From Halothiobacillus sp. (GTDB taxonomy: Bacteria > Pseudomonadota > Gammaproteobacteria > Halothiobacillales > Halothiobacillaceae): a stretch of 64,000 nt of DNA. The notes beneath the pieces are model-generated. The model was not told the origin of the DNA, did no database searches, and was given only the letters and a program-made list of their open reading frames with translations. Where the stretch lies: contig JADQCE010000002.1 of NCBI GenBank assembly GCA_016278265.1, forward strand, positions 310,001 to 374,000. Reading direction: 5' to 3'. A program made the translations under genes and the position numbers. Below, piece by piece: positions 1 to 64,000 of the stretch; position 1 is the first letter of the stretch; every line of letters starts with the position of its first letter.

Positions 1-1452
1 ATCGAGCCGCGTTTCGCCCAGGTCCAGGTGCAGGCCCGCGGCGACCTGTCCGTCTGGGAGGCCGACGACCTGGTGCGCTCGGTGGAGTCGCGCCTGCTCG
101 ACCGGCCGTCGCTCAAGACCGTCTACGCCCGCACCATCGGCTCGTCGCAGGACCGTCTCGCCCAGGATTATGCCGAGGACGTGATCGGCGTGATCCAGCT
201 GGAGTTCGTCGACTGGCAGCAGCGCCCGCCTGCCGCCGAGATCCTCGATCGGCTGCGCGCGGATCTGGCCGGTATCCCCGGCGTGCGCCTTCAGTTCTTG
301 ACCGAGTCGGGTGGGCCGCAGGAGGGCAAGCCGGTGGTGCTGGAGGTCGTCGGCGAACGCAAGGGCGCCACGGTGAACGAGTTGACCGAGGGCGTCGAGC
401 ACCTGCGCGCCGGGATGCAGGCGGTCGGCGGTTTCGTCGACATCGAGGACGATCGCCCGCTGCCGGGCGTCGAGATCCGGCTGGAGGTGGACCACCGCGA
501 GGCGGCCCGTTTCGGCGCGGACGTGAGCCTGCTCGGCCGGGCCGTGCAGATGCTCACCCGCGGCCTGGAGCTGGGCGACTACCGGCCCGCGGATGCCGAC
601 GAGGAGGTCGAGATCCGGGTGCGCTTCCCCTTCGACGAGCGCAACCTCGCCCAGCTGGTGAACCTGCGGGTGCCGACCCAGGCCGGCCTGGTGCCGATAC
701 GCAATTTCGTCGACTTCGTCCCCGCGCCCAAGACCGGGATCATCAACCGCGTCGATGGTCGGCGGACCTTTACCGTCGAGGCGGATGTCGGTCCCGGGCG
801 GTTGGTGGACGAGCGCGTCGGTGCGCTGAGCGACTGGCTCGAGTCCAATCCGATGCCGGAGGGGCTCAAGATGGCGGTCCGCGGTCAGCAGGAGGAGCAG
901 GCCGAGGCCGGCCGGTTCCTCTCGTGGGCGTTCGTCATCGCGATCGGTCTGATGTTCCTGATCCTGGTAACGCAGTTCAACAGCCTCTACCAGGCCGGGC
1001 TGGTAATGAGCGCGATCGTGATCTCCACCGGCGGGGTGCTGTTCGCCCTGATCCTGCGCGGCGAGCCGTTCTCGATCGTGATGAGCGGCATCGGCGTGAT
1101 CGCCCTGGCCGGGGTGGTGGTCAACGACAACATCGTCCTGATCGACACCTTCAACCAGTTGCGCCGCGACGGCATCGCCGCCGATGAGGCAGCGCTGCGC
1201 ACGGGGGCGCAGCGCTTGCGCCCCGTGGTGCTCACCAGTGTGACCACGGTGCTGGGGCTCGCGCCGATGGTCTTCGGCCTGACCATCGACCTGATCGGCC
1301 GCGAATTCAGCATCGGTGCGCCCTCGACCCAGTACTGGGTGCAGCTGGCCACCGCGATCGCCGGCGGTCTGATCGCGGCCACCGCGCTGACCCTGCTGCT
1401 TACCCCCTCCATGCTTGCCTGGGTCGAGCGTCGGGGCGAAAAGGCGGCCTAG
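1..1452 (+). CDS. RND-family efflux pump, C-terminal part (5' end outside window)
   Basis: The reading frame is open from base 1, so the start lies upstream and only the last 483 residues are visible. They match the second half of an AcrB/HAE-type RND transporter, the inner-membrane proton antiporter of a tripartite efflux system. A periplasmic porter region (about residues 1-295) is followed by at least five hydrophobic segments. One carries the family motif GVVVNDNIVLIDT, and a later one holds the RPVVLTSVTTVLGLAPM stretch typical of the last transmembrane helices. The membrane-fusion partner gene is not visible and would be expected upstream. The stop codon overlaps the end of the convergent MgtC-family gene by 4 bp. 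The substrate cannot be read from this part. Confidence 0.93.
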   Translation: MEPRFAQVQVQARGDLSVWEADDLVRSVESRLLDRPSLKTVYARTIGSSQDRLAQDYAEDVIGVIQLEFVDWQQRPPAAEILDRLRADLAGIPGVRLQFLTESGGPQEGKPVVLEVVGERKGATVNELTEGVEHLRAGMQAVGGFVDIEDDRPLPGVEIRLEVDHREAARFGADVSLLGRAVQMLTRGLELGDYRPADADEEVEIRVRFPFDERNLAQLVNLRVPTQAGLVPIRNFVDFVPAPKTGIINRVDGRRTFTVEADVGPGRLVDERVGALSDWLESNPMPEGLKMAVRGQQEEQAEAGRFLSWAFVIAIGLMFLILVTQFNSLYQAGLVMSAIVISTGGVLFALILRGEPFSIVMSGIGVIALAGVVVNDNIVLIDTFNQLRRDGIAADEAALRTGAQRLRPVVLTSVTTVLGLAPMVFGLTIDLIGREFSIGAPSTQYWVQLATAIAGGLIAATALTLLLTPSMLAWVERRGEKAA

Positions 1453-2732
1453 ACCAGCAGCCAGGCGGTCAAGAGGCCGCCGACAAGTGACAGGACCATG
1501 GGGCCGGCGACGTGCAGCCCGAGCTGGCGTGTGCCGATGCTGCCGGCCATGCCCGTCTTCACCAGGTTGTTGCTGGTCGAGGCGATGATGATGCCCAGGA
1601 CCGCGGTGTGGATGGTGATCGAGTCGCGTGCCATGCGGGTCAGCGAGAGGTTGATCGCATCGACGTCGGCCACGCCCGAGGAGGCGGCCAAGAGGTAAAT
1701 GCCCGCGCTGCCGCGCCATTCGCGCAGCCACTCGCCGGCCAGCATGATCACCGTGAGCAGGGCGCCGAACAGCAGGGCGGAGGTGAGATCGAGCGGGTTC
1801 TGCCGCAGTTCCGGCTGCTTGACCGACGTGCGCCGCCGGGCGCGGTGCCACATCAGGCCGGCCGGTACGTAGAGCAGGACGGTCATGACCACCACCGGCC
1901 AGAGCAGGGGGGCGAAGATGGGCGGGTGGACGGCGGTGGCCACCAGTAGGACGCGCGGGAACATGGTGCCGCAGGCGATCAGAATGCCCACGGCGAGCAT
2001 CGGGCTCAGCTCCGGTGTGCGCCGTGACTGACGGGCGAAATGCAGGGTCAACGCGGTCGAGGAGCTTAAGCCCGCGAACAGGCTGGTGAAGAGGATGCCC
2101 TTTTCGGCACCGCCGACGCGAATGGCGAAATAGCCGACGAAGGAGATCGAGGCGATCAGCACCACCATCCACCAGATCTGATAGGGGTTGAGTGCCCCAC
2201 CGGGTCCCAGCGGTTCGTTGGGCAGCAGCGGCAGCATCACCACGCTGATCAGCAGCAGCTTGAAGGCCGCATCCAGTTCGCGGGCCTCGAGCTTTTGCAG
2301 CAAGCCGTGAATCTCTTCCTTGTTATCGAGGATCATCGCGGTCACCACGGCCGTCGCGGTGGCGACCACCACGTCGACCGCCACCGCGATCGCTCCGATG
2401 CAGAAGGTGATCAACAGGCCGATGCTGTCGGTAATGCTGAAGTTGCGGATGCTCTGGGCACGTGTGCGCCACGCCACCAGGGCGATGGCCGTCACGGCGA
2501 GCAGCAGGGTAGGGAAGGCCCAGTCGGTGAGCGCCTCGGAAAGCAGGGCGGCCAGACCGCCGAGCAGACCCACCAACGCATGGGTGCGGATGCCGGCGAT
2601 CCGCTCGCCCGGCTCCTTTTCCCGGCTCGACCAGCCGCGTTCCAGGCCGATCAGCGCGCCGAGCATCAGGGCGACGGTGAGCAGTACCAATGACTGGTTG
2701 TCCTGAAGAAACTGGCTGGTCAGACCGTCCAT
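1449..2732 (-). CDS. MgtC/SapB family membrane protein with DUF4010 domain
   Basis: This 427-residue integral membrane protein begins with an MgtC-like region (about residues 1-150). It holds the LGALIGLERGW motif near the N-terminus and the IRTHALVGLLGG stretch of the family. The C-terminal half (about 180-425) is a long hydrophobic region matching DUF4010. Around a dozen hydrophobic segments can be counted. MgtC proteins are linked to Mg limitation and inhibition of the F-type ATPase, but the long MgtC-DUF4010 form has no firmly assigned function. The gene is convergent with the RND pump and lies 28 bp downstream of the flavoprotein gene on the same strand, so the two could be co-transcribed. 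Confidence 0.88.
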   Translation of the reverse strand: MDGLTSQFLQDNQSLVLLTVALMLGALIGLERGWSSREKEPGERIAGIRTHALVGLLGGLAALLSEALTDWAFPTLLLAVTAIALVAWRTRAQSIRNFSITDSIGLLITFCIGAIAVAVDVVVATATAVVTAMILDNKEEIHGLLQKLEARELDAAFKLLLISVVMLPLLPNEPLGPGGALNPYQIWWMVVLIASISFVGYFAIRVGGAEKGILFTSLFAGLSSSTALTLHFARQSRRTPELSPMLAVGILIACGTMFPRVLLVATAVHPPIFAPLLWPVVVMTVLLYVPAGLMWHRARRRTSVKQPELRQNPLDLTSALLFGALLTVIMLAGEWLREWRGSAGIYLLAASSGVADVDAINLSLTRMARDSITIHTAVLGIIIASTSNNLVKTGMAGSIGTRQLGLHVAGPMVLSLVGGLLTAWLLV

Positions 2733-2760
2733 GCCGACTCCCTGTTCGTTGTGCCCTGGT

Positions 2761-3936
2761 TCAGGCCGCCCGGCCGGCGGCGACCCCGGAGGCCCAGGCC
2801 CACTGGAAGTTGTGGCCGCCGAGATGGCCGGTCACGTCGACCACCTCTCCGATGAAGAATAGACCGGGCTGCTGTCGCGCTTCCATGGTCTGCGAGGAAA
2901 GCTCGCGCGTGTCGACCCCGCCGAGTGTTACCTCGGCGGTGCGATAGCCCTCGGTGCCGGCCGGCTGCACGGCCCAGCGCCGCAGGTGGCCGGCGACGGC
3001 CGTAATCGCCTCGCGCGAATACTCCTGCAGCGGTCCCGACCAGTCGTGCCAGTCGCAGAGCACGCGCACCAGCCGGCGCGGCAGGTACTCGTCGAGGTAC
3101 TGCAGCACCGTGGCGGTAGGGCGTGCAGTGCGGCGTTCGGCCAACTCGGCGACGACGTCGCGCCCCGGCAGGAGGTCGATCATCAACGGCTCGCCCGGCT
3201 GCCAGAAGCTCGAGATCTGCAGCATCGCCGGACCCGACAGGCCGCGGTGGGTGAACAGCATCGGCTCCTCGAAGCGCATGCCGCCGGCGGTCACCGCCAC
3301 GGGCAGGCTGATACCGGCGAGCGGGGCGAGACGCTCCTTGAGTTCGGGGTGGAGCGTGAAGGGCACCAGCCCGGCCCGGGTCGGCAGGATCGTCAGACCG
3401 AACTGGCGGGCGACCTCGTAGCCGAACGGGGTCGCGCCCATGGTCGGGATCGACAGGCCGCCGGTGGCGATCACCAGCGACTCGGTGGTGAGGGAGCCGT
3501 TCGAGGTGCGCAGGCGGTAGCCGCTGTCGACCGCCTCGATCGCCTCGACGCCGCTCTTCATGCGTACCTCGGCGCCGGCCCAGTCGCACTCGGTCAGCAG
3601 CATCTCGACGATCTCGCGCGCCTTGCCGGCGCAGAACAGCTGGCCCGGTGCCTTCTCGACGTAGTCGATGCCGTGGCGTTCGACCAGCTCGAGGAAGGCC
3701 TGCGGCGGATAGCGCTTGAGCGCCGAGATGCAGAAGCGCGGGTTGGTCGAGAGAAACTGGCTCGGGGTGCTGTTGAGGTTGGTGAAATTGCAGCGCCCGC
3801 CGCCGGACATCAGGATCTTCTGCCCCGCCTTGCGGGCATGATCGAGCACCAGCACCCGCCGGCCGCGATAGCCGGCGGTGGCCGCGCACATCAGGCCTGC
3901 CGCGCCCGCGCCGATGATCACCACGTCGAAATCCAT
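2761..3936 (-). CDS. BaiN/HI0933-family FAD-dependent oxidoreductase
   Basis: The 391-residue product is an NAD(P)/FAD-dependent flavoprotein of the HI0933/YhiN group. The start at MDFDVVIIGAG is chosen because it puts the Rossmann FAD motif GxGxxG (GAGAAG) at the very N-terminus, as in relatives; an in-frame ATG 12 codons upstream adds only a non-conserved extension. Other marks are GGGRCNFTN near residue 45, a second dinucleotide-like ATGG motif around residue 160, and the C-terminal GGHNFQWAWASG stretch that closes the FAD site. The cellular substrate of this family is poorly known; BaiN in gut clostridia reduces bile-acid intermediates, which is unlikely to be the role here. Confidence 0.92.
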   Translation of the reverse strand: MDFDVVIIGAGAAGLMCAATAGYRGRRVLVLDHARKAGQKILMSGGGRCNFTNLNSTPSQFLSTNPRFCISALKRYPPQAFLELVERHGIDYVEKAPGQLFCAGKAREIVEMLLTECDWAGAEVRMKSGVEAIEAVDSGYRLRTSNGSLTTESLVIATGGLSIPTMGATPFGYEVARQFGLTILPTRAGLVPFTLHPELKERLAPLAGISLPVAVTAGGMRFEEPMLFTHRGLSGPAMLQISSFWQPGEPLMIDLLPGRDVVAELAERRTARPTATVLQYLDEYLPRRLVRVLCDWHDWSGPLQEYSREAITAVAGHLRRWAVQPAGTEGYRTAEVTLGGVDTRELSSQTMEARQQPGLFFIGEVVDVTGHLGGHNFQWAWASGVAAGRAA

Positions 3937-4089
3937 GTTCGGTCCTGTCTGGGCTGGATGACGGGGCATCATAGCAATCGTGATGCACCGCGATCTCGAC
4001 AGGCATCACGCGGGGGGGCGTGCTCGCGTATGATCGGAATCCGATCATTTGCCGCCTGCCTCGTTCGGGCGAATGCCGAGGAGAACCGT

Positions 4090-4560
4090 TTGTCCATCTG
4101 GGTCGACGCCGACGCCTGCCCCGTCCCCATCAAGCAGATGCTGTTCCGCGCCGCCGACCGGGTCGGCGTGGACGTGGTGCTGGTGGCCAATCACGCCATC
4201 GCCGTGCCGCGGTCCAAGCGGGTGCGCTTCATGCAAGTGGCACCGGGATTCGATGTCGCGGACAATGTCATTGTCGAGGCGGCCGAGCCCGGGGATCTCG
4301 TGATCTCGGCGGACATCGAGCTGGCCGCCGAGGCACTCGCCAAGGGCGCGGCGGTGATCGGCCCGCGCGGCGAGGTGTTTTCCAATGAGTCGATCCGCGG
4401 CCGTCAGGTCCAGCGCGAGTTCATGCAGACGCTGCGGGAAAGCGGGATCGCCACCGGCGGGCCGGCACCGTTGCACGCCCGGGACAAACAGGCCTTCGCC
4501 AGCGCGCTCGAGCGTTGGCTGAACCAGTACCAACGAGAGCAACGCGAGAACAAGGCATGA
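4090..4560 (+). CDS. YaiI/YqxD family protein (DUF188)
   Basis: A 156-residue protein of the widely conserved YaiI/YqxD family, which has a PIN-like nuclease fold but no established function. The family signature WVDADACPVPIK is immediately after the start, followed by VANH and a DxVIVEAAEPGDLVISADIELA region containing conserved acidic residues. TTG at 4090 is chosen because a GAGGAGAA ribosome-binding site lies just upstream and the resulting length matches the roughly 150 residues of E. coli YaiI. An ATG at 4030 would add 20 unconserved residues. The stop overlaps the dnaQ start as ATGA, so translation of the two genes is probably coupled. Confidence 0.9.
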   Translation: MSIWVDADACPVPIKQMLFRAADRVGVDVVLVANHAIAVPRSKRVRFMQVAPGFDVADNVIVEAAEPGDLVISADIELAAEALAKGAAVIGPRGEVFSNESIRGRQVQREFMQTLRESGIATGGPAPLHARDKQAFASALERWLNQYQREQRENKA

Positions 4561-5270
4561 CCCTGCGACAGATCGTTCTGGATACCGAGACCACCGGCAT
4601 GCCGGTCGAGGAGGGCCACCGGCTGATCGAGATCGGCGCAGTCGAGCTGGTCGAACGGCGCCTGACGCACCGCAACTACCACCAGTACCTCAACCCGGAG
4701 CGCGTGGTGGATGCGGGCGCGTTCGCCGTGCACGGTCTGTCCAACGACTTCCTGGAGAACAAGCCGCGTTTCGCCGAGGTGGCCGAGGAATTCCTCGAAT
4801 ACGTCCGCGGTGCCGAGCTGATCATCCACAATGCGGCGTTCGACGTCGGTTTCCTCGATGCCGAGCTCAAACGTGCCGGCTTCCCGCCGCTGGCCGAGCA
4901 CGTCGACCTGGTCACCGACTCGCTGGCCATCGCCCGGCACAAGCACCCGGGACAGCGCAACAGCCTCGATGCCCTCTGCCGTCGCTACCAGGTCGACAAT
5001 TCCGATCGGACGCTGCACGGCGCCTTGCTCGACTCCGAGATCCTGGCCGACGTCTATCTTGCCCTGACCGGCGGGCAGTGGGATCTGTCCTTCGACAACC
5101 CGGCCGAGACAGCGACCGGGGGGCAGGCGGCACTTGGTACGATCCGCAGCGATCGGCCGCAGCTGCGGGTGATTGCCGCCGAGGCCGAGGCAGCCAACGC
5201 ACACGCCGAGTGGGTCGAACGGCTCAGGAAGGCCGACGCGACGTTCGAGTGGCCGGCCATCGGTTCCTGA
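4557..5270 (+). CDS. dnaQ: DNA polymerase III epsilon subunit (3'-5' proofreading exonuclease)
   Basis: The 237-residue DEDDh exonuclease carries all three Exo motifs: DTETTG at residues 9-14 (D9, E11), HNAAFDVGFLD at 91-101 (D96) and HGALLDSEILADVYL from H154 (D159). These hold the two catalytic metal ions. The C-terminal tail from about residue 185 corresponds to the flexible segment that binds the alpha subunit. The protein proofreads in the replisome. The start is the ATG overlapping the yaiI-like stop (ATGA); an in-frame ATG 14 codons upstream lies inside the previous gene and is rejected. In many relatives dnaQ sits beside rnhA, which is absent here. Confidence 0.97.
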   Translation: MTLRQIVLDTETTGMPVEEGHRLIEIGAVELVERRLTHRNYHQYLNPERVVDAGAFAVHGLSNDFLENKPRFAEVAEEFLEYVRGAELIIHNAAFDVGFLDAELKRAGFPPLAEHVDLVTDSLAIARHKHPGQRNSLDALCRRYQVDNSDRTLHGALLDSEILADVYLALTGGQWDLSFDNPAETATGGQAALGTIRSDRPQLRVIAAEAEAANAHAEWVERLRKADATFEWPAIGS

Positions 5271-5321
5271 TTGCGGTTACCGCGTCGGCTGGCGGGCGCG
5301 TCCGAAGTTGAAACCGGCGAA

Positions 5322-5330
5322 TGGTATAAT
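5322..5330 (+). promoter_or_regulatory. Extended -10 promoter for the rsx operon
   Basis: A perfect TATAAT hexamer at 5325-5330 is preceded by TG one base upstream (TGGTATAAT), the extended -10 pattern. No convincing -35 box is found at 16-18 bp, which extended -10 promoters can tolerate. It lies about 110 bp upstream of rsxA, in the only gap before the operon. Assignment is by sequence pattern alone. Confidence 0.6.
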
Positions 5331-5441
5331 TGAACATATCGGTTCGCGGGTGTCGACGCTTCCTTGCTACCATTCGCGCGCAGAGTTTCCCTAGAGTGCC
5401 GGCCGCGCCGGCACGGTTTCGCATCACTCCGGTAGGTGGCC

Positions 5442-6023
5442 TTGACGGAATACATCCTCATCCTGATCAGCACCATCCTGGTCAACAACTTCGTGCTGGT
5501 GAAGTTCCTCGGCCTGTGCCCGTTTCTCGGGGTATCGAACAAGGTCGAGACTGCCATCGGCATGTCGTTGGCGACCACCTTCGTGCTGACCCTCTCGGCG
5601 ATCGCAAGCTATCTGACCCACGCGTGGCTGCTTGAGCCGTTGGGGTTGGGCTATTTGCGCACGATCATGTTCATCGTGGTGATCGCGGTGGTGGTCAACT
5701 TCACCGAGATGATGGTCAGGAAGACCAGCCCGTTGCTGCACAACGTGCTGGGCATCTACCTGCCGCTGATCACCACCAACTGTGCCGTGCTGGGCGTGGC
5801 GCTGCTCAACGTGCAGGAAGCCAACAGCTTCGTGGAATCGGCGCTGTACGGCTTCGGTGCCTCGGTGGGCTTTTCGATGGTGCTGATCCTGTTTTCGGCC
5901 CTGCGTGAACGATTGGCCGCGGCCGACGTGCCGGCGGCCTTCGAGGGCGTTCCGATCGCCCTAGTCACCGCCGGGCTGATGGCACTGGGCTTCATGGGTT
6001 TTGCCGGCATGGTGAGCGTCTGA
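5442..6023 (+). CDS. rsxA: Rnf/Rsx electron transport complex subunit A
   Basis: RsxA is an integral membrane subunit of the Rnf complex, which couples electron transfer between ferredoxin and NAD to Na+ or H+ movement. In E. coli the same complex (Rsx) keeps SoxR reduced. The 193-residue product matches the usual length exactly and has six hydrophobic helices. The paired motifs [17 protein letters not shown] and [17 protein letters not shown] carry the conserved cysteines thought to hold an iron-sulfur centre with RnfE. TTG at 5442 is chosen by alignment with the MTDYLLL start of E. coli RsxA; a GTG at 5436 is the alternative. The stop overlaps the rsxB start (TGATG). Confidence 0.95.
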
Positions 6024-6613
6024 TGTGGGCGGCGATTCTTCTTGCGGTGGGCTTGGCGATCCTCTTCGGGGTCTTGCTCGGTCTGGCCGCGCAGTTCTTC
6101 CGGGTCGAGGGCAACCCGCTCGCCGAGCGCATCGACGAGCTGTTGCCGCAGACCCAGTGCGGCCAGTGTGGCTACCCCGGCTGCAAGCCCTACGCCGAGG
6201 CGATGGCCAAGGGCGAGGCGGATATCAACCGCTGCCCGCCCGGCGGTGAGTCGACCATCCGCAATCTCTCCGATCTGCTCGACGTGGAGTTCAAGCCGCT
6301 GGACGACGATCTCGAGGTGCAGGAGGTCAAGAAGCTGGCCGTGATCGACGAGGAGGTCTGCATCGGCTGCACCAAGTGCATCCAGGCTTGCCCGGTCGAT
6401 GCCATTCTCGGCGCTGCCAAGCAGATGCACACCGTGATCGAGGATGAGTGCACCGGCTGCGATCTCTGCGTCGAGCCCTGCCCGGTGGACTGCATTGACA
6501 TGGTGCCGATCGAGGAGGGCGTCGAGGCCTACCGGTTCCCGATGCCGGAATCCGCCCACCCGGTGCCCACGCGTGGCCCGGCCGCCCGTAGCGAGGGTCT
6601 GGCCAATGCCTGA
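6023..6613 (+). CDS. rsxB: Rnf/Rsx electron transport complex subunit B (ferredoxin-like)
   Basis: RsxB is the iron-sulfur entry subunit facing the cytoplasm. An N-terminal membrane anchor (about residues 3-25) is followed by an Fe-S domain with C46, C49, C54 and C71 (CGQCGYPGC plus a later cysteine). Two ferredoxin-type [4Fe-4S] motifs follow: C113/C116/C119/C123 and C143/C146/C149/C153. At 196 residues it has the usual length for gammaproteobacterial RnfB. The start codon overlaps the rsxA stop by one base, and the end overlaps rsxC by 8 bp, so the operon is tightly coupled. Confidence 0.97.
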
Positions 6614-8345
6614 GGCGCGCGCCACGACATCCCCGGGCCTGCACGGGTTCCACGGCGGGCTGGATCTCGACTACCACAAGGCTCCGGCCTGCGATCGCCC
6701 GATCGGCGAGATGCCGCTGGTCGACGAGTACGTCCTGCCGTTGCACATGCATATCGGCGCGCCAGCCATTCCGGTGGTCGCGGTCGGTGACCACGTCCGT
6801 CGCGGCCAGTTGCTGGCTCGCCCGGACGATTTCATTTCCGCCGCCATCCACGCGCCCACCTCGGGTGTGATCCAGGCGATCGAGCCGCGTGGGCTGCCGC
6901 ATCCCGGTGGGCTGTCGGCCCAGAGCATCGTACTGGCCGCCGATGGCGAGGACCGCGAGGCCGAGCCGCTCGATCCCTGGCCCGATTACCAAAACAAGAG
7001 TCCGGTCGAGATCCGGGCCCGGCTACGCGAGGCCGGCATCGTCGGCCTGGGTGGCGCCGTGTTCCCCACCGCGGTCAAGCTGGCCACCGCCAACCCCGGC
7101 GGCGTCGAGACGCTGGTGCTCAACGGCGCGGAATGCGAACCCTTCATTTCCTGTGACGACCGACTGATGCAGGAGGCGCCCGAGCCCATCCTGCGCGGCG
7201 CGCAGATGCTGCTGCATGCCGTCGGGGCGCGTCGCTGCCTGATCGGCATCGAGGACAACAAGCCGCGGGCGATCGAGGCCCTGCAGGCCGTGATCGACCG
7301 GTTGGCGGCCGAGGAGGGCGAGCGGCGCCTCGAGATCAAGGTGGTGCCGAGCATCTACCCCGCCGGCGGCGAAAAGCAGTTGATCCGCACGCTCACCGGC
7401 ATCGAGGTGCCGCGCAATCGGCACGTCACCGATTACCAGTTGCTGTGCCTGAATGTTGGCACCGTGGCCAACAGCTGGCATGCGGTGGTGGAAGGCCGCG
7501 CACTGACCGAACGGGTCGTCACGGTCACCGGCGGCGGGGTGGCCGAGCCGCGCAATCTGCGGGTCCGTGTCGGTACGCCGATGGCGAAGGTGATCGAGGC
7601 CGCCGGCGGTTATACCCAGGGCGTGGACCGATTGCTGATGGGCGGGCCGATGATGGGCTTCGCCCTGCACGAGGACGAGGTGCCGGTGGTCAAGGCGACC
7701 AACTGCCTGCTCGCCATGCGGCCGGTCGATCGCGACCCGACGCCCACCCCGCAGCCCTGCATCCGCTGCTCGCGCTGCTCGGAGGCCTGCCCGGCGGATC
7801 TGCTGCCCCAGCAGCTCTACTGGTACGCGCGCGCCCAACAGTTCGAGCGCAGCCACGACTACCACCTGTTCGACTGCATCGAGTGCGGCGTCTGCTCGGC
7901 GGTCTGTCCGTCGCACATCCCGCTGGTGCAGTACTTCCGCCATGCCAAGACCGAGATCTGGTCGGCCGAGCGCGAGCGCGCCAAGGCCGAGCACGCCCGG
8001 CGGCGTTTCGAGTTCCACAACGAGCGTATCGAGCGCCAGAAGGCCGAACGGGAGGCCGCGCTGGCGAAAAAGCGTGCGGCCATCAAGGCCGCCCAAGAGA
8101 AGGCGGCAAAAAAGGACGCCAAGGAGGCCGATGCCTCCGCCAACGCCAACGGGGATGGCAGCCAGAGCGCGACGAAGCCGGCCGACGATGGCCAATCCGC
8201 CGCGTCGATGAGTATCGAGGCCGCCCGCGCCCGGGCCAAGGAGCGCAAGGCGCGCGCTCAGCAGGGCCCGCGTGCCGAGGGTGAGCCGGATGGTGCCGAA
8301 CGCCCGTCGGATGAGTCCACCGAACGGCCGGGAGGGTCGTCATGA
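6606..8345 (+). CDS. rsxC: Rnf/Rsx electron transport complex subunit C
   Basis: The 579-residue peripheral subunit holds the NADH and flavin site and two [4Fe-4S] clusters. The N-terminal half has the [11 protein letters not shown] and [10 protein letters not shown] stretches of the family, related to NuoF. The cluster ligands are C385/C388/C391/C395 and C424/C427/C430/C434. After about residue 455 comes an Ala/Lys/Glu-rich low-complexity tail of some 120 residues, as in many gammaproteobacterial RnfC proteins but variable in length. ATG at 6606 is chosen because the protein then begins shortly before the conserved [10 protein letters not shown] segment. The reading frame extends much further upstream only because it runs through rsxB. 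Confidence 0.96.
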
Positions 8346-9391
8346 AGTTTCCGGTCCAGACCTCGCCACACGTCGAGGCCCGCTCCAACGTGGCCGACAT
8401 GATGACGGTGGTGCTATGGGCGCTGGTGCCCGGCACGGTGGCCGCGATCTGGCTGTTGGGCTGGGGCGTATTGTTTAACGTGGCGCTGGCCATTGGCGCG
8501 GCCTGGCTGACCGAGGCCCTGATGCTGTGGCTGCGGGCGCGGCCGTTCCAGCCGGCGCTGAGCGATCGATCGGTCTTGATTACCGGCTGGATCCTTGCGC
8601 TGTGCCTGCCCAACCTGGCGCCCTGGTGGTTGCCGGTGGTGGGCGCGGTCTTCGCGGTGGTCGTCGCCAAGCAGCTTTATGGCGGCATCGGCTACAACCT
8701 GTTCAATCCGGCGATGGTCGGCTATGTGGTGCTGCTGGTGTCCTTCCCCGAGGCGATGACCCGCTGGGGTGCGCCGATCGAGGGCGGGGCGGCGAGCCTG
8801 ACGCTGATAGAGGCCGCGCAGTGGACCTTCTTTGGCATGCTGCCGGGCACCACCGGCTTCGATGCCCTGAGTCAGGCCACGCCGCTCGATCAATGGCGCA
8901 TGGTGGCGACCCAGGGCGGTGATGTGACCGGGGCGGGCCTCTCGATCTGGCAGGGTGGCGGTTGGTCAATCTGGCTCAACCTGGCCTTTCTTGCTGGCGG
9001 CGCCTGGATGTTCTATCGCGGCGCGATTCGATGGCATATTCCGGTCGCGATGGTGGCTGGGGTGCTGCTGACGGCTGCTTTGCTGTGGGGGATCGATCCG
9101 GACCGTTTTGCCGATCCCTTGTTCCACCTGGTCACCGGTGGGGTCATTTTCGGCGCGTTGTTCGTCGCCACGGACCCGGTCACCGCCTCCACCACGCCGC
9201 GGGGGCGATTGGTATTCGGCTTCGGCATCGGCGTGCTGGCGGTGCTGATTCGCAGTTTCGGTAACTACCCGGATGGGGTGGCCTTTGCCATTCTGCTGAT
9301 GAACCTGGCCGTCCCCCTGATCGATTACTACACCCAGCCGCCGGTCTTCGGGCGCAAGCACCGAGTCGGTTCCGACACGGAGGGCCGCTGA
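8342..9391 (+). CDS. rsxD: Rnf/Rsx electron transport complex subunit D
   Basis: RsxD is a 349-residue membrane subunit with covalently bound FMN. About nine to ten hydrophobic helices are visible. The motif SQATPL, with T180, occupies the position of the flavinylated threonine (usually SGATPL), so the residue before the Ala-Thr pair differs from the common form. The C-terminal region contains GGVIFGALFVATDPVTASTTPRG, conserved between RnfD and NqrB. ATGA overlap with rsxC indicates translational coupling. The subunit is believed to help form the ion channel of the complex. Confidence 0.95.
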   Translation: MKFPVQTSPHVEARSNVADMMTVVLWALVPGTVAAIWLLGWGVLFNVALAIGAAWLTEALMLWLRARPFQPALSDRSVLITGWILALCLPNLAPWWLPVVGAVFAVVVAKQLYGGIGYNLFNPAMVGYVVLLVSFPEAMTRWGAPIEGGAASLTLIEAAQWTFFGMLPGTTGFDALSQATPLDQWRMVATQGGDVTGAGLSIWQGGGWSIWLNLAFLAGGAWMFYRGAIRWHIPVAMVAGVLLTAALLWGIDPDRFADPLFHLVTGGVIFGALFVATDPVTASTTPRGRLVFGFGIGVLAVLIRSFGNYPDGVAFAILLMNLAVPLIDYYTQPPVFGRKHRVGSDTEGR

Positions 9392-9392
9392 C

Positions 9393-10130
9393 GTGATCAA
9401 CCTGGAACTGCGTCGCGTGGTGATCACCGCGGTAGTGTTGGCCATGTTCTTCGGTCTGGGCGTGGGGTTTGTCGCCTATACCCAGCAGAAGACCGCCGAC
9501 CAGATCGAGATGAATCGCCAGGCCGTGCTGCTCGGCCAGATCATGGCGGTGCTGCAGGGTCAGGCGCACGACAACAATCCGGTCGAAGAGGCCTTTGTGC
9601 TGCCCGATCCCGAGGCACTTGAGTTGGGTGAGCCGGTGATCCGGCCGGCCACGACAGACGTGCTGCGGACGACGCTGCCGGTCGAGCAGCGCGAGCGGGC
9701 GATGCGTGCCGGTCAACTGGGGTTTCGTGCCCGCGAGGATGGCGAAGTGGTGGCGGTGGCCATCCCGGTGGTTACCCATCGTGGTTACAGTGGCGATATC
9801 CGGTTGCTGGTGGGCGTGACGATCGATGGTGAAATCACCGGCGTGCGCGTGCTCGAGCAGAAAGAGACCCCGGGCCTCGGTGACAAGATCAAGGCGGACA
9901 AGACCGACTGGATACAGGATTTCTCCGGGCGTCGGCTGGGTGATCCCCCGGCCGAGGACTGGGCGGTGACGAAAGATGGCGGCATCTTCGACCAGTTCAC
10001 CGGCGCGACGGTCTCGCCCCGCGCCGTGGTGGGGGCGGTCAAGGACGTGCTGGAGTACGTCGACCGCCACCACTCGTTGCTGTTCGACGAGCCGCCGACG
10101 ACAACGGCGGAGGAAGACGAGCATGAGTGA
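9393..10130 (+). CDS. rsxG: Rnf/Rsx electron transport complex subunit G
   Basis: The 245-residue protein has one N-terminal membrane helix (about residues 7-28) and a periplasmic FMN-binding domain. The flavinylation motif appears as TGATVS, with T206 the predicted attachment site. The preceding region (IRLLVGVTIDGEITGVRVLEQKETPGLG) is typical of RnfG/NqrC FMN-binding domains. Flavin is expected to be attached by an ApbE transferase, which is not in this window. GTG at 9393, one base after the rsxD stop, is used as start. The 3' end overlaps rsxE by 8 bp. Confidence 0.96.
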   Translation: MINLELRRVVITAVVLAMFFGLGVGFVAYTQQKTADQIEMNRQAVLLGQIMAVLQGQAHDNNPVEEAFVLPDPEALELGEPVIRPATTDVLRTTLPVEQRERAMRAGQLGFRAREDGEVVAVAIPVVTHRGYSGDIRLLVGVTIDGEITGVRVLEQKETPGLGDKIKADKTDWIQDFSGRRLGDPPAEDWAVTKDGGIFDQFTGATVSPRAVVGAVKDVLEYVDRHHSLLFDEPPTTTAEEDEHE

Positions 10131-10824
10131 CCCGCGACTGTCCGAACTGGCCCTTGACGGGCTGTGGAAGAACAACCCCGCGCTGGTGCAGGTGCTCGGC
10201 CTGTGCCCGTTGCTCGCCATTTCCAACACCACGGTCAACGCGATTGGGTTGGCGATCGCCACGCTGGTGACCCTGTTGGTCTCCAATGGCGTGGTTTCGT
10301 TGATCCGTGATTGGGTCCGCGCCGAGGTGCGTCTGCCGGTCTATGTGATGGTGATCGCGTCGGTGGTCACCATCATCGAGCTGATCATGAACGCGCACTT
10401 CCACGAGCTCTACAACACGCTCGGCATCTTCATTCCGCTGATCGTGACCAACTGCATCATCATTGCCCGGGCCGAGGGCTTTGCCTCGCGCCACGGGTTT
10501 GGGGTGTCGATGTTCGACGGCTTGATGATGGGCCTGGGGTTCGGTCTGGTGCTGGTGGTGCTGGGGGGCATGCGCGAGCTGATCGGTTTCGGCACCCTGC
10601 TCGATGGCGCGGATCAGCTGTTCGGGCCGATCGCCATCGACTGGGGCGTGCGGATTCTCCCCGAGCAGATGACCTTCCTGCTGGCATTGATGCCGCCGGG
10701 GGCGTTCATCGGTTTGGCGCTGTTGGTCGCGTTCAAGCAGGCGATCGACCAACGGTCCGCGCGCCGGGCCCGTGCCGCCCAGGCCGCCCGCTCGCCGGAA
10801 CCGGCCGCTGAGGCGGTTGGCTGA
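10123..10824 (+). CDS. rsxE: Rnf/Rsx electron transport complex subunit E
   Basis: This 233-residue membrane subunit is the partner of RsxA and a homologue of NqrD. It has six hydrophobic helices and the matching half-motifs LVQVLGLCPLLAISN and FIPLIVTNCIIIARAE, whose cysteines are placed like those of RsxA. It closes the rsxABCDGE set in the standard gammaproteobacterial order. The nth endonuclease gene that follows in E. coli is missing here. The Ala/Arg-rich C-terminal 25 residues are unconserved. A small hairpin (GCCGA/TCGGC at 10841-10855) without a T-run follows the gene. Confidence 0.96.
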   Translation: MSDPRLSELALDGLWKNNPALVQVLGLCPLLAISNTTVNAIGLAIATLVTLLVSNGVVSLIRDWVRAEVRLPVYVMVIASVVTIIELIMNAHFHELYNTLGIFIPLIVTNCIIIARAEGFASRHGFGVSMFDGLMMGLGFGLVLVVLGGMRELIGFGTLLDGADQLFGPIAIDWGVRILPEQMTFLLALMPPGAFIGLALLVAFKQAIDQRSARRARAAQAARSPEPAAEAVG

Positions 10825-10938
10825 TTCCGGCCAAGACGTTTGCCGATTCAGTCGGCGTCACGCTCCCTGCTTGGGTGCGCGTGGCGGTATAGCCCGATCC
10901 GGCTGACATGCCGGTTCACAGGGGACAAGGAGAGAGAC

Positions 10939-11673
10939 ATGGTTGCAGAAATCAAGACCGAAGAACTCGAGTATCGTTCCGACGACCTGACCATGAAGGG
11001 CCTGGTCGCCTATGATGCCAATGCCGCCGGACCGCGACCGGTGGTGCTGGTGGTGCCGGAGTTCTGGGGGCGAACCGCGTACATGGAAAAGCGGGCCTGC
11101 GACATGGCCGAGGCCGGCTACGTCGGTTTCGCCATCGACCTCTACGGCGAGGGTCGCGTCACCGAGGACGCGGGCGAGGCCAGCGAGCTGATGAATCAGG
11201 CCCTGGCGGATTTCGAGGCGTTGAAAACCCGTTATCGGCTCGCGATCGAGTCGATCAAGCGCCATGATGCCGTCGATGCCGAGCGGCTCGCGGCGATCGG
11301 TTACTGCTTCGGTGGCGCGGTGGGCTTGAGCATGGCCCGCCAGGGCGTGCATCACGATGCGCTGGCAACCTTCCATGCGGGCATCAGCGGCCTGGCACCG
11401 ATTGCCGGGACCATCGACACGCCCACCTGGATCTTTACCGGCGAGGATGACCCGATGGCCGACCCGCAGGCGGTCGAGCGCGTCGCACAGGAGATGCGGG
11501 AGGCCGGCGCCCAGGTGCAGGTCACCCGCTATCCCGGGGTCAGTCATGCCTTCACCAATCCGGGTGCCGATGAGAAGGCCGAGAAATTCGGTCTGCCGCT
11601 TTCCTACGACGAGAGCGCCGATCGCGATTCGATGGCGAAGACGCTCGAGTTCTTCGCGGACAAACTGGGCTGA
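10939..11673 (+). CDS. Dienelactone hydrolase family protein (cytoplasmic)
   Basis: An alpha/beta-hydrolase of 244 residues in the dienelactone hydrolase family. The nucleophile is C123 in GYCFGG, with D172 (FTGEDDPMADP) and H203 (SHAFTNP) completing the expected Cys-Asp-His triad. Family members hydrolyse lactones and related esters; the natural substrate here is unknown, and no chlorocatechol pathway genes are nearby. There is no signal peptide, unlike the second family member at 32764-33570. The ATG is preceded by a strong AAGGAGAGAG site. It stands alone between the rsx operon and a terminator. Confidence 0.92.
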   Translation: MVAEIKTEELEYRSDDLTMKGLVAYDANAAGPRPVVLVVPEFWGRTAYMEKRACDMAEAGYVGFAIDLYGEGRVTEDAGEASELMNQALADFEALKTRYRLAIESIKRHDAVDAERLAAIGYCFGGAVGLSMARQGVHHDALATFHAGISGLAPIAGTIDTPTWIFTGEDDPMADPQAVERVAQEMREAGAQVQVTRYPGVSHAFTNPGADEKAEKFGLPLSYDESADRDSMAKTLEFFADKLG

Positions 11674-11754
11674 GCCCCGATCCAGGCTGGGGCGTTGTCG
11701 GTCGCGTTGCACCGCGAAGGGGCACATGTTTGCCGCCAGGGGCGTTTAGGCGGG

Positions 11755-11774
11755 CCCCTCGGTCTTGGCCGGGC
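11755..11774 (+). repeat. 20-bp intergenic motif, copy 1
   Basis: The sequence CCCCTCGGTCTTGGCCGGGC matches 21915-21934 in 19 of 20 positions. Both copies lie in non-coding DNA between plus-strand genes. It contains a GGCC-rich self-complementary core. Its role is unknown. Confidence 0.55.
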
Positions 11775-11934
11775 GTTGCGGAGAAACCGCGTCATGGCGC
11801 GGATTGCCCTTTTGCCACCCGCGCGTCATAAACCGCTGGCATGCTTCTCGCTGTTAGTGGTTTGCCAACCCGACGCGTCGTCCTTCATCGGTTCCGGCGC
11901 GCCCCGTTTGGTGCTCTTTGACTCCTCCTTCCTG

Positions 11935-11961
11935 GGCGCCCCTCGTGGGCGCCTCTTTTTG
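11935..11961 (+). terminator. Rho-independent terminator after the dienelactone hydrolase gene
   Basis: A perfect 7-bp stem, GGCGCCC/GGGCGCC, with a CTCGT loop is followed by TCTTTTT. It lies 260 bp after the hydrolase stop and just before the promoter area of the PDC-type membrane protein. Confidence 0.75.
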
Positions 11962-12044
11962 CCCGCTACATGGCCGGTCCGCTCGGGTTAAACTGCCCGT
12001 CTGGGCCGTCGCCCAACCCATTTTCTTTGCCAGCCAAGGACATC

Positions 12045-13028
12045 ATGCATTCGGCCAACTACATCAGCACCATCGACCGCTATCACGAGCAATCGCGCTC
12101 GATTCGCGAACTGATTGAATCGATCATCACCGGCATCGGTGAGCCAAGGCTGCTGACCGATCAGTCGGCGTTGCACTCGGTGACCGAGAAGTTGATCGAT
12201 CTCTACCCCTTCGTCGACCTGGTCTACCTGCTGGACGAGGACGGGGTGCAGGTGGCCGAGTACGGTGCCGACGAGACCGGCTATGTCAATCGGGCCATGG
12301 GGCGAGGCAAGGGCGCCGATCGCAGTCAGCGGCCGTATTTCAAGTTTTTCCGGGAAGGCGAATACATCCACCTGACCGAGCCATATCTGTCCTCGGCCTC
12401 ACGGGATTTGTGTATCTCGGCGACCTTGCAGATCCAACATCAGGGCCGGGTGGGGTATCTGGTCATCGATGTCGATCTCGAGGCGATGATCAGCTTCCTG
12501 CTGGGAGACACCCTCCGTCGGCGCATCGAGCCCGTCTTTCGCGCGTTGTACGGTCTGTTCGCCGCCGCGATGATGCTGGTGGCCGGCGTGCTGTTCTACA
12601 GCAGCATGAGCGAACTCGTTAATGCGTTGATGGAGCCCGGCTGGGCGTCCGAACTGCAGCTCAAGCCATTCGAGGTGATCGTCGTCCTGACGCTGGCGAT
12701 GGCGATCTTCGATTTGGCCAAGACGGTCTTTGAGGAAGAGGTGTTGATGGAGAAGGATGTCCATCGTCACAGCACCGTAAGACGAACGATGACGCGTTTT
12801 GTCGCGGCCATCCTGGTCGCCATTCTGATCGAAGGCCTGCTGACCATGTTCAAGGTCTCCATGGGCTATTCCGAAGAGGGGGTGGTCGCCACCCTGATGA
12901 TTTTCGCCGCCGCCGCACTGCTGGTCGCGCTGGGTCTGTACGTCTACCTCGGCGCCCTGGCGGAGAAGGCATTGTTGGGCAACAATGGCCGCAACCGGCG
13001 TCGAAAAGATGTCCGGGATCACAATTGA
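12045..13028 (+). CDS. Membrane protein with N-terminal PDC (Cache-like) sensor domain
   Basis: The 327-residue protein has an N-terminal soluble region (about residues 1-155) that resembles PDC/Cache sensor domains: a long initial helix, then VYLLDEDGVQVAEYG, SQRPYFKFF and LCISATLQIQHQGRVGYLVIDVDLE. Four hydrophobic segments follow (about 168-190, 213-235, 254-278 and 288-312), then a basic tail. No kinase, GGDEF or chemoreceptor output domain is present. No hydrophobic segment precedes the sensor domain, so the sensor may face the cytoplasm, which is unusual for a Cache fold. The ATG has AAGGA just upstream. It stands alone between a terminator and nagZ. The function is unknown. Confidence 0.75.
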   Translation: MHSANYISTIDRYHEQSRSIRELIESIITGIGEPRLLTDQSALHSVTEKLIDLYPFVDLVYLLDEDGVQVAEYGADETGYVNRAMGRGKGADRSQRPYFKFFREGEYIHLTEPYLSSASRDLCISATLQIQHQGRVGYLVIDVDLEAMISFLLGDTLRRRIEPVFRALYGLFAAAMMLVAGVLFYSSMSELVNALMEPGWASELQLKPFEVIVVLTLAMAIFDLAKTVFEEEVLMEKDVHRHSTVRRTMTRFVAAILVAILIEGLLTMFKVSMGYSEEGVVATLMIFAAAALLVALGLYVYLGALAEKALLGNNGRNRRRKDVRDHN

Positions 13029-13065
13029 TGTGCTTGCCCGGGGGACATAATCGAGAGAGACCGGC

Positions 13066-14127
13066 ATGACTGCACTCGGCCCCCTGATGATCGACCTCCC
13101 CGGCCCGGAGATCACCCCGGCAGACCGACGGCGACTGCAGCATCCGTCCACGGGCGGGGTGATCTTGTTTGCCCGGCATTTCGAGAGCCGGTCGCAACTG
13201 GCCGAGCTGATCGCCGAGATCCGGGGCCTGCGACGGCCACACCTGCTGGTTGCCGTCGATCAAGAGGGCGGACGCGTGCAGCGTTTCAAGGGCGATGGAT
13301 TCATTGCCCTGCCGGCGATGGGGCGTTTGGGTGATCTATTCGAGGAAGACCGCCAGGCCGGACTCGAAGCGGCACGCTCGCTGGGCTGGCTGATGGCGGT
13401 GCAACTGCGCGAGGTTGGGGTGGACCTGAGCTTCGCGCCGGTCCTGGATCTCGATCGCGGTATCAGCGGGGTGATCGGTGACCGCGCCTTCGACGAGCGT
13501 CCCGAGGCGGTGATCGCGTTGGCAATCGCCTGGACCGGCGGGATGCAGGATGCCGGCATGGCCGCGGTGGGCAAGCATTACCCCGGCCACGGCGCGGTGG
13601 CGGCCGACTCGCACATTGCCCACCCGGTCGATCCCCGGTCATTGGCGAGCATCGAGAAGACGGATCTGCGTCCATTCCGGGCAATGGCCGAGCGTCTGAT
13701 CCCCGGCCTGATGGTCTCGCACGTGGTTTACCCGGAGGTGGACGCCCGTCCGGCGGGTTTCTCGCCGATCTGGGTGCGCGAGATACTGCGTCAGCAGTGG
13801 GGCTACGAAGGTGCGGTATTCAGCGATGATCTGACCATGGCAGCCGCTTCGGCGGTCGGCGAGATCGAAGCGCGGGTCGAGCAGTGCCTGAGGGCGGGCG
13901 TCGACATGGCGCTGATCTGCAATCACCCCGAGCTGGTCGACCGGGTGCAAAATGCGCTGTCTTTCACCGCCAGTCCCCAGCGCGAGGCGCGCCTGGCCCG
14001 GATGTTCGGCCATGGTCCGGTGCCCGACGAGGTCGCGCTCACCCGTAAGCCGCGCTATGCCGAGGCGTTGCGATGGATCGAACGGCTCGGCGTGGACGCT
14101 CCCGACCTGTTCCCCGACCGCGCCTGA
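13066..14127 (+). CDS. nagZ: Beta-N-acetylhexosaminidase (peptidoglycan recycling)
   Basis: NagZ is a cytoplasmic family 3 glycoside hydrolase that removes GlcNAc from anhydro-muropeptides during cell-wall recycling. The 353-residue product has the signature KHYPGHG (about residues 168-174) followed by DSH, in the mobile loop that carries the catalytic His-Asp pair, and the nucleophile motif FSDDLTM near residue 255. DQEGGRVQR near residue 65 is also conserved. A CATAAT hexamer at 13046-13051 is a possible -10 element. It leads a run with hpt and mtnP, with gaps of 22 and 35 bp. In Pseudomonas aeruginosa the nagZ homologue is also next to the MTI phosphorylase gene. Confidence 0.96.
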   Translation: MTALGPLMIDLPGPEITPADRRRLQHPSTGGVILFARHFESRSQLAELIAEIRGLRRPHLLVAVDQEGGRVQRFKGDGFIALPAMGRLGDLFEEDRQAGLEAARSLGWLMAVQLREVGVDLSFAPVLDLDRGISGVIGDRAFDERPEAVIALAIAWTGGMQDAGMAAVGKHYPGHGAVAADSHIAHPVDPRSLASIEKTDLRPFRAMAERLIPGLMVSHVVYPEVDARPAGFSPIWVREILRQQWGYEGAVFSDDLTMAAASAVGEIEARVEQCLRAGVDMALICNHPELVDRVQNALSFTASPQREARLARMFGHGPVPDEVALTRKPRYAEALRWIERLGVDAPDLFPDRA

Positions 14128-14149
14128 TCCCGTCCGACTGGAGAATTTC

Positions 14150-14725
14150 ATGCAAACGAGCGACGACCTCCACCGGCAGTCCGATCAGCTGGACGCCTTG
14201 TTGGCGCGCTGCGAGTGCCTGGTGAGCGCCGAGGCGATGCAGGCGGCCTATGCGCGCCTGGCCGGGGAGATCAACCAGCGACTCGCCGGGCGCCTGCCGG
14301 TGGTGCTTGCCGTGATGAACGGTGGCTTGATCAGTGCCGGGCAACTCCTGCCTCGATTGGCGTTTCCGCTGGAGCTTTCCTACCTGCACGCCACCCGCTA
14401 CCGGGGGGCGACCACCGGCGGGGCGCTCAAGTGGCTCGCACAGCCGGACATGGAGCTGGCCGGTCGCGAGGTGCTGCTGGTCGACGATATCCTCGACGAG
14501 GGGCATACGCTGGCGGCGGTGCGCGAATGGTGCATCGACGCGGGGGCGGCCCGGGTGTGGATCGCGGTGGCGACCGACAAACAGCATGATCGCAAGGTGC
14601 CGGGGTTGACCGCTGACTTCTGCGGTGTCTCGGTGCCCGATCGCTACATCTTCGGCGAGGGCATGGATTACCATGGCTACTTTCGCAACCTGCCGGGCAT
14701 TCATGCCCTTCCCGAGGGGGAGTGA
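14150..14725 (+). CDS. hpt: Hypoxanthine-guanine phosphoribosyltransferase
   Basis: A type I phosphoribosyltransferase of 191 residues that converts hypoxanthine or guanine plus PRPP to IMP or GMP. The PRPP-binding loop VLLVDDILDEGHT (about residues 106-118) and the pyrophosphate loop VMNGG (about 54-58) are both present, and VPDRYIFGEGMDYHGYFRNLPGI near the C-terminus matches HPRT-type base-binding segments. ATG at 14150 follows GGAGAATTTC. It lies between nagZ and mtnP. Because mtnP appears to release hypoxanthine, this enzyme would return the base to the nucleotide pool. Confidence 0.94.
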   Translation: MQTSDDLHRQSDQLDALLARCECLVSAEAMQAAYARLAGEINQRLAGRLPVVLAVMNGGLISAGQLLPRLAFPLELSYLHATRYRGATTGGALKWLAQPDMELAGREVLLVDDILDEGHTLAAVREWCIDAGAARVWIAVATDKQHDRKVPGLTADFCGVSVPDRYIFGEGMDYHGYFRNLPGIHALPEGE

Positions 14726-14760
14726 GCCGGCGGGTGCCTTGAATCGACGGGAGGACTGAC

Positions 14761-15531
14761 GTGCATCTGGCAATCATCGGCGGGACGGGGCTGTCCCAGA
14801 TCGAGGGGATCGACGAGGTGCGTCACCAGGTGGTGCCCACGCCATTCGGTGAACCGTCCGGGCCGGTGACCATCGGCCGGATGCAGGGCTGCGACGTGGT
14901 GTTTCTGCCGCGGCATGGCTACAACCATCGGATTCCACCGCACCAGGTCAATTACCGCGCGAATATCTGGGCGCTGCGCGAGCTCAAGGTGAGTCGCATC
15001 CTGGCCGTGGCGGCCGTCGGCGGGATTCACCCCGACATGGGACCGGGCTCGCTGCTGGTGCCCGACCAGCTGATCGATTACACCTGGGGGCGCCCGTCGA
15101 CCTTCTATGAAGGCGACCTCGACTCGGTTACCCACGTCGACTTCACCTACCCCTACGATGCCTCCCTGCGCGAGGCGTTTCTCTCGGCCGGCCGGGCGCT
15201 GGACCTGCCCATCATCGATGGGGGGACCTATGGTGCCACCCAGGGGCCGCGCCTCGAGACGGCCGCCGAGATCCGGCGGCTGGAGCGTGACGGTTGCGAC
15301 GTGGTCGGCATGACCGGCATGCCCGAGGCGGTGCTGGCGCGGGAGGCCGGCATCGACTACGCCAGCCTGAATGTGGTCGCCAACTGGGCGGCCGGGGTCC
15401 ATGACGGCGAGACGGTCTCGATGACGGAAATCGAGAAGACCCTTTCCTCCTCGATGCGCCACGCGCGCCGGATCCTCAAGCAGATTCTCAGCGGCGAGGA
15501 TCAGATGCTCTGTCGGACCAAGGCGGGCTAG
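14761..15531 (+). CDS. mtnP: S-methyl-5'-thioinosine phosphorylase (MTAP/PNP family)
   Basis: The 256-residue product belongs to the MTAP/PNP phosphorylase family. Phosphate-binding GGTGL is near the N-terminus, followed by PRHGYNHRIPPHQVNYRANI, then GGTYGATQGPRLET and the MTGMPEA motif of the methylthio-nucleoside branch. The base-contact region reads NVVANWAAG rather than the Asp-containing TDYD-type motif of adenosine-specific MTAP. That suggests a 6-oxopurine (methylthioinosine) preference, as characterised for the P. aeruginosa homologue beside nagZ. The reaction would give hypoxanthine and 5-methylthioribose-1-phosphate. GTG at 14761 follows a GGGAGGA site. MTAP activity is the main alternative. 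Confidence 0.88.
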   Translation: MHLAIIGGTGLSQIEGIDEVRHQVVPTPFGEPSGPVTIGRMQGCDVVFLPRHGYNHRIPPHQVNYRANIWALRELKVSRILAVAAVGGIHPDMGPGSLLVPDQLIDYTWGRPSTFYEGDLDSVTHVDFTYPYDASLREAFLSAGRALDLPIIDGGTYGATQGPRLETAAEIRRLERDGCDVVGMTGMPEAVLAREAGIDYASLNVVANWAAGVHDGETVSMTEIEKTLSSSMRHARRILKQILSGEDQMLCRTKAG

Positions 15532-15603
15532 GAACGGGGGGAGGCCTCGGCCCAATGAAGGGCGGCCCTCGCGTTGGCAGGGTGCCCATCGCTGGCGCGC
15601 CCC

Positions 15604-15632
15604 CTGACAGTTGCCGGTAGGCAGGGTAAAAT
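15604..15632 (+). promoter_or_regulatory. Sigma-70 type promoter for thrC
   Basis: CTGACA at 15604-15609 and TAAAAT at 15627-15632 are separated by exactly 17 bp; each matches consensus in five of six positions. The transcript would carry a leader of about 80 nt before thrC. Confidence 0.7.
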
Positions 15633-15650
15633 GCCCGCAAATCATCTGCT

Positions 15651-15695
15651 CGCCGCCAAGCTGTGGCCCGAATAATCGGGCCCGGTCGGGCGGCG
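15651..15695 (+). promoter_or_regulatory. Nested hairpin in the thrC leader
   Basis: An inner perfect stem GGCCCGA/TCGGGCC with an ATAA loop (15665-15682) is enclosed by CGCCGCC (15651-15657) pairing with GGCGGCG (15689-15695). It ends about 20 nt before the thrC start. There is no T-run and no Thr/Ile-rich leader peptide, so classical attenuation is not supported. Its function is unknown. Confidence 0.45.
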
Positions 15696-15717
15696 CGTCA
15701 TTCCAAGTGAGATTCCC

Positions 15718-16884
15718 ATGACGCATCAAAGCCGCTACACCGGTCTGCTGGATCGGTATCGTGACCGCCTGCCGCTGTCCGACGACACCCGTCTGATCAG
15801 CCTGGGCGAAGGCGCCACGCCGCTGATTCGGCTGCACAACCTGCCGAAGGTGCTGGGGCGTTCCATCGATATCTACGTCAAGTACGAGGGTCTAAACCCG
15901 ACCGGCTCGTTCAAGGACCGGGGCATGACCATGGCGGTGACCAAGGCGGTGGAAGAGGGCTCCAAGGCCATCATCTGCGCCTCGACCGGCAACACTTCGG
16001 CCGCCGCCGCGGCCTATGCCGCCCGGGCCGGCATCACCGCCTTCGTCATCATCCCCGACGGCAAGATCGCCATGGGCAAGATGGCCCAGGCGATGATGTA
16101 TGGCGCGACCATCCTGCAGATCCGAGGCAACTTTGACGACGGCATGCGCCTGGTCAAGGAAGTCGCCGAGGAGGCACCGGTGACCATCGTCAATTCGGTC
16201 AACCCGTACCGTCTCCAGGGCCAGAAGACCGCCGCCTTCGAGATCATCGAGGAGCTGGGGCGCGCGCCGGACTACCACTGCCTGCCGGTTGGCAACGCGG
16301 GCAACATCACCGCGCACTGGATCGGCTATTGCGAGTTCTCGGCCACCTCGGGAGACCACGTGACCGAATCCTGCGCCTACTGCAACGGCAAGTGTCCGTT
16401 TGCCGGCGGCGGTTCGGGCGGCAACCGGCCGAAGATGATCGGCTACCAGGCGACCGGCTCGGCGCCGTTCATGCGCGGTGAGATGGTCGACGACCCGGAC
16501 ACGGTCGCCACGGCCATCCGCATCGGTCACCCGCAGAGCTGGGATCGTGCCTGGAAGGTGATGGAGGAATCCGGTGGCTGGTTCGCCGAGGTCTCCGACG
16601 CCGAAATCCTCGCTGCCCAGCGCATGCTGACCCAACACGAGGGCATCTTCTGCGAGCCGGCCTCGGCCGCCTCGCTGGCGGGCCTGATCAATGATCTCGA
16701 GGCCGGCAAGATCCAGGACGGTTCGAGCATCGTCCTGACCCTGACCGGCAATGGCCTGAAGGATCCGGACACCGCGATCGCCCAGTGCACCGGCGACATG
16801 CCGGGTGTCGAGAAGGCGACGATGGTGACCATCGATGCCGACATCGACTCGGTACGCAACGCGATCCTCGGCTTCATGAAGTAA
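15718..16884 (+). CDS. thrC: Threonine synthase with a Cys-rich insertion
   Basis: ThrC converts O-phosphohomoserine to threonine with PLP. The 388-residue protein is of the short type. The PLP lysine is K66 in GSFKDRGM, ASTGNTSAAAAAYAARAG binds the cofactor region, and PVGNAGNITAHW is the phosphate-binding loop. Between this loop and the usual RPKMIGYQATGSAP segment there is an apparent insertion of roughly 20 residues with C219, C222 and C226 (CAYCNGKC) followed by a Gly-rich stretch. Related enzymes known to me pass directly from the loop to this segment. The three cysteines could bind a metal or be structural. Homoserine dehydrogenase is 22 kb away, not adjacent. Confidence 0.95.
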   Translation: MTHQSRYTGLLDRYRDRLPLSDDTRLISLGEGATPLIRLHNLPKVLGRSIDIYVKYEGLNPTGSFKDRGMTMAVTKAVEEGSKAIICASTGNTSAAAAAYAARAGITAFVIIPDGKIAMGKMAQAMMYGATILQIRGNFDDGMRLVKEVAEEAPVTIVNSVNPYRLQGQKTAAFEIIEELGRAPDYHCLPVGNAGNITAHWIGYCEFSATSGDHVTESCAYCNGKCPFAGGGSGGNRPKMIGYQATGSAPFMRGEMVDDPDTVATAIRIGHPQSWDRAWKVMEESGGWFAEVSDAEILAAQRMLTQHEGIFCEPASAASLAGLINDLEAGKIQDGSSIVLTLTGNGLKDPDTAIAQCTGDMPGVEKATMVTIDADIDSVRNAILGFMK

Positions 16885-16910
16885 GCCCTGCCCGGATGGG
16901 TATCCTTCCG

Positions 16911-16938
16911 AAGACCCCGCTCAGGCGGGGTCTTTTTT
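16911..16938 (+). terminator. Rho-independent terminator of thrC
   Basis: A perfect 10-bp stem AAGACCCCGC/GCGGGGTCTT with a TCAG loop runs into TTTT immediately after the stem, 27 bp after the thrC stop. Confidence 0.92.
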
Positions 16939-17109
16939 GTTTCGGGCAGGGCTGGGAGCGTGGGTGCTTCGGTCTCCGTTCGCATCGCTGGCTGGCATGA
17001 TCGGGTATCAGGTCTCCTTTGGGAGCACGTCTACTGAACTGCGAGTCGGCCGTTTTGCCGCAGCCCGGTCGCCTGGTGCGGGTTGGGGGAGGGAATTTGT
17101 TGCGTGCAC

Positions 17110-17133
17110 AAAAAAGCCCCGCCGAGGCGGGGC
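17110..17133 (-). terminator. Rho-independent terminator of soxCD
   Basis: Read on the minus strand, a GCCCCGC/GCGGGGC stem with a 4-nt loop is followed by six T residues. It lies about 30 bp beyond the soxD stop. Confidence 0.9.
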
Positions 17134-17162
17134 GTGATGAAGCTAGGCTTGGAGCCTGTCGC

Positions 17163-17828
17163 TTACTGGCTTACACCGGTAACCGCAGCGCCAACGACCT
17201 TCGGGGCCTCGTCGTAGCAGTCGCTCATGCAGCGCTGGTTGTTGACGTCAGGACGGGTGTCGGTGACGTAGTAGTCGCGCGCCGGCATGTCGACGTCGGC
17301 CAGCGTCTCGTCGCTGCAGACGAAGTCCGAGTCGACGATCATGCCCAGGTTCAGCACGTAGCAGGTGACGGCGTAGGACTCGTCAACGCCCATGGTGCCC
17401 GGTGCGTAGAACGGCATGTGGCGCTTGATCATGTCGAACAGCGTCGGGGCGTGGCCCCAGGCGTTGTTGACCGCACGGTTGCCGACGCCGTCGAGGCCCT
17501 GCTTGAGGGACTTGATGAACTGCGGCATCGGGTCACCCATCATCTTCGGGTAGCCGTTGGCGCCTTCACCGAACGCGCCGTGGCACATGGCGCACTGCGC
17601 GTCGTACGGCTCCTGACCCGCTTGAACGCTACCGGAACCTTTCGGCAGGTTGGTGCCGTCGTAGAAGACACTGATGTCCCACGGCTCGATGGCCTTTTCG
17701 GTGATGTTCTTGCCAATGCCGTTGAAGCCACTGGCGTGCTCGGCTGCGATGCCGGCGGTGCTCAGGCCAAGGGCCATGGCACCGGCCGCAAGACCCAGCC
17801 CGAACTTAGAAGTTTTCAATTTGGACAT
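17163..17828 (-). CDS. soxD: SoxD-like monohaem cytochrome c subunit
   Basis: This 221-residue periplasmic cytochrome c is the predicted electron-accepting partner of SoxC. A Sec signal peptide (about residues 1-29, ending AGIAAE) precedes a segment like the SoxD N-terminus (DGTNLPKGSGS). The single haem motif is C79-A-M-C82-H83, and M138 in RHMPFYAPG is the likely sixth ligand. Further cysteines (C156, C171, C200, C204) may form disulfides. Paracoccus SoxD is longer and has two haems; only one CxxCH is visible here, as in shorter SoxD homologues of other sulfur oxidisers. The start lies inside the end of soxC (23 bp overlap) behind GAGGTGAAGA, so the two are translationally coupled. Confidence 0.88.
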   Translation of the reverse strand: MSKLKTSKFGLGLAAGAMALGLSTAGIAAEHASGFNGIGKNITEKAIEPWDISVFYDGTNLPKGSGSVQAGQEPYDAQCAMCHGAFGEGANGYPKMMGDPMPQFIKSLKQGLDGVGNRAVNNAWGHAPTLFDMIKRHMPFYAPGTMGVDESYAVTCYVLNLGMIVDSDFVCSDETLADVDMPARDYYVTDTRPDVNNQRCMSDCYDEAPKVVGAAVTGVSQ

Positions 17829-19176
17829 TCTTCACCTCGCCGGTCTTCTCGATTTTCCAGGCCTGAATGGAGTTCTTGTGGTAGATGCTGTTGAAACCAC
17901 GCACCTCGCGCAGCTGCATCAGGGTCGGCTGAACGTAGCCGGTCTCGTCGGTGACGCGGCTCATGATCAGGTGCTCGCCACCTGTCCACTCGAACGGGAG
18001 CTTGAACTTGGTCACGCACTTGCTCAGCACGGGCTCGACCAGTTCGGCCTCCTGCCAGTTCTTGCCGCCATCGACAGACACGTCGACGTGGGCGACCTTG
18101 CCGCGACCCGACCAGGCAATGCCGCGGATCTCGTAGGCACCCTTGCCTTTCATCTGGTAGTCCGGGCAGGGGTAGTTGATGACCGAATTGGCCTCGTTGA
18201 CCAGACTAAACTGGCGGATGGTGCCATCCGGCAGCGGCTCGATGTAGTGACGAGTCTCCTGATAGGTGACCAGCGGCTTGTCGACGAACTTGATGCGGCG
18301 CAGCCACTTGATCGACATGTTCGCTTCGCAGCCCGGGAGCAGGAAGCGGATCGGGTAGCCGTTTTCCGGACGCAGCGCTTCGCCGTTCTGGGCGTAGGCG
18401 ATCATCGCGTCCTTGTACATCTCGCAGCTTTCAGCCGGCAGCGGCTCTCCAAACTGGTCCTTGGCGCCTTCCATCGGGATGGAGCGCTGCAGGGCCGAGC
18501 CGTCGGTGCCTTCGGCGTAGAGCCAGGTCGACTTCGGATCGACGCCGACGTATTCCATCAGGTCAGTCAGCTTGACGCCGGTCCACTCGGAACAGCTCAT
18601 CATGCCGTGGGTGAACTGCATGGAATTCATCTGGACGCCGCGCCACTCCATGGCACCGTTAGCCGGGCACTCGAGGAAGTGGATGGCGGTGTGCGACGGC
18701 ATGCGCTTGAGGTCTTCCATGGAGAAGACCATCGGCTTGTCGACCATGCCGTGGATGACCAGCTGGTGGGTCTCCGGGTCGACGTCGACCGCACCGGCGT
18801 GGTGACGCTCGAAGTGCAGGCCGTTCGGCGTGATGATGCCGTGCAGGTCCTGCCACGGGGTGAAGCTGATCGACGCGACGGTGTCGGCGGTCAGCCAGCT
18901 GACGTTGCGGCGCACCACGTCCTTCTCGAACTTGGACGGCATGCCGTACGGGACGGACACGACGCCACGGCCGAGAATGTGGCGGGTCGAACCGATTTCC
19001 AGCGGCTCCGTGACGGTCTCCAGCTTTACGTCGCCATAGGCATTGCCGGCGGCTGCAGTGGCAGCACCGGTTGCCGCGAGCGCGACGCTCTTGCGGAGGA
19101 ATTTGCGACGGTCGCTGGAAGCTACGCCCTCGCGGGCATCGCTCTGCGGCGTCTGATCAAGTGTGGTTTCTGACAT
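17806..19176 (-). CDS. soxC: SoxC-type molybdopterin sulfite/sulfane dehydrogenase subunit
   Basis: SoxC is the molybdenum subunit of Sox(CD)2, which oxidises protein-bound sulfane sulfur in the periplasm. The 456-residue product begins with a Tat signal (SDRRKFLRKSVALAA, with R23/R24). The sulfite-oxidase fold follows, with the molybdenum ligand C170 in HFLECPANG. Conserved blocks include MSCSEWTGV, AYAQNGEALRPENGYPIR and KWLRRIK, then the C-terminal dimerisation domain with YEIRGIAWSGRGKVAHVDVSVDGG and DETGYVQPT. SorA-type sulfite dehydrogenase is the alternative, but the SoxD-like partner and these motifs favour SoxC. No soxXYZAB genes are in the window. The start has AGGAG at good spacing. 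It is divergent from the Moco genes. Confidence 0.93.
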   Translation of the reverse strand: MSETTLDQTPQSDAREGVASSDRRKFLRKSVALAATGAATAAAGNAYGDVKLETVTEPLEIGSTRHILGRGVVSVPYGMPSKFEKDVVRRNVSWLTADTVASISFTPWQDLHGIITPNGLHFERHHAGAVDVDPETHQLVIHGMVDKPMVFSMEDLKRMPSHTAIHFLECPANGAMEWRGVQMNSMQFTHGMMSCSEWTGVKLTDLMEYVGVDPKSTWLYAEGTDGSALQRSIPMEGAKDQFGEPLPAESCEMYKDAMIAYAQNGEALRPENGYPIRFLLPGCEANMSIKWLRRIKFVDKPLVTYQETRHYIEPLPDGTIRQFSLVNEANSVINYPCPDYQMKGKGAYEIRGIAWSGRGKVAHVDVSVDGGKNWQEAELVEPVLSKCVTKFKLPFEWTGGEHLIMSRVTDETGYVQPTLMQLREVRGFNSIYHKNSIQAWKIEKTGEVKNVQIENF

Positions 19177-19314
19177 TGCTCACTCCTGCATCGTAGGCAA
19201 TTGGTCGGATCAACGTAGATTCGATCCATTCCGTGCCCCCCGGTTCTCCGACAACCGAAAGACGCGTGTTTTGAGGACAGTCCGGCGACTCGCCGGTGTC
19301 GACAATGACCCGCT

Positions 19315-19343
19315 ATTGTTCATGGGTCTTCGAGCCGGGTCAA
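19315..19343 (-). promoter_or_regulatory. Predicted promoter of soxCD
   Basis: On the minus strand TTGACC (19343-19338) and AACAAT (19320-19315) are separated by 17 bp. This predicts a leader of about 130 nt before soxC. Assignment is by pattern only. Confidence 0.55.
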
Positions 19344-19427
19344 TCCGAACCGGGTTCCCTCATCGATGACCCGATCAAAAAATTGAACCGGCAGCAATCT
19401 ACATCAGCGGGTGCTAATTAACAACCG

Positions 19428-19467
19428 CATACGGGTTCGAACATTTAATGGGGTATCAACCCGTATG
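19428..19467. promoter_or_regulatory. Inverted repeat, candidate operator
   Basis: CATACGGGTT (19428-19437) and AACCCGTATG (19458-19467) are perfect complements separated by 20 bp, giving 30 bp between arm centres, or about three helical turns. It lies roughly 85 bp upstream of the soxC -35 box and 60 bp upstream of the moaE -35 box. This suits a dimeric or looping regulator acting on both genes. The regulator is not identified. Confidence 0.55.
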
Positions 19468-19527
19468 GTTGGCCGGGTCCGGGCATCATTAGCGAGCGCG
19501 CCCGCGCGCGGCTGAGGCGCTCGAGCC

Positions 19528-19556
19528 TTGGCGCGAGGCACCTGGGTCGTTATAGT
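19528..19556 (+). promoter_or_regulatory. Predicted promoter of moaE-moeA-moaC
   Basis: TTGGCG (19528-19533) and TATAGT (19551-19556) have a 17-bp spacer. Transcription would begin near 19563, which excludes the TTG at 19557 as the moaE start and supports GTG 19593. Confidence 0.6.
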
Positions 19557-19592
19557 TTGTTGGAAATATCCAACAGGGCAGCGACCTCCACC

Positions 19593-20063
19593 GTGTACCG
19601 TTCCATCCGTGTCCAAAAAGGCGATTTCAACATTGCCGATGTCCTTGGCGAGTTGCGTTCGCAATGCGCCCATGTCGGGGCGGTGGCGACCTTCCTCGGC
19701 ACCGTGCGCGATATCAACGATGATTTGGAGGTCAGCGACCTCGTCCTCGAGCATTACCCCGGAATGACCGAGCGCGCTCTCGAACGAGTGGCCGATGAGG
19801 CGATTTCGCGTTGGCCGTTGGCCGGCGTGAGTATCGTTCACCGCGTCGGTCATCTCCGGCCGACGGATCAGATCGTGCTGGTCGCGGTCGCCAGTGCCCA
19901 CCGGGCCGATGCGCTTGAAGCCTGCACTTTCATCATGGACTACCTCAAGACCCACGCGCCGTTCTGGAAGAAGGAAGTGGACCCCGAGGGCAACACCCGT
20001 TGGGTGGACGCGCGCGAGAGTGATGAAGCGGCTCGCCGGCGCTGGTTCGCCGATTTCGATTGA
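19593..20063 (+). CDS. moaE: Molybdopterin synthase catalytic subunit
   Basis: MoaE, with MoaD, converts cPMP to molybdopterin. The 156-residue product has the conserved blocks FLGTVRD, LEHYPGMTERAL, RVGHLRPTDQIVLVAVASAHR and FIMDYLKTHAPFWKKE (the active-site lysines lie in the last block), and ends with WVDARESDEAARRRW. GTG 19593 is chosen because it gives the usual length of about 150 residues and lies downstream of the predicted promoter. A TTG at 19557 would add 12 residues. No moaD gene is found beside it, so the sulfur-carrier subunit must be encoded elsewhere. It begins an apparent operon with moeA and moaC. Confidence 0.9.
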   Translation: MYRSIRVQKGDFNIADVLGELRSQCAHVGAVATFLGTVRDINDDLEVSDLVLEHYPGMTERALERVADEAISRWPLAGVSIVHRVGHLRPTDQIVLVAVASAHRADALEACTFIMDYLKTHAPFWKKEVDPEGNTRWVDARESDEAARRRWFADFD

Positions 20064-20075
20064 GGAGAAGGTTGC

Positions 20076-21269
20076 GTGGAATCCGTCGAGCAAGTGATCG
20101 AAAGGCTGGGTGAGTGGATCGCACCACTGGCAGAGATCGAGCGGGTGACCGTCCTCGAGTCGGTTGGCCGCGTGCTGGCTGAGCCGCTGGCCGCCCCACG
20201 TGACGTCCCGATTGCGCCGTTGAGCCTGTTTGACGGTTACGCGGCGGCGGGGCCATTGGTGGCCGGCGAGTCGTTGCCCGTTGTTGGTAAGCAGTTCGCC
20301 GGCGACGCACCGGCAACGCTCAAGCCCGGCACCGCGATGCGCATCTTCACCGGTGCCCTGTTGCCTGAGGGCGCAGACACTGTGAGTGCGCAGGAATCGG
20401 TCGAGATCGATGGGGGGCGGGCATGTTGGCGCGAGGATCTGGCGATCGGTGCCGGCGTGCGTGTTGCCGGGGCAGACACGCGGGCAGGGCAGGTGCTGCT
20501 CGAATCCGGCACCCGCATTAGCGTGCCGCAGATGGGGCTGATCGCCAGTACCGGCGAGGCCAAGGTCGCGGTGCGCCGGCGGGTGCGTGTCGCGCTGCTG
20601 ACCACCGGCGACGAGCTGCTGGCGCCCGGTGAGCCGTTTGCGCCGGGCAAGATCTATGACGCCAACGGACCGATGCTCGAGACGCTGCTGCGTGCCGCTG
20701 GTGTCGAGATCGTCCGGCGTGGCTGCCTGCCGGACGACCGCGAGGTGATTGACACCCAATTGCGCCAGGCGGCCGAGGCCGATCTGATCGTCACCTCCGG
20801 TGGGGTGTCGGTGGGCGAGGCCGATCTGGTGCGTGCCGGCGTCGAGGCGCTGGGTCGCATCGATCACTGGCGCATCTTTCTCAAGCCGGGCAAGCCGCTG
20901 GCGATTGGCGAGGTGGTGGGCACGCCGTTCCTCGGTCTGCCGGGCAACCCCGTGTCCACCTTCGTCACCTACCTGCGATTCGTGCGCCTGGCGATCGACC
21001 GGCTGGCCGGTCAGACCGATCCGGGTGCCTGGCCGACACAGTGGTTGCCGCTGGCCGCTGCGCGTCAGGGCGGTGATCGACCCGAGTACATCCGTGTGCG
21101 CCGGGTCGAGGTCGAGGGCCGATTGATGCTCGAATCCTACCCGGACCAGAACTCGGGGTTGCTCAGTTCGCTCGCCTGGGCCGATGGCCTTGCCCTGATC
21201 CCGCCGGACGCCCGACTCGCCGCAGGGGACCCGGTTGAATACACCGCCTTCAAGGAGATTGGCCTATGA
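20076..21269 (+). CDS. moeA: Molybdopterin molybdenumtransferase
   Basis: MoeA inserts molybdate into adenylylated molybdopterin to finish Moco. The 397-residue protein has all the domain marks: [10 protein letters not shown] near residue 50, [16 protein letters not shown] near 88-103, [12 protein letters not shown] with DANGP, the [12 protein letters not shown] loop near 245, and [27 protein letters not shown]. The C-terminal beta-domain follows. GTG at 20076 is supported by a GAGGAGAAGG site. The gap to moaE is 12 bp and the stop overlaps moaC (ATGA), so the three genes form one operon. Confidence 0.95.
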
Positions 21270-21754
21270 GCCGCACACTCACGCATCTGGACGAGAAGGG
21301 CGAGGCCCGCATGGTCGACGTCGGCGACAAGGCGCACACCCAGCGCGTTGCCGTGGCCGAGTCGCGCATCGTCATGCAGCCGGAGACCCTGGAGCTGATC
21401 CTTTCCGGCGGTCACAAGAAGGGCGACGTGCTGGCCACGGCGCGGATCGCGGGGATCATGGCCGCCAAGCGCACCGGTGATCTGATCCCGATGTGCCACC
21501 CGCTGATGTTGACCAAGGTGAAGGTCGAGCTCACCCCCGAGCCCGACCGTCACGCCGTTCATATCACCGCCGAGTGTGCCGTCACCGGCCAGACCGGCGT
21601 GGAGATGGAGGCGCTGACAGCGGCCTCGGTGGCGGCGCTGACCTTGTATGACATGTGCAAGGCGGTCGATCGCGGCATGGTGATCGAGCAGACGCGCCTG
21701 CTGGAAAAGCGTGGCGGCAAGAGCGGCCACTGGCAGGCGGGCACCTCTTCCTGA
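21266..21754 (+). CDS. moaC: Cyclic pyranopterin monophosphate synthase
   Basis: MoaC forms cPMP from the 3',8-cyclo-GTP made by MoaA. The 162-residue protein has the family blocks [71 protein letters not shown] and the closing [12 protein letters not shown]. The conserved His of MCHPL and the Lys of KRTG-type segments form the active site. The start ATG overlaps the moeA stop. After moaC there is a 278-bp gap with a structured leader before moaA, so moaA may be separately controlled. Confidence 0.96.
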
Positions 21755-21849
21755 CGCCCGGTGCCCGGGCGGAGGCGGGGTCGGCGGGTGCGTTCGGTTT
21801 TTCCCGCCATAGCGCTTGCATTTTCAGGCTCGGCTGATACCGTTATGTC

Positions 21850-21971
21850 CAAGTGAACATGACGCACGTTTCACTTGCTCCTGCATCGCAGGTCCCGGTC
21901 AAGGTCGATTCCGACCCCTCGGCCTTGGCCGGGCCCCATTTCCGCGCGACGGGCTGCCACGCCGGTCGCGC
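21850..21971 (+). promoter_or_regulatory. Structured leader and inverted repeat upstream of moaA
   Basis: The gap before moaA begins with an 8-bp inverted repeat: CAAGTGAA (21850-21857) and TTCACTTG (21870-21877). Then come CTGC/GCAG (near 21881), GGTC/GACC (near 21903), CGGCC/GGCCG (near 21919) and a perfect GCGCGAC/GTCGCGC stem with a 14-nt loop (21944-21971). A leader with several stable hairpins before moaA recalls the position of the Moco RNA element in other gammaproteobacteria. I cannot match its conserved core, so the identity is open. The first repeat could instead be a protein operator. Confidence 0.4.
21915..21934 (+). repeat. 20-bp intergenic motif, copy 2
   Basis: CCCCTCGGCCTTGGCCGGGC here differs from 11755-11774 at one position. 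The copy lies within the moaA leader, where CGGCC-TT-GGCCG can form a hairpin. Confidence 0.55.
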
Positions 21972-22032
21972 ATCTTGAAGACACCCATGCCACTCGGACG
22001 TCGGCATGGTCCAGGCAAGGGCTGACGAGAAA

Positions 22033-23019
22033 ATGCAGCAGTTGACCGACCCGTTTGGCCGATCCATCAACTACCTGCGGCTGTCCGTGACAGACCGCTG
22101 CGACTTGCGCTGTTTCTATTGCATGCCCGAGGGCTTCAAGGACTTCGAGGTGCCCGAGCACTGGCTGACGCCAGACGAGATCGAGCGCATGCTGGGGGTG
22201 ATGGCCGACATGGGCCTGTCCCACGTGCGCATTACCGGCGGCGAGCCGCTGGTGCGCAAGGGCATCGAGGACATCGTCGGCCGGGTGGCGGCACTGCCCG
22301 GCATCGAGGACGTGTCGCTGTCGACCAACGCCACCCGCATGAACAAGATGGCCGAGTCCCTCAAGGCCGCGGGCGCCGACCGCATCAACGTCAGCCTCGA
22401 CACCCTCGATCCCGAGCGTTTCAAGTCGATCACCAAGGGCAAGGTCGACAAGGTCCTCGACGGACTGGCCGCCGCCAAGGCCGCCGGCTTCTCGCCGATC
22501 AAGATCAACGCCGTGGTGATGAAGGGCATCAACGACTACGACGTCGAGGACCTGCTCGACTACTGCATCGACAACGGCTTTACCCTGCGGATGATCGAGA
22601 CCATGCCGATGGGCGAGACCGGCCGGGATGCGATCGATCACTACGTCAGCCTCCAGGACGTCAAAAAGCGCCTCAAGGCGAAGTACGACCTGATCCCGGC
22701 GGTCAACTCGGTCACCGGCGCGGGGCCGGCACGCTACCTGCAGGTGGCCGGTACCGACACCATGGTGGGGTTCATCACCCCCATGTCCGAGCATTTCTGC
22801 GAGACATGCAACCGTGTGCGCCTGTCCTGCGACGGCACCATGTACATGTGTCTGGGTCAGGAAGAGAGCTTCTCCTTCCGCCCGCTGCTCCGAAAGGGGA
22901 TTCCCGACGACGAGCTCAAGGAGGCGCTGATCCAGGCGATCGCGCTCAAGCCCGAGCGTCACGAGTTCACGGAAAAGCCCGAGAAGGTGATCCGTTTCAT
23001 GTCGATGACCGGCGGCTGA
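22033..23019 (+). CDS. moaA: GTP 3',8-cyclase (radical SAM)
   Basis: MoaA starts Moco synthesis by converting GTP to 3',8-cyclo-GTP. In this 328-residue protein the radical SAM cluster ligands are C23, C27 and C30 (DRCDLRCFYC). The second cluster is in the C-terminal part (EHFCETCNRVRLSCDG). RITGGEPLVR and SLDTLDPERF are further conserved blocks. ATG at 22033 is chosen because QLTDPFGRSINYLRLSVTDRC then aligns with the start of E. coli MoaA; an ATG at 22006 would add nine residues. The usual C-terminal GG appears as TGG at the very end. A terminator follows at 23049. Confidence 0.95.
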   Translation: MQQLTDPFGRSINYLRLSVTDRCDLRCFYCMPEGFKDFEVPEHWLTPDEIERMLGVMADMGLSHVRITGGEPLVRKGIEDIVGRVAALPGIEDVSLSTNATRMNKMAESLKAAGADRINVSLDTLDPERFKSITKGKVDKVLDGLAAAKAAGFSPIKINAVVMKGINDYDVEDLLDYCIDNGFTLRMIETMPMGETGRDAIDHYVSLQDVKKRLKAKYDLIPAVNSVTGAGPARYLQVAGTDTMVGFITPMSEHFCETCNRVRLSCDGTMYMCLGQEESFSFRPLLRKGIPDDELKEALIQAIALKPERHEFTEKPEKVIRFMSMTGG

Positions 23020-23048
23020 GCGCGGCTCGCCGCGGCAGCATCCGGCCA

Positions 23049-23084
23049 GGCCGTCCCAGGGTCATTCCAGGGGGCGGCCTTTTT
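23049..23084 (+). terminator. Rho-independent terminator of moaA
   Basis: GGCCGTCCC (23049-23057) pairs with GGGGCGGCC (23071-23079), with one G-U pair, and is followed by five T residues. It lies 30 bp after the moaA stop. Confidence 0.85.
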
Positions 23085-23199
23085 CGTGGGGTTCCCACCG
23101 CGTGGCCTCACTCTGTTCTCGTGAGATCAATGGCCTATGCTGTTACCGGGTTCTGATGGCAAATGACCGTCGGTCACCGGCAGGGAGGGTGAAACCCGC

Positions 23200-24624
23200 A
23201 TGCAGGCTGCATTTCCGGAACGTCCGTCTCGCGCTTTCTGGCGCCGGTTGGCATGGCCGTTGTTGATTCTGGCCGGATTGATCTGGCTGGCCGTCGCCGC
23301 GGCGCAGGACGATCGTCGCCAGGCGGTGCTGCTGACGGTACAGGACGCGATCACCCCGGCAACCGCCGATTACGTGATCCGCGGGATCGAGTCCGCCGAG
23401 GTGCGCCGTGCCGAGCTGGTCGTCTTGCAGCTCGACACCCCCGGCGGGCTCGATACCAGCATGCGCTCGATGATCCAGGCCATCCTGCAGGCTGACGTGC
23501 CGGTGGCGAGCTACGTCCATCCGGCCGGCGCACGCGCCGCCAGTGCCGGTACCTATATCCTCTACGGCTCGCATATCGCGGCGATGACCCCGTCGACCAA
23601 TCTTGGTTCAGCCACGCCAGTGCAGATGGGTGGTGGCGGCTTGCCCGGCATGACACCCCCCGAGGAGGAGGATGACAGCGCTGACGAGAAGGCCGCCGAG
23701 TCGACTGACGGTGGCGAGGATGCTGGCGATGCCCCGCGTCGCGGCGGCGATGCCATGGAGCGTAAGGTGCTCGAGGACGCAGTGGCCTACATCCGAGGCC
23801 TGGCCGAACGTTTCGATCGCAATGCCGACTGGGCAGAAATGGCCGTGCGGGAGGGCTTCAACCTCGGCGCGCGCGACGCACTCGAACGCAATGTCATCGA
23901 CGTGGTGGCCGAGGACCTCTCCGACCTGCTGGTCCAGCTCGACGGTCGCGAGGTGGTGGTCAACGGGGTGACTCGGACGTTGTCGACGCAGGGCATCGAG
24001 GTGGTCCGCGAGGACCCGGACTGGCGCGCCAAGCTGCTGGCGGTGATCACCAACCCCAATATCGCGTATATCCTGCTTCTGATCGGGATCTACGGCATCA
24101 TCTTCGAGCTGGCCAACCCCGGGGCGATCGTGCCGGGGACGATCGGCTCGATCGCCCTGATCCTGGCCTTCTTCGCCCTGCAGGTCATGCCGCTGAACTA
24201 TGCCGGTCTGGCGCTGATCCTGCTCGGGATCATTTTCATGATCGCCGAGGCGTTCGTGCCCAGTTTCGGCGCACTCGGCATCGGCGGTCTCGCCGCCTTC
24301 ACCGCAGGATCCATCATGCTTTGGGACGACCCCAACCTGAACGTGGCATTGCCCCTGATCATCGGCGTCGCGATCGCCATCGCCGGTTTCTCGATCTGGG
24401 TGCTGGGACGTTTTCTCGACGTGCGACGCCGACGCCCGGCGACCGGTTACGAGGAGATGATCGGCATGCAGGGCATTGCCAAGGAAGATTTCGAGAGCAC
24501 GGGCCGGGTGTTCGTCCACAGCGAGTTGTGGACGGCGGACAGCCGCCGCCCGGTACGAGCCGGTCAGGCCGTGCGGGTGGTGGCGATTGACGGCCTGCGC
24601 TTGACCGTCGAACCAATCGAGTAG
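23200..24624 (+). CDS. NfeD-family membrane serine protease (long form)
   Basis: The 474-residue protein is a long-form NfeD/1510-N type protease. A signal-anchor (about residues 17-35) precedes a ClpP-like domain with S115 in [11 protein letters not shown]189 in [10 protein letters not shown] is the likely catalytic lysine partner. Between them is an acidic, low-complexity stretch (about 150-182). Four or five transmembrane helices follow (about 285-410), and then a C-terminal OB-fold NfeD domain. Archaeal 1510-N cleaves the hydrophobic C-terminus of its stomatin partner, and the slipin gene 40 bp downstream fits this pairing. Such pairs are linked to membrane quality control. Confidence 0.92.
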
Positions 24625-24664
24625 GCCATTATCACGGGCCGTCGGGCCCATGGAGGGAAGACAG

Positions 24665-25450
24665 ATGCTGGGCAATTTCGGATTTCTGATCGTGCCGCTG
24701 ATCGTGCTGGTCGCGATCATCGCCATGTCGTTGCGCGTGCTGCGCGAGTACGAGCGCGGCGTGGTGTTCTTCCTGGGCCGGTTCCAGCGGGTGAAGGGGC
24801 CGGGGCTGATCATCGTCATCCCGGTGATCCAGCAGATGGTCAAGGTCGATCTGCGCATCATCACGCTGGACGTACCGAGTCAGGACGTGATCTCGCAGGA
24901 CAACGTCACCGTGCGGGTCAACGCGGTGCTCTACTTCCGTGTCGTCGACCCCGAGCGCGCCGTGATCCAGGTGGAGAATTACAACCAGGCCACCAGCCAG
25001 CTGGCCCAGACCACGTTGCGGTCGGTGCTCGGCAAGCACGATCTCGACGAGATGCTCTCCGAGCGCGACAAGCTCAACAACGATATCCAAGGCATCCTCG
25101 ATCAGCAGACCGATGCCTGGGGCATCAAGGTGGCCAACGTCGAGATCAAGCATGTCGACCTGGACGAATCCATGATCCGCGCGATCGCCCGCCAGGCGGA
25201 GGCCGAGCGCGAGCGGCGGGCCAAGGTCATCCACGCCGAGGGCGAACTGCAGGCCGCCGAGAAGCTGGTGCAGGCCGCCGACATGATGAAGGATAGCCCC
25301 GCCGCGTTGCAGCTGCGCTACCTGCAGACCATGGCGGACATGGCCACCAACGGCAAGACCAGTTCGGTGTTCTTCCCGCTACCGATCGAGCTGACCAACG
25401 CCTTTCAGGAATTCACCGGCCATTTCGCGCAGAAACCACCCGAGGGTTGA
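24665..25450 (+). CDS. Slipin (stomatin/prohibitin-family membrane protein)
   Basis: A 261-residue SPFH-domain protein. An N-terminal hydrophobic anchor (about residues 5-25) is followed by [20 protein letters not shown] and the stomatin-type core with [26 protein letters not shown]. After that come a charged helix ([19 protein letters not shown]) and the C-terminal [10 protein letters not shown] segment, which resembles protease-sensitive C-termini of stomatins. It forms membrane-associated oligomers and is the predicted partner of the NfeD protease encoded just upstream. ATG at 24665 is preferred over ATG 24650 because GGAGGGAAG is at ideal spacing. Confidence 0.95.
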
Positions 25451-25547
25451 TCGGGTGGCACGTTGCGTCGCGATGCGCGGGCGATGCTGGATTCCGTACA
25501 GGCCCGACGACTTACCGGTCGTTGGACTGTTTACTGGGTGGCCAACC

Positions 25548-26879
25548 TCAGCGGGTCTCCGTCAGTGCCTCGGCCCGGTCAAGGATGTGGCGATATCGGC
25601 TGCCCAGCCGGGTGAGGGCGACCATCCACAGCAGACAGATGGCGACGACCACCCAGGCGAGGTGCGTGGCCTCCAGTGGCCACGGCAGCCATTGGGTCAG
25701 CAGCAGGATCAGCAGCGAGCCGGCCACCTTGAACAGTCGGTAGCCGAACATGTCGATCCAGGCCTTGGCCCGGAACATCAGCAATGGCTCGATGGGGACG
25801 TACAGGAGTTCCTTGGAGGCGCGGTTGATCGAGTAGGACAGGCCGCGGTCGGCGATCTTGAGAAACGCTCCCGCCTGCAGGGTGGCCTGCGACAGGTATA
25901 CGAAACTACCGACCACGACCGCGATGGGTTGGGCGAACAGGCCGCCGAGCACCCCCAGCCAGCGATGCACCAGCGGCGTGATCAGCAGGTTGATGCCGAT
26001 CGCCACCGCGCTGAGTACGCCGAAGAATGCGCCCAGATACGCCGTGCGCGCGTCGCGATCGGTGACGGTGGCCTCGACCACCTTCATGAACTGGTATTCG
26101 ATGATCGGCTCGGCGATCTGCGCCAGCAGCAGGATCCCCGCGATCAGCAACAGGTAGGGATGACGCAGGATCGCCCGCCAGTCGCCGGTCGATTGGGCGG
26201 CGTGATTGGCCACACCGGGTTTCTCGCGGTAGAGGCCGGTGCGGCCCATCAGCAGGGTCAGGCCGGCGATCAGGCCGATGATGGCCGCGGCGATCGGCAG
26301 CAGGTCCATCGTTTCCAGGCCGGCCTGGCGTATCCACGCACTGGAGGCCATGCCGCCGGCGACCCCGCCCACCAGCCCGCCGGTGGCGATGAACCCGTAC
26401 CAGCGCTTGCCTTCGCGAGTGGAGAAGATCGTGTTGGTCAGGCTCCAGAACTGTTCGACCAGGATCACGCTGACCATGTCGACGAACACGTAAAAGGCGA
26501 ATGCCCCGGCAAAACCGCTGCCGTTGAGAAACGGGTAGAACCCCAGCAATCCCGTGATCACCACCGCGCAGGTGCCCAGGACCACGTGGATGCGGGAATA
26601 GCGTGCGATCAGGCGGTGATACACACCGATGGTCAGGGCCAGGGCCGTTGCCGTGGCAATCCAGACGTAGGGCAGGGCATCGGCACCCAGCGCGGTCAGG
26701 AACAGCGAACGGCTGGCCGGCTTGAGGTGGTAGACCGCGGCGATGATCAGGAAAAAATTCGTGAACAGCAGAACGCGACGGAGCAGCCACGGATGGCGTG
26801 AACCGCCACCCGCCGGTTCAGGGCTCATGGGTCCGGAGGGGCCGGATTCAGGGTGTTTCGATCGTGTCAGCAGGTTCAC
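25548..26879 (-). CDS. MFS-fold transporter related to Npt/Tlc nucleotide carriers
   Basis: The 443-residue membrane protein has about twelve hydrophobic helices and resembles the bacterial relatives of Npt1/Npt2 ATP:ADP translocases. Telling stretches are NFFLIIAAVYHLKPASRSLFL at the first helix, VEQFWSLTNTIFSTREGKRWYGFIATGG in the middle, and NRASKELLYVPIEPLLMFRAKAWIDMFGYRLFK late in the protein. In free-living bacteria the substrate of this branch is unknown. GTG at 26879 is chosen because of an AAAGGAAG site just upstream. It is convergent with the slipin gene and divergent from the serine hydrolase at 26984. Confidence 0.8.
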   Translation of the reverse strand: MNLLTRSKHPESGPSGPMSPEPAGGGSRHPWLLRRVLLFTNFFLIIAAVYHLKPASRSLFLTALGADALPYVWIATATALALTIGVYHRLIARYSRIHVVLGTCAVVITGLLGFYPFLNGSGFAGAFAFYVFVDMVSVILVEQFWSLTNTIFSTREGKRWYGFIATGGLVGGVAGGMASSAWIRQAGLETMDLLPIAAAIIGLIAGLTLLMGRTGLYREKPGVANHAAQSTGDWRAILRHPYLLLIAGILLLAQIAEPIIEYQFMKVVEATVTDRDARTAYLGAFFGVLSAVAIGINLLITPLVHRWLGVLGGLFAQPIAVVVGSFVYLSQATLQAGAFLKIADRGLSYSINRASKELLYVPIEPLLMFRAKAWIDMFGYRLFKVAGSLLILLLTQWLPWPLEATHLAWVVVAICLLWMVALTRLGSRYRHILDRAEALTETR

Positions 26880-26983
26880 GTGCTTCCTTTGACGGGACTA
26901 TCTCCATGACTTTACGGCATTAATGGGGTACTGTTCGGGACAATTTTGTTTTTCATCCGGATATGCCGGATCAGGAGGTGGCC

Positions 26984-27895
26984 ATGTGGCGACAGTTGGC
27001 GTTGGTTTTTCTTTTCTGGTCGGTCGGACCGGGCCTCGGACAGGCCGCCCTGCCGGCCGACGCCGTCGCGCTGCGTGAGGCCACCGATCCTACCCTGCAG
27101 GCCCAACTGGAGGAACGGCTGGAAGCGCTCCACTTGGGCGGATCGGTCGAGGCCGGCCAGCTTTCGGTCGCGCTGGTGGACGTCACCGACCCCGATCAGC
27201 CCCGGCTGGCCGAGGTCAATGGCGATGCCATGCTCTACGCGGCCAGCCTGCCGAAGATCGCGATCCTGCTCGCCGCCTTCCAGCGGATTGACGAGGGGGC
27301 ACTGACACTCGATGACGAGACCCGCGATCTGATGACCCGCATGATCCGAAACTCGTCGAATAGCGCCGCTACCGCCATGATCGGCATGGTGGGCCGCGAC
27401 TATATCAACGAGTTGCTGCGTTCGCCGCGCTATCGCCTCTACGACAAATCACTCAACGGCGGGCTGTGGGTCGGCAAGGAATATGGCCGGGGCTCGGCTT
27501 ACCAGCGTGATCCGCTGCATCATCTGTCTCACGGGGCGACGGCCTTCCAGGTCGCCCGGTTCTACTACCTGCTCGAGAAGGGCCAATTGGTCTCGCCGCA
27601 ATCCTCCCGCGAGATGAAGCGCATCCTCGGTGAGCCCGCCATCTCGCACAAGTTCGTCGGCGGGCTGCTCGGCGAGGTGCCTCAAGCGCAGATCTACCGC
27701 AAGTCGGGTACTTGGCGCGACTGGCATGCCGACAGCGCCATCATCGAGCATGACGGGCACACCTACATTGCCGTGGGCCTGGCGCAGAATCCTAGCGGTG
27801 GCGAATGGCTCAAGCGGCTGATCGTCGAGCTCGATGGGTTGATCATGGACGCGCCGATCCGCACGGCCGGGCTCGGAGCGGTCTCGGCGCGCTGA
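26984..27895 (+). CDS. Exported class A beta-lactamase-like serine hydrolase
   Basis: The 303-residue protein has a Sec signal peptide (about residues 1-21) and a beta-lactamase/transpeptidase fold. The active-site motifs are S88-L-P-K91 (SxxK), S124-S-N126 (in place of SDN) and K240-S-G-T (KTG box). A clear class A omega-loop Glu (ExxLN) is not seen, so beta-lactam hydrolysis is doubtful; peptidoglycan-related or other amidase/esterase activity is equally possible. ATG at 26984 follows a perfect AGGAGGT site; an ATG at 26963 lies upstream of that site. It is convergent, with a 4-bp gap, to a second protein of the same fold. Confidence 0.85.
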   Translation: MWRQLALVFLFWSVGPGLGQAALPADAVALREATDPTLQAQLEERLEALHLGGSVEAGQLSVALVDVTDPDQPRLAEVNGDAMLYAASLPKIAILLAAFQRIDEGALTLDDETRDLMTRMIRNSSNSAATAMIGMVGRDYINELLRSPRYRLYDKSLNGGLWVGKEYGRGSAYQRDPLHHLSHGATAFQVARFYYLLEKGQLVSPQSSREMKRILGEPAISHKFVGGLLGEVPQAQIYRKSGTWRDWHADSAIIEHDGHTYIAVGLAQNPSGGEWLKRLIVELDGLIMDAPIRTAGLGAVSAR

Positions 27896-27899
27896 CCGG

Positions 27900-29198
27900 T
27901 CATTCCTCGCCGGCCTCCATCAGGCGATGCAGTCGCGTCGCGAAACTCTGGTGCGCCACCGCCGAGTTCTTGTTGAGTACATTGGAGGTCATCGTCACCA
28001 GGTAGACCTGTTTCGGGTCGCCGGCCGGGTGCTCGACGATCGCGACCGAGTGCATGTAGTTGTAGACATTGCCGCGGTACTTGCCGCAGTCCGGATTCGC
28101 CTCCCGGTCGCATTTGTAGAGTGAGCCGGACTTGAAGAACACGGCCGCCTCACGCAGTGCCGGCGACGAGGCGTAGCGGATACGCCGCTGGGTCATGTAC
28201 AGCAGGCGCTTCAATTCCCGGCTCGACCACTCGTCGACCAGTTCCCCCTTCTCCATCTTGACCAGCAGGCGCATTAGCTCGCGGGTGGTGCTCTGGCTGT
28301 TGGTGCCCGAGACCCGCGCCTTGCCTCCGCTGGTGAAGAACGCCCCCTGACGCAACTGCTCGGTATCGAGACCGTTGCGGGCGATGGGCTCGACCAGGGC
28401 CTCGAGCAGGATGTCGCGCCGGTCGGCGGGTGGTCGGTCGAACAGTTCGGCCTCTCGCTCCGGCGCCACTGGATAGTCCTCGCCAAAGTAGTGCAACAGC
28501 ATCAGCTGTTTCATCACCGCGCTGGCGGCGGCATTCGAACTGGCCGAGAGGGCCCAGTCGAGGTAGGTCCAGAGATTGGCGGTGTCGCCGACGCGCAACG
28601 GTCGACGCGTGAAACGCCGATGCTCCCCGTCCCAGAAAGGCACCGTGTGACTGTCCCACTGGATGAATTCATCGGCTGTGACCTGCGTCTCGCGCAGCAG
28701 TCGCTGCCGAGCCTCGATGTCGTCGGGGTAGCGGTCGGCGATCGCCTGGAGCAGTGCGGTAACCAGCATGACCTTGCCGACGCTGCCGGGCGTACGGCGG
28801 GTCAGACCGTTGTGTTCGGCGTAGCGGGGACGTTCCGGATCGCTGATGTCGAGCACACTGACGCTGTATCGGGACGCCTCGGCCCCCAGCAGGTCGACCA
28901 CGCGACGCGTGAACACCGGATCGGCCTCTGGTAGCTCGAAGGTCGCTCGATCGGCCAGACGCAGGCGGATCTGTTCGCGGTCGAGCAGGGCCCCCGGCGG
29001 TAGCCGATTGCCGGCGATTTCCCCCTGGTTGGCCAGGCGGTAGCCCTCCAGGCGTTCGATGCCGGTCGCCTCGGCGGCATCGAGGGGATAGGCCGGCAGG
29101 ATGGCGGGCAGCAGCAAGCCGATCAGGCCGGCCAGTCCTGCGATCATTACCGGTGCCAATGCCGGACGGGGAGGGGGATGTCGGCTGATGGGGCTCAT
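27900..29198 (-). CDS. Exported serine hydrolase, beta-lactamase fold (second copy)
   Basis: At 432 residues this is a larger relative of the protein encoded at 26984-27895. A hydrophobic signal or anchor segment (about residues 16-38) is followed by roughly 90 extra N-terminal residues and then the catalytic domain, with S139-V-G-K142 (SxxK), a SSN motif in LSASSNAAAS and a KSGS box in FFKSGSLYKC. Two cysteines after the KSGS box (YKCDREANPDCG) could form a disulfide. No canonical omega-loop Glu is obvious. The gene follows the exported dikinase-like gene by 45 bp on the same strand, so they probably form an operon. The substrate is unknown. Confidence 0.82.
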   Translation of the reverse strand: MSPISRHPPPRPALAPVMIAGLAGLIGLLLPAILPAYPLDAAEATGIERLEGYRLANQGEIAGNRLPPGALLDREQIRLRLADRATFELPEADPVFTRRVVDLLGAEASRYSVSVLDISDPERPRYAEHNGLTRRTPGSVGKVMLVTALLQAIADRYPDDIEARQRLLRETQVTADEFIQWDSHTVPFWDGEHRRFTRRPLRVGDTANLWTYLDWALSASSNAAASAVMKQLMLLHYFGEDYPVAPEREAELFDRPPADRRDILLEALVEPIARNGLDTEQLRQGAFFTSGGKARVSGTNSQSTTRELMRLLVKMEKGELVDEWSSRELKRLLYMTQRRIRYASSPALREAAVFFKSGSLYKCDREANPDCGKYRGNVYNYMHSVAIVEHPAGDPKQVYLVTMTSNVLNKNSAVAHQSFATRLHRLMEAGEE

Positions 29199-29243
29199 GT
29201 GTGGAGCATAGGTCAGTGGGTGGTGGAACGACAGCTGGCGGAC

Positions 29244-32225
29244 CTATCGGCCGGGTGGTCGGGAGAGGTCGACCGCCGGGGCGTCGGTGTCACGCAGCGG
29301 GCGGTCCAGTGCGATCAGGTGTTGATTGGCCCGGGCCCATCGGTTTTCCACCAGCGGGCGAATCTGGAACAGGGCCAACCGATCGCCGACAAAGCCGAAT
29401 TCGATGTCGGCCACCGGCCGCTCCCCCGCGTCGTCGACCGGCAGCAGATCCCGGTTTTCGACGTCGTCGGCCAGGTTGCGCAGTCGGTCGATGTCCGCTG
29501 GCGAGAGCAGGGTGGTGGGCCCCTCGGCGGCGATCCGCTCAACGCCGCCTCCGGGTCGCACGGCCAGCCGAGTGGGGGCCGTGGCCTGGCTGAGCAGCCG
29601 CACGGCACCGCTTTCCCGATGCACCCGCAATTCCTCGGCCGCCTGCCCGTCGACCGCGCCGCCCAGCCCTTCGCTGGTTGCGATGCTTAGCCAGTGCCGA
29701 TCGCCGGTATCCAGGTCGGCGGTGACCAGCACCCCTGACTTGTCCACCGGCACCGTCGCCTGCAGCAAGACCGCCGGGTACACGTGTGCCGGGGCATCCA
29801 TGCGTGCCTGGCGCCAGGCATAAGCGCGCTCGGTAAACGGCGAGGCCCATACCTCGCGAATGGCATCGATAATGGCCTCAAAGCCGACCACGTTGGCGAC
29901 GGTGCGATTGAGCCCGGCACCGGTGAATCCCGGCAAGTCCTCGACATTGGTGTCGCTGCGCACGAACACCCCAGCGGTGTCGGCCGAACCGAAGGTCTCG
30001 ACCAGACGGCCGCGCAAGCGCTCGCGAAAACCGCTGGGTAAGTCGACCGTCGCGATCCATTGCCGCATCCGAGTCAACATTTCGGCAGTGGCCTGGTTGC
30101 GGGTTTCGGCCGTCTCGATGCGACCCAGGCGCTCGTATTCCTGTTCGAGCCACTCGAAGGCCGTCGGCCCGCCAGGGCGGATCGGTTGGTCGATCAGTTC
30201 ACGGAAGACGCCGAATGGAATCGCCAGCCCCGCACTCACCTGTTCGGGGTAGTGATGTGCGAGCTCACCCAGGTTGGCCGCCTTGGGCCCGACTTGGCGA
30301 CCGGCATCGTGGGCACGCAGGCCGTGGAGCGGGCGGAGGGCGGTGTTTTCCAGGTCGAGCTTGTCCCAGTCCGGCTCGATCCGCGACTCCCGCGCGCCCT
30401 GCCGCCGGTCGAAAATCCCCTGCCACTCCGGGCCGTCGGCGGCCAGTTGAACGCGCCCGCCCGGGCTCACTGCCAGCACGACCCGCTCGCCGAGATGCGT
30501 TTCGATGCGAGCGAGCAGCGCCTCGTCGACCACCACGTTGGGAATGCCCAGGTTGCGGGCCAGCAGCTGGACGTGCGAGAGCGAGTTGCCCGCCCCACGA
30601 GTCAGGATGCCGGCCACCGGCGGCAACGAGGCGGTGGTCTCGGGCAGCAGGTAGATGCCCTCAGGATCGAAGCGCTCGCCGCCGGGCGGTGCCGGGCGCA
30701 ACACCCCACGGCCCAGGCCGGGGTTGAGCGGTCGGAGCCCGGTCGCGAGGGGCTCGCCGAACAGGCGGTGGCGCGTATCCGTCAGCTGCCCGGCATCATC
30801 GCGCAGGCCATCGAGCAGGCGGCTGAAGAAGAGTAACGGACTGTCGCGCAGTCGGTCGGGGATGAAGTGCTCGACCTCCGGCGTGAGATCCGCCCAGCGG
30901 TCGATGGCGAGATCGAAGTGGAACCCGAGCGCTCGCTGTGCCCAGCCGGGTGCATGCGCCAGGTAGGCCAGTTCGGTGGCATAGCGAGACGCCGGTACGG
31001 ACGGCGCGTCGAGGAGACCGTCGATGGTCGCCGAGAGGTGTTGCCATTGCCGGACGGACAACAGGCCGGTGCCATACAAGCTCTCGCCCAGGGCTCGCAA
31101 CCAGGTCAACTGCTCGCGGCGGGTGGCCGGATCGGTCTGGTTGCGTTCGAACAGCTGGCTGGCAACCGCAAAGGCCTCCTGCTCCAGCGCCAGGCTGGCC
31201 TGCAGCAGGCGTAGCCTTTGTTCCGGCGAGGTCATGGGCGCCTCGATGCGCTGGCGGACTTGGTGCGCGAGCTGCCCGGTCGTGGTCAGCCGATCAGTGA
31301 GTGTCGGGCTCTGCTCAAGGCGGTCGGCTGCCTCGAGCAGAGAGCGACGCAGATCGCCATCGGCGCTGCGCCCGCCCAGCGCCCGGAGGCGATCCACGGC
31401 GGCCTGGGGGGCGTAAAGGGCTTCCAGTGCCCGGCCCAGCCTCTGCAGAGGCGCGTCAAGGGCCGGGTCGTCGTTCTCTCGGGCGTACTGGGTTACCCGC
31501 TGGATGTCACCGGCATCCGGCATGCCGTGCAGCTTGATGCGCAGGCCCTGAAAGTCCGGGGCGGCCTCGGCGATCTCGATGGCGAGGTCCCGCGCCATGC
31601 TGGCCGCCGGGTGGTCGCCATCGACCGGCAATAAACGGGTCGTCTCGCGCAGCAGCAGGAAGCGATTCGGGTCGTGCCACCAGGGGTCGCCGGCCAGGGC
31701 GAGCATCAGGGCGCGTGCCTGACGCTCCTCGTCCTCGACCTGGATCGCCCCGCGGTAATAGCGGGCGCGGCGAAAGACCCAGCCGTCATCGGCCCGGATC
31801 AGGAAGCGTTCGATCAGGATCTCGCGCAGTGCCTGATGTTGTCCGTTAGGGCCGAGGTAGTCGGCGGGTTCGAGTTCCGCGAGCAGGGTGGCCAACGGGT
31901 ATCCCTGGGCGCGGATGGTCTGCGTGCGCTCGTTCCATTCACCGTGCTGGATGCCGCCACCGTGGTCGCCGCAGGCATACGGTTTCGGCGGCAGGACGGT
32001 CCCGTCCTCGCAAAACCAGCGAATCCGCTCGAATGGTCCGCGCGGGGCGGCCTTCATCGCCTCGATCCAGTCGCGCATCTGCTCGGTGGTGGGCGGTGAG
32101 GCGTCATCGGCCATTGCCGGTTTGCCGGCCCCCGCCAGACCGAGCAGGAGGAATGCCGTGGCAATCAGCGCGGTGATTCGCGAAGGGATCGCGTTCCGGG
32201 ATAGGTGAGTGGGCAGGCCAAACAT
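29244..32225 (-). CDS. Exported PEP-synthase/dikinase-like protein (phosphohistidine domain then ATP-grasp)
   Basis: The 993-residue protein begins with a clear Sec signal peptide (hydrophobic about 18-33, cleavage after AMA at 39). Residues about 40-500 form a largely helical region I cannot assign. Next is a swivelling phosphohistidine domain (about 510-595) with the motif NSLSHVQLLARNLGIPNVV, where H551 is the predicted phosphorylated His. A PPDK_N-type ATP-grasp domain (about 640-960) follows, with VGPKAANLGEL, FVRSDTNVEDLPGFTGAGLNRT and a closing FQIRPLVE. There is no PEP/pyruvate TIM barrel. The order His domain then ATP-grasp is that of glucan water dikinases. ATG 32225 has a GGAGGAG site 12 nt upstream; an earlier in-frame start would add 17 residues. 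An ATP-dependent dikinase outside the cytoplasm is unexpected. Confidence 0.78.
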   Translation of the reverse strand: MFGLPTHLSRNAIPSRITALIATAFLLLGLAGAGKPAMADDASPPTTEQMRDWIEAMKAAPRGPFERIRWFCEDGTVLPPKPYACGDHGGGIQHGEWNERTQTIRAQGYPLATLLAELEPADYLGPNGQHQALREILIERFLIRADDGWVFRRARYYRGAIQVEDEERQARALMLALAGDPWWHDPNRFLLLRETTRLLPVDGDHPAASMARDLAIEIAEAAPDFQGLRIKLHGMPDAGDIQRVTQYARENDDPALDAPLQRLGRALEALYAPQAAVDRLRALGGRSADGDLRRSLLEAADRLEQSPTLTDRLTTTGQLAHQVRQRIEAPMTSPEQRLRLLQASLALEQEAFAVASQLFERNQTDPATRREQLTWLRALGESLYGTGLLSVRQWQHLSATIDGLLDAPSVPASRYATELAYLAHAPGWAQRALGFHFDLAIDRWADLTPEVEHFIPDRLRDSPLLFFSRLLDGLRDDAGQLTDTRHRLFGEPLATGLRPLNPGLGRGVLRPAPPGGERFDPEGIYLLPETTASLPPVAGILTRGAGNSLSHVQLLARNLGIPNVVVDEALLARIETHLGERVVLAVSPGGRVQLAADGPEWQGIFDRRQGARESRIEPDWDKLDLENTALRPLHGLRAHDAGRQVGPKAANLGELAHHYPEQVSAGLAIPFGVFRELIDQPIRPGGPTAFEWLEQEYERLGRIETAETRNQATAEMLTRMRQWIATVDLPSGFRERLRGRLVETFGSADTAGVFVRSDTNVEDLPGFTGAGLNRTVANVVGFEAIIDAIREVWASPFTERAYAWRQARMDAPAHVYPAVLLQATVPVDKSGVLVTADLDTGDRHWLSIATSEGLGGAVDGQAAEELRVHRESGAVRLLSQATAPTRLAVRPGGGVERIAAEGPTTLLSPADIDRLRNLADDVENRDLLPVDDAGERPVADIEFGFVGDRLALFQIRPLVENRWARANQHLIALDRPLRDTDAPAVDLSRPPGR

Positions 32226-32439
32226 GGCAGACAGAGGCTCCTCCGTGGCCGAGTGGGGTGGTGACTTACCAGACAAGTCTAGCCGGATTGCCGGCGCTCA
32301 ACGCCAGGGAACGATGAAAGGGCGGGGGAGGGGTATCTGACCGATGGGTTCGGTTGCAGGCTAACCGTTTTGCCGCGGGGCCACCAACGGCCCCGACAGC
32401 ATCCAATAATTCACCCGACCAGATGAGTAGCCCTGTCCC

Positions 32440-32688
32440 ATGACCAACCGCGAGATGCTGACCAGTGATGCCATCTGATGCCATCAAGTTCGCCCTCGAC
32501 TGGCTCGAGGAGAACCGGGTCGAGATCGAGCCATTGAAATCGGCCCTCGCCGCACAGGAGGTTTGGGAACACGCCCAGGGATGCCGAGGCTTCAACGCGA
32601 AGCGGTGATCGAGACGGCGGCCTCCCGAGCCGTGCGCCAGTACATCGAGAAGCTCAAGTCGCGGACCGCGTGGAGGCAGCGGACTTGA
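32440..32688 (+). pseudogene. Decayed small gene with a 10-bp tandem duplication
   Basis: ATG at 32440 opens a frame (MTNREMLTSDAI) that stops at once because TGATGCCATC is tandemly duplicated (32466-32475 and 32476-32485). Removing one copy restores a single frame running on to KFALDWLEENRVEIEPLKSALAAQ and a stop at 32608. A second frame (32581-32688), with REAVIETAASRAVRQYIEK, overlaps the end and could be a further shifted continuation. Both pieces have protein-like composition. The family is not recognised. It could instead be two very small intact genes (32468-32608 and 32581-32688). Confidence 0.4.
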
Positions 32689-32712
32689 CCCGGTTCGATG
32701 CGCGAGCGGATA

Positions 32713-32745
32713 GAGAAAGGCCCGACACCTTGTCGGGCCTTTCTC
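32713..32745 (-). terminator. Strong bidirectional hairpin terminator
   Basis: A perfect 15-bp stem (GAGAAAGGCCCGACA and its complement) with a CCT loop lies just beyond the stop of the secreted dienelactone hydrolase. The minus-strand side ends in a TTTCTC tract. It could also stop transcription from the plus strand. Confidence 0.85.
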
Positions 32746-32763
32746 GTTGCAGCAGGGGTTGGC

Positions 32764-33570
32764 TCAGAAGACCTGGTCGAGCAACTCGGTGAATGCCGTC
32801 CAGGATTGCTTGTCGGCGCGCTCCTGGTAGGCCCCGGTGCCGAACACCGTGAAGGCATGCGGGGCACCGGAGTAGACCTCGATGGTATAGGTCGCCCCCA
32901 CGTCCTCGAGTTCGCCGGACAGCGTGGCGACGTCGTTCATCGAGATCATCGAGTCGGCCCCGCCATGGGCGATCAGGATCGGCGCGCCGGGATCCGACCA
33001 GCTCTGACCCTCGGGTGTGCTCAGCCCGCCGTGGAAGGTGGCGAATCCCGCTGCCTGGTCGACCAGCCCGTTGCGTGCCGCCTCCAGCACCACCGCGCCG
33101 CCGAAGCAGTAACCCATCACGACGGTCTCCTCGGCCACGCCCTGGTCGCGGGCGAACTCGAGCCCGGCGCGCGTGAGCGACTGCATGCGCTCGCGATCCT
33201 GGTACAGGCGCTCGGTCTCGGCCTTCTTCGCCCCGGTCTCCTGCGGGCGGTTGCCCTCGCCGTACAGGTCGACGGCAAAGGCATCGAAGCCCATCGCCGC
33301 GATCATGTCGGCGCGCTGGCGCTCGTAATCGTCGATGCCGTCCCAGTCATGAATGACCAGCACCGTGCCGCGCGATTCGTCGTCGGCTGGCGACAGGTAG
33401 CCCTCGAAGGCCTCCCCGCCGACCTGGTAGGCGATGTCCTCGCCGCTGGGCTCCCAGTTGCCGCCGTGGTTGTCGGCCAGGACGGGTGTCTGGAAGACCA
33501 GTCCGGCGGCCAGCATCGTGGCGGGCAGCACGCTGGTCGGCAAGCGCATTGTGGTGATTCCGGTTTTCAT
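32764..33570 (-). CDS. Secreted dienelactone hydrolase family protein
   Basis: The 268-residue alpha/beta-hydrolase has a signal peptide (about residues 1-32, ending PVLADN), so it acts in the periplasm or outside. The nucleophile motif GYCFGG is intact; the acid is in AHGGADSM and the histidine in GAPHAFTVFG. It is a distant second member of the family also encoded at 10939-11673. ATG at 33570 is preferred because GGAG lies 9 nt upstream; ATG 33576 is the alternative and would place the site too close. The gene follows the BCCT carrier by 74 bp on the same strand. The substrate is unknown. Confidence 0.9.
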   Translation of the reverse strand: MKTGITTMRLPTSVLPATMLAAGLVFQTPVLADNHGGNWEPSGEDIAYQVGGEAFEGYLSPADDESRGTVLVIHDWDGIDDYERQRADMIAAMGFDAFAVDLYGEGNRPQETGAKKAETERLYQDRERMQSLTRAGLEFARDQGVAEETVVMGYCFGGAVVLEAARNGLVDQAAGFATFHGGLSTPEGQSWSDPGAPILIAHGGADSMISMNDVATLSGELEDVGATYTIEVYSGAPHAFTVFGTGAYQERADKQSWTAFTELLDQVF

Positions 33571-33643
33571 GATCATTGGCTCCTGCTGAGGTTCCCAAAG
33601 GCAACGGCAGGGAGTATAGGCAGGCCGAGTGCCCAACGCCGGT

Positions 33644-35209
33644 TCAGTCCTCGCGGAGTAGCCCCTGCGCGCGGGCCATGGCGTAGGCCGTCTTCGGCCC
33701 GGTCCAGAGCGAGGGCAGCAGGATCAGCGACACCGGGATGGCGGTGATGACGATGAACTGCTGCAGGACGCTGATCTGGCCGGAGCCCATGTACAACAGC
33801 ATGGCGGCCATCACGGCCATCACGCCACCCCAGAAGGCCCGGATGAGCGGGTGGGGGGCATCGTGGCCCGAGCCGACCATGGCGATGGAGTAGCTCATGG
33901 AATCCCCGGTGGTGGCGACGAAGATCAGCGTGAGCAGCATGATCGCTGCGGCCATCCAGGTACCGCCCGGCAGGGCCTGGGCGACGGAGAGCGTCGCCAC
34001 GTCGAACTGGAAGTTGTTCAGCGGTTCGGTCAGGTCGAAGACGCCGTTGAGCTGGTAGTAGATGCCCGAGCCGCCCAGCAGCGTGAACCAGATGGTGGTG
34101 GCGATCGGTGCCATCACGGCGACCGCGAGGATCATCTGGCGGATGGTGCGCCCGCGCGATATCCGCGCGACGAACACCGCCATCAGCGGCGCATAGCCGA
34201 TGAACCAGGCGAAGAAGAACACCGTCCACCATTGCATCCACCAGCCCGGCGCGGTCTCCGCGGTCATGGTCGCCATGGTGAAGAACGAGCTCAGGTATTC
34301 GCCGACCCCCTGCACGTAGCTGTTGAACAGGAACAGCGTCGGGCCGAACAGGAAAATCACGGCACCGATCGCGATCGCGAGGATGACGTTGAAACGGCTG
34401 AGCAATTGGATGCCGCGGTGCACGCCGGTGACTGCCGAGGTGATGTAGATGGCGCCGAGGAAGGCCAGAATGCCGAGTTGCATGGTGAAGTTGGCCGGCA
34501 GGCCGAACAGTTCATGCAGGCCGTAGGAGAGCTGGGTGGCGAGAAAGCCGATCGGCCCGACCGTGCCGGCAACCACCGCGATCACGCAGAAGGCATCCAC
34601 CACGCCGCCGAACCAGCCGCGCATGATGCGCTCACCAAACACCGGGTAGAGCAGTGTGCGCGGCCGCAGCGGCTGGCCCTTGATGTAGTGCGCGTAGGCC
34701 AGCACCACGGCCGTCAGGGAACCCAGCACCGCCCAGGCGAGAAAGCCCCAGTGCATGAACGATTGTGCCAGGGCGCCGGCGACCGCCTCGGCCGTCCCGG
34801 CCTGGGTGTCGAAGGCCGGCGGAATGACCAAAAAGTGGTACACCGGCTCGCCGGCCGCGAAGAACACGCCGCCACCGGCCAACAGGGTGCACATGATGAT
34901 CGAGAGCCACTTGAACGTGCTCATTTCGGGTGTTTCCAGATCACCAACCCGGGCCTTGGCTGCCGGTGACAGGGCCACCCCAATGCCGATAAAGAAGGTC
35001 AGCAGCAGGAAGATCTGGAAATAGGAGCCCAGTACGCGGGCGGTCCAGGCAAAGCCGGTGCCGATGCCGTCGGCTACCCGGTCCATGTCCCATAGGGACA
35101 GGCCGATGAAGGCGATCACGAAGCCGATAGTCAGGATCAGGACCAGCGGGTCGCCGAAACGGGCGAGGCCGGTCTCGGGCGATTGGCGGGACGACGACGG
35201 TTGGCTCAT
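33644..35209 (-). CDS. BCCT-family betaine/choline/carnitine transporter
   Basis: The 521-residue carrier has about twelve transmembrane helices and the BCCT landmarks: a MHWGFLAWAVLGS segment, GGVVDAFCVIAVVAGTVGPIG, and the signature block with WWMQWWTVFFFAWFIGYAPLMAVFVARISRGRTIR, whose tryptophans bind trimethylammonium groups. Both termini are short and hydrophilic, without the long regulatory tail of BetP. It probably imports glycine betaine or a related osmolyte, in keeping with a halotolerant host. ATG at 35209 is directly preceded by a hairpin that covers the AAGGA ribosome-binding site (see 35210-35238). Confidence 0.95.
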   Translation of the reverse strand: MSQPSSSRQSPETGLARFGDPLVLILTIGFVIAFIGLSLWDMDRVADGIGTGFAWTARVLGSYFQIFLLLTFFIGIGVALSPAAKARVGDLETPEMSTFKWLSIIMCTLLAGGGVFFAAGEPVYHFLVIPPAFDTQAGTAEAVAGALAQSFMHWGFLAWAVLGSLTAVVLAYAHYIKGQPLRPRTLLYPVFGERIMRGWFGGVVDAFCVIAVVAGTVGPIGFLATQLSYGLHELFGLPANFTMQLGILAFLGAIYITSAVTGVHRGIQLLSRFNVILAIAIGAVIFLFGPTLFLFNSYVQGVGEYLSSFFTMATMTAETAPGWWMQWWTVFFFAWFIGYAPLMAVFVARISRGRTIRQMILAVAVMAPIATTIWFTLLGGSGIYYQLNGVFDLTEPLNNFQFDVATLSVAQALPGGTWMAAAIMLLTLIFVATTGDSMSYSIAMVGSGHDAPHPLIRAFWGGVMAVMAAMLLYMGSGQISVLQQFIVITAIPVSLILLPSLWTGPKTAYAMARAQGLLRED

Positions 35210-35238
35210 GGGGAGTCCTTCGTGGTGACGGACTCCCC
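35210..35238 (-). promoter_or_regulatory. Hairpin covering the BCCT ribosome-binding site
   Basis: In the transcript GGGGAGTCC pairs perfectly with GGACTCCCC across an 11-nt loop, and the second arm ends directly before the ATG. The AAGGA sequence overlaps the second arm by three bases. This GC-rich 9-bp stem should hide the ribosome-binding site unless it is opened by a protein, a ligand or changed conditions. Upstream (35262-35281) a 10-bp word CAGGTGAATT is repeated twice in tandem. Confidence 0.55.
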
Positions 35239-35372
35239 GCGTGATGGGTCATCCGTGACCAGGTGAATTCAGGTGAATTTCGCGAAAGATAGCATGCGTG
35301 CGCTCGGATGCCCTGGGTGCGGCAGGTAAGGACGGGTTGCCGAGTCCGGGACACGCCGGGTCGCGTTTGGCT

Positions 35373-36992
35373 TCAATCGCTGGTGCCCTGTCGGTTGTCC
35401 GTATTGAACTGGGCCAGCAGGGTTTGCAGGTCGGCTGCCATCGTCGAGAGGTCCTGGCCGAGTTTGGCAACATCGCGGCTGTTCTCGGTAGTTTCCTCCG
35501 TCTCGCCGGAAATCGAGGTGATGTTGCGGCTCATTTCCTCGGCGACCGCGCTCTGTTCCTCCGTGGCGGTGGCGATCTGGGTGCTCATCTGGCTGATCTC
35601 ATCGACCGCCTCGGTGATCGAGTCGAGCGCCCGGTCGGTGGCACCGGCCTGCTGTTCGACGTCGTCCATGCGGCCGCGGCCCTGCTCGACGCTTTCCACC
35701 GCCGACCGAATACCGTGGCGCAGCGTTTCGATCATGTCGCGGATCTCGCCAGTCGAGTCCTGCGTCTTGCTGGCGAGCGATCGGACCTCCTCGGCGACGA
35801 CGGCAAAGCCCCGGCCGTATTCCCCGGCCCGGGCGGCCTCGATGGCCGCATTCAGGGCGAGCAGGTTGGTCTGATCGGCAATGCCGCCAATCACCTGGAT
35901 GATGCTGTCGATCCGGTCCCCGTGGGCCCGCAGCGATTCGATCGACCCGGCCGTCTGTTCGAATTGACTGGAAAGTTCCCCGACGGCTATGTGGGTGCGG
36001 CGCACCTGCTCCTTGCCGCCGTGGGCTTCGCGATCGGCACGGTCGACGGTTTCGGCTGTGCGGGCGGCGCTGTGAGCGACCTCCTCGACCGTCTGCGCCA
36101 TCTCGTTCATGGCCGTGGCGACCTGTTCGACTTCGCGCGTCTGCTGCTCCATGCGCTGGGATGTTCCGGCCCCAGCGGCGGAAAGCTGGTCGGCGGACGC
36201 GGTGAGCGACAATGCCGACTCGTTGAACTGGCCAAACACCGTGCTCAGGCGGGCCTGCAACAACTTGGCCGACTGGGCGAGCTGGCCGATCTCGTTTTCA
36301 CCTTGGACGTGGATGGGCTGGCGGAGCTTGCCACCGGCGATCCGGCGCAACACGTCGCCGGTTTGCTCAAGGGGGCGGAATACCGCTCGCCAGAGCAGCC
36401 ACGCCAGTGCCATGGTCAGCAGGATGCCGAACCATTCCAGGCCCAGGCTGCCGCTCGCAGCAAGCCAGCTTGGATCGACGATGTCCAATACCTGGATCAC
36501 GCCCAGCACGGCCAGGCTGGTGAGCGAGACTCGCGCCAGGCTCAGGTCGGCCAGTCGCTTTTTCTTTGGCAGCTGCTCGACCTTTTTGTCGTTCATCCAC
36601 CGGTAGAGGCCCTCGGCCTTGGCAATGGCCTCCTGGCTGGGCTTGGTGCGAATCGATTGGTAGCCGATGATCTCGTCGCCGGCATAGACCGGAGTGACGT
36701 AGGCATCCACCCAGTAGTGGTCACCGTTCTTGCAGCGGTTCTTGACCAGTTGGTGCCAGACGCGCCCGGCCTTGATGGTTTGCCAGAGGTCCTTGAAGGC
36801 CGCCGGCGGCATGTCCGGGTGGCGGATGAGGTTGTGCGGTTTGCCGATCAGCTCGTCCCATTCATAGCCGCTGACCTTGATGAAGTCCTGATTGACGTAG
36901 GTGATCTGACCCTTGAGATCCGTGGTGGAGATCAGTTGCATGTCCGCGGGGTAATCGACGTCCTTCTGCGTGACCGGTAGATTGACCTTCAT
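35373..36992 (-). CDS. PAS-domain methyl-accepting chemotaxis protein (Aer-like)
   Basis: The 539-residue chemoreceptor starts with a cytoplasmic PAS domain (about residues 8-120; [34 protein letters not shown]) as in the aerotaxis receptor Aer. Two close hydrophobic segments (about 157-200) follow, then a HAMP-like linker and a long coiled-coil signalling domain. The hairpin tip contains [32 protein letters not shown], conserved for CheA/CheW binding. There is no C-terminal NWxxF tether. ATG 36992 is chosen because [15 protein letters not shown] matches Aer starts; the 34 upstream codons look unconserved. It probably senses redox state through a flavin. No che genes are nearby. Confidence 0.95.
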
Positions 36993-37371
36993 GGTGATTC
37001 TTGCGCTCCGTGCTGAGTTGTGTCGGTCCGGTCGACCGGCCCCGATCCCCGCGGATCGTGTTCGGCGCACCCGGCTGTACCCGACCAAAACCATTGGTTT
37101 TAAGTGGTTTTTGTCGTCGGCGTCGACGCTAGATCAGCCCGTCGGCATATGCCAATAAGCGAATTTTTTACTCCCTCCGATTTGTTGATGCGTGATCGGC
37201 CGAAGGGGCCGGCCGCGGGCCGGATTTTCGCTGGTCTCTGGGCGTTTCGATCGCCGCGCGGATTGACAGGATGGGCCCCGCTCCTTACTGTTTGTACCCT
37301 TTGCCTGCGCCCGGCCCTTCCGCCGATCCGGCGTCGTTTTGTCCACCTCTCCAAGACGCATAAGAATCCAA
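36993..37371. other. Divergent chemoreceptor/alaC control region
   Basis: A 379-bp gap without a supportable gene. It holds the promoter of alaC (37263-37291). A 15-bp palindrome AAAACCATTGGTTTT lies near 37087-37101, with a further TGGTTTTT half just after it, about 100 bp upstream of the chemoreceptor start. A TAAA word and a weak GCCGATAA-like sequence near it on the minus strand hint at a flagellar sigma-28 promoter, but the match is poor. Confidence 0.5.
37263..37291 (+). promoter_or_regulatory. Predicted promoter of alaC-hom
   Basis: A perfect TTGACA (37263-37268) and TACTGT (37286-37291) are separated by 17 bp. The -10 box matches in only three of six positions. The leader would be about 75 nt. 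Confidence 0.55.
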
Positions 37372-38580
37372 GTGAACGAACATTTCGCCCGCATCAAGCG
37401 ACTGCCGCCCTACGTCTTCAATATCATTGGTGAGCTCAAGGCGAAGGCGCGTGCCGCCGGCGAGGACATCGTCGATTTCGGCATGGGCAATCCCGACCAG
37501 CCGACGCCACCGCATATCGTCGAGAAGATGGTCGAGGCCACCCGTCGTGGTGACACGCATCGCTACTCCCAGTCCAAGGGGATTCCGCGCCTGCGCCGGG
37601 CGATTGCCAACTGGTATCGCTCGCGCTACGACGTGGATATCGATCCCGAGTCCGAGGCAATCGTCACCATCGGTTCCAAGGAAGGGCTGGGGCACCTGGC
37701 CATGGCGACCATGTCGGCAGGGGACACCGTGCTGGTGCCCAATCCGGCCTATCCGATCCATCCCTATGGCTCGGTGATCGCGGACGCCGACATCCGCCAC
37801 GTGCGCTTGACCCCGGAGGTGGATTTCTTCGAGGAGCTCATGCGGGCGATCAAGGAGACCTGGCCCAAGCCGAAGATGCTGATCCTCAACTTCCCGGCGA
37901 ACCCGACCACGCAGTGCGTGGACCTGGAGTTCTTCGAGAAGGTGGTCGAGATCTGCCGCGAGGCGGGTATCTGGGTGGTACATGACCTGGCCTATGCCGA
38001 CATCGTCTTCGATGGCTACAAGGCGCCGTCGATCATGCAGGTGCCGGGCGCCAAGGACGTGGCCGTGGAGTTCTTCACGCTCTCGAAGAGCTACAACATG
38101 CCCGGCTGGCGCGTGGGCTTCATGGTGGGCAACCCGACGTTGGTCAACGCGCTGGCACGAATCAAGTCGTACTTCGATTACGGCACCTTCACGCCCATTC
38201 AGGTGGCCTCGATCCTCGCGCTCGAGGGTGATCAGACCTGCGTGCACGAGATCTGCGACATGTACCGGCGTCGCCGCGACGTGCTTTGCGAGGGCCTGAA
38301 CGCGGCCGGTTGGCCGGTCGAGCCGCCCAAGGCGACCATGTTCGTCTGGGCGAAGATCCCCGAGGCTTTTGCCCACATGGGTTCGCTGGAATTCACCAAG
38401 TTGTTGCTGGCCGAGGCCAAAGTGGCCGTCTCGCCGGGCATTGGCTTTGGCGATTACGGCGATGATCACGTGCGTTTCTCCCTGATTGAGAACGAACACC
38501 GCACCCGGCAGGCTATCCGTGGCATCAAGGCGATGTTCCGCGCCCACGGTGTGCCCGTGCCGTCGGAGGGAGGGCAATGA
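37372..38580 (+). CDS. alaC: Alanine transaminase (AlaC-type aminotransferase)
   Basis: A class I/II PLP aminotransferase of 402 residues, closest in features to AlaC/YfdZ, which makes alanine from pyruvate and glutamate. Conserved blocks include [19 protein letters not shown] at the start, [14 protein letters not shown], and the PLP-lysine motif [14 protein letters not shown] (about residues 238-251). [12 protein letters not shown] and [18 protein letters not shown] are also typical. GTG at 37372 is chosen by resemblance of the N-terminus to AlaC; a TTG at 37339 would add 11 residues. It overlaps hom by 4 bp (ATGA), a pairing common in gammaproteobacteria. Confidence 0.92.
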
Positions 38581-39923
38581 GCGACATGCAGACGAATCAA
38601 CATCAAGAATTACCGCCGGTTCGTATCGGCCTGTTGGGGCTAGGTACCGTCGGCGGGGGCGTGGTCAATGTGTTGACCCGTAACGCCGAGGAAATCGCCC
38701 GCCGTGCCGGCCGTCGCATCGAGGTGGTGCATGCATCGGCGCGCAATCTCGACGCCCCTCGTATCTGCCCGCTCGAGGGCATCCTGCTGACCACCAATCC
38801 GATGGAGGTGGTCGAGAACCCCGACGTCGATGTCGTGGTCGAGTTGATCGGCGGCATGCAGCCTGCCGGCGACTTGATGCGCCGGGCGCTCGAGCTGGGC
38901 AAGCCGGTGGTCACCGCCAACAAGGCGCTGGTCGCCCACGAGGGCATGGAGCTGTTCGAGCTGGCCCAGAAGCACCACACCATGGTGGCCTTCGAGGCGG
39001 CAGTGGCCGGCGGCATCCCGATCATCAAGGCGATCCGCGAAGGCCTGGCGGGCAACCGCATCGAGTGGCTGGCCGGCATCATCAACGGCACCGGCAACTA
39101 CATCCTCACCGCCATGCGCGACGAGGGCCGGGCCTTCGCCGAGGTGCTCGCCGAGGCCCAGTACCTGGGCTACGCCGAGGCCGATCCCACCTTTGACGTC
39201 GAGGGGATCGATGCGGCACACAAGCTGACCATCCTCGCCGCGATCGCCTTTGGCATGCCACTCAAGTTCGACGAGGTCTACACGGAAGGAATCTCAGGCA
39301 TCGAGACCGATGATGTGCGGTATGCCGGCGAGTTCGGCTACCAGGTCAAGCATCTGGGGATTGCGCGCCAGCGCGACGACGGTGTCGAACTGCGCGTCCA
39401 CCCGACCTTGATTCCCGAGCGCCGCCTGCTGGCCAACGTCGATGGCGTGCAGAACGCCATATTGGTCTGGGGCGACTCGGTCGGCCCGACCCTGTATTAC
39501 GGTGCCGGCGCGGGCGCCGAGCCCACGGCCTCGGCGGTCGTCGCCGACTTGGTCGACGTGGTGCGCACGCTTACCGCCGACCCGATGCACCGTGTGCCGC
39601 ATCTGGCTGTGGTGCCGGATCAGATCAGCGACATGCCGGTGGTGCCGATGGCCTCGATCGCCACGGCCTACTACCTGCGCTTTGCCGTCGAGGACAAGCG
39701 CGGCGTGCTGGCACGCATCGCCCAGATCCTCGCCGACCACGAGATATCGATCGAGGCGATGATGCAAAAGGAGATGACCGAGGACGAGCGCACGTTGCCG
39801 ATCGTCATGCTGACCCACCAGGTGCGCGAAAAAGACATGGACGATGCGCTCGCCGAGATCGAGGCGCTGGACACAGTCCGCGCCCCGGTCGTGCGCATGC
39901 GCGTGGAGACGCTCGACGCCTGA
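38577..39923 (+). CDS. hom: Homoserine dehydrogenase
   Basis: The 448-residue monofunctional enzyme reduces aspartate semialdehyde to homoserine, the branch point to threonine and methionine. The NAD(P) motif [10 protein letters not shown] is near residue 20. The catalytic region has [41 protein letters not shown] (about 143-183) and [20 protein letters not shown]-terminal ACT domain (about 365-445) suggests feedback control by threonine. It is co-translated with alaC. The products feed thrC (15718) and metY (61517), both elsewhere in this window. Confidence 0.97.
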
Positions 39924-39925
39924 CG

Positions 39926-41362
39926 GTGGCGAACCTCTTACAGCCCGGCGAATGCAACGAGGCGCTGGCGGCATTGCCAGCGCCTTTCGACCGTCTGGCC
40001 TTTGTCGACGTCGAGACCACCGGCATGCGCCCGACCAGTGACCGGATCACCGAGGTCGCGATCATTCCCGTCGATAATGGCGTGGTGGGCGAGCCCTTCC
40101 AGAGCCTGCTCGACCCGGGGGTGGTGATTCCACCGACCATTACCCGCCTGACCGGTATCAGCGATGACATGGTGGCGGGCGCGCCGGTGTTCGCCCGTTT
40201 GGCCGAGGAGGTGAGCGGGCTGTTCGATGGCCGTTTGCTGGTCGCCCACAACGCCCGCTTCGATGCCGGCTTTCTGCGCAATGCCTTCCGCGCCGCCGGA
40301 CTGGCAGTCACGCTGCGCGAGTTGTGCACGGTCAAGCTCTCGCGACGCCTCGACCGAGGTGAGCGCCGTCATAACCTCGACAGCCTGATTGCCCGCCACG
40401 CGCTGCCGGTGGGCGATCGCCACCGGGCGATGGGCGATTGCCAGGCCCTGCCGGCCCTGCTGGCCCGCTTTGTCGAGCGCGATGGTCTCGGTGCCGTGCT
40501 CGAGGCGCTCGGGCGCCAGATCAAGCGGGCAAGTACCCCGCCCAACCTCGACCCGGTTCGCCTCGACGAGGTGCCCGCGGTCCCGGGCATCTATCGCTTT
40601 TTCGGTGAGCAAGGGGCACTGCTCTACGTCGGCAAGAGCGTCAACCTTCGCTCGCGGGTGCGCTCGCATTTTGCCGACGACCACCGCAACGACCGCGAAA
40701 TGCGGATCGCCCAGCAGACCTTTGATCTCGACTGGGTCGAGACGGCCGGCGAGATCGGGGCGCTGCTCACCGAGGCTCGGCTGGTCAAGCAAGAGCAGCC
40801 AATCTTCAACCGCCGTTTGCGCGCGCAGCGCGGCCTGCTCGCCTGGCACTGGGATGACGAGTCGGCCGAGCCCCCGGCGCTGATGCGAATCGATGAATTG
40901 GCGCCATCGGAGTTGGGGCGCGCACACGGGGTATTCCGCTCACGAGTGAAGGCTAGCGAGCGCCTCAGGGAACTGGCCAAGGAGCACCGACTCTGCCCGC
41001 AATACCTTGGCTTGGAGAAGGGAACGAGCCGTGCCTGCTTCGCCCACCAGATCGGGCAGTGTGGCGGTCTGTGCGCCGGGCGGGAGTCCGAGATTGCCCA
41101 CCGATTGCGCCTCAAGCAGGCCCTCGGGCCGTTGGCGCTCGAGGCATGGCCCTATTCCGGCGCGATTGCGATTCATGAAGCGCGCGACGGCAGGGAAGAG
41201 CGTCATCTTTTCCGCCACTGGCGCTATCTCGGTACGGCCCGTTCCGAAGGGGAGTTGGCCGAGTTGCTGGAGGGCGGCGACGACTATCCGCTGGACATGG
41301 ACATGTACCGGCTGGCGGTGGATGCCATCCGCGGCGGGGCGAAGGTCGAGCCGGTGGAGTAG
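39926..41362 (+). CDS. DnaQ-like exonuclease fused to a UvrC/Cho-like GIY-YIG nuclease
   Basis: A 478-residue two-domain nuclease. The N-terminal half (about residues 20-190) is a DEDDh exonuclease with VDVETTG, AHNARFDAGFL and HRAMGDCQALPALL motifs. The second part (about 208-290) is a GIY-YIG endonuclease like UvrC and Cho (GIYRFF, LYVGKSVNLRSRVRSHF). It is followed by a cysteine-containing segment (CPQYLGLEKG, CFAHQIGQCGGLC) resembling the Cys-rich part of UvrC/Cho. It probably acts in DNA repair, cutting and trimming near lesions. GTG at 39926 follows the hom stop by two bases, so it is likely in the alaC-hom transcript. Confidence 0.88.
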   Translation: MANLLQPGECNEALAALPAPFDRLAFVDVETTGMRPTSDRITEVAIIPVDNGVVGEPFQSLLDPGVVIPPTITRLTGISDDMVAGAPVFARLAEEVSGLFDGRLLVAHNARFDAGFLRNAFRAAGLAVTLRELCTVKLSRRLDRGERRHNLDSLIARHALPVGDRHRAMGDCQALPALLARFVERDGLGAVLEALGRQIKRASTPPNLDPVRLDEVPAVPGIYRFFGEQGALLYVGKSVNLRSRVRSHFADDHRNDREMRIAQQTFDLDWVETAGEIGALLTEARLVKQEQPIFNRRLRAQRGLLAWHWDDESAEPPALMRIDELAPSELGRAHGVFRSRVKASERLRELAKEHRLCPQYLGLEKGTSRACFAHQIGQCGGLCAGRESEIAHRLRLKQALGPLALEAWPYSGAIAIHEARDGREERHLFRHWRYLGTARSEGELAELLEGGDDYPLDMDMYRLAVDAIRGGAKVEPVE

Positions 41363-41400
41363 GGCGGGCTAATCGTGGCGGTCGACGTACCGGCGGACGC

Positions 41401-41470
41401 GGTTCGTGGCTAAAGCCGCCCCTACGACCTCGATCAATACGTGTAGGAGCAGCCTTGGCCGTGAAATCGC
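41401..41470. repeat. REPIN-like pair of REP sequences, GTAGGAGC type
   Basis: Two REP-like units lie head to head. On the minus strand (41428-41401) one reads GTAGGGGCGGCTTTAGCC followed by ACGAA; on the plus strand (41443-41467) the other reads GTAGGAGCAGCCTTGGCC followed by GTGAA. The units align without gaps, and each can form its own small hairpin. The pattern GTAGGAGCGGCTTTAGCC is widespread as a REP in gammaproteobacteria. The pair lies between convergent genes, the usual site for such elements. Confidence 0.7.
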
Positions 41471-41535
41471 TACAGGCACCCCGATGCCACGTGATGTTTG
41501 GTGCCACGCCGACGGGTGGCATGCCCTGACGCCGA

Positions 41536-43050
41536 TTACCCCAGCCGTTCGGCGATCTGCGCCCCGAAGGGCGTGTCGCACTTGAGACGCACGCAGTGTC
41601 GCGCCTCGTCCGGGCCCAGTGACTCGAGCTTCTGCAACTGGTGCTGCAGCACCTGCTCGTCGGCCTCCGAGATGTCCTCGCCGTGTGCCTGGCGCTCGCG
41701 CAGATACTCCAGCAATTGCTCGTTGTCGCACTCGATGAACAGGATCGTGTAGGGCACGCCGATCTCGTCGGCCAGTGACTCGAACTGCGCGCGCCGGGCG
41801 CGCTCGAGGAAGGTGGCGTCGATGGCCATCGGCCAACCGCTCTGCGCCCCCAGCCGGGCGATCTCCGCGAGCCGGTCGTAGGTGCTGTCGCTCGCCATCT
41901 CGGTGTAGCGCTCGGCCGGATCGGTGAACATCCGCTGGCGCTCGGCATCCGAGCGCACCCGGATCGCGCCACGGCCGAGCACCAGTTCGCGGCTGACCAG
42001 TGACTTGCCGCTACCGCTCACGCCCATGGTGATGAACAGTTCCCCTTTGGCTGGGGTGAAGAACGCGTTGGCGAGATCGGTGTATTCGCGGAAATCGGTC
42101 CATGCGGCATCACGCTCCTCGTCGGGCATGCCGTCACGCAGACTGAGTAGGGCGATTTTGGCGCGCACCGCGGCCCGATAGCCCTGATAGAAGCGCAGGG
42201 TCGGCAGGGCCTCGTAGTCCCCGCTGATCTCCAGGTAGCGGTTGACCAGCTGGCGGGCCGGGGCGATCAGCTTGCGTTTGTTGAGGTCCATCAGCGCAAA
42301 GGCCAGATCGTTGGCCGTGTCGGTCCAACGAAAATCATCGTTGAACTCGATGCCGTCGAAGATGGTCACAGCTCCGTCCTGCAGGGCCATGTTGGCCAGG
42401 TGCATGTCGCCGTGGCATTCGCGGATGTGTCCCTCGCGCTTGCGTTGCTCGAGGGTCGGCCGGATGGCCTCGAAGGCCGTGCGCGACAGGCGTTCCATCT
42501 CGGCCAGCCGATCGCGATCGGCATCGGTCTCAAGCAGCAGGGCAATCTGTTCGAGGTTCTGCTGCATGGGGGCCCAGACGGTGTCGGGCTCGCCAAAGTG
42601 CGTTTCGGTGGCGGCGACCTCGGCCTTGGCATGGAAGGCAGCGATCTGGTCGGCGATCTGCTCGACCAGGGCCTCGTCGAGCCCGATGCGACGAGCGACA
42701 TGGTCGAGCCGATCGGCTTGGTCGAAGCGGCGCATGCGGATGACGAATTCTTCGGCGTTGTCGTTCGCCTCGATTAGCTTGCCGTCGGCATCCAGACCCA
42801 GTACCGAGTCGTAGAGCTCGGGGGCCAGCCGGGCATTGAGTCGTAGCTCTTCCTCGCAGAAGTGGCGCCGGCGGTCGAGGCTGGAGAAGTCGAGGAAGCC
42901 GAAGTTCATCGGCTTCTTGATCTTGTAGGCCCAAGGGCCGGTCAGGAACACATGCGAGATATGGGTTTGCAGGTGCTCGAGGGAGGAATCGCTCTCGGCG
43001 AGGTTCTCCTTGAACCGTTCGATCAATCGCTCTTGCGGGTGCTCGGCCAT
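41536..43050 (-). CDS. Fused aminoglycoside-phosphotransferase-like and AAA P-loop kinase
   Basis: A 504-residue fusion. The N-terminal part (about residues 1-320) resembles small-molecule kinases of the APH/choline kinase fold, with YKIKKP near residue 43 and the catalytic HGDMHLANM plus FDGIEFND (Brenner-type and DFG-equivalent motifs). The C-terminal part (about 335-504) is a P-loop kinase with Walker A GVSGSGKS and an adenylylsulfate/zeta-toxin-like layout (IRVRSDAERQRMF, AIDATFLERARR). The combined form is common in proteobacteria but the substrates are unknown. CAGGAG precedes the ATG at 43050. It is divergent from mrcB. Confidence 0.9.
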   Translation of the reverse strand: MAEHPQERLIERFKENLAESDSSLEHLQTHISHVFLTGPWAYKIKKPMNFGFLDFSSLDRRRHFCEEELRLNARLAPELYDSVLGLDADGKLIEANDNAEEFVIRMRRFDQADRLDHVARRIGLDEALVEQIADQIAAFHAKAEVAATETHFGEPDTVWAPMQQNLEQIALLLETDADRDRLAEMERLSRTAFEAIRPTLEQRKREGHIRECHGDMHLANMALQDGAVTIFDGIEFNDDFRWTDTANDLAFALMDLNKRKLIAPARQLVNRYLEISGDYEALPTLRFYQGYRAAVRAKIALLSLRDGMPDEERDAAWTDFREYTDLANAFFTPAKGELFITMGVSGSGKSLVSRELVLGRGAIRVRSDAERQRMFTDPAERYTEMASDSTYDRLAEIARLGAQSGWPMAIDATFLERARRAQFESLADEIGVPYTILFIECDNEQLLEYLRERQAHGEDISEADEQVLQHQLQKLESLGPDEARHCVRLKCDTPFGAQIAERLG

Positions 43051-43210
43051 GGGCGCTCCTGGTTAGGTCGAATCGGGCGTGGCCCGGCGGGTGGACGAGT
43101 GGTGATACGCCGGTTGGCGGCCGCTCGCCCGCATTCGGGGCCTGATAGACTGGCGGCCCGACCGTGCCACATCGCGGTCGGATTCATTTTCAAAAGTGTA
43201 ACAGCGTGGG

Positions 43211-45661
43211 TTGAACGTGGCATCCAGCAAGGGCAGTGGCAACACGAAGGCCAAGGGGGCGGCCAGGGGCGGCAAGGCGAGTAGCGCGCGCGCGCGCCGG
43301 ACGACGGGCGGCAAGTCCAGCCCGGCGCGACGTCAGGGGGCGCCTCGGCGTAGCTGGCGGGCGCGGCTGTTCGGCTGGGTCATGCGCGGTCTGCTGATCG
43401 CGGTGGCCATCGGCGTGCCCCTGCTGGGCGCCTGGGCCTGGTATCTCAACGAGCGGGTGACCGAGCGTTTCGAGGGGGCGCTGTTCACCATGCCCGCGAC
43501 CGTCTACGCCGCACCGGACGAGATCTACGTCGGTCAGGCGATGGATATCGACAGCTTGACCGCGTCACTTGAGCGTCTCAACTACATCGCCGTCGATTCA
43601 CTCGAGGAGACCGGTACCTTCCGCCGCCGCGGTAACCAGGTGTCGTTGCATCGGCGTGCGTTCGACTTCCCGGACGGTGAGCAGCCGTCCCGCCGTGTCG
43701 ACGTGCGTATCGTTGGCGGGCAGGTGACCGAGCTCGACGGGCCCGATGGCGAGTCGCTCGGCATCGTCCGGCTTGAGCCACGCTCGATCGGCACGCTCTA
43801 CCCCAATCGCGCCGAGGACCGGGTGCTGCTGGCGATCGAGGAGGTGCGCGACGAGGCGCCCTTGTTGCTCGACAGTCTGCTGGCCGTCGAGGATCGCGCC
43901 TTCCACGAACACCACGGTGTCGTACCGACCGCCATCCTGCGGGCCTTCCTGACCAACCTAGTCTCGGGTGAGCGGGTGCAGGGCGGCAGCACCATCACCC
44001 AGCAGTTGGCCAAGAACCTCTTTCTGACCCACGAACGCACCTATCGGCGCAAGTTCGCCGAGATGATCATGGCGCTCGAGATGGAGTGGCATTACCCCAA
44101 GGACAAGATCCTCGAGGCCTATCTCAACGAGGTCTATCTTGGCCAGGACGGCGGACGGGCCATCCATGGCTTTGGCTTGGCGGCGAGTTTCTATTTCGGG
44201 CGACCGATCGGCGAGCTGGAGCCCGAGCAGATCGCGTTGCTGGTGGGGATGGTCAAGGGGGCCAACTACTACAACCCGCGCCGCAACCCCGAACGCGCGT
44301 TGGCACGTCGCAATGTCGTGATCGACGTGATGATCGAACTGGGCCTGGTCGACCAGACCACCGGTGCCGATTGGCAGACGCGGCCACTGGGCGTGCTTGA
44401 GACCGCCGGTTCGCGCGCGCGCCATCCGGCGTTTGTCGATCTGGTCCGTCGCCAGCTTGCCGAGCAGTACAACCCGGAAGACCTCCAGACACGCGGGCTG
44501 AATATCTTCACTACCCTGCGCCCCCGAGTGCAGGAGGCGCTTGAACAGAGCACGGCCCGGCTCGACGAAGTCGAGGCCAACCGCGGGTTGGAGGCCGGTA
44601 CCCTCGAGACCGCCGGCGTGATCGCCTCGGTGAGCACCGGCGAGGTCGAGGCGATGATCGGTGGGCGTGATACCCATTACGAGGGCTACGATCGTGCGCT
44701 GGATGCGCGCCGCCAGATCGGTTCGCTGATCAAGCCGGCGATCTATCTGACGGCCTTGTCGCGCCCGGCCGAGTACAACTTGATCACCCAACTGGACGAC
44801 GAGCCGATCAAGGTCGAGCAGCGGGGCTCGGAGGACTGGACACCGCAGAATTACAGTCGCGAGTTCCATGGCCCGACCCCGTTGATCGAGGCACTGATGC
44901 ATTCGCGCAACGTACCCAGCGTGCGCCTGGGGATGAATGTCGGGCTCGAATCGGTCGCCGAGACCATCGAGCGGCTCGGCGGGCCACGCCCATCGCCGTT
45001 TTATCCCTCGATGCTGCTCGGCTCGATGGGCATGACGCCCTTCGAGGTCGCGCAGATGTATCAGACGCTCTCGGCCGACGGGTTCATGGCGCCGCTGCGC
45101 GCGATTCGCAGCGTGGTCGATCGCGATGGCGAGCCGCTGTCGCGCTACTCGCTCGACGTGCGCCGCGCCGCTGACCGCGAACCGCTCTACCTGTTGCAGT
45201 ACGGTCTGCAGATGGTGGTGGCCGAGGGCACCGCGACACGCCTGAACCAGATGATCTCGCCCAGCGTGGGCGTCGGGGGCAAGACCGGCACCACCAATGA
45301 CGGTCGTGACGCCTGGTTCGCTGGCTTTACCGGCAATCGTGTCGGCGTGATCTGGGTGGGCCGTGACGACGCCCGCGCGTCCAACCTGACCGGATCGACG
45401 GCGGCCCTGCCACTGTGGGGGGCCACCTTTGCCAAGCTCGACAACCAGCCGCGCGACATGCATCCGCCACGCGGGGTACGTTTTGCCCGGGTCGATCCGG
45501 AGCGGCAGTTCGTCGTCCCGGACCGTTGCCCGGGCGAATCCCTGCCGTTCATCGCCTCGCATCGTCCCGAACCGGCAGCGGATTGCGATGGCGGGCGGCG
45601 TGAGCGTGAGCGTGAGCGTAACAACGAGGGTTCGGGCACGATCTGGGATTGGTTCCGGTGA
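43211..45661 (+). CDS. mrcB: Penicillin-binding protein 1B (bifunctional peptidoglycan synthase)
   Basis: The 816-residue class A PBP has a basic cytoplasmic head, one membrane helix (about residues 57-80) and a UB2H domain (about 95-185). The family 51 glycosyltransferase has its catalytic Glu in VEDRAFHEHHG, plus GGSTITQQLAKNLFL and a further LNEVYLGQ block. The transpeptidase has SxxK in GSLIKPA, SRN in HSRNVPSVRLG and KTGTTNDGRDAWF. It polymerises and cross-links the wall. The start is uncertain: TTG 43211 or GTG 43217 are both possible. The gene 98 bp downstream encodes a TPR lipoprotein placed like an LpoB-type or CpoB-like cofactor, but homology is not shown. Confidence 0.95.
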   Translation: MNVASSKGSGNTKAKGAARGGKASSARARRTTGGKSSPARRQGAPRRSWRARLFGWVMRGLLIAVAIGVPLLGAWAWYLNERVTERFEGALFTMPATVYAAPDEIYVGQAMDIDSLTASLERLNYIAVDSLEETGTFRRRGNQVSLHRRAFDFPDGEQPSRRVDVRIVGGQVTELDGPDGESLGIVRLEPRSIGTLYPNRAEDRVLLAIEEVRDEAPLLLDSLLAVEDRAFHEHHGVVPTAILRAFLTNLVSGERVQGGSTITQQLAKNLFLTHERTYRRKFAEMIMALEMEWHYPKDKILEAYLNEVYLGQDGGRAIHGFGLAASFYFGRPIGELEPEQIALLVGMVKGANYYNPRRNPERALARRNVVIDVMIELGLVDQTTGADWQTRPLGVLETAGSRARHPAFVDLVRRQLAEQYNPEDLQTRGLNIFTTLRPRVQEALEQSTARLDEVEANRGLEAGTLETAGVIASVSTGEVEAMIGGRDTHYEGYDRALDARRQIGSLIKPAIYLTALSRPAEYNLITQLDDEPIKVEQRGSEDWTPQNYSREFHGPTPLIEALMHSRNVPSVRLGMNVGLESVAETIERLGGPRPSPFYPSMLLGSMGMTPFEVAQMYQTLSADGFMAPLRAIRSVVDRDGEPLSRYSLDVRRAADREPLYLLQYGLQMVVAEGTATRLNQMISPSVGVGGKTGTTNDGRDAWFAGFTGNRVGVIWVGRDDARASNLTGSTAALPLWGATFAKLDNQPRDMHPPRGVRFARVDPERQFVVPDRCPGESLPFIASHRPEPAADCDGGRRERERERNNEGSGTIWDWFR

Positions 45662-45759
45662 ACCCGCCTGGGCGAGCCTGACGGTTCATCCGGCTCCCCT
45701 AGGCGGGCCTCGGCGGGTTACGATGGTCCGATATTCCCAGACAGTTCAGGTAGCAACCA

Positions 45760-46392
45760 ATGGACAGCAGCACGTCGTTCAATCGACCGTTTTTCCGCGC
45801 ATTTTCTTCTTTCCGTGCACCGACCCTTCGTGTCTCGGCCCTCCGTGCGCTGGCCGTGGGGTCCGCTGGCCTGTTCCTAGCCGCCTGCGCGCCGATGACC
45901 CCGCCGCCCGGCTCCTCGGAGCCGCGCTATGAGCCGGCCCCCCAGCCGCAACCCGAGGTGCGTTCGACCCCCTTGTCGACACCGGATATCCAGGAACAGG
46001 CGTTGCCCACGGACCGCCCGGTGGAGTCGAGCGAGCCGGCCACCTCACCGGCCGTGCTTGCGCTGGTGCAACAGGCCAATCAGCGCCGCCAGTCGGGCGA
46101 TCTGGCCGGGGCGCAATCGACCCTCGAGCGGGCCGTGCAGATCGAACCGGGCAATGCGCGACTGTGGCTGGATCTCGCGCAGTTGCGCATGGCACAGAAT
46201 CAGCCCGAGCAGGCCGAGCAACTGGCCCTGCGGGCCGTCGAGCACGCCCAGGACAACCAAACGCTGTCGGCCGCCTGGCAGCTGGTCGCCAAGGCCCGAC
46301 GCGCCCAGGGCGACGAGGCCGGTGCCCGCGAAGCCGAAGAGCGTGCCGGCAGCGGGTCGGCCCGGCGTACCGAGGATGTCCGCGCGGCATGA
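45760..46392 (+). CDS. TPR-repeat lipoprotein
   Basis: The 210-residue protein has an unusually long N-region before a hydrophobic stretch and a lipobox LAAC at about residues 40-43, so it is probably a lipoprotein. A Pro-rich linker (about 45-90) follows, then two or three TPR-like repeats (about 100-190; VLALVQQANQRRQSGDLAGAQSTLERAVQIEPGNARLWLDLAQL). The helical repeats suggest a protein-binding role in the envelope. An earlier start would not change the lipobox. It overlaps the helicase gene by 4 bp (ATGA). Its position behind mrcB may indicate a link to peptidoglycan synthesis; that is inference. Confidence 0.82.
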   Translation: MDSSTSFNRPFFRAFSSFRAPTLRVSALRALAVGSAGLFLAACAPMTPPPGSSEPRYEPAPQPQPEVRSTPLSTPDIQEQALPTDRPVESSEPATSPAVLALVQQANQRRQSGDLAGAQSTLERAVQIEPGNARLWLDLAQLRMAQNQPEQAEQLALRAVEHAQDNQTLSAAWQLVAKARRAQGDEAGAREAEERAGSGSARRTEDVRAA

Positions 46393-48434
46393 CCGAGGCG
46401 AGCCGCCACAGTCAGCTGGGGCTCGAGGACGTCTTCGGGACCGACGGGAGGCTGGCCGGGGCCTTCGAGGGCTATCAGCCCCGCGCGGGCCAGCGGCGCA
46501 TGGCCGAGCTGATCCGCGATTCGATCAATGACCAGCACACGCTGGTGCTCGAGGCGGGCACCGGCGTGGGCAAGACCTTCGGCTATCTCGCGCCGGTGCT
46601 GCTCTCGGGCAAGCGTGCCCTGATTTCCACCGGTACCAAGCATCTTCAGGATCAATTGTTCGACCGCGACTTGCCACGTCTGCGCGACCTGCTGGGCGTC
46701 ACGGCCAAGGTGGCGCTGCTTAAGGGGCGAGCGAACTACTTGTGCAAGTATCGCCTTGAGCTGGCCGACGAGCAGGCGCGCCTGCCGCGGCGCGAGGATG
46801 CCCGGGCACTCGCCCGCATCCGGGATTGGGCGACTCGCACCATCGATGGCGATCGCGCCGACTGCACCGGCGTCGGCGACGACCACGAGATCTGGCCGCT
46901 GGTGACCTCGACCAACGACAACTGCCTGGGGCGCGAATGTCCGCTCTATGACGAGTGCTTTGTGGTCAAGGCGCGCGAGAAAGCGCAGAAGGCGGATATC
47001 GTGGTGATCAATCATCACCTGTTCTGCGCGGATCTTGCCCTGCGCCAGACCGGCTTTGCCGAACTGCTGCCCGAAACCGACGTGGTGGTGCTCGACGAGG
47101 CCCACCAGGTGCCGGAAATCGCGTCGATGTTCTTCGGCGAGGCGATCGGTTCGCGCCAGCTGCGTGACCTGGCCGCCGATACCCGTGCCGAACAGAAACA
47201 CGAGGCCCGCGACCAGCCGGGCCTGGCCGAGGCGGCCGACACCCTCAAGGGGGCGACCGATCCGGTGCTCGAGGCATTGGCACGCATCGAGAACGAACGC
47301 GTTCCCTGGGCGGAGCTGGCCGACGAGGCCAGCGTGACCGGGTCGCTCGATCGTCTGGGTGAGGTCCTCAATGGGCTGGTGCAGGAACTGGAAATTGCCG
47401 CGCCGCGGGGCAAGGGCTTGCAGGCCCTGCTCGGCCGGGCACAGGGGCTGCACGACGAGCTCACCGCCTTCCGTGAGGGCAAGGCGGAGACCCAGGGCCA
47501 CGCGGTGCGCTGGGTGGAACGCCGCACCCGCTCGTTCACCCTGCACACCACGCCGGTCAACGCCGCCGGGCAGCTCAAATCGCACGTCGAATCGGCGCCG
47601 CGTGCCTGGATCATGACCTCGGCGACGCTCGCCGCCGGGAAGGACTTCAGTCACTTCACTCGGCGCATGAACCTCGATGACGCCCGCTGCGAGCAGGTCG
47701 AGTCGCCGTTCGACTTCCCCAACCAGGCCGTGCTCTATCTGCCGCCCAACCTGCCCGAACCATCCGGCCCGGGTGGGGCGCGCGAGCACACGCTCGCGTC
47801 ATTGCGTGCGGTCTACCCGCTGCTCAAGACCAGTGGGGGGCGGGCCTTTCTGCTGTTCACCTCCCACCGGGCATTGAAGCTTGCCGCCGAGACGCTCGGC
47901 GAACACCTGACCGAACTGCCGCTGTTCGTGCAGGGCACGCAGGCCAAGTCGGCCTTGCTTGAAGCGTTCCGCGAGGCGGGCAACGGCGTGCTGCTGGGCA
48001 CCCAGAGTTTCTGGGAAGGGGTGGACGTGCGCGGCGAGGCGCTGTCGCTGGTGATGATCGACCGCATTCCCTTCGCCGCGCCAGGCGACCCCGTGCGGGC
48101 CGCCCGCGAGCAACGTCTGAAGGACAAGGGGCTGATGCCTTTCATGCACATGGCACTGCCCGAGGCGATCATCACCCTCAAGCAGGGCGTCGGCCGACTG
48201 ATTCGCGACACGGCCGATACCGGCGTGATGGTCTTGTGCGATCCGCGCCTGCAGTCTAAGGGTTACGGTCGCACCATCCTCGATGCCCTGCCGCCGATGC
48301 GGCGTACCCGAGACGGTCGCGTGGCGCGCGATATGCTGCTGCGTCCGGCCGAGTCTCCGGTCAAACACCCGGGCGAATCCCCGACTGAATCCCCGAGTGA
48401 ATCCTTGGTCGAGAACAGCGAAAAGACGATTTGA
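46389..48434 (+). CDS. DinG/YoaA-family ATP-dependent helicase
   Basis: A 681-residue XPD-like superfamily 2 helicase. Walker A is EAGTGVGKTF near residue 55, and the DEAH box is VVLDEAHQVPE near 232. The Fe-S cluster ligands are four cysteines, one in ANYLCKYR and three in NCLGRECPLYDEC. LLGTQSFWEGVDVRGEALSLVMIDRIPF and QGVGRLIR are the C-terminal helicase motifs. These features match YoaA, the paralogue of DinG implicated in replication repair with the HolC subunit. The last 30 residues repeat a Glu-Ser-Pro word several times and look disordered. The start overlaps the TPR gene stop (ATGA). Confidence 0.94.
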   Translation: MTEASRHSQLGLEDVFGTDGRLAGAFEGYQPRAGQRRMAELIRDSINDQHTLVLEAGTGVGKTFGYLAPVLLSGKRALISTGTKHLQDQLFDRDLPRLRDLLGVTAKVALLKGRANYLCKYRLELADEQARLPRREDARALARIRDWATRTIDGDRADCTGVGDDHEIWPLVTSTNDNCLGRECPLYDECFVVKAREKAQKADIVVINHHLFCADLALRQTGFAELLPETDVVVLDEAHQVPEIASMFFGEAIGSRQLRDLAADTRAEQKHEARDQPGLAEAADTLKGATDPVLEALARIENERVPWAELADEASVTGSLDRLGEVLNGLVQELEIAAPRGKGLQALLGRAQGLHDELTAFREGKAETQGHAVRWVERRTRSFTLHTTPVNAAGQLKSHVESAPRAWIMTSATLAAGKDFSHFTRRMNLDDARCEQVESPFDFPNQAVLYLPPNLPEPSGPGGAREHTLASLRAVYPLLKTSGGRAFLLFTSHRALKLAAETLGEHLTELPLFVQGTQAKSALLEAFREAGNGVLLGTQSFWEGVDVRGEALSLVMIDRIPFAAPGDPVRAAREQRLKDKGLMPFMHMALPEAIITLKQGVGRLIRDTADTGVMVLCDPRLQSKGYGRTILDALPPMRRTRDGRVARDMLLRPAESPVKHPGESPTESPSESLVENSEKTI

Positions 48435-48464
48435 CACCCTTGGGTGCCGCCATCTCGTCGTGAT

Positions 48465-48473
48465 TGGTATATC
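48465..48473 (+). promoter_or_regulatory. Possible extended -10 promoter for the GGDEF/EAL gene
   Basis: TGGTATATC at 48465-48473 fits an extended -10 element (TGn plus TATATC). No good -35 box is at the right distance. The leader before ATG 48623 would be about 140 nt. Confidence 0.35.
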
Positions 48474-48622
48474 AGTGTTGCAATAACTGAGTGTGCCGCT
48501 GCGTTGCGCGTATCGGCCTAGCTGCATACCATCCGCCCATTCGTCCGAGCCAGGGAGGCTTGAGCAATCCGGTACGTCCGGTTCTCAACGGATTGGTCCA
48601 CGGCTACTGCACCGTCGTCTGC

Positions 48623-51184
48623 ATGCACACCATCAAGTCCTTCATCCTCGCGATGTCTCTGCTCGTCTCGCTGCTGTTCTTCGGCGGGGCCTATCTGATC
48701 GTCTCCGGCATCTTCAACCAGTCCGTGCAGCAGAGCGCGCTCAAGGACTCGGACCTGCTGGCGCGCTCGACCTTTGCCTCGATGTACCAGCTGATGAGCA
48801 CCGGCTGGACGCGCGAGCAGCTGGAAGGCTTCGTCGAGGCCAACCGCGAGGCGCTCGCCGGCAGTGGCTACGATCTGGAGATCTTTCGCGGACCGGTGGT
48901 CGCCGAGCAGTACGGCCAGATCGACCAGGCCCCGATCGACGAGACGGTCGCGGCGGTGTTCGATTCCGGGCGCACCCTCGAACACGTCGAGGAGCACGCG
49001 GTGCGCTACACCTTCCCGCTGCACGCCGAGGCCAAGTGCCTGGCCTGCCACGCCACCGCCGAGGAGGGCGATGTGCTGGGCGTGATCGACGTCGAGCAGG
49101 ACTTCTCCGCGGCGATCGCCGAGGCGCGCGAGAACTTCTTCTTCTGGCTGGTCCTGCTGGCGCCGCTGCCGGTCATCGGGGCGGGGTTGATCACCTTTTT
49201 GGTCAACCGGCGGATCACCCGCTCGGTCGAGTTGCTCGAGGAGAACGCCGCCAAGGTCAACCGCGTCGCCGACCTGCGCAATCTCTCGTTGGGCGATACC
49301 GATCTGGGCTTCGACGAGCTCAACCGGGTATTCAAGAGCTTCGAGGAACTGGTCGGCAAGTTCCGTACGGTGGCGGTCGATCGCGACCTGCTCGAGTTCG
49401 AGATCAAGCTCCTGGAGAAATTCATCATCACCTCGGAGGTGGTGCGCGACTGGCACGACTACATCTGCCGGTTGATGACCGACATCAACGAGGTGATCGA
49501 GACCTACACATTGTTCTCGATCTTCAAGGTCGATGACGAGCTGTTCGACCTGGACGTCTTTTGGCGTTCGCCGCCGTCGGATGGTAGCCGTGACATGCTT
49601 GAGCGGGCTGTGCGCGAGCATATGGGCCAGCACCCGAGCCTGAGCGACGCCATGCTGGTGCATATCAACCATCACGTCGCCGACCACGATGGACCACCGA
49701 TCGAGCTCGACGAATCGGACGTTCGGGTGCAGGTGAAATCGCTGCTGGTCGATGCCCCCAAGATCGGCGGCATCGTCGGTATCGGCGTGCAGGCGGAGAC
49801 GGTCAACGACGAGACCCGGCTGCTGGTGATCGAGAGCGTGCTTTCGACGTTGCTGAACGTGGTTGGTTCGGTCAAGGCGATCTTCAAGTACACCCGGGAT
49901 CTCGAGTACTACGCCACCCGCGATCCCCTGACTGATCTGTACAACCAGCGGGTGTTCTGGGAGCTGATCGGCTACGAGATCGACCGCGCCCAGCGCCACG
50001 ACCAGCGATTCTCGCTGCTGCTGATCGATCTGGACAGCTTCAAGCTGGTCAACGACAGCTACGGTCACGCCTTCGGCGATTCTTTCCTCAAGGCCTTCGC
50101 CGATGCCATCGGCAAGGGCCTCAAGCGCGGCGACATCTTCGCCCGCTACGGCGGCGACGAGTTCGTGGTGGTGCTGCCGGAAACCGATCTGGAAAAGGCC
50201 TGCGTGACCGCGAACCGGGTGTTGAGCGAGACCGACGGCATCGTGCTGACCGCCCCGGATGGCGACCCGGTGTCGGCCTCGGTGTCCATCGGCATCGCGG
50301 TCTATCCGGACCACGCCGCCGAGCCCAAGGACCTGTTCCTGTTCGCCGACAACATGATGTACAAGGCCAAGGCCGAGGGTAAGGCACGCGTGGCCGTCCC
50401 GAGCGAGGAGGACGTGATGGACGTGTTCCGCTCGATCAGCGAGAAGGGCCTGACCATCTTGCGGGCGGTCGAGGAAAAACGGATCGTGCCGTACTTCCAG
50501 CCGATCCTTGCTACCGGGGCCGATCGAATCGAGGCGGTCGAGGTGCTCTCGCGCATTGATCTGGGCGACACCATCATGGGCGCCTCGGAGTTCATCGAGA
50601 TCGCCGAGAAGATGGGCGTGATCGACCGCATCGACTACATCATGATCGAGAAGGCGCTGGCTGGGGTGAGCGCCAGCGGCTTTGACGGCATGGTCTTCAT
50701 CAACCTCTCGCCGCGTGCCCTGGTGCTCTCCGAGTTCATCCCGACGGTACGACGGATCGTGGAAGAGGCCGGGGTGGAAAAGCCGCGTATCGTCTTCGAG
50801 CTGACCGAGCGCGACACGGTCAAGAACATCCAGTTGCTGGAGAAGTTCGTCCAGGAGTTGCGGCTGGAGGGCTTCAAGTTCGCGATCGACGATTTCGGTT
50901 CGGGCTTCTCCTCGTTCCATTACCTCAAGCACTTCCCGATCGATTTCCTCAAGATCGAGGGCGACTTCATCTCGAATCTCCTGGAGGACTCGCGCGACCG
51001 CGCCTTCGTGCGCCTGATCGCCGAGCTTTCGCGCGAGCTCAAGATCCACACGGTCGCCGAGTTCGTCGAAAGCGAAGAGGTGCTCGAGCAGGTGCGCGCG
51101 CTGGGCATCGACTACGCGCAGGGCTTTTTGATCGGCCGGCCCGCGCCGTCGCCTACCCGGTATTTGCCGGCGACCGTCGAGTAG
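48623..51184 (+). CDS. Haem-binding periplasmic sensor with GGDEF and EAL domains
   Basis: The 853-residue membrane protein is a c-di-GMP enzyme. Helix 1 (about residues 6-30) leads to a periplasmic sensor domain (about 31-168) that contains a haem c motif C139-L-A-C142-H143 followed by GVIDVEQDFS, as in DUF3365/Tll0287-like haem sensors. Helix 2 (about 175-195) precedes a HAMP-like linker and a roughly 240-residue region of unknown fold. The GGDEF domain has an intact GGDEF at 510-514, but the usual inhibitory RxxD reads KRGD. The C-terminal EAL domain has EVL in place of EAL, with ELTER and DDFGSGFSS intact. A start at 48623 is chosen at the signal-anchor; the frame is open further upstream but no good ribosome site is seen. 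Confidence 0.9.
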   Translation: MHTIKSFILAMSLLVSLLFFGGAYLIVSGIFNQSVQQSALKDSDLLARSTFASMYQLMSTGWTREQLEGFVEANREALAGSGYDLEIFRGPVVAEQYGQIDQAPIDETVAAVFDSGRTLEHVEEHAVRYTFPLHAEAKCLACHATAEEGDVLGVIDVEQDFSAAIAEARENFFFWLVLLAPLPVIGAGLITFLVNRRITRSVELLEENAAKVNRVADLRNLSLGDTDLGFDELNRVFKSFEELVGKFRTVAVDRDLLEFEIKLLEKFIITSEVVRDWHDYICRLMTDINEVIETYTLFSIFKVDDELFDLDVFWRSPPSDGSRDMLERAVREHMGQHPSLSDAMLVHINHHVADHDGPPIELDESDVRVQVKSLLVDAPKIGGIVGIGVQAETVNDETRLLVIESVLSTLLNVVGSVKAIFKYTRDLEYYATRDPLTDLYNQRVFWELIGYEIDRAQRHDQRFSLLLIDLDSFKLVNDSYGHAFGDSFLKAFADAIGKGLKRGDIFARYGGDEFVVVLPETDLEKACVTANRVLSETDGIVLTAPDGDPVSASVSIGIAVYPDHAAEPKDLFLFADNMMYKAKAEGKARVAVPSEEDVMDVFRSISEKGLTILRAVEEKRIVPYFQPILATGADRIEAVEVLSRIDLGDTIMGASEFIEIAEKMGVIDRIDYIMIEKALAGVSASGFDGMVFINLSPRALVLSEFIPTVRRIVEEAGVEKPRIVFELTERDTVKNIQLLEKFVQELRLEGFKFAIDDFGSGFSSFHYLKHFPIDFLKIEGDFISNLLEDSRDRAFVRLIAELSRELKIHTVAEFVESEEVLEQVRALGIDYAQGFLIGRPAPSPTRYLPATVE

Positions 51185-51502
51185 TCGGGGGGCGTGGCGG
51201 TGTCCACCCAAAGTCGGCATATACCCTGATCCGGCCTGTATCAACGCCCAGCCGAGTCCGTGCGTGCCTTGCCCGGGTATTCAGCGTGGTTGCGGCAGTG
51301 CCAATTGATGGCGCTTACGTCTGGTCCCTCGGTGATTCCCGACTTGCCCCTGAATACGGAATCGATTCGACTCGTCGAGTGCGACGCTTTTTTCTTCGCT
51401 GATTTCCCCGCCTGATTTGATTTAGGCTCTGGGTCGATGTTGGTGCGCCGGATTGGTTACTGGCACGCTCGACATGACCATTCAACCAGGACAGGTAACT
51501 CG
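51185..51502. other. Intergenic region
   Basis: These 318 bp contain no gene I can support. A short GACTC/GAGTC-like hairpin followed by TTTTTT (51378-51395) could be a weak terminator for the GGDEF/EAL gene. No clear promoter for the downstream SDR gene is seen. Confidence 0.5.
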
Positions 51503-52264
51503 ATGACACAGGTTGTCTATGTCACCGGCGGTGCACAGGGCATCGGCAAGGGGATCGTGCGCTATCTGCTGGAGCGGGGGTGCTTGGTCGTGATTGTCGA
51601 TATCGACGACGAGGCCGGGGCCGAATGCGTGCAGGAACTGGGTGATATTGGCCCATTGCGCTTCCTGCCGGTCGACGTGCGCGATGAAGCAGCGGTGCAG
51701 CACAGCCTCGAGCAAACGGTCGATTGGTTCGGTCGCCTGGACGGCGTGATCAACAACGCGGCGTTGGCCGATCCGTTCATGGGTGACGTCGAGTCGGTCG
51801 ATCTGGCGGAGTGGCAACGGGTGATCGACACCAACCTGACCGGCGCCTTTCTGGTCAGCAAGCATGCCGTGCCCTATCTGCGCGAAAGCCGGGGTGCCAT
51901 CGTCAATATCGCCTCCACCCGCGCCCTGCAGTCCGAACCGGATACCGAGGCCTATGCCGCCAGCAAAGGCGGCATCGTCGCCCTGACGCACGCGCTGGCC
52001 ATCAGTTTGGGCCCGGCCGTTCGAGTCAATGCGATCAGCCCCGGGTGGATCGATGTGAGCCAATGGCAGAAGCGCTCGGCGCGCCAGCCAGCGGAGTCAT
52101 TGAGCGCACGGGGCCATCAGCAGCACCCGGCCGGGCGCGTGGGCCGACCCGACGATGTGGCAGGCATGGTGGCCTATCTGTTGTCGCAAGAGGCCGGGTT
52201 CGTGACCGGGCAGAATCTCGTGATCGATGGCGGCATGACGCGCAAGATGATCTACGCGGACTGA
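51503..52264 (+). CDS. Short-chain dehydrogenase/reductase
   Basis: The 253-residue classical SDR has the cofactor motif [10 protein letters not shown] at residues 8-17 and an acidic residue after beta-2 (VDIDD) that favours NAD(H). NNAA is near 83, and the catalytic Ser-Tyr-Lys set is in [31 protein letters not shown] and the C-terminal [13 protein letters not shown] are also typical. The substrate cannot be deduced. AGGACAGGT lies before ATG 51503; the frame is open further upstream but without a ribosome site. It stands alone between the GGDEF/EAL gene and folD. Confidence 0.9.
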
Positions 52265-52356
52265 TTCGTTCGGTGGTCGTCCGTGTGTCAACGCACGGGG
52301 TGTCGCCATTACGGACAGGAACGGATTGTTTTGGGCGAACCGGCGAGGGTGCGGCG

Positions 52357-52385
52357 TTGAGTCGGCCCGGGGCGCATGCGACAAT
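52357..52385 (+). promoter_or_regulatory. Predicted promoter of folD-rnt
   Basis: TTGAGT (52357-52362) and GACAAT (52380-52385) are separated by 17 bp, about 30 bp upstream of the folD start. Confidence 0.55.
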
Positions 52386-52415
52386 CGCGCCTTTCCCCCG
52401 CACGTGACACGTCCC

Positions 52416-53276
52416 ATGACTGCAAGAATCCTCGACGGGCGAGCCGTCGGCGCCACCGTGCGCGCCGGGCTTGCCGAGACGATCGCCGCCTTCACCGAGA
52501 ATGGCCACCGCCCGCCCGGTCTGGCGGTGGTGCAGGTGGGCGGCGATCCGGCCTCCTCGGTCTATGTCGCCAACAAGCGCAAGGCCTGCGCCAAGCTCGG
52601 CATCGCCTCGTTCTCGCACGACCTGGACGAGACGATCAGTCAGGGCGAACTCGATGCCCTGGTCGACGAGCTCAATGCCGACGAGCGCATCGACGGCATC
52701 CTGGTGCAACTGCCGCTGCCGGAGCACCTGAGTGCCGACTCGATCATCAACCGCATCGACCCGGACAAGGACGTCGATGGCTTTCACCCCACCAACATCG
52801 GCCGGCTCGCAATCCGCCAGCCCGGTCTGCGTCCCTGCACGCCCTACGGTGTGATGCGGCTGCTCGAGGAGACCGGTCGCGATCTGCACGGCATGGAGGC
52901 CGTGGTGGTGGGTGCCTCGAACATCGTCGGTCGACCGATGGCGCTTGAATTGCTGCTGGGCGGGGCGACCGTGACCGTGTGCCATCGCTTCACGCGGGAT
53001 CTGTCCGCCCACGTGCGCCGTGCCGACCTGGTGGTAGTCGCTGCCGGCAAACCAGGGCTGGTCAAGGGGGAGTGGATCAAGGACGGGGCGATCGTGATCG
53101 ATGTGGGTATCCATCGTCGCGAGGACGGCACGCTGCATGGCGATGTCGACTTCGATGCGGCCGCCGAGCGCGCCGGTTTCATCACGCCGGTGCCCGGCGG
53201 GGTGGGGCCGATGACCATCGCCATGCTGATGCACAACACCGTCACCTCCTGGCGTGGTCGGCTGGGACTGGATTGA
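52416..53276 (+). CDS. folD: Bifunctional methylenetetrahydrofolate dehydrogenase/cyclohydrolase
   Basis: FolD interconverts 5,10-methylene-, methenyl- and 10-formyl-tetrahydrofolate using NADP. The 286-residue protein has [12 protein letters not shown] (with the catalytic Lys), [12 protein letters not shown], the NADP region [18 protein letters not shown] near 165-182 and the closing [21 protein letters not shown] at 52416 gives the standard N-terminus. It is followed after 7 bp by rnt, probably in one transcript. Confidence 0.97.
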
Positions 53277-53283
53277 GCGCCCG

Positions 53284-53946
53284 ATGAGCGAGGCTTCTAC
53301 CGAACCGTCCGACTGGACCATCGCGCGCCGCTTTCGTGGCTTCGTGCCGGTGGTCGTCGACGTCGAGACCGGTGGATTGGACCCGCAGGGGCACGCCCTG
53401 CTGGAACTGGCGGCCGTGCTGCTGGATGTCGACGAGCATGGTCGGCTCTATCCCACCGAGGAGATTGCCGTCTCGGTGCATCCCAGCGCCTTGACGGTGG
53501 TCGACCCCGTCTCGATCAAGATCCACGGCATCGATCCCTCGGATCCGGAACGCGAGGCGGTGGAGGAGCGTGCCGCATTGGATGCCTTCTTCCGCCCGAT
53601 CCGTCGCCAGGTAAAGGCGCTCAACGCGCGCCGCGCCATCCTGGTGGGGCACAACGCGCCATTTGATCTGGCCGTGGTCAAAGCGGCCTGCGAACGCACC
53701 GGCTACAAGCGCAACCCCTTCCACCCATTCTCCACGCTCGACACGGTCACGGCCGCCGCCGTGGCGATCGGCGAGACCGTGCTGGCCAAGGCCTGCACCG
53801 CCGCGGGCTTCGACTGGGACAACAGCCGGGCGCACGGGGCGCTCTACGACGCGCAGAAAACCGCCGAGCTGTTCTGCCACATCACCAACCAGCTCTCCAC
53901 GGAGAATGGTCGAGCAGCGCTGCGGGTGCGCGAGCCGCTCAAGTAG
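53284..53946 (+). CDS. rnt: Ribonuclease T
   Basis: RNase T is a DEDDh 3'-5' exoribonuclease that trims tRNA ends and stable RNAs. The 220-residue protein shows VDVETGGLDPQ near residue 22, LVGHNAPFDLAVVKAAC near 119 and HGALYDAQKTAELF near 183 for the three exonuclease motifs. FRGFVPVVVDVETGG at the N-terminus is characteristic of RNase T rather than DnaQ. ATG 53284 follows the folD stop by 7 bp. A further frame extension upstream lies inside folD and is rejected. Confidence 0.95.
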   Translation: MSEASTEPSDWTIARRFRGFVPVVVDVETGGLDPQGHALLELAAVLLDVDEHGRLYPTEEIAVSVHPSALTVVDPVSIKIHGIDPSDPEREAVEERAALDAFFRPIRRQVKALNARRAILVGHNAPFDLAVVKAACERTGYKRNPFHPFSTLDTVTAAAVAIGETVLAKACTAAGFDWDNSRAHGALYDAQKTAELFCHITNQLSTENGRAALRVREPLK

Positions 53947-54003
53947 GCTCGGCTCAGCTCGATCCGTCCGAAACCCATCCTCCTTGAGTCCATCCTTCAG
54001 GGC

Positions 54004-54894
54004 TCAGTCGATCGACGTGTCGCGCGCCTCGGGGTCGGCTTCATGCTCCCGGCGGACCACGTTGAGCGTGATCCGTCCGCGGCCCTGTGAGCCCTCATCG
54101 CCCTCGAAACGCTTGTGAATCGTCACGGAGTCCTTGGCCGTGGAGCCGGCTTCGGCATGCACGTAGCGCTCGCCGATCGGCACCTGCAACGGCGAGGTGT
54201 CCTGCGTGGCGTGTGCAATCGCGCTACGGGCGATGGCATCCAGCTCGGCCGGGGTGATGTCGACCACCACATTGAGATCACGCACCGCCGCCTGCAGGTG
54301 TTTGGACGTCAATGGTGGAGCCGGGGGCTCGTCCCAGCGGGCCAGGCCGATCGGGTAGCGCCGCCATGGGAACGGGTAGTTCGCGATCACGGCCACCAGG
54401 AAGAGAATCGTGGTGTTCGCCAGGACCGGTGCGGCGAGATAGAGATACCCCAGCTCGTGTACCGGCGCGCCGCCGATCACGGCGATCAGGGCGGTCGCTC
54501 CACCGGGCGGATGGACGCAACGCAGCAGTTGCATGGCCGCAATCGCGCCGCCGACGGCGACGCCCGCGGCCAGTGCCGGATCGGGAATCCACATCGCCGC
54601 ACTCACACCGATCACCGCGGAGACCAACTGGCCACCGAACACCGGCCACGGCTGGGACAGGGCCCCGTGCGGTACGGCGAACAGCAGCACGGCCGCCGCG
54701 CCCATCGAGCCGACCATCAGGACGGCTGCCCACGGGCCGGCGATCCAACTGGTCAGCGCGTAGACCGCCCAGATTCCAACAAGTGCGGCAATCCCGGCAA
54801 TCAGCACTTCCCGCCAGCCGACCCGTGTCGTGCCGGGGCCGATAAAGTTCTGGATTTGCGTCAGGGCGCGCCTGATCGGGGACTCTCGTGTCAT
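54004..54894 (-). CDS. HPP-family membrane protein with C-terminal soluble domain
   Basis: The 296-residue protein has four to five transmembrane helices (about residues 20-170) with the family signature CVHPPGGATAL. A soluble C-terminal part of about 110 residues follows and ends in charged residues. HPP proteins of plants and cyanobacteria have been reported to carry nitrite into plastids or cells; whether this one does is not known. ATG 54894 (MTRESPIRR) is chosen because the preceding 25 codons look unconserved. It is divergent from the metal importer operon, with a 153-bp gap between them. Confidence 0.88.
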   Translation of the reverse strand: MTRESPIRRALTQIQNFIGPGTTRVGWREVLIAGIAALVGIWAVYALTSWIAGPWAAVLMVGSMGAAAVLLFAVPHGALSQPWPVFGGQLVSAVIGVSAAMWIPDPALAAGVAVGGAIAAMQLLRCVHPPGGATALIAVIGGAPVHELGYLYLAAPVLANTTILFLVAVIANYPFPWRRYPIGLARWDEPPAPPLTSKHLQAAVRDLNVVVDITPAELDAIARSAIAHATQDTSPLQVPIGERYVHAEAGSTAKDSVTIHKRFEGDEGSQGRGRITLNVVRREHEADPEARDTSID

Positions 54895-54978
54895 GCGGCG
54901 GTTACCTGCAACGGGTGGCGGGTGGAAGAGAGGCGCGGATTCTACCGCCCTTGCCCGGTGGTGGTGCAACCGGCCGGA

Positions 54979-55008
54979 TTGACGGGGCGCGGGGCGAGCG
55001 GATAAAGT
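54979..55008 (+). promoter_or_regulatory. Predicted promoter of the metal importer operon
   Basis: TTGACG (54979-54984) and TAAAGT (55003-55008) are separated by 18 bp. The operator palindrome begins 2 bp after the -10 box, so a bound repressor would cover the transcription start. Confidence 0.6.
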
Positions 55009-55010
55009 TA

Positions 55011-55032
55011 AAAGTTAGTCTTGACTAACTTT
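55011..55032. promoter_or_regulatory. 22-bp palindrome, candidate MntR/DtxR-type operator
   Basis: AAAGTTAGTC (55011-55020) and GACTAACTTT (55023-55032) are perfect complements separated by TT. The pattern resembles sites bound by DtxR-family manganese or iron regulators such as MntR. It lies between the -10 box and the ribosome-binding site of the metal-binding protein gene, the place expected for metal-dependent repression. Confidence 0.7.
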
Positions 55033-55047
55033 GGCGAGGACGACTTG

Positions 55048-56085
55048 ATGCGGGTAGACGAGGGGGCGGCAGTTCGGCCGTTGGCCTGGCGGGCGATACG
55101 CCGACAGGCGGCCATGCAACGCGTGCTCACTGCGGTGCTGGCCCTCGGGGCGGCGCTCGCCTTGCTGCTGATGACCCCCTCGGCCAGTGGCGCGGACCAG
55201 CGTCTGTCGGTGGTGGCGACCACCGGGATGATCGCCGATGCCGTGCGCGAGATCGGGGGCGAGCGGGTCGAGGTGGACGGCCTGATGGGCCCGGGCATCG
55301 ACCCGCACAGCTACCGTCAGACCCGCAGTGACATCGTCGCCATGACACGCGCCGACCTGGTGCTCTGGCATGGCCTGTACCTCGAGGCGCAGATGGAGGA
55401 GTTCCTGCAACGCCTGGTCAAGCGCCAGACCGTGGTCGCCGTGGCCGAGGGGCTCGATCGAGACCGCCTGCTCGGTCACGAGGATTATGACGACAAGCGC
55501 GACCCGCACGTCTGGATGGACCCGGCGCTGTGGGCCGATGTGGTTGCCACGGTGCGTGATGCCATGATCGCGGCGCGCCCCGATCTGGAGGCGACTTTCC
55601 GCGAGCGGACGACCGATTACCTCGAGCGCATCGAGCGACTGGGCCAGTGGGCCACCCAAGTCACGGCGAGCGTGCCGGTCGAGGCGCGCGTGCTACTGAC
55701 CGCGCACGACGCCTTTGCCTATTTCGGTCGCGCCCACGATTTCGAGGTGATCGGCATCCAGGGCATATCGACCGAATCCGAGGCCGGGCTGCGCCGCATT
55801 CGCGACCTGGTCGACCTGCTGGTCGAGCGCGAGATTGCGGCAGTGTTCGTGGAGAGCTCGGTCTCGGAGCGCAATATCCGCGCCCTGGTGGAGGGCGCGG
55901 CCTCACGCGGGCACGAGGTGCGTATCGGCGGGACGCTCTACTCCGATGCCATGGGCCCGGCGGGCCGTTACGAGGGGACGTACATCGGCATGATCGACCA
56001 CAACATCACCACCATAGTCCGTGCCCTCGGTGGCGACGCACCGGCCGGTGGCATGCAGGGACGACTGACGGAGGTGGCGCGATGA
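55048..56085 (+). CDS. Metal ABC transporter substrate-binding protein (cluster 9, Mn/Zn/Fe)
   Basis: The 345-residue periplasmic protein belongs to the TroA/SitA/ZnuA cluster. A signal segment (about residues 24-48) precedes VVATTGMIADAVREIGGERVEVDGLMGPGIDPHSYRQTRSD. The likely ligands are the His of DPHSY, the His of DPHVWMDP, the His of TAHDAFAYF and the Asp of LYSDAMGP. This His-His-His-Asp set is that of TroA-type binders of Zn and Mn, whereas strictly Mn-selective PsaA has Glu at the third place. No His-rich loop of the ZnuA kind is present. ATG 55048 follows GAGGA. The stop overlaps the ATPase start (ATGA). Confidence 0.93.
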   Translation: MRVDEGAAVRPLAWRAIRRQAAMQRVLTAVLALGAALALLLMTPSASGADQRLSVVATTGMIADAVREIGGERVEVDGLMGPGIDPHSYRQTRSDIVAMTRADLVLWHGLYLEAQMEEFLQRLVKRQTVVAVAEGLDRDRLLGHEDYDDKRDPHVWMDPALWADVVATVRDAMIAARPDLEATFRERTTDYLERIERLGQWATQVTASVPVEARVLLTAHDAFAYFGRAHDFEVIGIQGISTESEAGLRRIRDLVDLLVEREIAAVFVESSVSERNIRALVEGAASRGHEVRIGGTLYSDAMGPAGRYEGTYIGMIDHNITTIVRALGGDAPAGGMQGRLTEVAR

Positions 56086-56897
56086 TCCGGGCGCTGAAAA
56101 CCGCGATGGGACGAGCACCGATTGGCGATCCGCTCGATACCGTGTCGGACAAGCCGCTGGCGGTGCGTGGCCTGACGGTCTCCTACGGCGACAAACCGGC
56201 GGTTTTCTCGCTCGACATGACCGTCAATGACGGCTCGATGACCGCCATCATTGGCCCGAACGGCGCGGGCAAGTCGACCACCCTCAAGGCCGTGCTCGGC
56301 ATTGTGCCCCGGCTCTCGGGGGTGGTGTCGGTGTTCGGTCAGCCGTTGGCAAAAAGCCGTCCCCGTATCGCCTATGTCCCGCAGCGGGCGTCGGTTGATT
56401 GGGACTTCCCCACCCGGGTGATCGACGTGGTGCTCATGGGGCTGGTGCGCGAACTGGGTCTCTTGCGGCCGGTACGCGACCGACACCGCAAGCACGCGTT
56501 CGAGTGCCTCGATCGCGTCGGCATGCGCGATTTCGCCGAGCGGCAGATCGGTCAGCTTTCTGGCGGGCAGCAGCAGCGCGTGTTCCTAGCGCGAGCGCTG
56601 GCGCAGGGCGCGGATCTGTATCTGCTCGACGAGCCGTTCGCCGGGGTGGATGCGGCCACCGAACGGGCCATCATCGACGTACTCAAATCGCTGCGTGCCG
56701 ATGGCCGCACGGTGGTGGCCGTTCACCATGATCTTTCCACGGTGCGCGACTACTTTGATCACGTCATGATCATCAACGTGCACAAGGTCGCCGAAGGGCC
56801 GGTCGCCGAAGCGTTTAGCGAGGAGAACCTGCAGCGCGCCTACGGCGGCCGGCTGGCGGCAAATCTGATGGATCAGTTGCAGCTCGGCGGCCATTGA
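56082..56897 (+). CDS. Metal ABC transporter ATP-binding protein
   Basis: The 271-residue ABC ATPase has Walker A GPNGAGKST near residue 63, Q-loop YVPQR, signature LSGGQQQR, Walker B LYLLDEPFAGVD and the switch histidine in VHHD. The stretch ASVDWDFPTRVIDVVLMG is typical of Mn/Zn/Fe importers of this cluster. The N-terminus carries about 25 residues before the usual start of the fold. The start overlaps the binding-protein stop, and the end overlaps the first permease start by one base, so all four genes are coupled. Confidence 0.95.
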   Translation: MIRALKTAMGRAPIGDPLDTVSDKPLAVRGLTVSYGDKPAVFSLDMTVNDGSMTAIIGPNGAGKSTTLKAVLGIVPRLSGVVSVFGQPLAKSRPRIAYVPQRASVDWDFPTRVIDVVLMGLVRELGLLRPVRDRHRKHAFECLDRVGMRDFAERQIGQLSGGQQQRVFLARALAQGADLYLLDEPFAGVDAATERAIIDVLKSLRADGRTVVAVHHDLSTVRDYFDHVMIINVHKVAEGPVAEAFSEENLQRAYGGRLAANLMDQLQLGGH

Positions 56898-58114
56898 TGG
56901 GCACCTCGATACTCCTGGATGCCCTGACATTGCAGCTGGGCTACAACGCCAAGTTGGTGGCGATCGGCGCGGCCCTGTTGGGGATTGCCGCCGGCGCCTC
57001 GGGCACCTTCCTGTTCCTGCGCAAGCGCGCGCTGGTCTCCGATGCCATCAGCCATGCCACCCTGCCGGGCGTGGGGCTCGCCTTCCTCGTTATGGCCGCC
57101 TTCGGTGGCGATGGACGCCACCTGGTCGGGCTGTTGCTGGGGGCGGCATTGACGGCCGGTGCCGGGCTGTTGGCGATGCATTGGCTGACCCGCCGGACGC
57201 GTTTGGCCGAGGATGCCGCGATAGGCGCGGTGCTGTCGGTGTTTTTCGGCTTCGGGGTGGTGTTGCTGACCGTCATCCAGACCGTCTCGGTCGGCCGTCC
57301 GGCGGGGCTGGAGGACTTTCTGCTCGGTGCCACGGCGGGGATGCTCTATCAGGATGCCGTTCTCATTACGGTCGCTGGAGCGTTGGCGGTGCTGGTGGTC
57401 TGGTTATTGCGACGACCGATGACGATGGTGGCCTTCGATGCCGGCTTTGCCGCGGCATCGGGGGTGAACGTCCGGCGAGTGGATCTGGCCATGATGGGCC
57501 TGGTGCTGGCGGTGACCATCATCGGGCTCAAGATGGTCGGCCTGGTGCTGATCGTCGCGCTGCTGATCATCCCGCCGGTGACCGCTCGTTTCTGGACTAA
57601 TCGCAGCGACCGGGTGGTCATCATCGCCGGTGTGTTCGGCGGGCTGTCCGGCTTTATCGGCGCGGCGATTTCCGCGACGGCACCGTCGCTGCCGACCGGG
57701 CCGATCATCGTGCTGACCGCGTTCGTCCTGTTTGTCGTCTCGATGCTATTTGCCCCCGGCCGGGGCGTGCTGGCCGCGTGGATGAGGCACCGACGTCAGC
57801 AACGACGCATCCACCTGCGCCAGGGGCTGCTGGCCATCGCCCAGGATTTGCCCATCTACGAGCGCTACACCCTGCAATTGCTGGTGCGCGCGGGCTTGGC
57901 CCGGGCCGATGGCGTGCCCACCGAACTCGGACGCCGCCGTGCCGAGAAGGCCTGCCGTGACGAATCGCGCTGGGCGGTTGCCCGGCGCATGCACTCGCAC
58001 GAATCGGCCGTGTCGCGCTACGACGGGTTGCTGCCGATCGAGGACGTGCTGACCCGCGACGAGATCCGCGAGATCGATCGCCAGATCGCCGACGCCGGCG
58101 GGGAGTGCGCCTGA
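56897..58114 (+). CDS. Metal ABC transporter permease with C-terminal DtxR-like domain
   Basis: A 405-residue ABC-3 family permease. Eight or nine transmembrane helices fill residues about 10-285, including RKRALVSDAISHATLPGVGLAF (the ATPase coupling region). The last roughly 115 residues are soluble, with a predicted winged-helix pattern (YERYTLQLLVRAGLARADGVPTELGRRRAEKACRDESRWAVARRMH) like the DNA-binding or dimerisation part of iron-dependent repressors. Such tails occur on some TroC-type permeases. It may act as a metal- or protein-sensing module rather than binding DNA. ATG 56897 is used; a TTG one codon upstream is possible. Confidence 0.9.
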   Translation: MGTSILLDALTLQLGYNAKLVAIGAALLGIAAGASGTFLFLRKRALVSDAISHATLPGVGLAFLVMAAFGGDGRHLVGLLLGAALTAGAGLLAMHWLTRRTRLAEDAAIGAVLSVFFGFGVVLLTVIQTVSVGRPAGLEDFLLGATAGMLYQDAVLITVAGALAVLVVWLLRRPMTMVAFDAGFAAASGVNVRRVDLAMMGLVLAVTIIGLKMVGLVLIVALLIIPPVTARFWTNRSDRVVIIAGVFGGLSGFIGAAISATAPSLPTGPIIVLTAFVLFVVSMLFAPGRGVLAAWMRHRRQQRRIHLRQGLLAIAQDLPIYERYTLQLLVRAGLARADGVPTELGRRRAEKACRDESRWAVARRMHSHESAVSRYDGLLPIEDVLTRDEIREIDRQIADAGGECA

Positions 58115-59040
58115 TGGGTGGCGAATTCGTCATGCTTTCGCTGGTGCCGATCCTGATCGGCGTCCTCGCGGCGATTGCCTGCGCGTTGCCGGGCAATTTT
58201 CTTGTGCTGCGTCGTCAGGCCCTGATCGGTGATGCCATCAGTCACGTGGTCCTGCCGGGGATCGTGGTCGGGTTCCTGTTGAGTGGCACGGTCAGTTCCT
58301 GGGCGATGATGGCTGGTGCCGCCGGCGCGGCGATTGTGGCCGTGCTCCTGATCGAGTTGGTCCGACGATTGGGGCGGATCGAGCCCGGCGCGGCCATGGG
58401 CGTGGCCTTCACTGCGCTGTTCGCCTTCGGCGTACTCCTGCTCGAACAGTCGGATACCTCCTCGGTTCATCTGGACGTGCAGCACGCGCTTTACGGCAAT
58501 CTCGAGAGCCTGATCTGGGTGGAGGCCCGGGGCTGGAGTTCGCTGCTCGATCCGGTTGCGCTGGCGGGGCTGCCCCCCGAGCTGACACGGATTGCCATCG
58601 TGTCGTTGTTGATGCTGGTCTTCACCGTGGTGTTCTGGCGGCCGCTCAAGATATCCACCTTCGACGAGGGCTTTGCCCGTGTGCTGGGCATGCGCACCAA
58701 CCTGATCGGCCTGGGGCTGGTGATCATGGCGGCAATCGCCGCGGTGGCATCCTTCGATGCGGTCGGCTCGATTATCGTCATCGCCATGTTCATCTGTCCT
58801 CCCGCTGCCGCCCGCCTGATGACCAATCGGCTCGAGGCCCAGGTGCTCTGGTCGGTGGCCTTTGCCGTCTTCTCGGCGGTCATGGGTTACGTGCTGGCCG
58901 GTTACGGTCCATTGTGGCTTGGGGCAGACGACGCGGTGAGTGCAGCGGGGATGATTGCCACAGTGTCCGGTCTGGTTCTGGCCCTGGCTGCGCTTTACGG
59001 TCCGCATCGTCGGTCGACCGGGGCGTCGGCCGAAGGGTGA
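58114..59040 (+). CDS. Metal ABC transporter permease, second subunit
   Basis: The 308-residue ABC-3 family permease has about eight transmembrane helices, LRRQALIGDAISHVVLPGIVVGF as the coupling segment, and KISTFDEGFARVLGMRTNLIG typical of TroD/SitD-like proteins. Two different permease genes in one operon are typical of Tro/Sit/Mnt-type importers and argue against a ZnuABC system, which has one. ATG 58114 overlaps the previous stop by one base and has GGGGAG upstream. A GTG at 58105 is less likely. Confidence 0.94.
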   Translation: MGGEFVMLSLVPILIGVLAAIACALPGNFLVLRRQALIGDAISHVVLPGIVVGFLLSGTVSSWAMMAGAAGAAIVAVLLIELVRRLGRIEPGAAMGVAFTALFAFGVLLLEQSDTSSVHLDVQHALYGNLESLIWVEARGWSSLLDPVALAGLPPELTRIAIVSLLMLVFTVVFWRPLKISTFDEGFARVLGMRTNLIGLGLVIMAAIAAVASFDAVGSIIVIAMFICPPAAARLMTNRLEAQVLWSVAFAVFSAVMGYVLAGYGPLWLGADDAVSAAGMIATVSGLVLALAALYGPHRRSTGASAEG

Positions 59041-59155
59041 GTGCCCCGTGCTGACGCTGCGAAGGCTTGCCGCTCGGGTAGACTGTTCGCGCGGCGGTTT
59101 GAGCTGTCTTGCGCCGTTGATCACGAACCCGAATTATCCGAGAGGAATGCAACGC

Positions 59156-59470
59156 ATGATGGACGTCACGAAGGCAGGGAAGGTTGTCGGCCTGGCCGCG
59201 CTGGCTGGGATATTGTCGGGGATGTTGGCCGGGTGCTCGGGCCCCAGGGCCGATTTCGAGACCGCCTGCGAGAAGAACTCCGGCGATGCCGAGGGCTGCG
59301 CCTGCATGGGCGAGCGCCTGGAGAACAACCTCAGCGAGGAGCAGTTCGGTGAGCTGGTCAAGCTGATGGGTGAAGAGGATGCCTCTCTTGAGGAGGTGGG
59401 TGGCCGCCTCGAGGAAAACACCTTCCAGGAATTGATGATCGCCGCGAAGCAGTGCGAAACGCGCCCCTGA
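59156..59470 (+). CDS. Small lipoprotein of unknown function
   Basis: A 104-residue predicted lipoprotein. The signal peptide ends in a lipobox LAGC at about residue 27, followed by a small acidic helical domain with three more cysteines (ACEKNSGDAEGCACM) and a late CE pair. ATG 59156 is preferred because AGAGGA lies 9 nt upstream; ATG 59147 directly abuts that site. No family is recognised. The 3' end overlaps the YiiX-like gene by 19 bp. Confidence 0.75.
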   Translation: MMDVTKAGKVVGLAALAGILSGMLAGCSGPRADFETACEKNSGDAEGCACMGERLENNLSEEQFGELVKLMGEEDASLEEVGGRLEENTFQELMIAAKQCETRP

Positions 59471-60057
59471 TTGCCCGCGCTGTCGCGCTCGCTTTTATCC
59501 TGGTTGCGCCGCTTTCCCAGGCGCACTCTCCACCCTCGCAGCATTCGATGCAGACCGGCGACATCGTGCTGCTGGGCAATGACAGCGCGTGGGGTTTTGT
59601 TGCCCGCCGGTTCGCCGACGGCGACAGCCGTTGGAGCCATGCCGGCATGGTGATCCGTGACGGGGACGGTGTCGCCGTGGTCCACATGGACGGCTCGCCC
59701 CTGGGCGGGCGGATCCGGCGCGAGTCGGTCGCCTCATTCACCTCGGAGGCTCGGCATGTCAAGGTGGTGCGTCCGACATTCAACCCTCGACAGCGCGCAC
59801 AGGTCGGCGGTTGGCTTGCCGACCACCTGGCGAAAGAAACCGCGTTCGACACGCGTTTCCGGCTGGACGACGATCCGAGCCTGTACTGCACCGAACTGGT
59901 CTGGCGGGCGCTGGATCAGGTGGCGATGACGCCCGGGGACGACAGCCTGCCGCGTATCGCCGGCCGGGCCTACGTGCCGGTCGATCGACTCGCGACCCTC
60001 GGTCGGGTCATCGGCGGCAGGGAATGGACGTCGTCGGTTGTTGCCGGGGCGCGCTGA
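59452..60057 (+). CDS. YiiX/YaeF-like permuted papain-fold hydrolase, exported
   Basis: The 201-residue protein begins with a signal peptide (about residues 1-25, ending SQAHS). It then shows the circularly permuted NlpC/P60-type layout of the YiiX/YaeF (C92) family: GDIVLLG, the catalytic H63 in WSHAGMVI, and the nucleophile C146 in LYCTELVW. Members are thought to cleave amide or thioester bonds, perhaps in peptides or lipids; activity here is not known. GTG 59452 is the only start that gives the full signal peptide. It overlaps the upstream lipoprotein gene, suggesting coupled synthesis. Confidence 0.85.
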   Translation: MRNAPLIARAVALAFILVAPLSQAHSPPSQHSMQTGDIVLLGNDSAWGFVARRFADGDSRWSHAGMVIRDGDGVAVVHMDGSPLGGRIRRESVASFTSEARHVKVVRPTFNPRQRAQVGGWLADHLAKETAFDTRFRLDDDPSLYCTELVWRALDQVAMTPGDDSLPRIAGRAYVPVDRLATLGRVIGGREWTSSVVAGAR

Positions 60058-60104
60058 CTGCATCGATAACGCTTGGCTCCACCAGCCGAGACAGGAGGCA
60101 CGTA

Positions 60105-60740
60105 ATGGCCAGGCAAGCTGCCTTCGAGGCCCATCACCGGTGCTATGAAGACTGGTTCGAGCGCCACGAGGCCGCCTATGTCTCCGAACTGCTCGCCCTG
60201 CGGGCGTTCCTGCCCTGCGAGGGCGACGGGTTGGAGATCGGCGTGGGAAGCGGTCGGTTTGCCGGACCGCTGGGCGTGCAGGTGGGGCTCGACCCGTCTC
60301 CGGCCATGCTTGCATATACCGCCCGGCGTTGCATCGAGGGGGTCGAAGGGGTCGCGGAGGATCTGCCGTTTGCGTCAGGCCGCTTCGACTACGCGCTCTT
60401 GGTCACCACGATCTGTTTTCTGGATTCGCCTGAGGCTATGGTCGGCGAGGCCCGCCGTGTGCTGCGACCGGGCGGGCGGCTGGTGATCGGTTTCATCGAC
60501 CGCGACAGCCCGCTCGGGCAGGTCTACGCGACACACCAGCAGGAGAGCGTGTTTTACCGGGACGCCACGTTCTACTCGGCCGACGAGGTGGCGAATTTCC
60601 TCGAGGGTGGTGGTTTCCGCGTGGATGCCTGGGGCCAGACACTGGCCCACTCCCTTGCCTCGACGCGGGAAATCGAGCCCCTGCGGCCCGGGCGCGGCGA
60701 ATGCGCCTTCGTGGTCGTCTCGGCCGTCAACGGGGGCTGA
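60105..60740 (+). CDS. Class I SAM-dependent methyltransferase
   Basis: A 211-residue Rossmann-fold methyltransferase of the UbiE/Methyltransf_11 kind. The SAM motif I is LEIGVGSGRFAGPLG near residues 43-57. An acidic residue ends the next strand (GLDPSPAML), then AEDLPFASGRFDYALLVTTICFL and RVLRPGGRLVIGFID follow. The substrate is unknown. AGGAGG stands at good distance from ATG 60105. It is followed by the DUF1614 gene after 5 bp. Confidence 0.9.
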   Translation: MARQAAFEAHHRCYEDWFERHEAAYVSELLALRAFLPCEGDGLEIGVGSGRFAGPLGVQVGLDPSPAMLAYTARRCIEGVEGVAEDLPFASGRFDYALLVTTICFLDSPEAMVGEARRVLRPGGRLVIGFIDRDSPLGQVYATHQQESVFYRDATFYSADEVANFLEGGGFRVDAWGQTLAHSLASTREIEPLRPGRGECAFVVVSAVNGG

Positions 60741-60745
60741 GACCG

Positions 60746-61396
60746 ATGCCGGGTGGTCCGTTCCTGTTTGCCGTATTCGGTCTGGTCTTCCTCTTCGTCC
60801 TGATCCAGGTCGGGGCGTTGCAGGTCGCCTTCCACAAGCTGGGGCTCGACCCGGAAGCCGGAATGACGCTGCTGTTCGTCTCCCTGATGGGCAGCCTCGT
60901 CAACGTGCCGTTGTTCCGCATGGAAGCCGAGGAACCCGCCGAACCGCCCCCCGAACTCTTCCGCGGACTGCTCAAACATCGCCAGCCTTTCGAGGGCGTC
61001 ACGACGGTGGCGGTGAACCTGGGTGGCTGCCTGCTGCCGCTGACATTCTCCGCCTACCTGGTGCTCCACGCCGGCGCGGCCGGGTTCGATTACCTGCTTG
61101 CCGTGGCCACGGTCTCTGCGGTGTCGTATTACGCCAGCCGCCCCGTGCCGGGGATCGGCATCGGCATGCCGATCATCATCGCGCCGCTGGCGGCTGCCAT
61201 GGCCGGGATTCTCATTGATCCGGAGCACGGTCCGGCCATCGCCTACGTGGGCGGTACCCTGGGCGTGCTGATCGGGGCCGATTTGCTGCGTTTGAAGGAC
61301 ATTCGCAAGATGGGATCGCCGGTGGCCTCCATCGGCGGGGCGGGGACCTTCGACGGGATCTTCATCACCGGGATCATTGCCGTGTTGCTGGCCTAA
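60746..61396 (+). CDS. DUF1614 family membrane protein
   Basis: The 216-residue protein has five or six hydrophobic helices and matches DUF1614: FLIQVGALQVAF-like first helix region, NVPLFRMEAEEP, VAVNLGGCLLPL, SYYASRPVPGIGIGMP and the final GGAGTFDGIFITGIIAVLL. The conserved PGIGIG and GTFDGIF motifs suggest a specific but unknown role, possibly in transport. It is tightly linked to the methyltransferase gene and ends next to a REPIN-like element. Confidence 0.87.
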   Translation: MPGGPFLFAVFGLVFLFVLIQVGALQVAFHKLGLDPEAGMTLLFVSLMGSLVNVPLFRMEAEEPAEPPPELFRGLLKHRQPFEGVTTVAVNLGGCLLPLTFSAYLVLHAGAAGFDYLLAVATVSAVSYYASRPVPGIGIGMPIIIAPLAAAMAGILIDPEHGPAIAYVGGTLGVLIGADLLRLKDIRKMGSPVASIGGAGTFDGIFITGIIAVLLA

Positions 61397-61407
61397 ACGA
61401 GCCCCTG

Positions 61408-61513
61408 GTGGGAGCGCGCCGGCAGGCGTATGTCCCCGCTTCGGATGCCTCGGTGCCCGACTGGGACGGGGACGGCCTCTGTGGTGGCCTTCGCGGGCGC
61501 GGCCCGCTCCCAC
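61408..61513. repeat. REPIN-like element, GTGGGAGCG type
   Basis: A plus-strand REP-like unit (61408-61428, GTGGGAGCGCGCCGGCAGGC) faces a minus-strand unit (61513-61487, GTGGGAGCGGGCCGCGCCCG followed by CGAAGG). Between them GTCCCCG (61432-61438) pairs with CGGGGAC (61467-61473). The whole 106-bp element can fold into one long hairpin, as described for REPINs in Pseudomonas. It fills the space between convergent genes. No RAYT transposase gene is in the window. Confidence 0.75.
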
Positions 61514-61516
61514 GCG

Positions 61517-62788
61517 TCAGCGTGCCGCCTTTAGCGCCTGGTCGAGATCCTCGATCAGATCCTCCACGTGCTCGATGCCGATCGACAGGCGCACCATGTC
61601 CGGCGGCACGCCCGCGGCGCGCAGCTCCTCGTCGTTGAGCTGACGGTGGGTGGTCGAGGCGGGGATGGCCGCGCAACTCTTGGCATCGCCGATATTGACC
61701 AGCCGCAGGATTAGATTGAGCGCGTCGTAGAATTTCACGCCCGCCTCGCGACCGCCCTTGAGGCCGAAGCTGAGGATCCCGGAGGCCCGGCCGTCCATGT
61801 ATTTCTGCGCCAAGCGGTGGTCCTTGTGCTCGGGTAGCCCGGCGTACTGCACCCAGCTGACTTGCGGATGCCCCTCGAGGAATTCGGCGATCTCCTGGGT
61901 GTTCTCGCAGACTCGATCCATGCGCAGCGAGAGCGTCTCCAGCCCTTGCAGCAGGTTCCAGGCGGACTGGGCCGACAGGGCGGCGCCGGTATTGCGCATT
62001 GGCACCACGCGGGCGCGGGTGATAAAGGCCGCCTGACCGACGTCGTTGGTGTAACTCACGCCGTGGTAGGAGGGATCGGGCTCGATCAGCAGCGAGAAGC
62101 GCTCCGGGTGCGCGGCCCAGTCGAAGTTGCCCGAGTCGACGATCACGCCGCCGAGTGTGGTGCCATGCCCGCCGATGTACTTGGTCGCCGAGTGGATGAC
62201 GATGTCGGCGCCGTAATCGATCGGCTTGAGGAGAAAGGGCGTGCCGACGGTGTTGTCGACCATCAGCGGCAGGCCGTTGCGATGGGCGATGTCGGCCAGT
62301 CGTTCGATGTCGGCGACGCTGCCCGAGGGATTGCCGATCGACTCGCAGTAGATCGCGCGGGTGCGTTTGTCGATCGCCGCCTCGATGCCGGCAAAGTCGT
62401 CCTTGTCCTGCATCCGCACCTCGATGTCTTGGCGGGGCAGGGTGTGGGCGAACAGGTTGTAGGTGCCGCCGTAGAGCTCGCTGATCGAGATGATGTTGTC
62501 GCCGGCCTGGGCGATGGTTTGGATCGCGTAGGTGATCGCGGCCATGCCGGTGGCCGTGGCCAAGGCCCCGATGCCGCCGTCGAGTGCCGCCATGCGCGCC
62601 TCGAGCACCCCGCAGGTGGGGTTCATCATCCGCGAGTAGATATTCCCCTGGACCTTGAGGTCGAACAGGTCGGCCGCGTGCTGGGCGTTGTCGAAGCTGT
62701 ACGAGGTGGTCTGGTGGATCGGCACGGCGACGGCGTGCTGGTCGTCCGGTTCGTAGCCGGCGTGCAGGGCGATGGTTTCGGGGCGCAT
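61517..62788 (-). CDS. metY: O-acetylhomoserine aminocarboxypropyltransferase (sulfhydrylase)
   Basis: The 423-residue PLP enzyme makes homocysteine from O-acetylhomoserine and sulfide. Conserved blocks are [22 protein letters not shown], the PLP-lysine motif [11 protein letters not shown] with K203, and [22 protein letters not shown] near the C-terminus. The [14 protein letters not shown] start is typical of MetY rather than MetB or MetZ. The homoserine acetyltransferase gene is not in the window; hom (38577) supplies the backbone. AAGGAGG precedes ATG 62788. No SAM riboswitch is recognised in the short upstream gap. Confidence 0.95.
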
Positions 62789-62856
62789 GCTGTCCTCCTT
62801 GTTTTTCTGGAAAGAGTAGCCTCAAACACGCTCGATGTCTGTCCCGGCCGACTGGC

Positions 62857-63564
62857 TTAGTCGAGCAACAATTCCATCTGGGCGGCAAGCAGGCCGAGCA
62901 ACGCCAGGATGATCGCCACGGCGATCGCGATGGGTTTCCGGGAGCGTCCCGAGTCCTTTCCCATGCCGATCTCCGCGAGGAGGTGGCGGATCTTCTTGCG
63001 CTTGTAGACACGGTTGAGCCAGGGGCTGACCGCGCGGATCGGGATGCCGGCGCGATCGCCCAGGCCGTCGATCATGACGAAATGTCCCGACGGGTGCCAG
63101 GCGAGGTTGTCCGGCGACAGGTCATTGATCAACACGTTCGATGCCAGCGCCCAGTCGGCGAATCGCTCCAGCGCCCGTTGTTCGTGCGGTCCGAAACGGC
63201 CGCCCTCGACTAGGTCGTGCAGGGTGGGCGCCAGCTCGCCGTTCTCATCCAGTACCGCTTCCACCAACAGGGCCGCCCCCATGTCCGTGTCGATCACGCC
63301 GAGGATGTTCTGCATGTGCGGGTAGGGCGCGAGTCGACCGGGTGCCAGCGCCCGCGAGGCGAGGTGCTCGATCATCTCGCGGGCAAACGCCCGGTGATGC
63401 CCGATGCGACGGCGCTTTTGGTAGAAGCGGTCGCGCTTGTCCCGGCGCTCGATAAAGCGCGGGTTGACCACCTTGACCAGCACGCGTGGGTCGTCGGGGT
63501 GGCGGAAGACGAGCTTCTGAACGGGGTTGAGGGCGGTGAGTTCAAGGGGAGAGATCAGGTCCAT
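62857..63564 (-). CDS. YrbL-family (PhoP-regulated network) kinase-like protein
   Basis: The 235-residue protein resembles the YrbL/PhoP_reg family, distant members of the protein-kinase fold. Visible marks are FRHPDDPRVLVKVVNP near the start (a lysine placed like the ATP-binding one), NVLINDLSPDNLAW (catalytic-loop-like) and FVMIDGLGDR (in place of DFG). A hydrophobic C-terminal helix (about residues 212-232) could anchor it in the membrane, which is not typical of E. coli YrbL. ATG 63564 (MDLISPLEL) is chosen; nine upstream codons look unconserved. The substrate is unknown. Confidence 0.82.
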   Translation of the reverse strand: MDLISPLELTALNPVQKLVFRHPDDPRVLVKVVNPRFIERRDKRDRFYQKRRRIGHHRAFAREMIEHLASRALAPGRLAPYPHMQNILGVIDTDMGAALLVEAVLDENGELAPTLHDLVEGGRFGPHEQRALERFADWALASNVLINDLSPDNLAWHPSGHFVMIDGLGDRAGIPIRAVSPWLNRVYKRKKIRHLLAEIGMGKDSGRSRKPIAIAVAIILALLGLLAAQMELLLD

Positions 63565-63629
63565 GGGCGCTGCCGAGAAGTAGGCGAGCAAGAAACAGCG
63601 GGTGATTGTAGCGTTCCGGCCATTACGGG

Positions 63630-64000
63630 TCAGTCGGCCTGTTCGTCGGTCGGGGTGATCTCGCGCTCGCAGGCCGTGCCCGTCTCGATGCAGGTGAGGT
63701 TCTCCAGGGTCTGCTTCGCGATCTGGGCCAGCGCCTCGCGCGTGAGGAAGGCCTGGTGCCCGGTAATCACCACGTTGCCGAACCCGAGTAGCCGGGCGAA
63801 CTGGTCATCGGTGAGCGGCTCGTCGCTGCGATCCTCCCAGAACAGAGGTCCCTCGTTCTCGTAGACATCGATGCCGAGTCCGCCGATCTGCCCGGATTTC
63901 AGCCCGTCGATGGCCGCCTGCGTGTCGATGACCGCACCGCGGCTGGTGTTGACGATCAGCACGCCAGGCTTGAGTTGTGCGACGGCCGCCGCGTCGATGA
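63630..64000 (-). CDS. D-2-hydroxyacid (D-lactate type) dehydrogenase, C-terminal part (5' end outside window)
   Basis: Only the last 123 residues are visible; the frame stays open to the window end. The sequence matches LdhA-like NAD-dependent D-lactate dehydrogenases: KPGVLIVNTSRGAVIDTQAAIDG, then GGLGIDVYENEGPLFWEDRS and NVVITGHQAFLTREALAQIA. H in TGHQAF is the catalytic histidine, and the Glu of the YENEG region belongs to the active site. The C-terminal tail has two cysteines (TCIETGTACE). Fermentative reduction of pyruvate is the usual role. A GTG at 63962 is internal, not the start. Confidence 0.92.
   Translation of the reverse strand, partial: IDAAAVAQLKPGVLIVNTSRGAVIDTQAAIDGLKSGQIGGLGIDVYENEGPLFWEDRSDEPLTDDQFARLLGFGNVVITGHQAFLTREALAQIAKQTLENLTCIETGTACEREITPTDEQAD

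Follow-up and report, generated by a model that had tools for sequence, protein, structure and literature searches.

How an enzyme that consumes ATP could work outside the cytoplasm is the question raised by one gene of the window, the 64,000 nt stretch of Halothiobacillus DNA analysed here. The gene encodes a dikinase-like protein of 993 aa that is probably exported, and the periplasm is taught as ATP-free, its chemistry running on energy stored in substrates.

Gene and Domain Layout

The gene occupies positions 29244–32225, as given in the original prediction, which named no strand; it lies on the minus strand, with its ATG at 32225, and the plus strand carries stops in this frame. A GGAGGAG sequence ends 12 bases before the ATG, which is slightly far, and a promoter scan of positions 25000–33000 found no sigma-70-like site.

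Residues 1–39 (32109–32225) form a predicted signal peptide, the cleavage between AMA and DD being placed by eye. It is followed by a probably helical N-terminal domain of 455 residues (46–500, 30726–32090), which holds C72 and C85 and is a candidate for binding the acceptor substrate. The phosphohistidine (swivel) domain spans approximately residues 501–605 (30411–30725) and includes H551 (codon 30573–30575); its Pfam match to the PEP-utilizers mobile domain (residues 526–571, 22.8 bits, E = 7e-05) falls just below the cut-off of 23.1. The PPDK_N ATP-grasp domain at residues 644–962 (29340–30296) was assigned by Pfam (105 bits against a cut-off of 27, E = 5.8e-30) and by residue matches to the rifampin phosphotransferase RPH-Lm. 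Both models match all 27 scanned homologs (E ≤ 1), and the Pfam matches confirm the order deduced earlier, a His domain and then a C-terminal ATP-grasp. The alignment of 27 homologs (A2) omits two near copies (L064, L076), a sequence with an in-frame stop (L071) and a partial one (L065).

Active Site

Seven residues (H551, K648, R756, T775, E942, Q954 and R956) are invariant in 31 sequences and align with residues 825, 22, 117, 136, 297, 309 and 311 of PDB chain 5fbs, the correspondence being counted by hand from the alignments. The PDB name shown for 5fbs is PEP synthase, and we take this chain to be RPH-Lm; 5hv1 and 5fbs, which are among the relatives of the ATP-grasp in the PDB, are presumably rifampin phosphotransferase. 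Equivalents of Lys22, Arg117, Thr136, Glu297 and His825 of RPH-Lm are all present (K648, R756, T775, E942 and H551), and roles of Lys22, Arg117, Thr136 and His825 are described in PMC4844700. H551, proposed from this one sequence as the phosphohistidine, is at the predicted position and kept in 31/31 sequences. Judged from its residues, the nucleotide site is intact. A dead fold was rejected, the nucleotide-site residues that were compared being identical to those of rifampin phosphotransferase and invariant; an intact ATP-grasp and phosphohistidine machine is supported, with no loss of catalytic residues.

The ATP-grasp, the catalytic His and the equivalents of K22, R117, T136 and E297 place the protein in the superfamily of PEP-synthase-type dikinases. 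It shares with PEP synthase and PPDK the phosphohistidine swivel domain and the ATP-grasp, whose catalytic residues follow one another as they do in PEP synthase, the two ATP-grasps being collinear; it differs by its signal-like N-terminus, the position of the His domain before the ATP-grasp and a new N-terminal domain, and the pyruvate-binding TIM barrel has no match in it. It scores below the cut-offs of the NCBIfam equivalogs for PEP synthase (TIGR01418, 84 bits against 740) and rifampin phosphotransferase (NF041857, 99.7 against 999). PigC and RedH, ligases by their NCBIfam names, match the ATP-grasp part only, far below cut-off.

N-Terminal Domain and Relationship to Glucan Water Dikinases

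The region before the His domain had been described as long, helical and unassigned. A low-quality AlphaFold2 model (built with one relative, L003; mean pLDDT 37) makes it mostly helical, and residues 46–500 match no Pfam family above cut-off. Comparison with known structures, a check proposed with the original prediction, was run with a profile of this region and gave no PDB match at E ≤ 10, the RIF-binding (drug) domain included. The same profile matches 26 of the 274 genomes of the class, exactly those that carry the dikinase; the matching frames are of dikinase length, except where a contig end (G064, G157) or a stop (G035) truncates them.

Glucan water dikinases have the order N-terminal part, His domain, ATP-grasp, and the window protein has this order in common with the plant alpha-glucan water dikinase; it differs in being bacterial and exported and in having no match to a starch-binding domain. 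An exported glycan kinase that phosphorylates the sugars of an exported or envelope polysaccharide, much as glucan water dikinase treats starch, would account for the shared order, and the linked NTT-type carrier (see below) would then resemble the plastid ATP importer: guard-cell chloroplasts take in cytosolic ATP for starch turnover, according to the part of PMC8814037 available. The GWD1_pHisD model is matched weakly by three of the 27 homologs at E ≤ 1 (best E = 0.022). Against this stand the collinearity with PEP synthase and the absence of starch-binding CBM or any other carbohydrate-binding domains from the 16 Pfam families matched by the 27 homologs (E ≤ 1). Membership of the glucan water dikinase family finds no support beyond the domain order noted in the original prediction and was rejected, and we consider an exported glycan kinase unlikely.

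Neighbouring Genes

Three neighbours bear on the ATP question. Partner A (27900–29198, minus strand; 432 aa) is a predicted exported serine enzyme of the class A beta-lactamase fold (PF13354, 29.9 bits, cut-off 22). PF13354 matches all 26 members of its family (E ≤ 0.01), and S139xxK142, S220xN222, K356-S-G and the pair C363/C371 are invariant in 26 sequences. Partner B (26963–27895, plus strand; 310 aa), convergent with partner A, is a second such enzyme (PF13354, 78.2 bits) with S95xxK98, S131-S132-N133 and K247-S-G invariant in 22 sequences; in the PDB it is weakly similar (E = 0.02) to TLL2115, which we take to be PBP-A of T. elongatus. The partners have SxxK, SxN, KSG and PF13354 in common with PBP-A and class A beta-lactamases, from which partner A differs in its greater length and its invariant Cys pair.

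Three genes away from the dikinase lies a gene (25548–26879, minus strand) for a 443 aa membrane protein resembling ATP/ADP carriers of the NTT/TLC type (PF03219, 62.2 bits, cut-off 21). Its family profile matches two PDB sequences at E ≤ 0.01, both ADP,ATP carriers (1e-28 and 3.5e-18), the better being 9j3n, over profile positions 111–421 of 427. K372 is conserved in 14/14 NTT-like proteins compared and falls at the Lys of the K-A-x-I-D stretch of the carriers. The protein is homologous to the NTT carriers of chlamydiae, rickettsiae and plastids (PF03219), but has about 430 aa, belongs to a distant clade, scores below cut-off with the NTP/NDP exchange transporter model (TIGR00769, 43 bits against 387) and would export energy, whereas known NTT carriers import it (PMC5381601, in the part available).

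From the scarcity of ATP outside the cytoplasm, the original prediction had concluded that the signal must act as an anchor or for export, or that the chemistry is unusual. Export or anchoring is supported, but a third answer was missed, since the linked NTT-type carrier likely resolves the puzzle of periplasmic ATP. The carrier, being distant from characterised NTTs, may nevertheless carry something else, and a carrier of NAD is reported within the NTT family (Major et al. 2017, PMC5381601). It might be a nucleotide importer or a carrier of other metabolites, with the dikinase using another donor or forming ATP from periplasmic AMP. A dikinase produces AMP and classical NTTs swap ATP for ADP, and adenylate kinase has one match in the genome; the return of AMP is therefore unexplained, which counts against the ATP-fed reading. 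We nonetheless regard a carrier that does not export ATP as rather unlikely, given the intact and invariant nucleotide-site residues of the dikinase, the two PDB relatives of the carrier profile, both ADP,ATP carriers, and the NTTs of another clade (19–23% identity) that occupy the same locus in three genomes (L097, L101 and L104).

Evidence for Export

The N-terminus of the window protein, MFGLPTHLSRNAIPSRITALIATAFLLLGLAGAGKPAMA followed by DD, is by eye a typical Sec signal, and the predicted signal is upheld by a hydropathy rule at the mapped ATG. This rule, which is home-made and not SignalP, passes 24/27 dikinase homologs and none of 16 scored PEP synthases (19 control loci were examined, three of them without a score). 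The start of two of the three failing homologs was probably chosen too late. The rule also passes 16/19 NTT membrane proteins, so cleaved signals and membrane anchors look alike to it; beyond the N-terminus, none of the 27 homologs has a membrane-spanning-like segment (highest 19-residue mean 1.51). Both C72 and C85 are kept in 26/27 homologs, the exception being the divergent second copy L061, which has C72 alone; in 14/27 they are the sole cysteines. Homologs average 2.8 Cys per 1000 residues compared to 11.1 in the PEP synthase controls, a value lowered by two of the 19 control frames that look wrong-strand, which are among the three unscored but enter the average.

Export by Sec, or anchoring through the N-terminus with the protein on the periplasmic side, is well supported by these features, and the signal-like N-termini together with the conserved Cys pair indicate that the dikinase is probably periplasmic. 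A cytoplasmic dikinase, with an N-terminal segment that is no working signal, would have ATP at hand, and all characterised relatives known to us are cytoplasmic or plastidial; the reliance on a home-made rule and not a trained predictor also speaks for it. We give it very little credence in view of the 24 signal-like homologs, the conserved Cys pair among so few other cysteines and the partners, which are signal-like as well (partner A 24/26, partner B 19/22).

Distribution and Co-Occurrence

Dikinase matches (E ≤ 1e-30) were found in 26 of 274 genomes of the class and in 24 of 349 genomes of the phylum, the two sets sharing only the window's own genome among those that match, and such recurrence is far beyond chance. 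The genus to which the window belongs has the full-length gene in 8/11 genomes, but in the rest of the family its presence is patchy (1/16 genomes of other genera, G014). Matches also occur in 19 genomes that belong to a single genus in a different class. In another class, partner A and an NTT scoring above 550 bits are present in 5/5 genomes checked of one genus. Viral contigs gave no relative. Among plasmids, 152 records match, none of which covers 80% of the query, and the 20 matches listed comprise the ATP-grasp part only.

The search for conserved neighbours suggested earlier was rewarded. Among 31 dikinase loci, seven of them from the window's own genus, partner A occurs in 27, partner B in 23 and an NTT-profile match in 24; outside the genus, these three are the only recurrent neighbours among the clusters listed, which tells further against an exported glycan kinase. 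At least 10 of the 31 loci have a 4-base overlap between the genes of the dikinase and partner A; in the window, 45 bases separate the two.

Across whole genomes, the 26 with a dikinase include 26 with partner A, 25 with partner B and 25 with an NTT (E ≤ 1e-20). The Fisher values for co-occurrence (2e-34, 4e-33 and 9e-29) overstate independence, as the 26 genomes, from 21 genera, are related, and profiles A1, A3 and A4, having been built from dikinase loci, favour orthologs from such genomes. Profile A1 omits L059 and L080 (coordinates exceeding the locus), L060 and L079 (partial or split) and long fused frames; A3 omits L062 (exceeding the locus) and A4 the divergent L061. NTTs above 430 bits are found in 22/26 dikinase genomes and in 0/248 others, where the best scores 297. 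Three dikinase genomes (G035, G179 and G238) have only lower-scoring NTT matches (135–177 bits), that of G035 being a fragment at a contig end. Lower-scoring NTTs also occur in 35 of the 248 other genomes, which have no dikinase match, so NTTs as such are not specific to the system.

The set is scattered yet co-occurs in G092, G199 and G258, the last without an NTT by profile but with an 891 aa neighbour that has sub-cut-off MFS and HEAT matches. G289, counted as dikinase-negative, has a C-terminal piece of the dikinase next to partner A, where a contig ends, and in G230 a fragment of partner A and an NTT occur without any match to the dikinase. Partner A is present without an NTT in G357, and the single contig of G524 has a divergent dikinase homolog (28%) with neither NTT nor partner A. 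Taken from gene content, a conserved, co-occurring set of dikinase, NTT carrier and partners A and B is well supported.

A patchy gene whose ATP-grasp has 5hv1/5fbs as PDB relatives, next to two enzymes of the class A beta-lactamase fold, could belong to a periplasmic antibiotic-inactivation system, in which a kinase like rifampin phosphotransferase would be fed with ATP by the carrier. In RPH the ATP-grasp is N-terminal and the His domain C-terminal (PMC4844700), the reverse of the order seen here, and neither its RIF-binding domain nor any other PDB entry is matched by the N-terminal profile. The rifamycin models of NCBIfam score far below cut-off, and full-length copies in 8/11 genomes of the genus and matches in 19 of the genus of another class look more housekeeping-like. 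We therefore hold antibiotic inactivation to be highly improbable.

A Possible Extracytoplasmic Phosphotransfer System

We give an even chance to the dikinase being the central catalyst of a phosphotransfer system that works outside the cytoplasm, is fed with ATP and has its substrate in the envelope. The enzyme would be exported by Sec or held by a periplasm-facing N-terminal anchor, with C72–C85 as a putative disulfide, and the NTT-type carrier would export cytoplasmic ATP to the periplasm and take back a spent nucleotide. PEP synthase and rifampin phosphotransferase phosphorylate their His with release of AMP and phosphate. The C-terminal ATP-grasp would likewise bind ATP and phosphorylate H551, with AMP and phosphate presumably released, after which the His domain would swing to the N-terminal domain, where a bound envelope molecule would receive the phosphate. 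Making or processing this substrate would be the task of the two exported serine enzymes that resemble PBPs, and their fold favours peptidoglycan, or a molecule attached to it, over an exported glycan; the substrate is perhaps peptidoglycan or such a molecule, to go by the fold of the partners.

Alternatively, the set might be a system that ligates or repairs the cell wall in the periplasm, driven by ATP: phosphorylation would activate a group (carboxylate or hydroxyl) on the stem peptide or glycan, and the PBP-like pair would use this group to rebuild links that ordinary PBPs cannot. Two conserved partners with complete SxxK, SxN and KSG motifs, the partner A–dikinase overlap and the matches to PigC and RedH fit such a system. 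Those matches are, however, confined to the ATP-grasp and far below cut-off, we know of no precedent for an acyl-phosphate step in the dikinase superfamily, and the partners' putative action on peptidoglycan is suggested by their fold. A ligase or repair role therefore appears quite unlikely to us.

Each piece of the proposed phosphotransfer system comes from a known superfamily; searches of open-licence PMC papers found nothing on the four-gene set or on the way in which it is proposed to work. More tentatively, and with some doubt, many Gram-negatives may keep a deliberate periplasmic ATP supply, a dedicated carrier related to the ATP/ADP translocases of energy parasites powering an exported dikinase that, with the PBP-like pair, performs cell-wall chemistry. 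NTTs were found, surprisingly, in diverse free-living organisms, without a settled role there (Major et al. 2017, PMC5381601, as far as available), and the set offers a concrete role for these carriers outside parasites. An exported ATP-grasp enzyme together with an ATP/ADP-type carrier makes the rule of an ATP-free periplasm testable and, if the proposal is true, ATP would drive chemistry in a place, beyond the inner membrane, where this is considered impossible.

The probably exported dikinase

The dikinase ORF (32225 to 29244, minus strand) begins with ATG, 12 bases after the end of a GGAGGAG, and encodes 993 aa. On reading the sequence, its N-terminus appears to be a Sec-like signal, ending AMA and followed by DD. 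In Pfam, residues 644-962 match PPDK_N and residues 526-571 match the PEP-utilizers mobile domain, the latter 0.3 bits short of its cut-off. Residues 46-500 of the window protein match no Pfam family above cut-off, and a profile of this region gave no match in the PDB at E<=10. The closest named genome found to carry the gene is that of the gammaproteobacterium Guyparkeria sp. SCN-R1 (88% identity).

The protein belongs to the PEP synthase superfamily, and its ATP-grasp has the same linear order as in PEP synthase; however, all NCBIfam models matched fall far below cut-off, and identification as any named member was rejected. The resemblance to glucan water dikinase lies in domain order, as the original prediction had it, and has weak support from Pfam.

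Seven residues (H551, K648, R756, T775, E942, Q954 and R956) are unchanged in an alignment of 31 dikinase sequences, and align with 825, 22, 117, 136, 297, 309 and 311 of chain 5fbs, a correspondence counted by hand from printed alignments and chain numbering. The PDB listing labels 5fbs a PEP synthase; we take it to be the rifampin phosphotransferase RPH-Lm, and the numbering agrees with the paper on that enzyme. Passages of that paper describe Lys22, Arg117 and Thr136 as required for full activity, His825 as the carrier of the phosphate, and Glu297 as apparently binding Mg, yet replaceable (PMC4844700). The dead ATP-grasp fold envisaged at the outset can therefore be set aside, and computation supports an intact nucleotide site.

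A simple signal rule (a hydrophobic core near the start, then small residues) was passed by 24 of 27 dikinase homologs and by 0 of 16 scored PEP synthases (19 control loci). As 16 of 19 NTT membrane proteins also pass, the rule does not distinguish cleaved signals from anchors at the N-terminus. The remainder of the protein contains no membrane-like segment, which would leave its enzyme part on the periplasmic side in either case. Cysteines number 2.8 per 1000 residues in the 27 homologs versus 11.1 in the PEP synthase controls. Both C72 and C85 are kept in 26/27 homologs, and are the sole cysteines in 14/27; a divergent second copy (L061) keeps C72 and not C85. Such a conserved pair in a nearly cysteine-free protein of 970 residues would look like what is expected of a periplasmic disulfide. 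Computation supports export of the dikinase.

Partner genes and carrier

Partner A (27900-29198, minus strand), a signal-bearing protein of class A beta-lactamase fold, starts 45 bases downstream of the dikinase; in at least 10 of the 31 loci the dikinase stop and the partner A start overlap, by 4 bases. Its SxxK, SxN and KSG motifs are invariant, as is one cysteine pair. Partner B (26963-27895, plus strand) is a second signal-bearing protein of this fold, with the same three motifs likewise invariant. The NTT-type carrier (25548-26879, minus strand) is a TLC/NTT membrane protein (PF03219, 62 bits against a cut-off of 21). Its family profile matched the ADP,ATP carriers of solved structure 9j3n (E 1e-28) and 9j3j (E 3.5e-18); no other PDB entry reached E<=0.01. 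Genes for NfeD and, after it, Band 7/SPFH, an ordinary membrane pair (23200-25450, plus strand), adjoin the four genes.

Other loci vary in content. The NTT gene lies between two different partner-B genes in a genus of another class (L099:12544-15879 and L100:3804-7165). In L077 and L078 the single-domain NTT is directly followed by another NTT-type gene (14930-17392 and 565-2757, respectively), longer at 730-820 aa, with TLC above cut-off and, in L078, HEAT matches below it. By eye, L082 and L085 have an opposite-strand, lipoprotein-like ORF of ~905 aa between dikinase and partner A, and more exported-looking ORFs adjoining this region. Next to the L061 paralog (genome G199) lie a partner-B homolog, likewise divergent, and an ORF of 552 aa whose N-terminus is signal-like; the 9.5 kb contig carries neither NTT nor partner A.

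Distribution and linkage

Dikinase matches at E<=1e-30 occur in 26/274 genomes of the class (21/221 genera), and the N-terminal domain profile finds the identical 26. In the phylum sample 24/349 genomes match at the same threshold, 19 of them from a single genus of another class. Full-length matches came from 8 of the 11 genomes in the window's genus (the window's own counted), and one of the other three is just 64% complete. Elsewhere in the family it is rare (1/16 genomes of other genera, G014).

Of the 31 loci, seven of which come from the window's genus, 27 contain partner A, 23 contain partner B and 24 have an NTT-profile match; one of these NTT matches is cut by the locus edge (L060), and another is an 891-aa protein with Pfam MFS and HEAT below cut-off only (L084). 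Antisense frames aside, no further neighbour among the clusters listed recurs widely outside the window's genus. The linkage is kept as the surroundings vary.

At genome level, partner A occurs in 26/26 dikinase genomes (28/274 overall) and partner B in 25/26 (26/274 overall), being a fragment in G179 and not found in G035. The G035 dikinase (L013/L071) has an in-frame stop; the copy may be decaying, or the assembly may be at fault. An NTT at E<=1e-20 is found in 25/26 (60/274 overall), and one above 430 bits in 22/26, a score reached in no other genome (best 297). Since the E<=1e-30 survey gave no dikinase match in the other 35 genomes with an NTT, the dikinase goes with one NTT subfamily, not with NTTs at large; one of the 35 (G289) has a C-terminal dikinase piece at a contig end, adjoining partner A. 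The parts found in G092, G199 and G258 sit on separate contigs of the same genome. All five genomes checked from a genus outside the window's class carry partner A as well as an NTT above 550 bits, in three of them on a different contig from the dikinase.

The locus NTTs of L097, L101 and L104 belong to another clade (19-23% identity to the window's carrier), the L101 copy, with no Pfam match at E<=0.001, being assigned by 39-49% identity to the other two. With another carrier from this superfamily in that position, transport itself may be what is needed. Functional linkage of the set is supported by computation.

A possible periplasmic phosphotransfer system

Several observations count against the model. 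The single-contig genome G524 lacks both NTT and partner A, and its solitary, divergent homolog (L095, 28% identity) may be an ancestral form or a repurposed one. No NTT was found in G357, where partner A is present, nor by profile in G258. Presence in the window's family is patchy, and the window's carrier falls short of the TIGR00769 cut-off. The product of a dikinase is AMP, whereas classical NTTs exchange ADP; bearing on AMP return, searches of the window's genome gave a single match each for adenylate kinase and for a 5'-nucleotidase-type enzyme.

No description of the four-gene set was found in open-licence PMC literature on periplasmic ATP, periplasmic kinases, or these with dikinases. 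Passages of Major et al. 2017 (PMC5381601) describe NTTs as a route of host energy uptake in chlamydiae and rickettsiae, present also in plastids, and as widespread in free-living bacteria (45 gammaproteobacterial and one zetaproteobacterial sequences), with no dikinase link mentioned there. An analogy, from part of another paper, is the import of cytosolic ATP by guard-cell chloroplasts for starch turnover (PMC8814037).

The ATP puzzle raised by an exported dikinase would be answered by its neighbours, through the linked NTT-type carrier. Most likely, the carrier would export ATP into the periplasm, the ATP-grasp would load phosphate onto H551, and the swivel domain would pass it to an envelope molecule bound by the N-terminal domain. 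The PBP-like partners suggest that this molecule is peptidoglycan or is attached to it.
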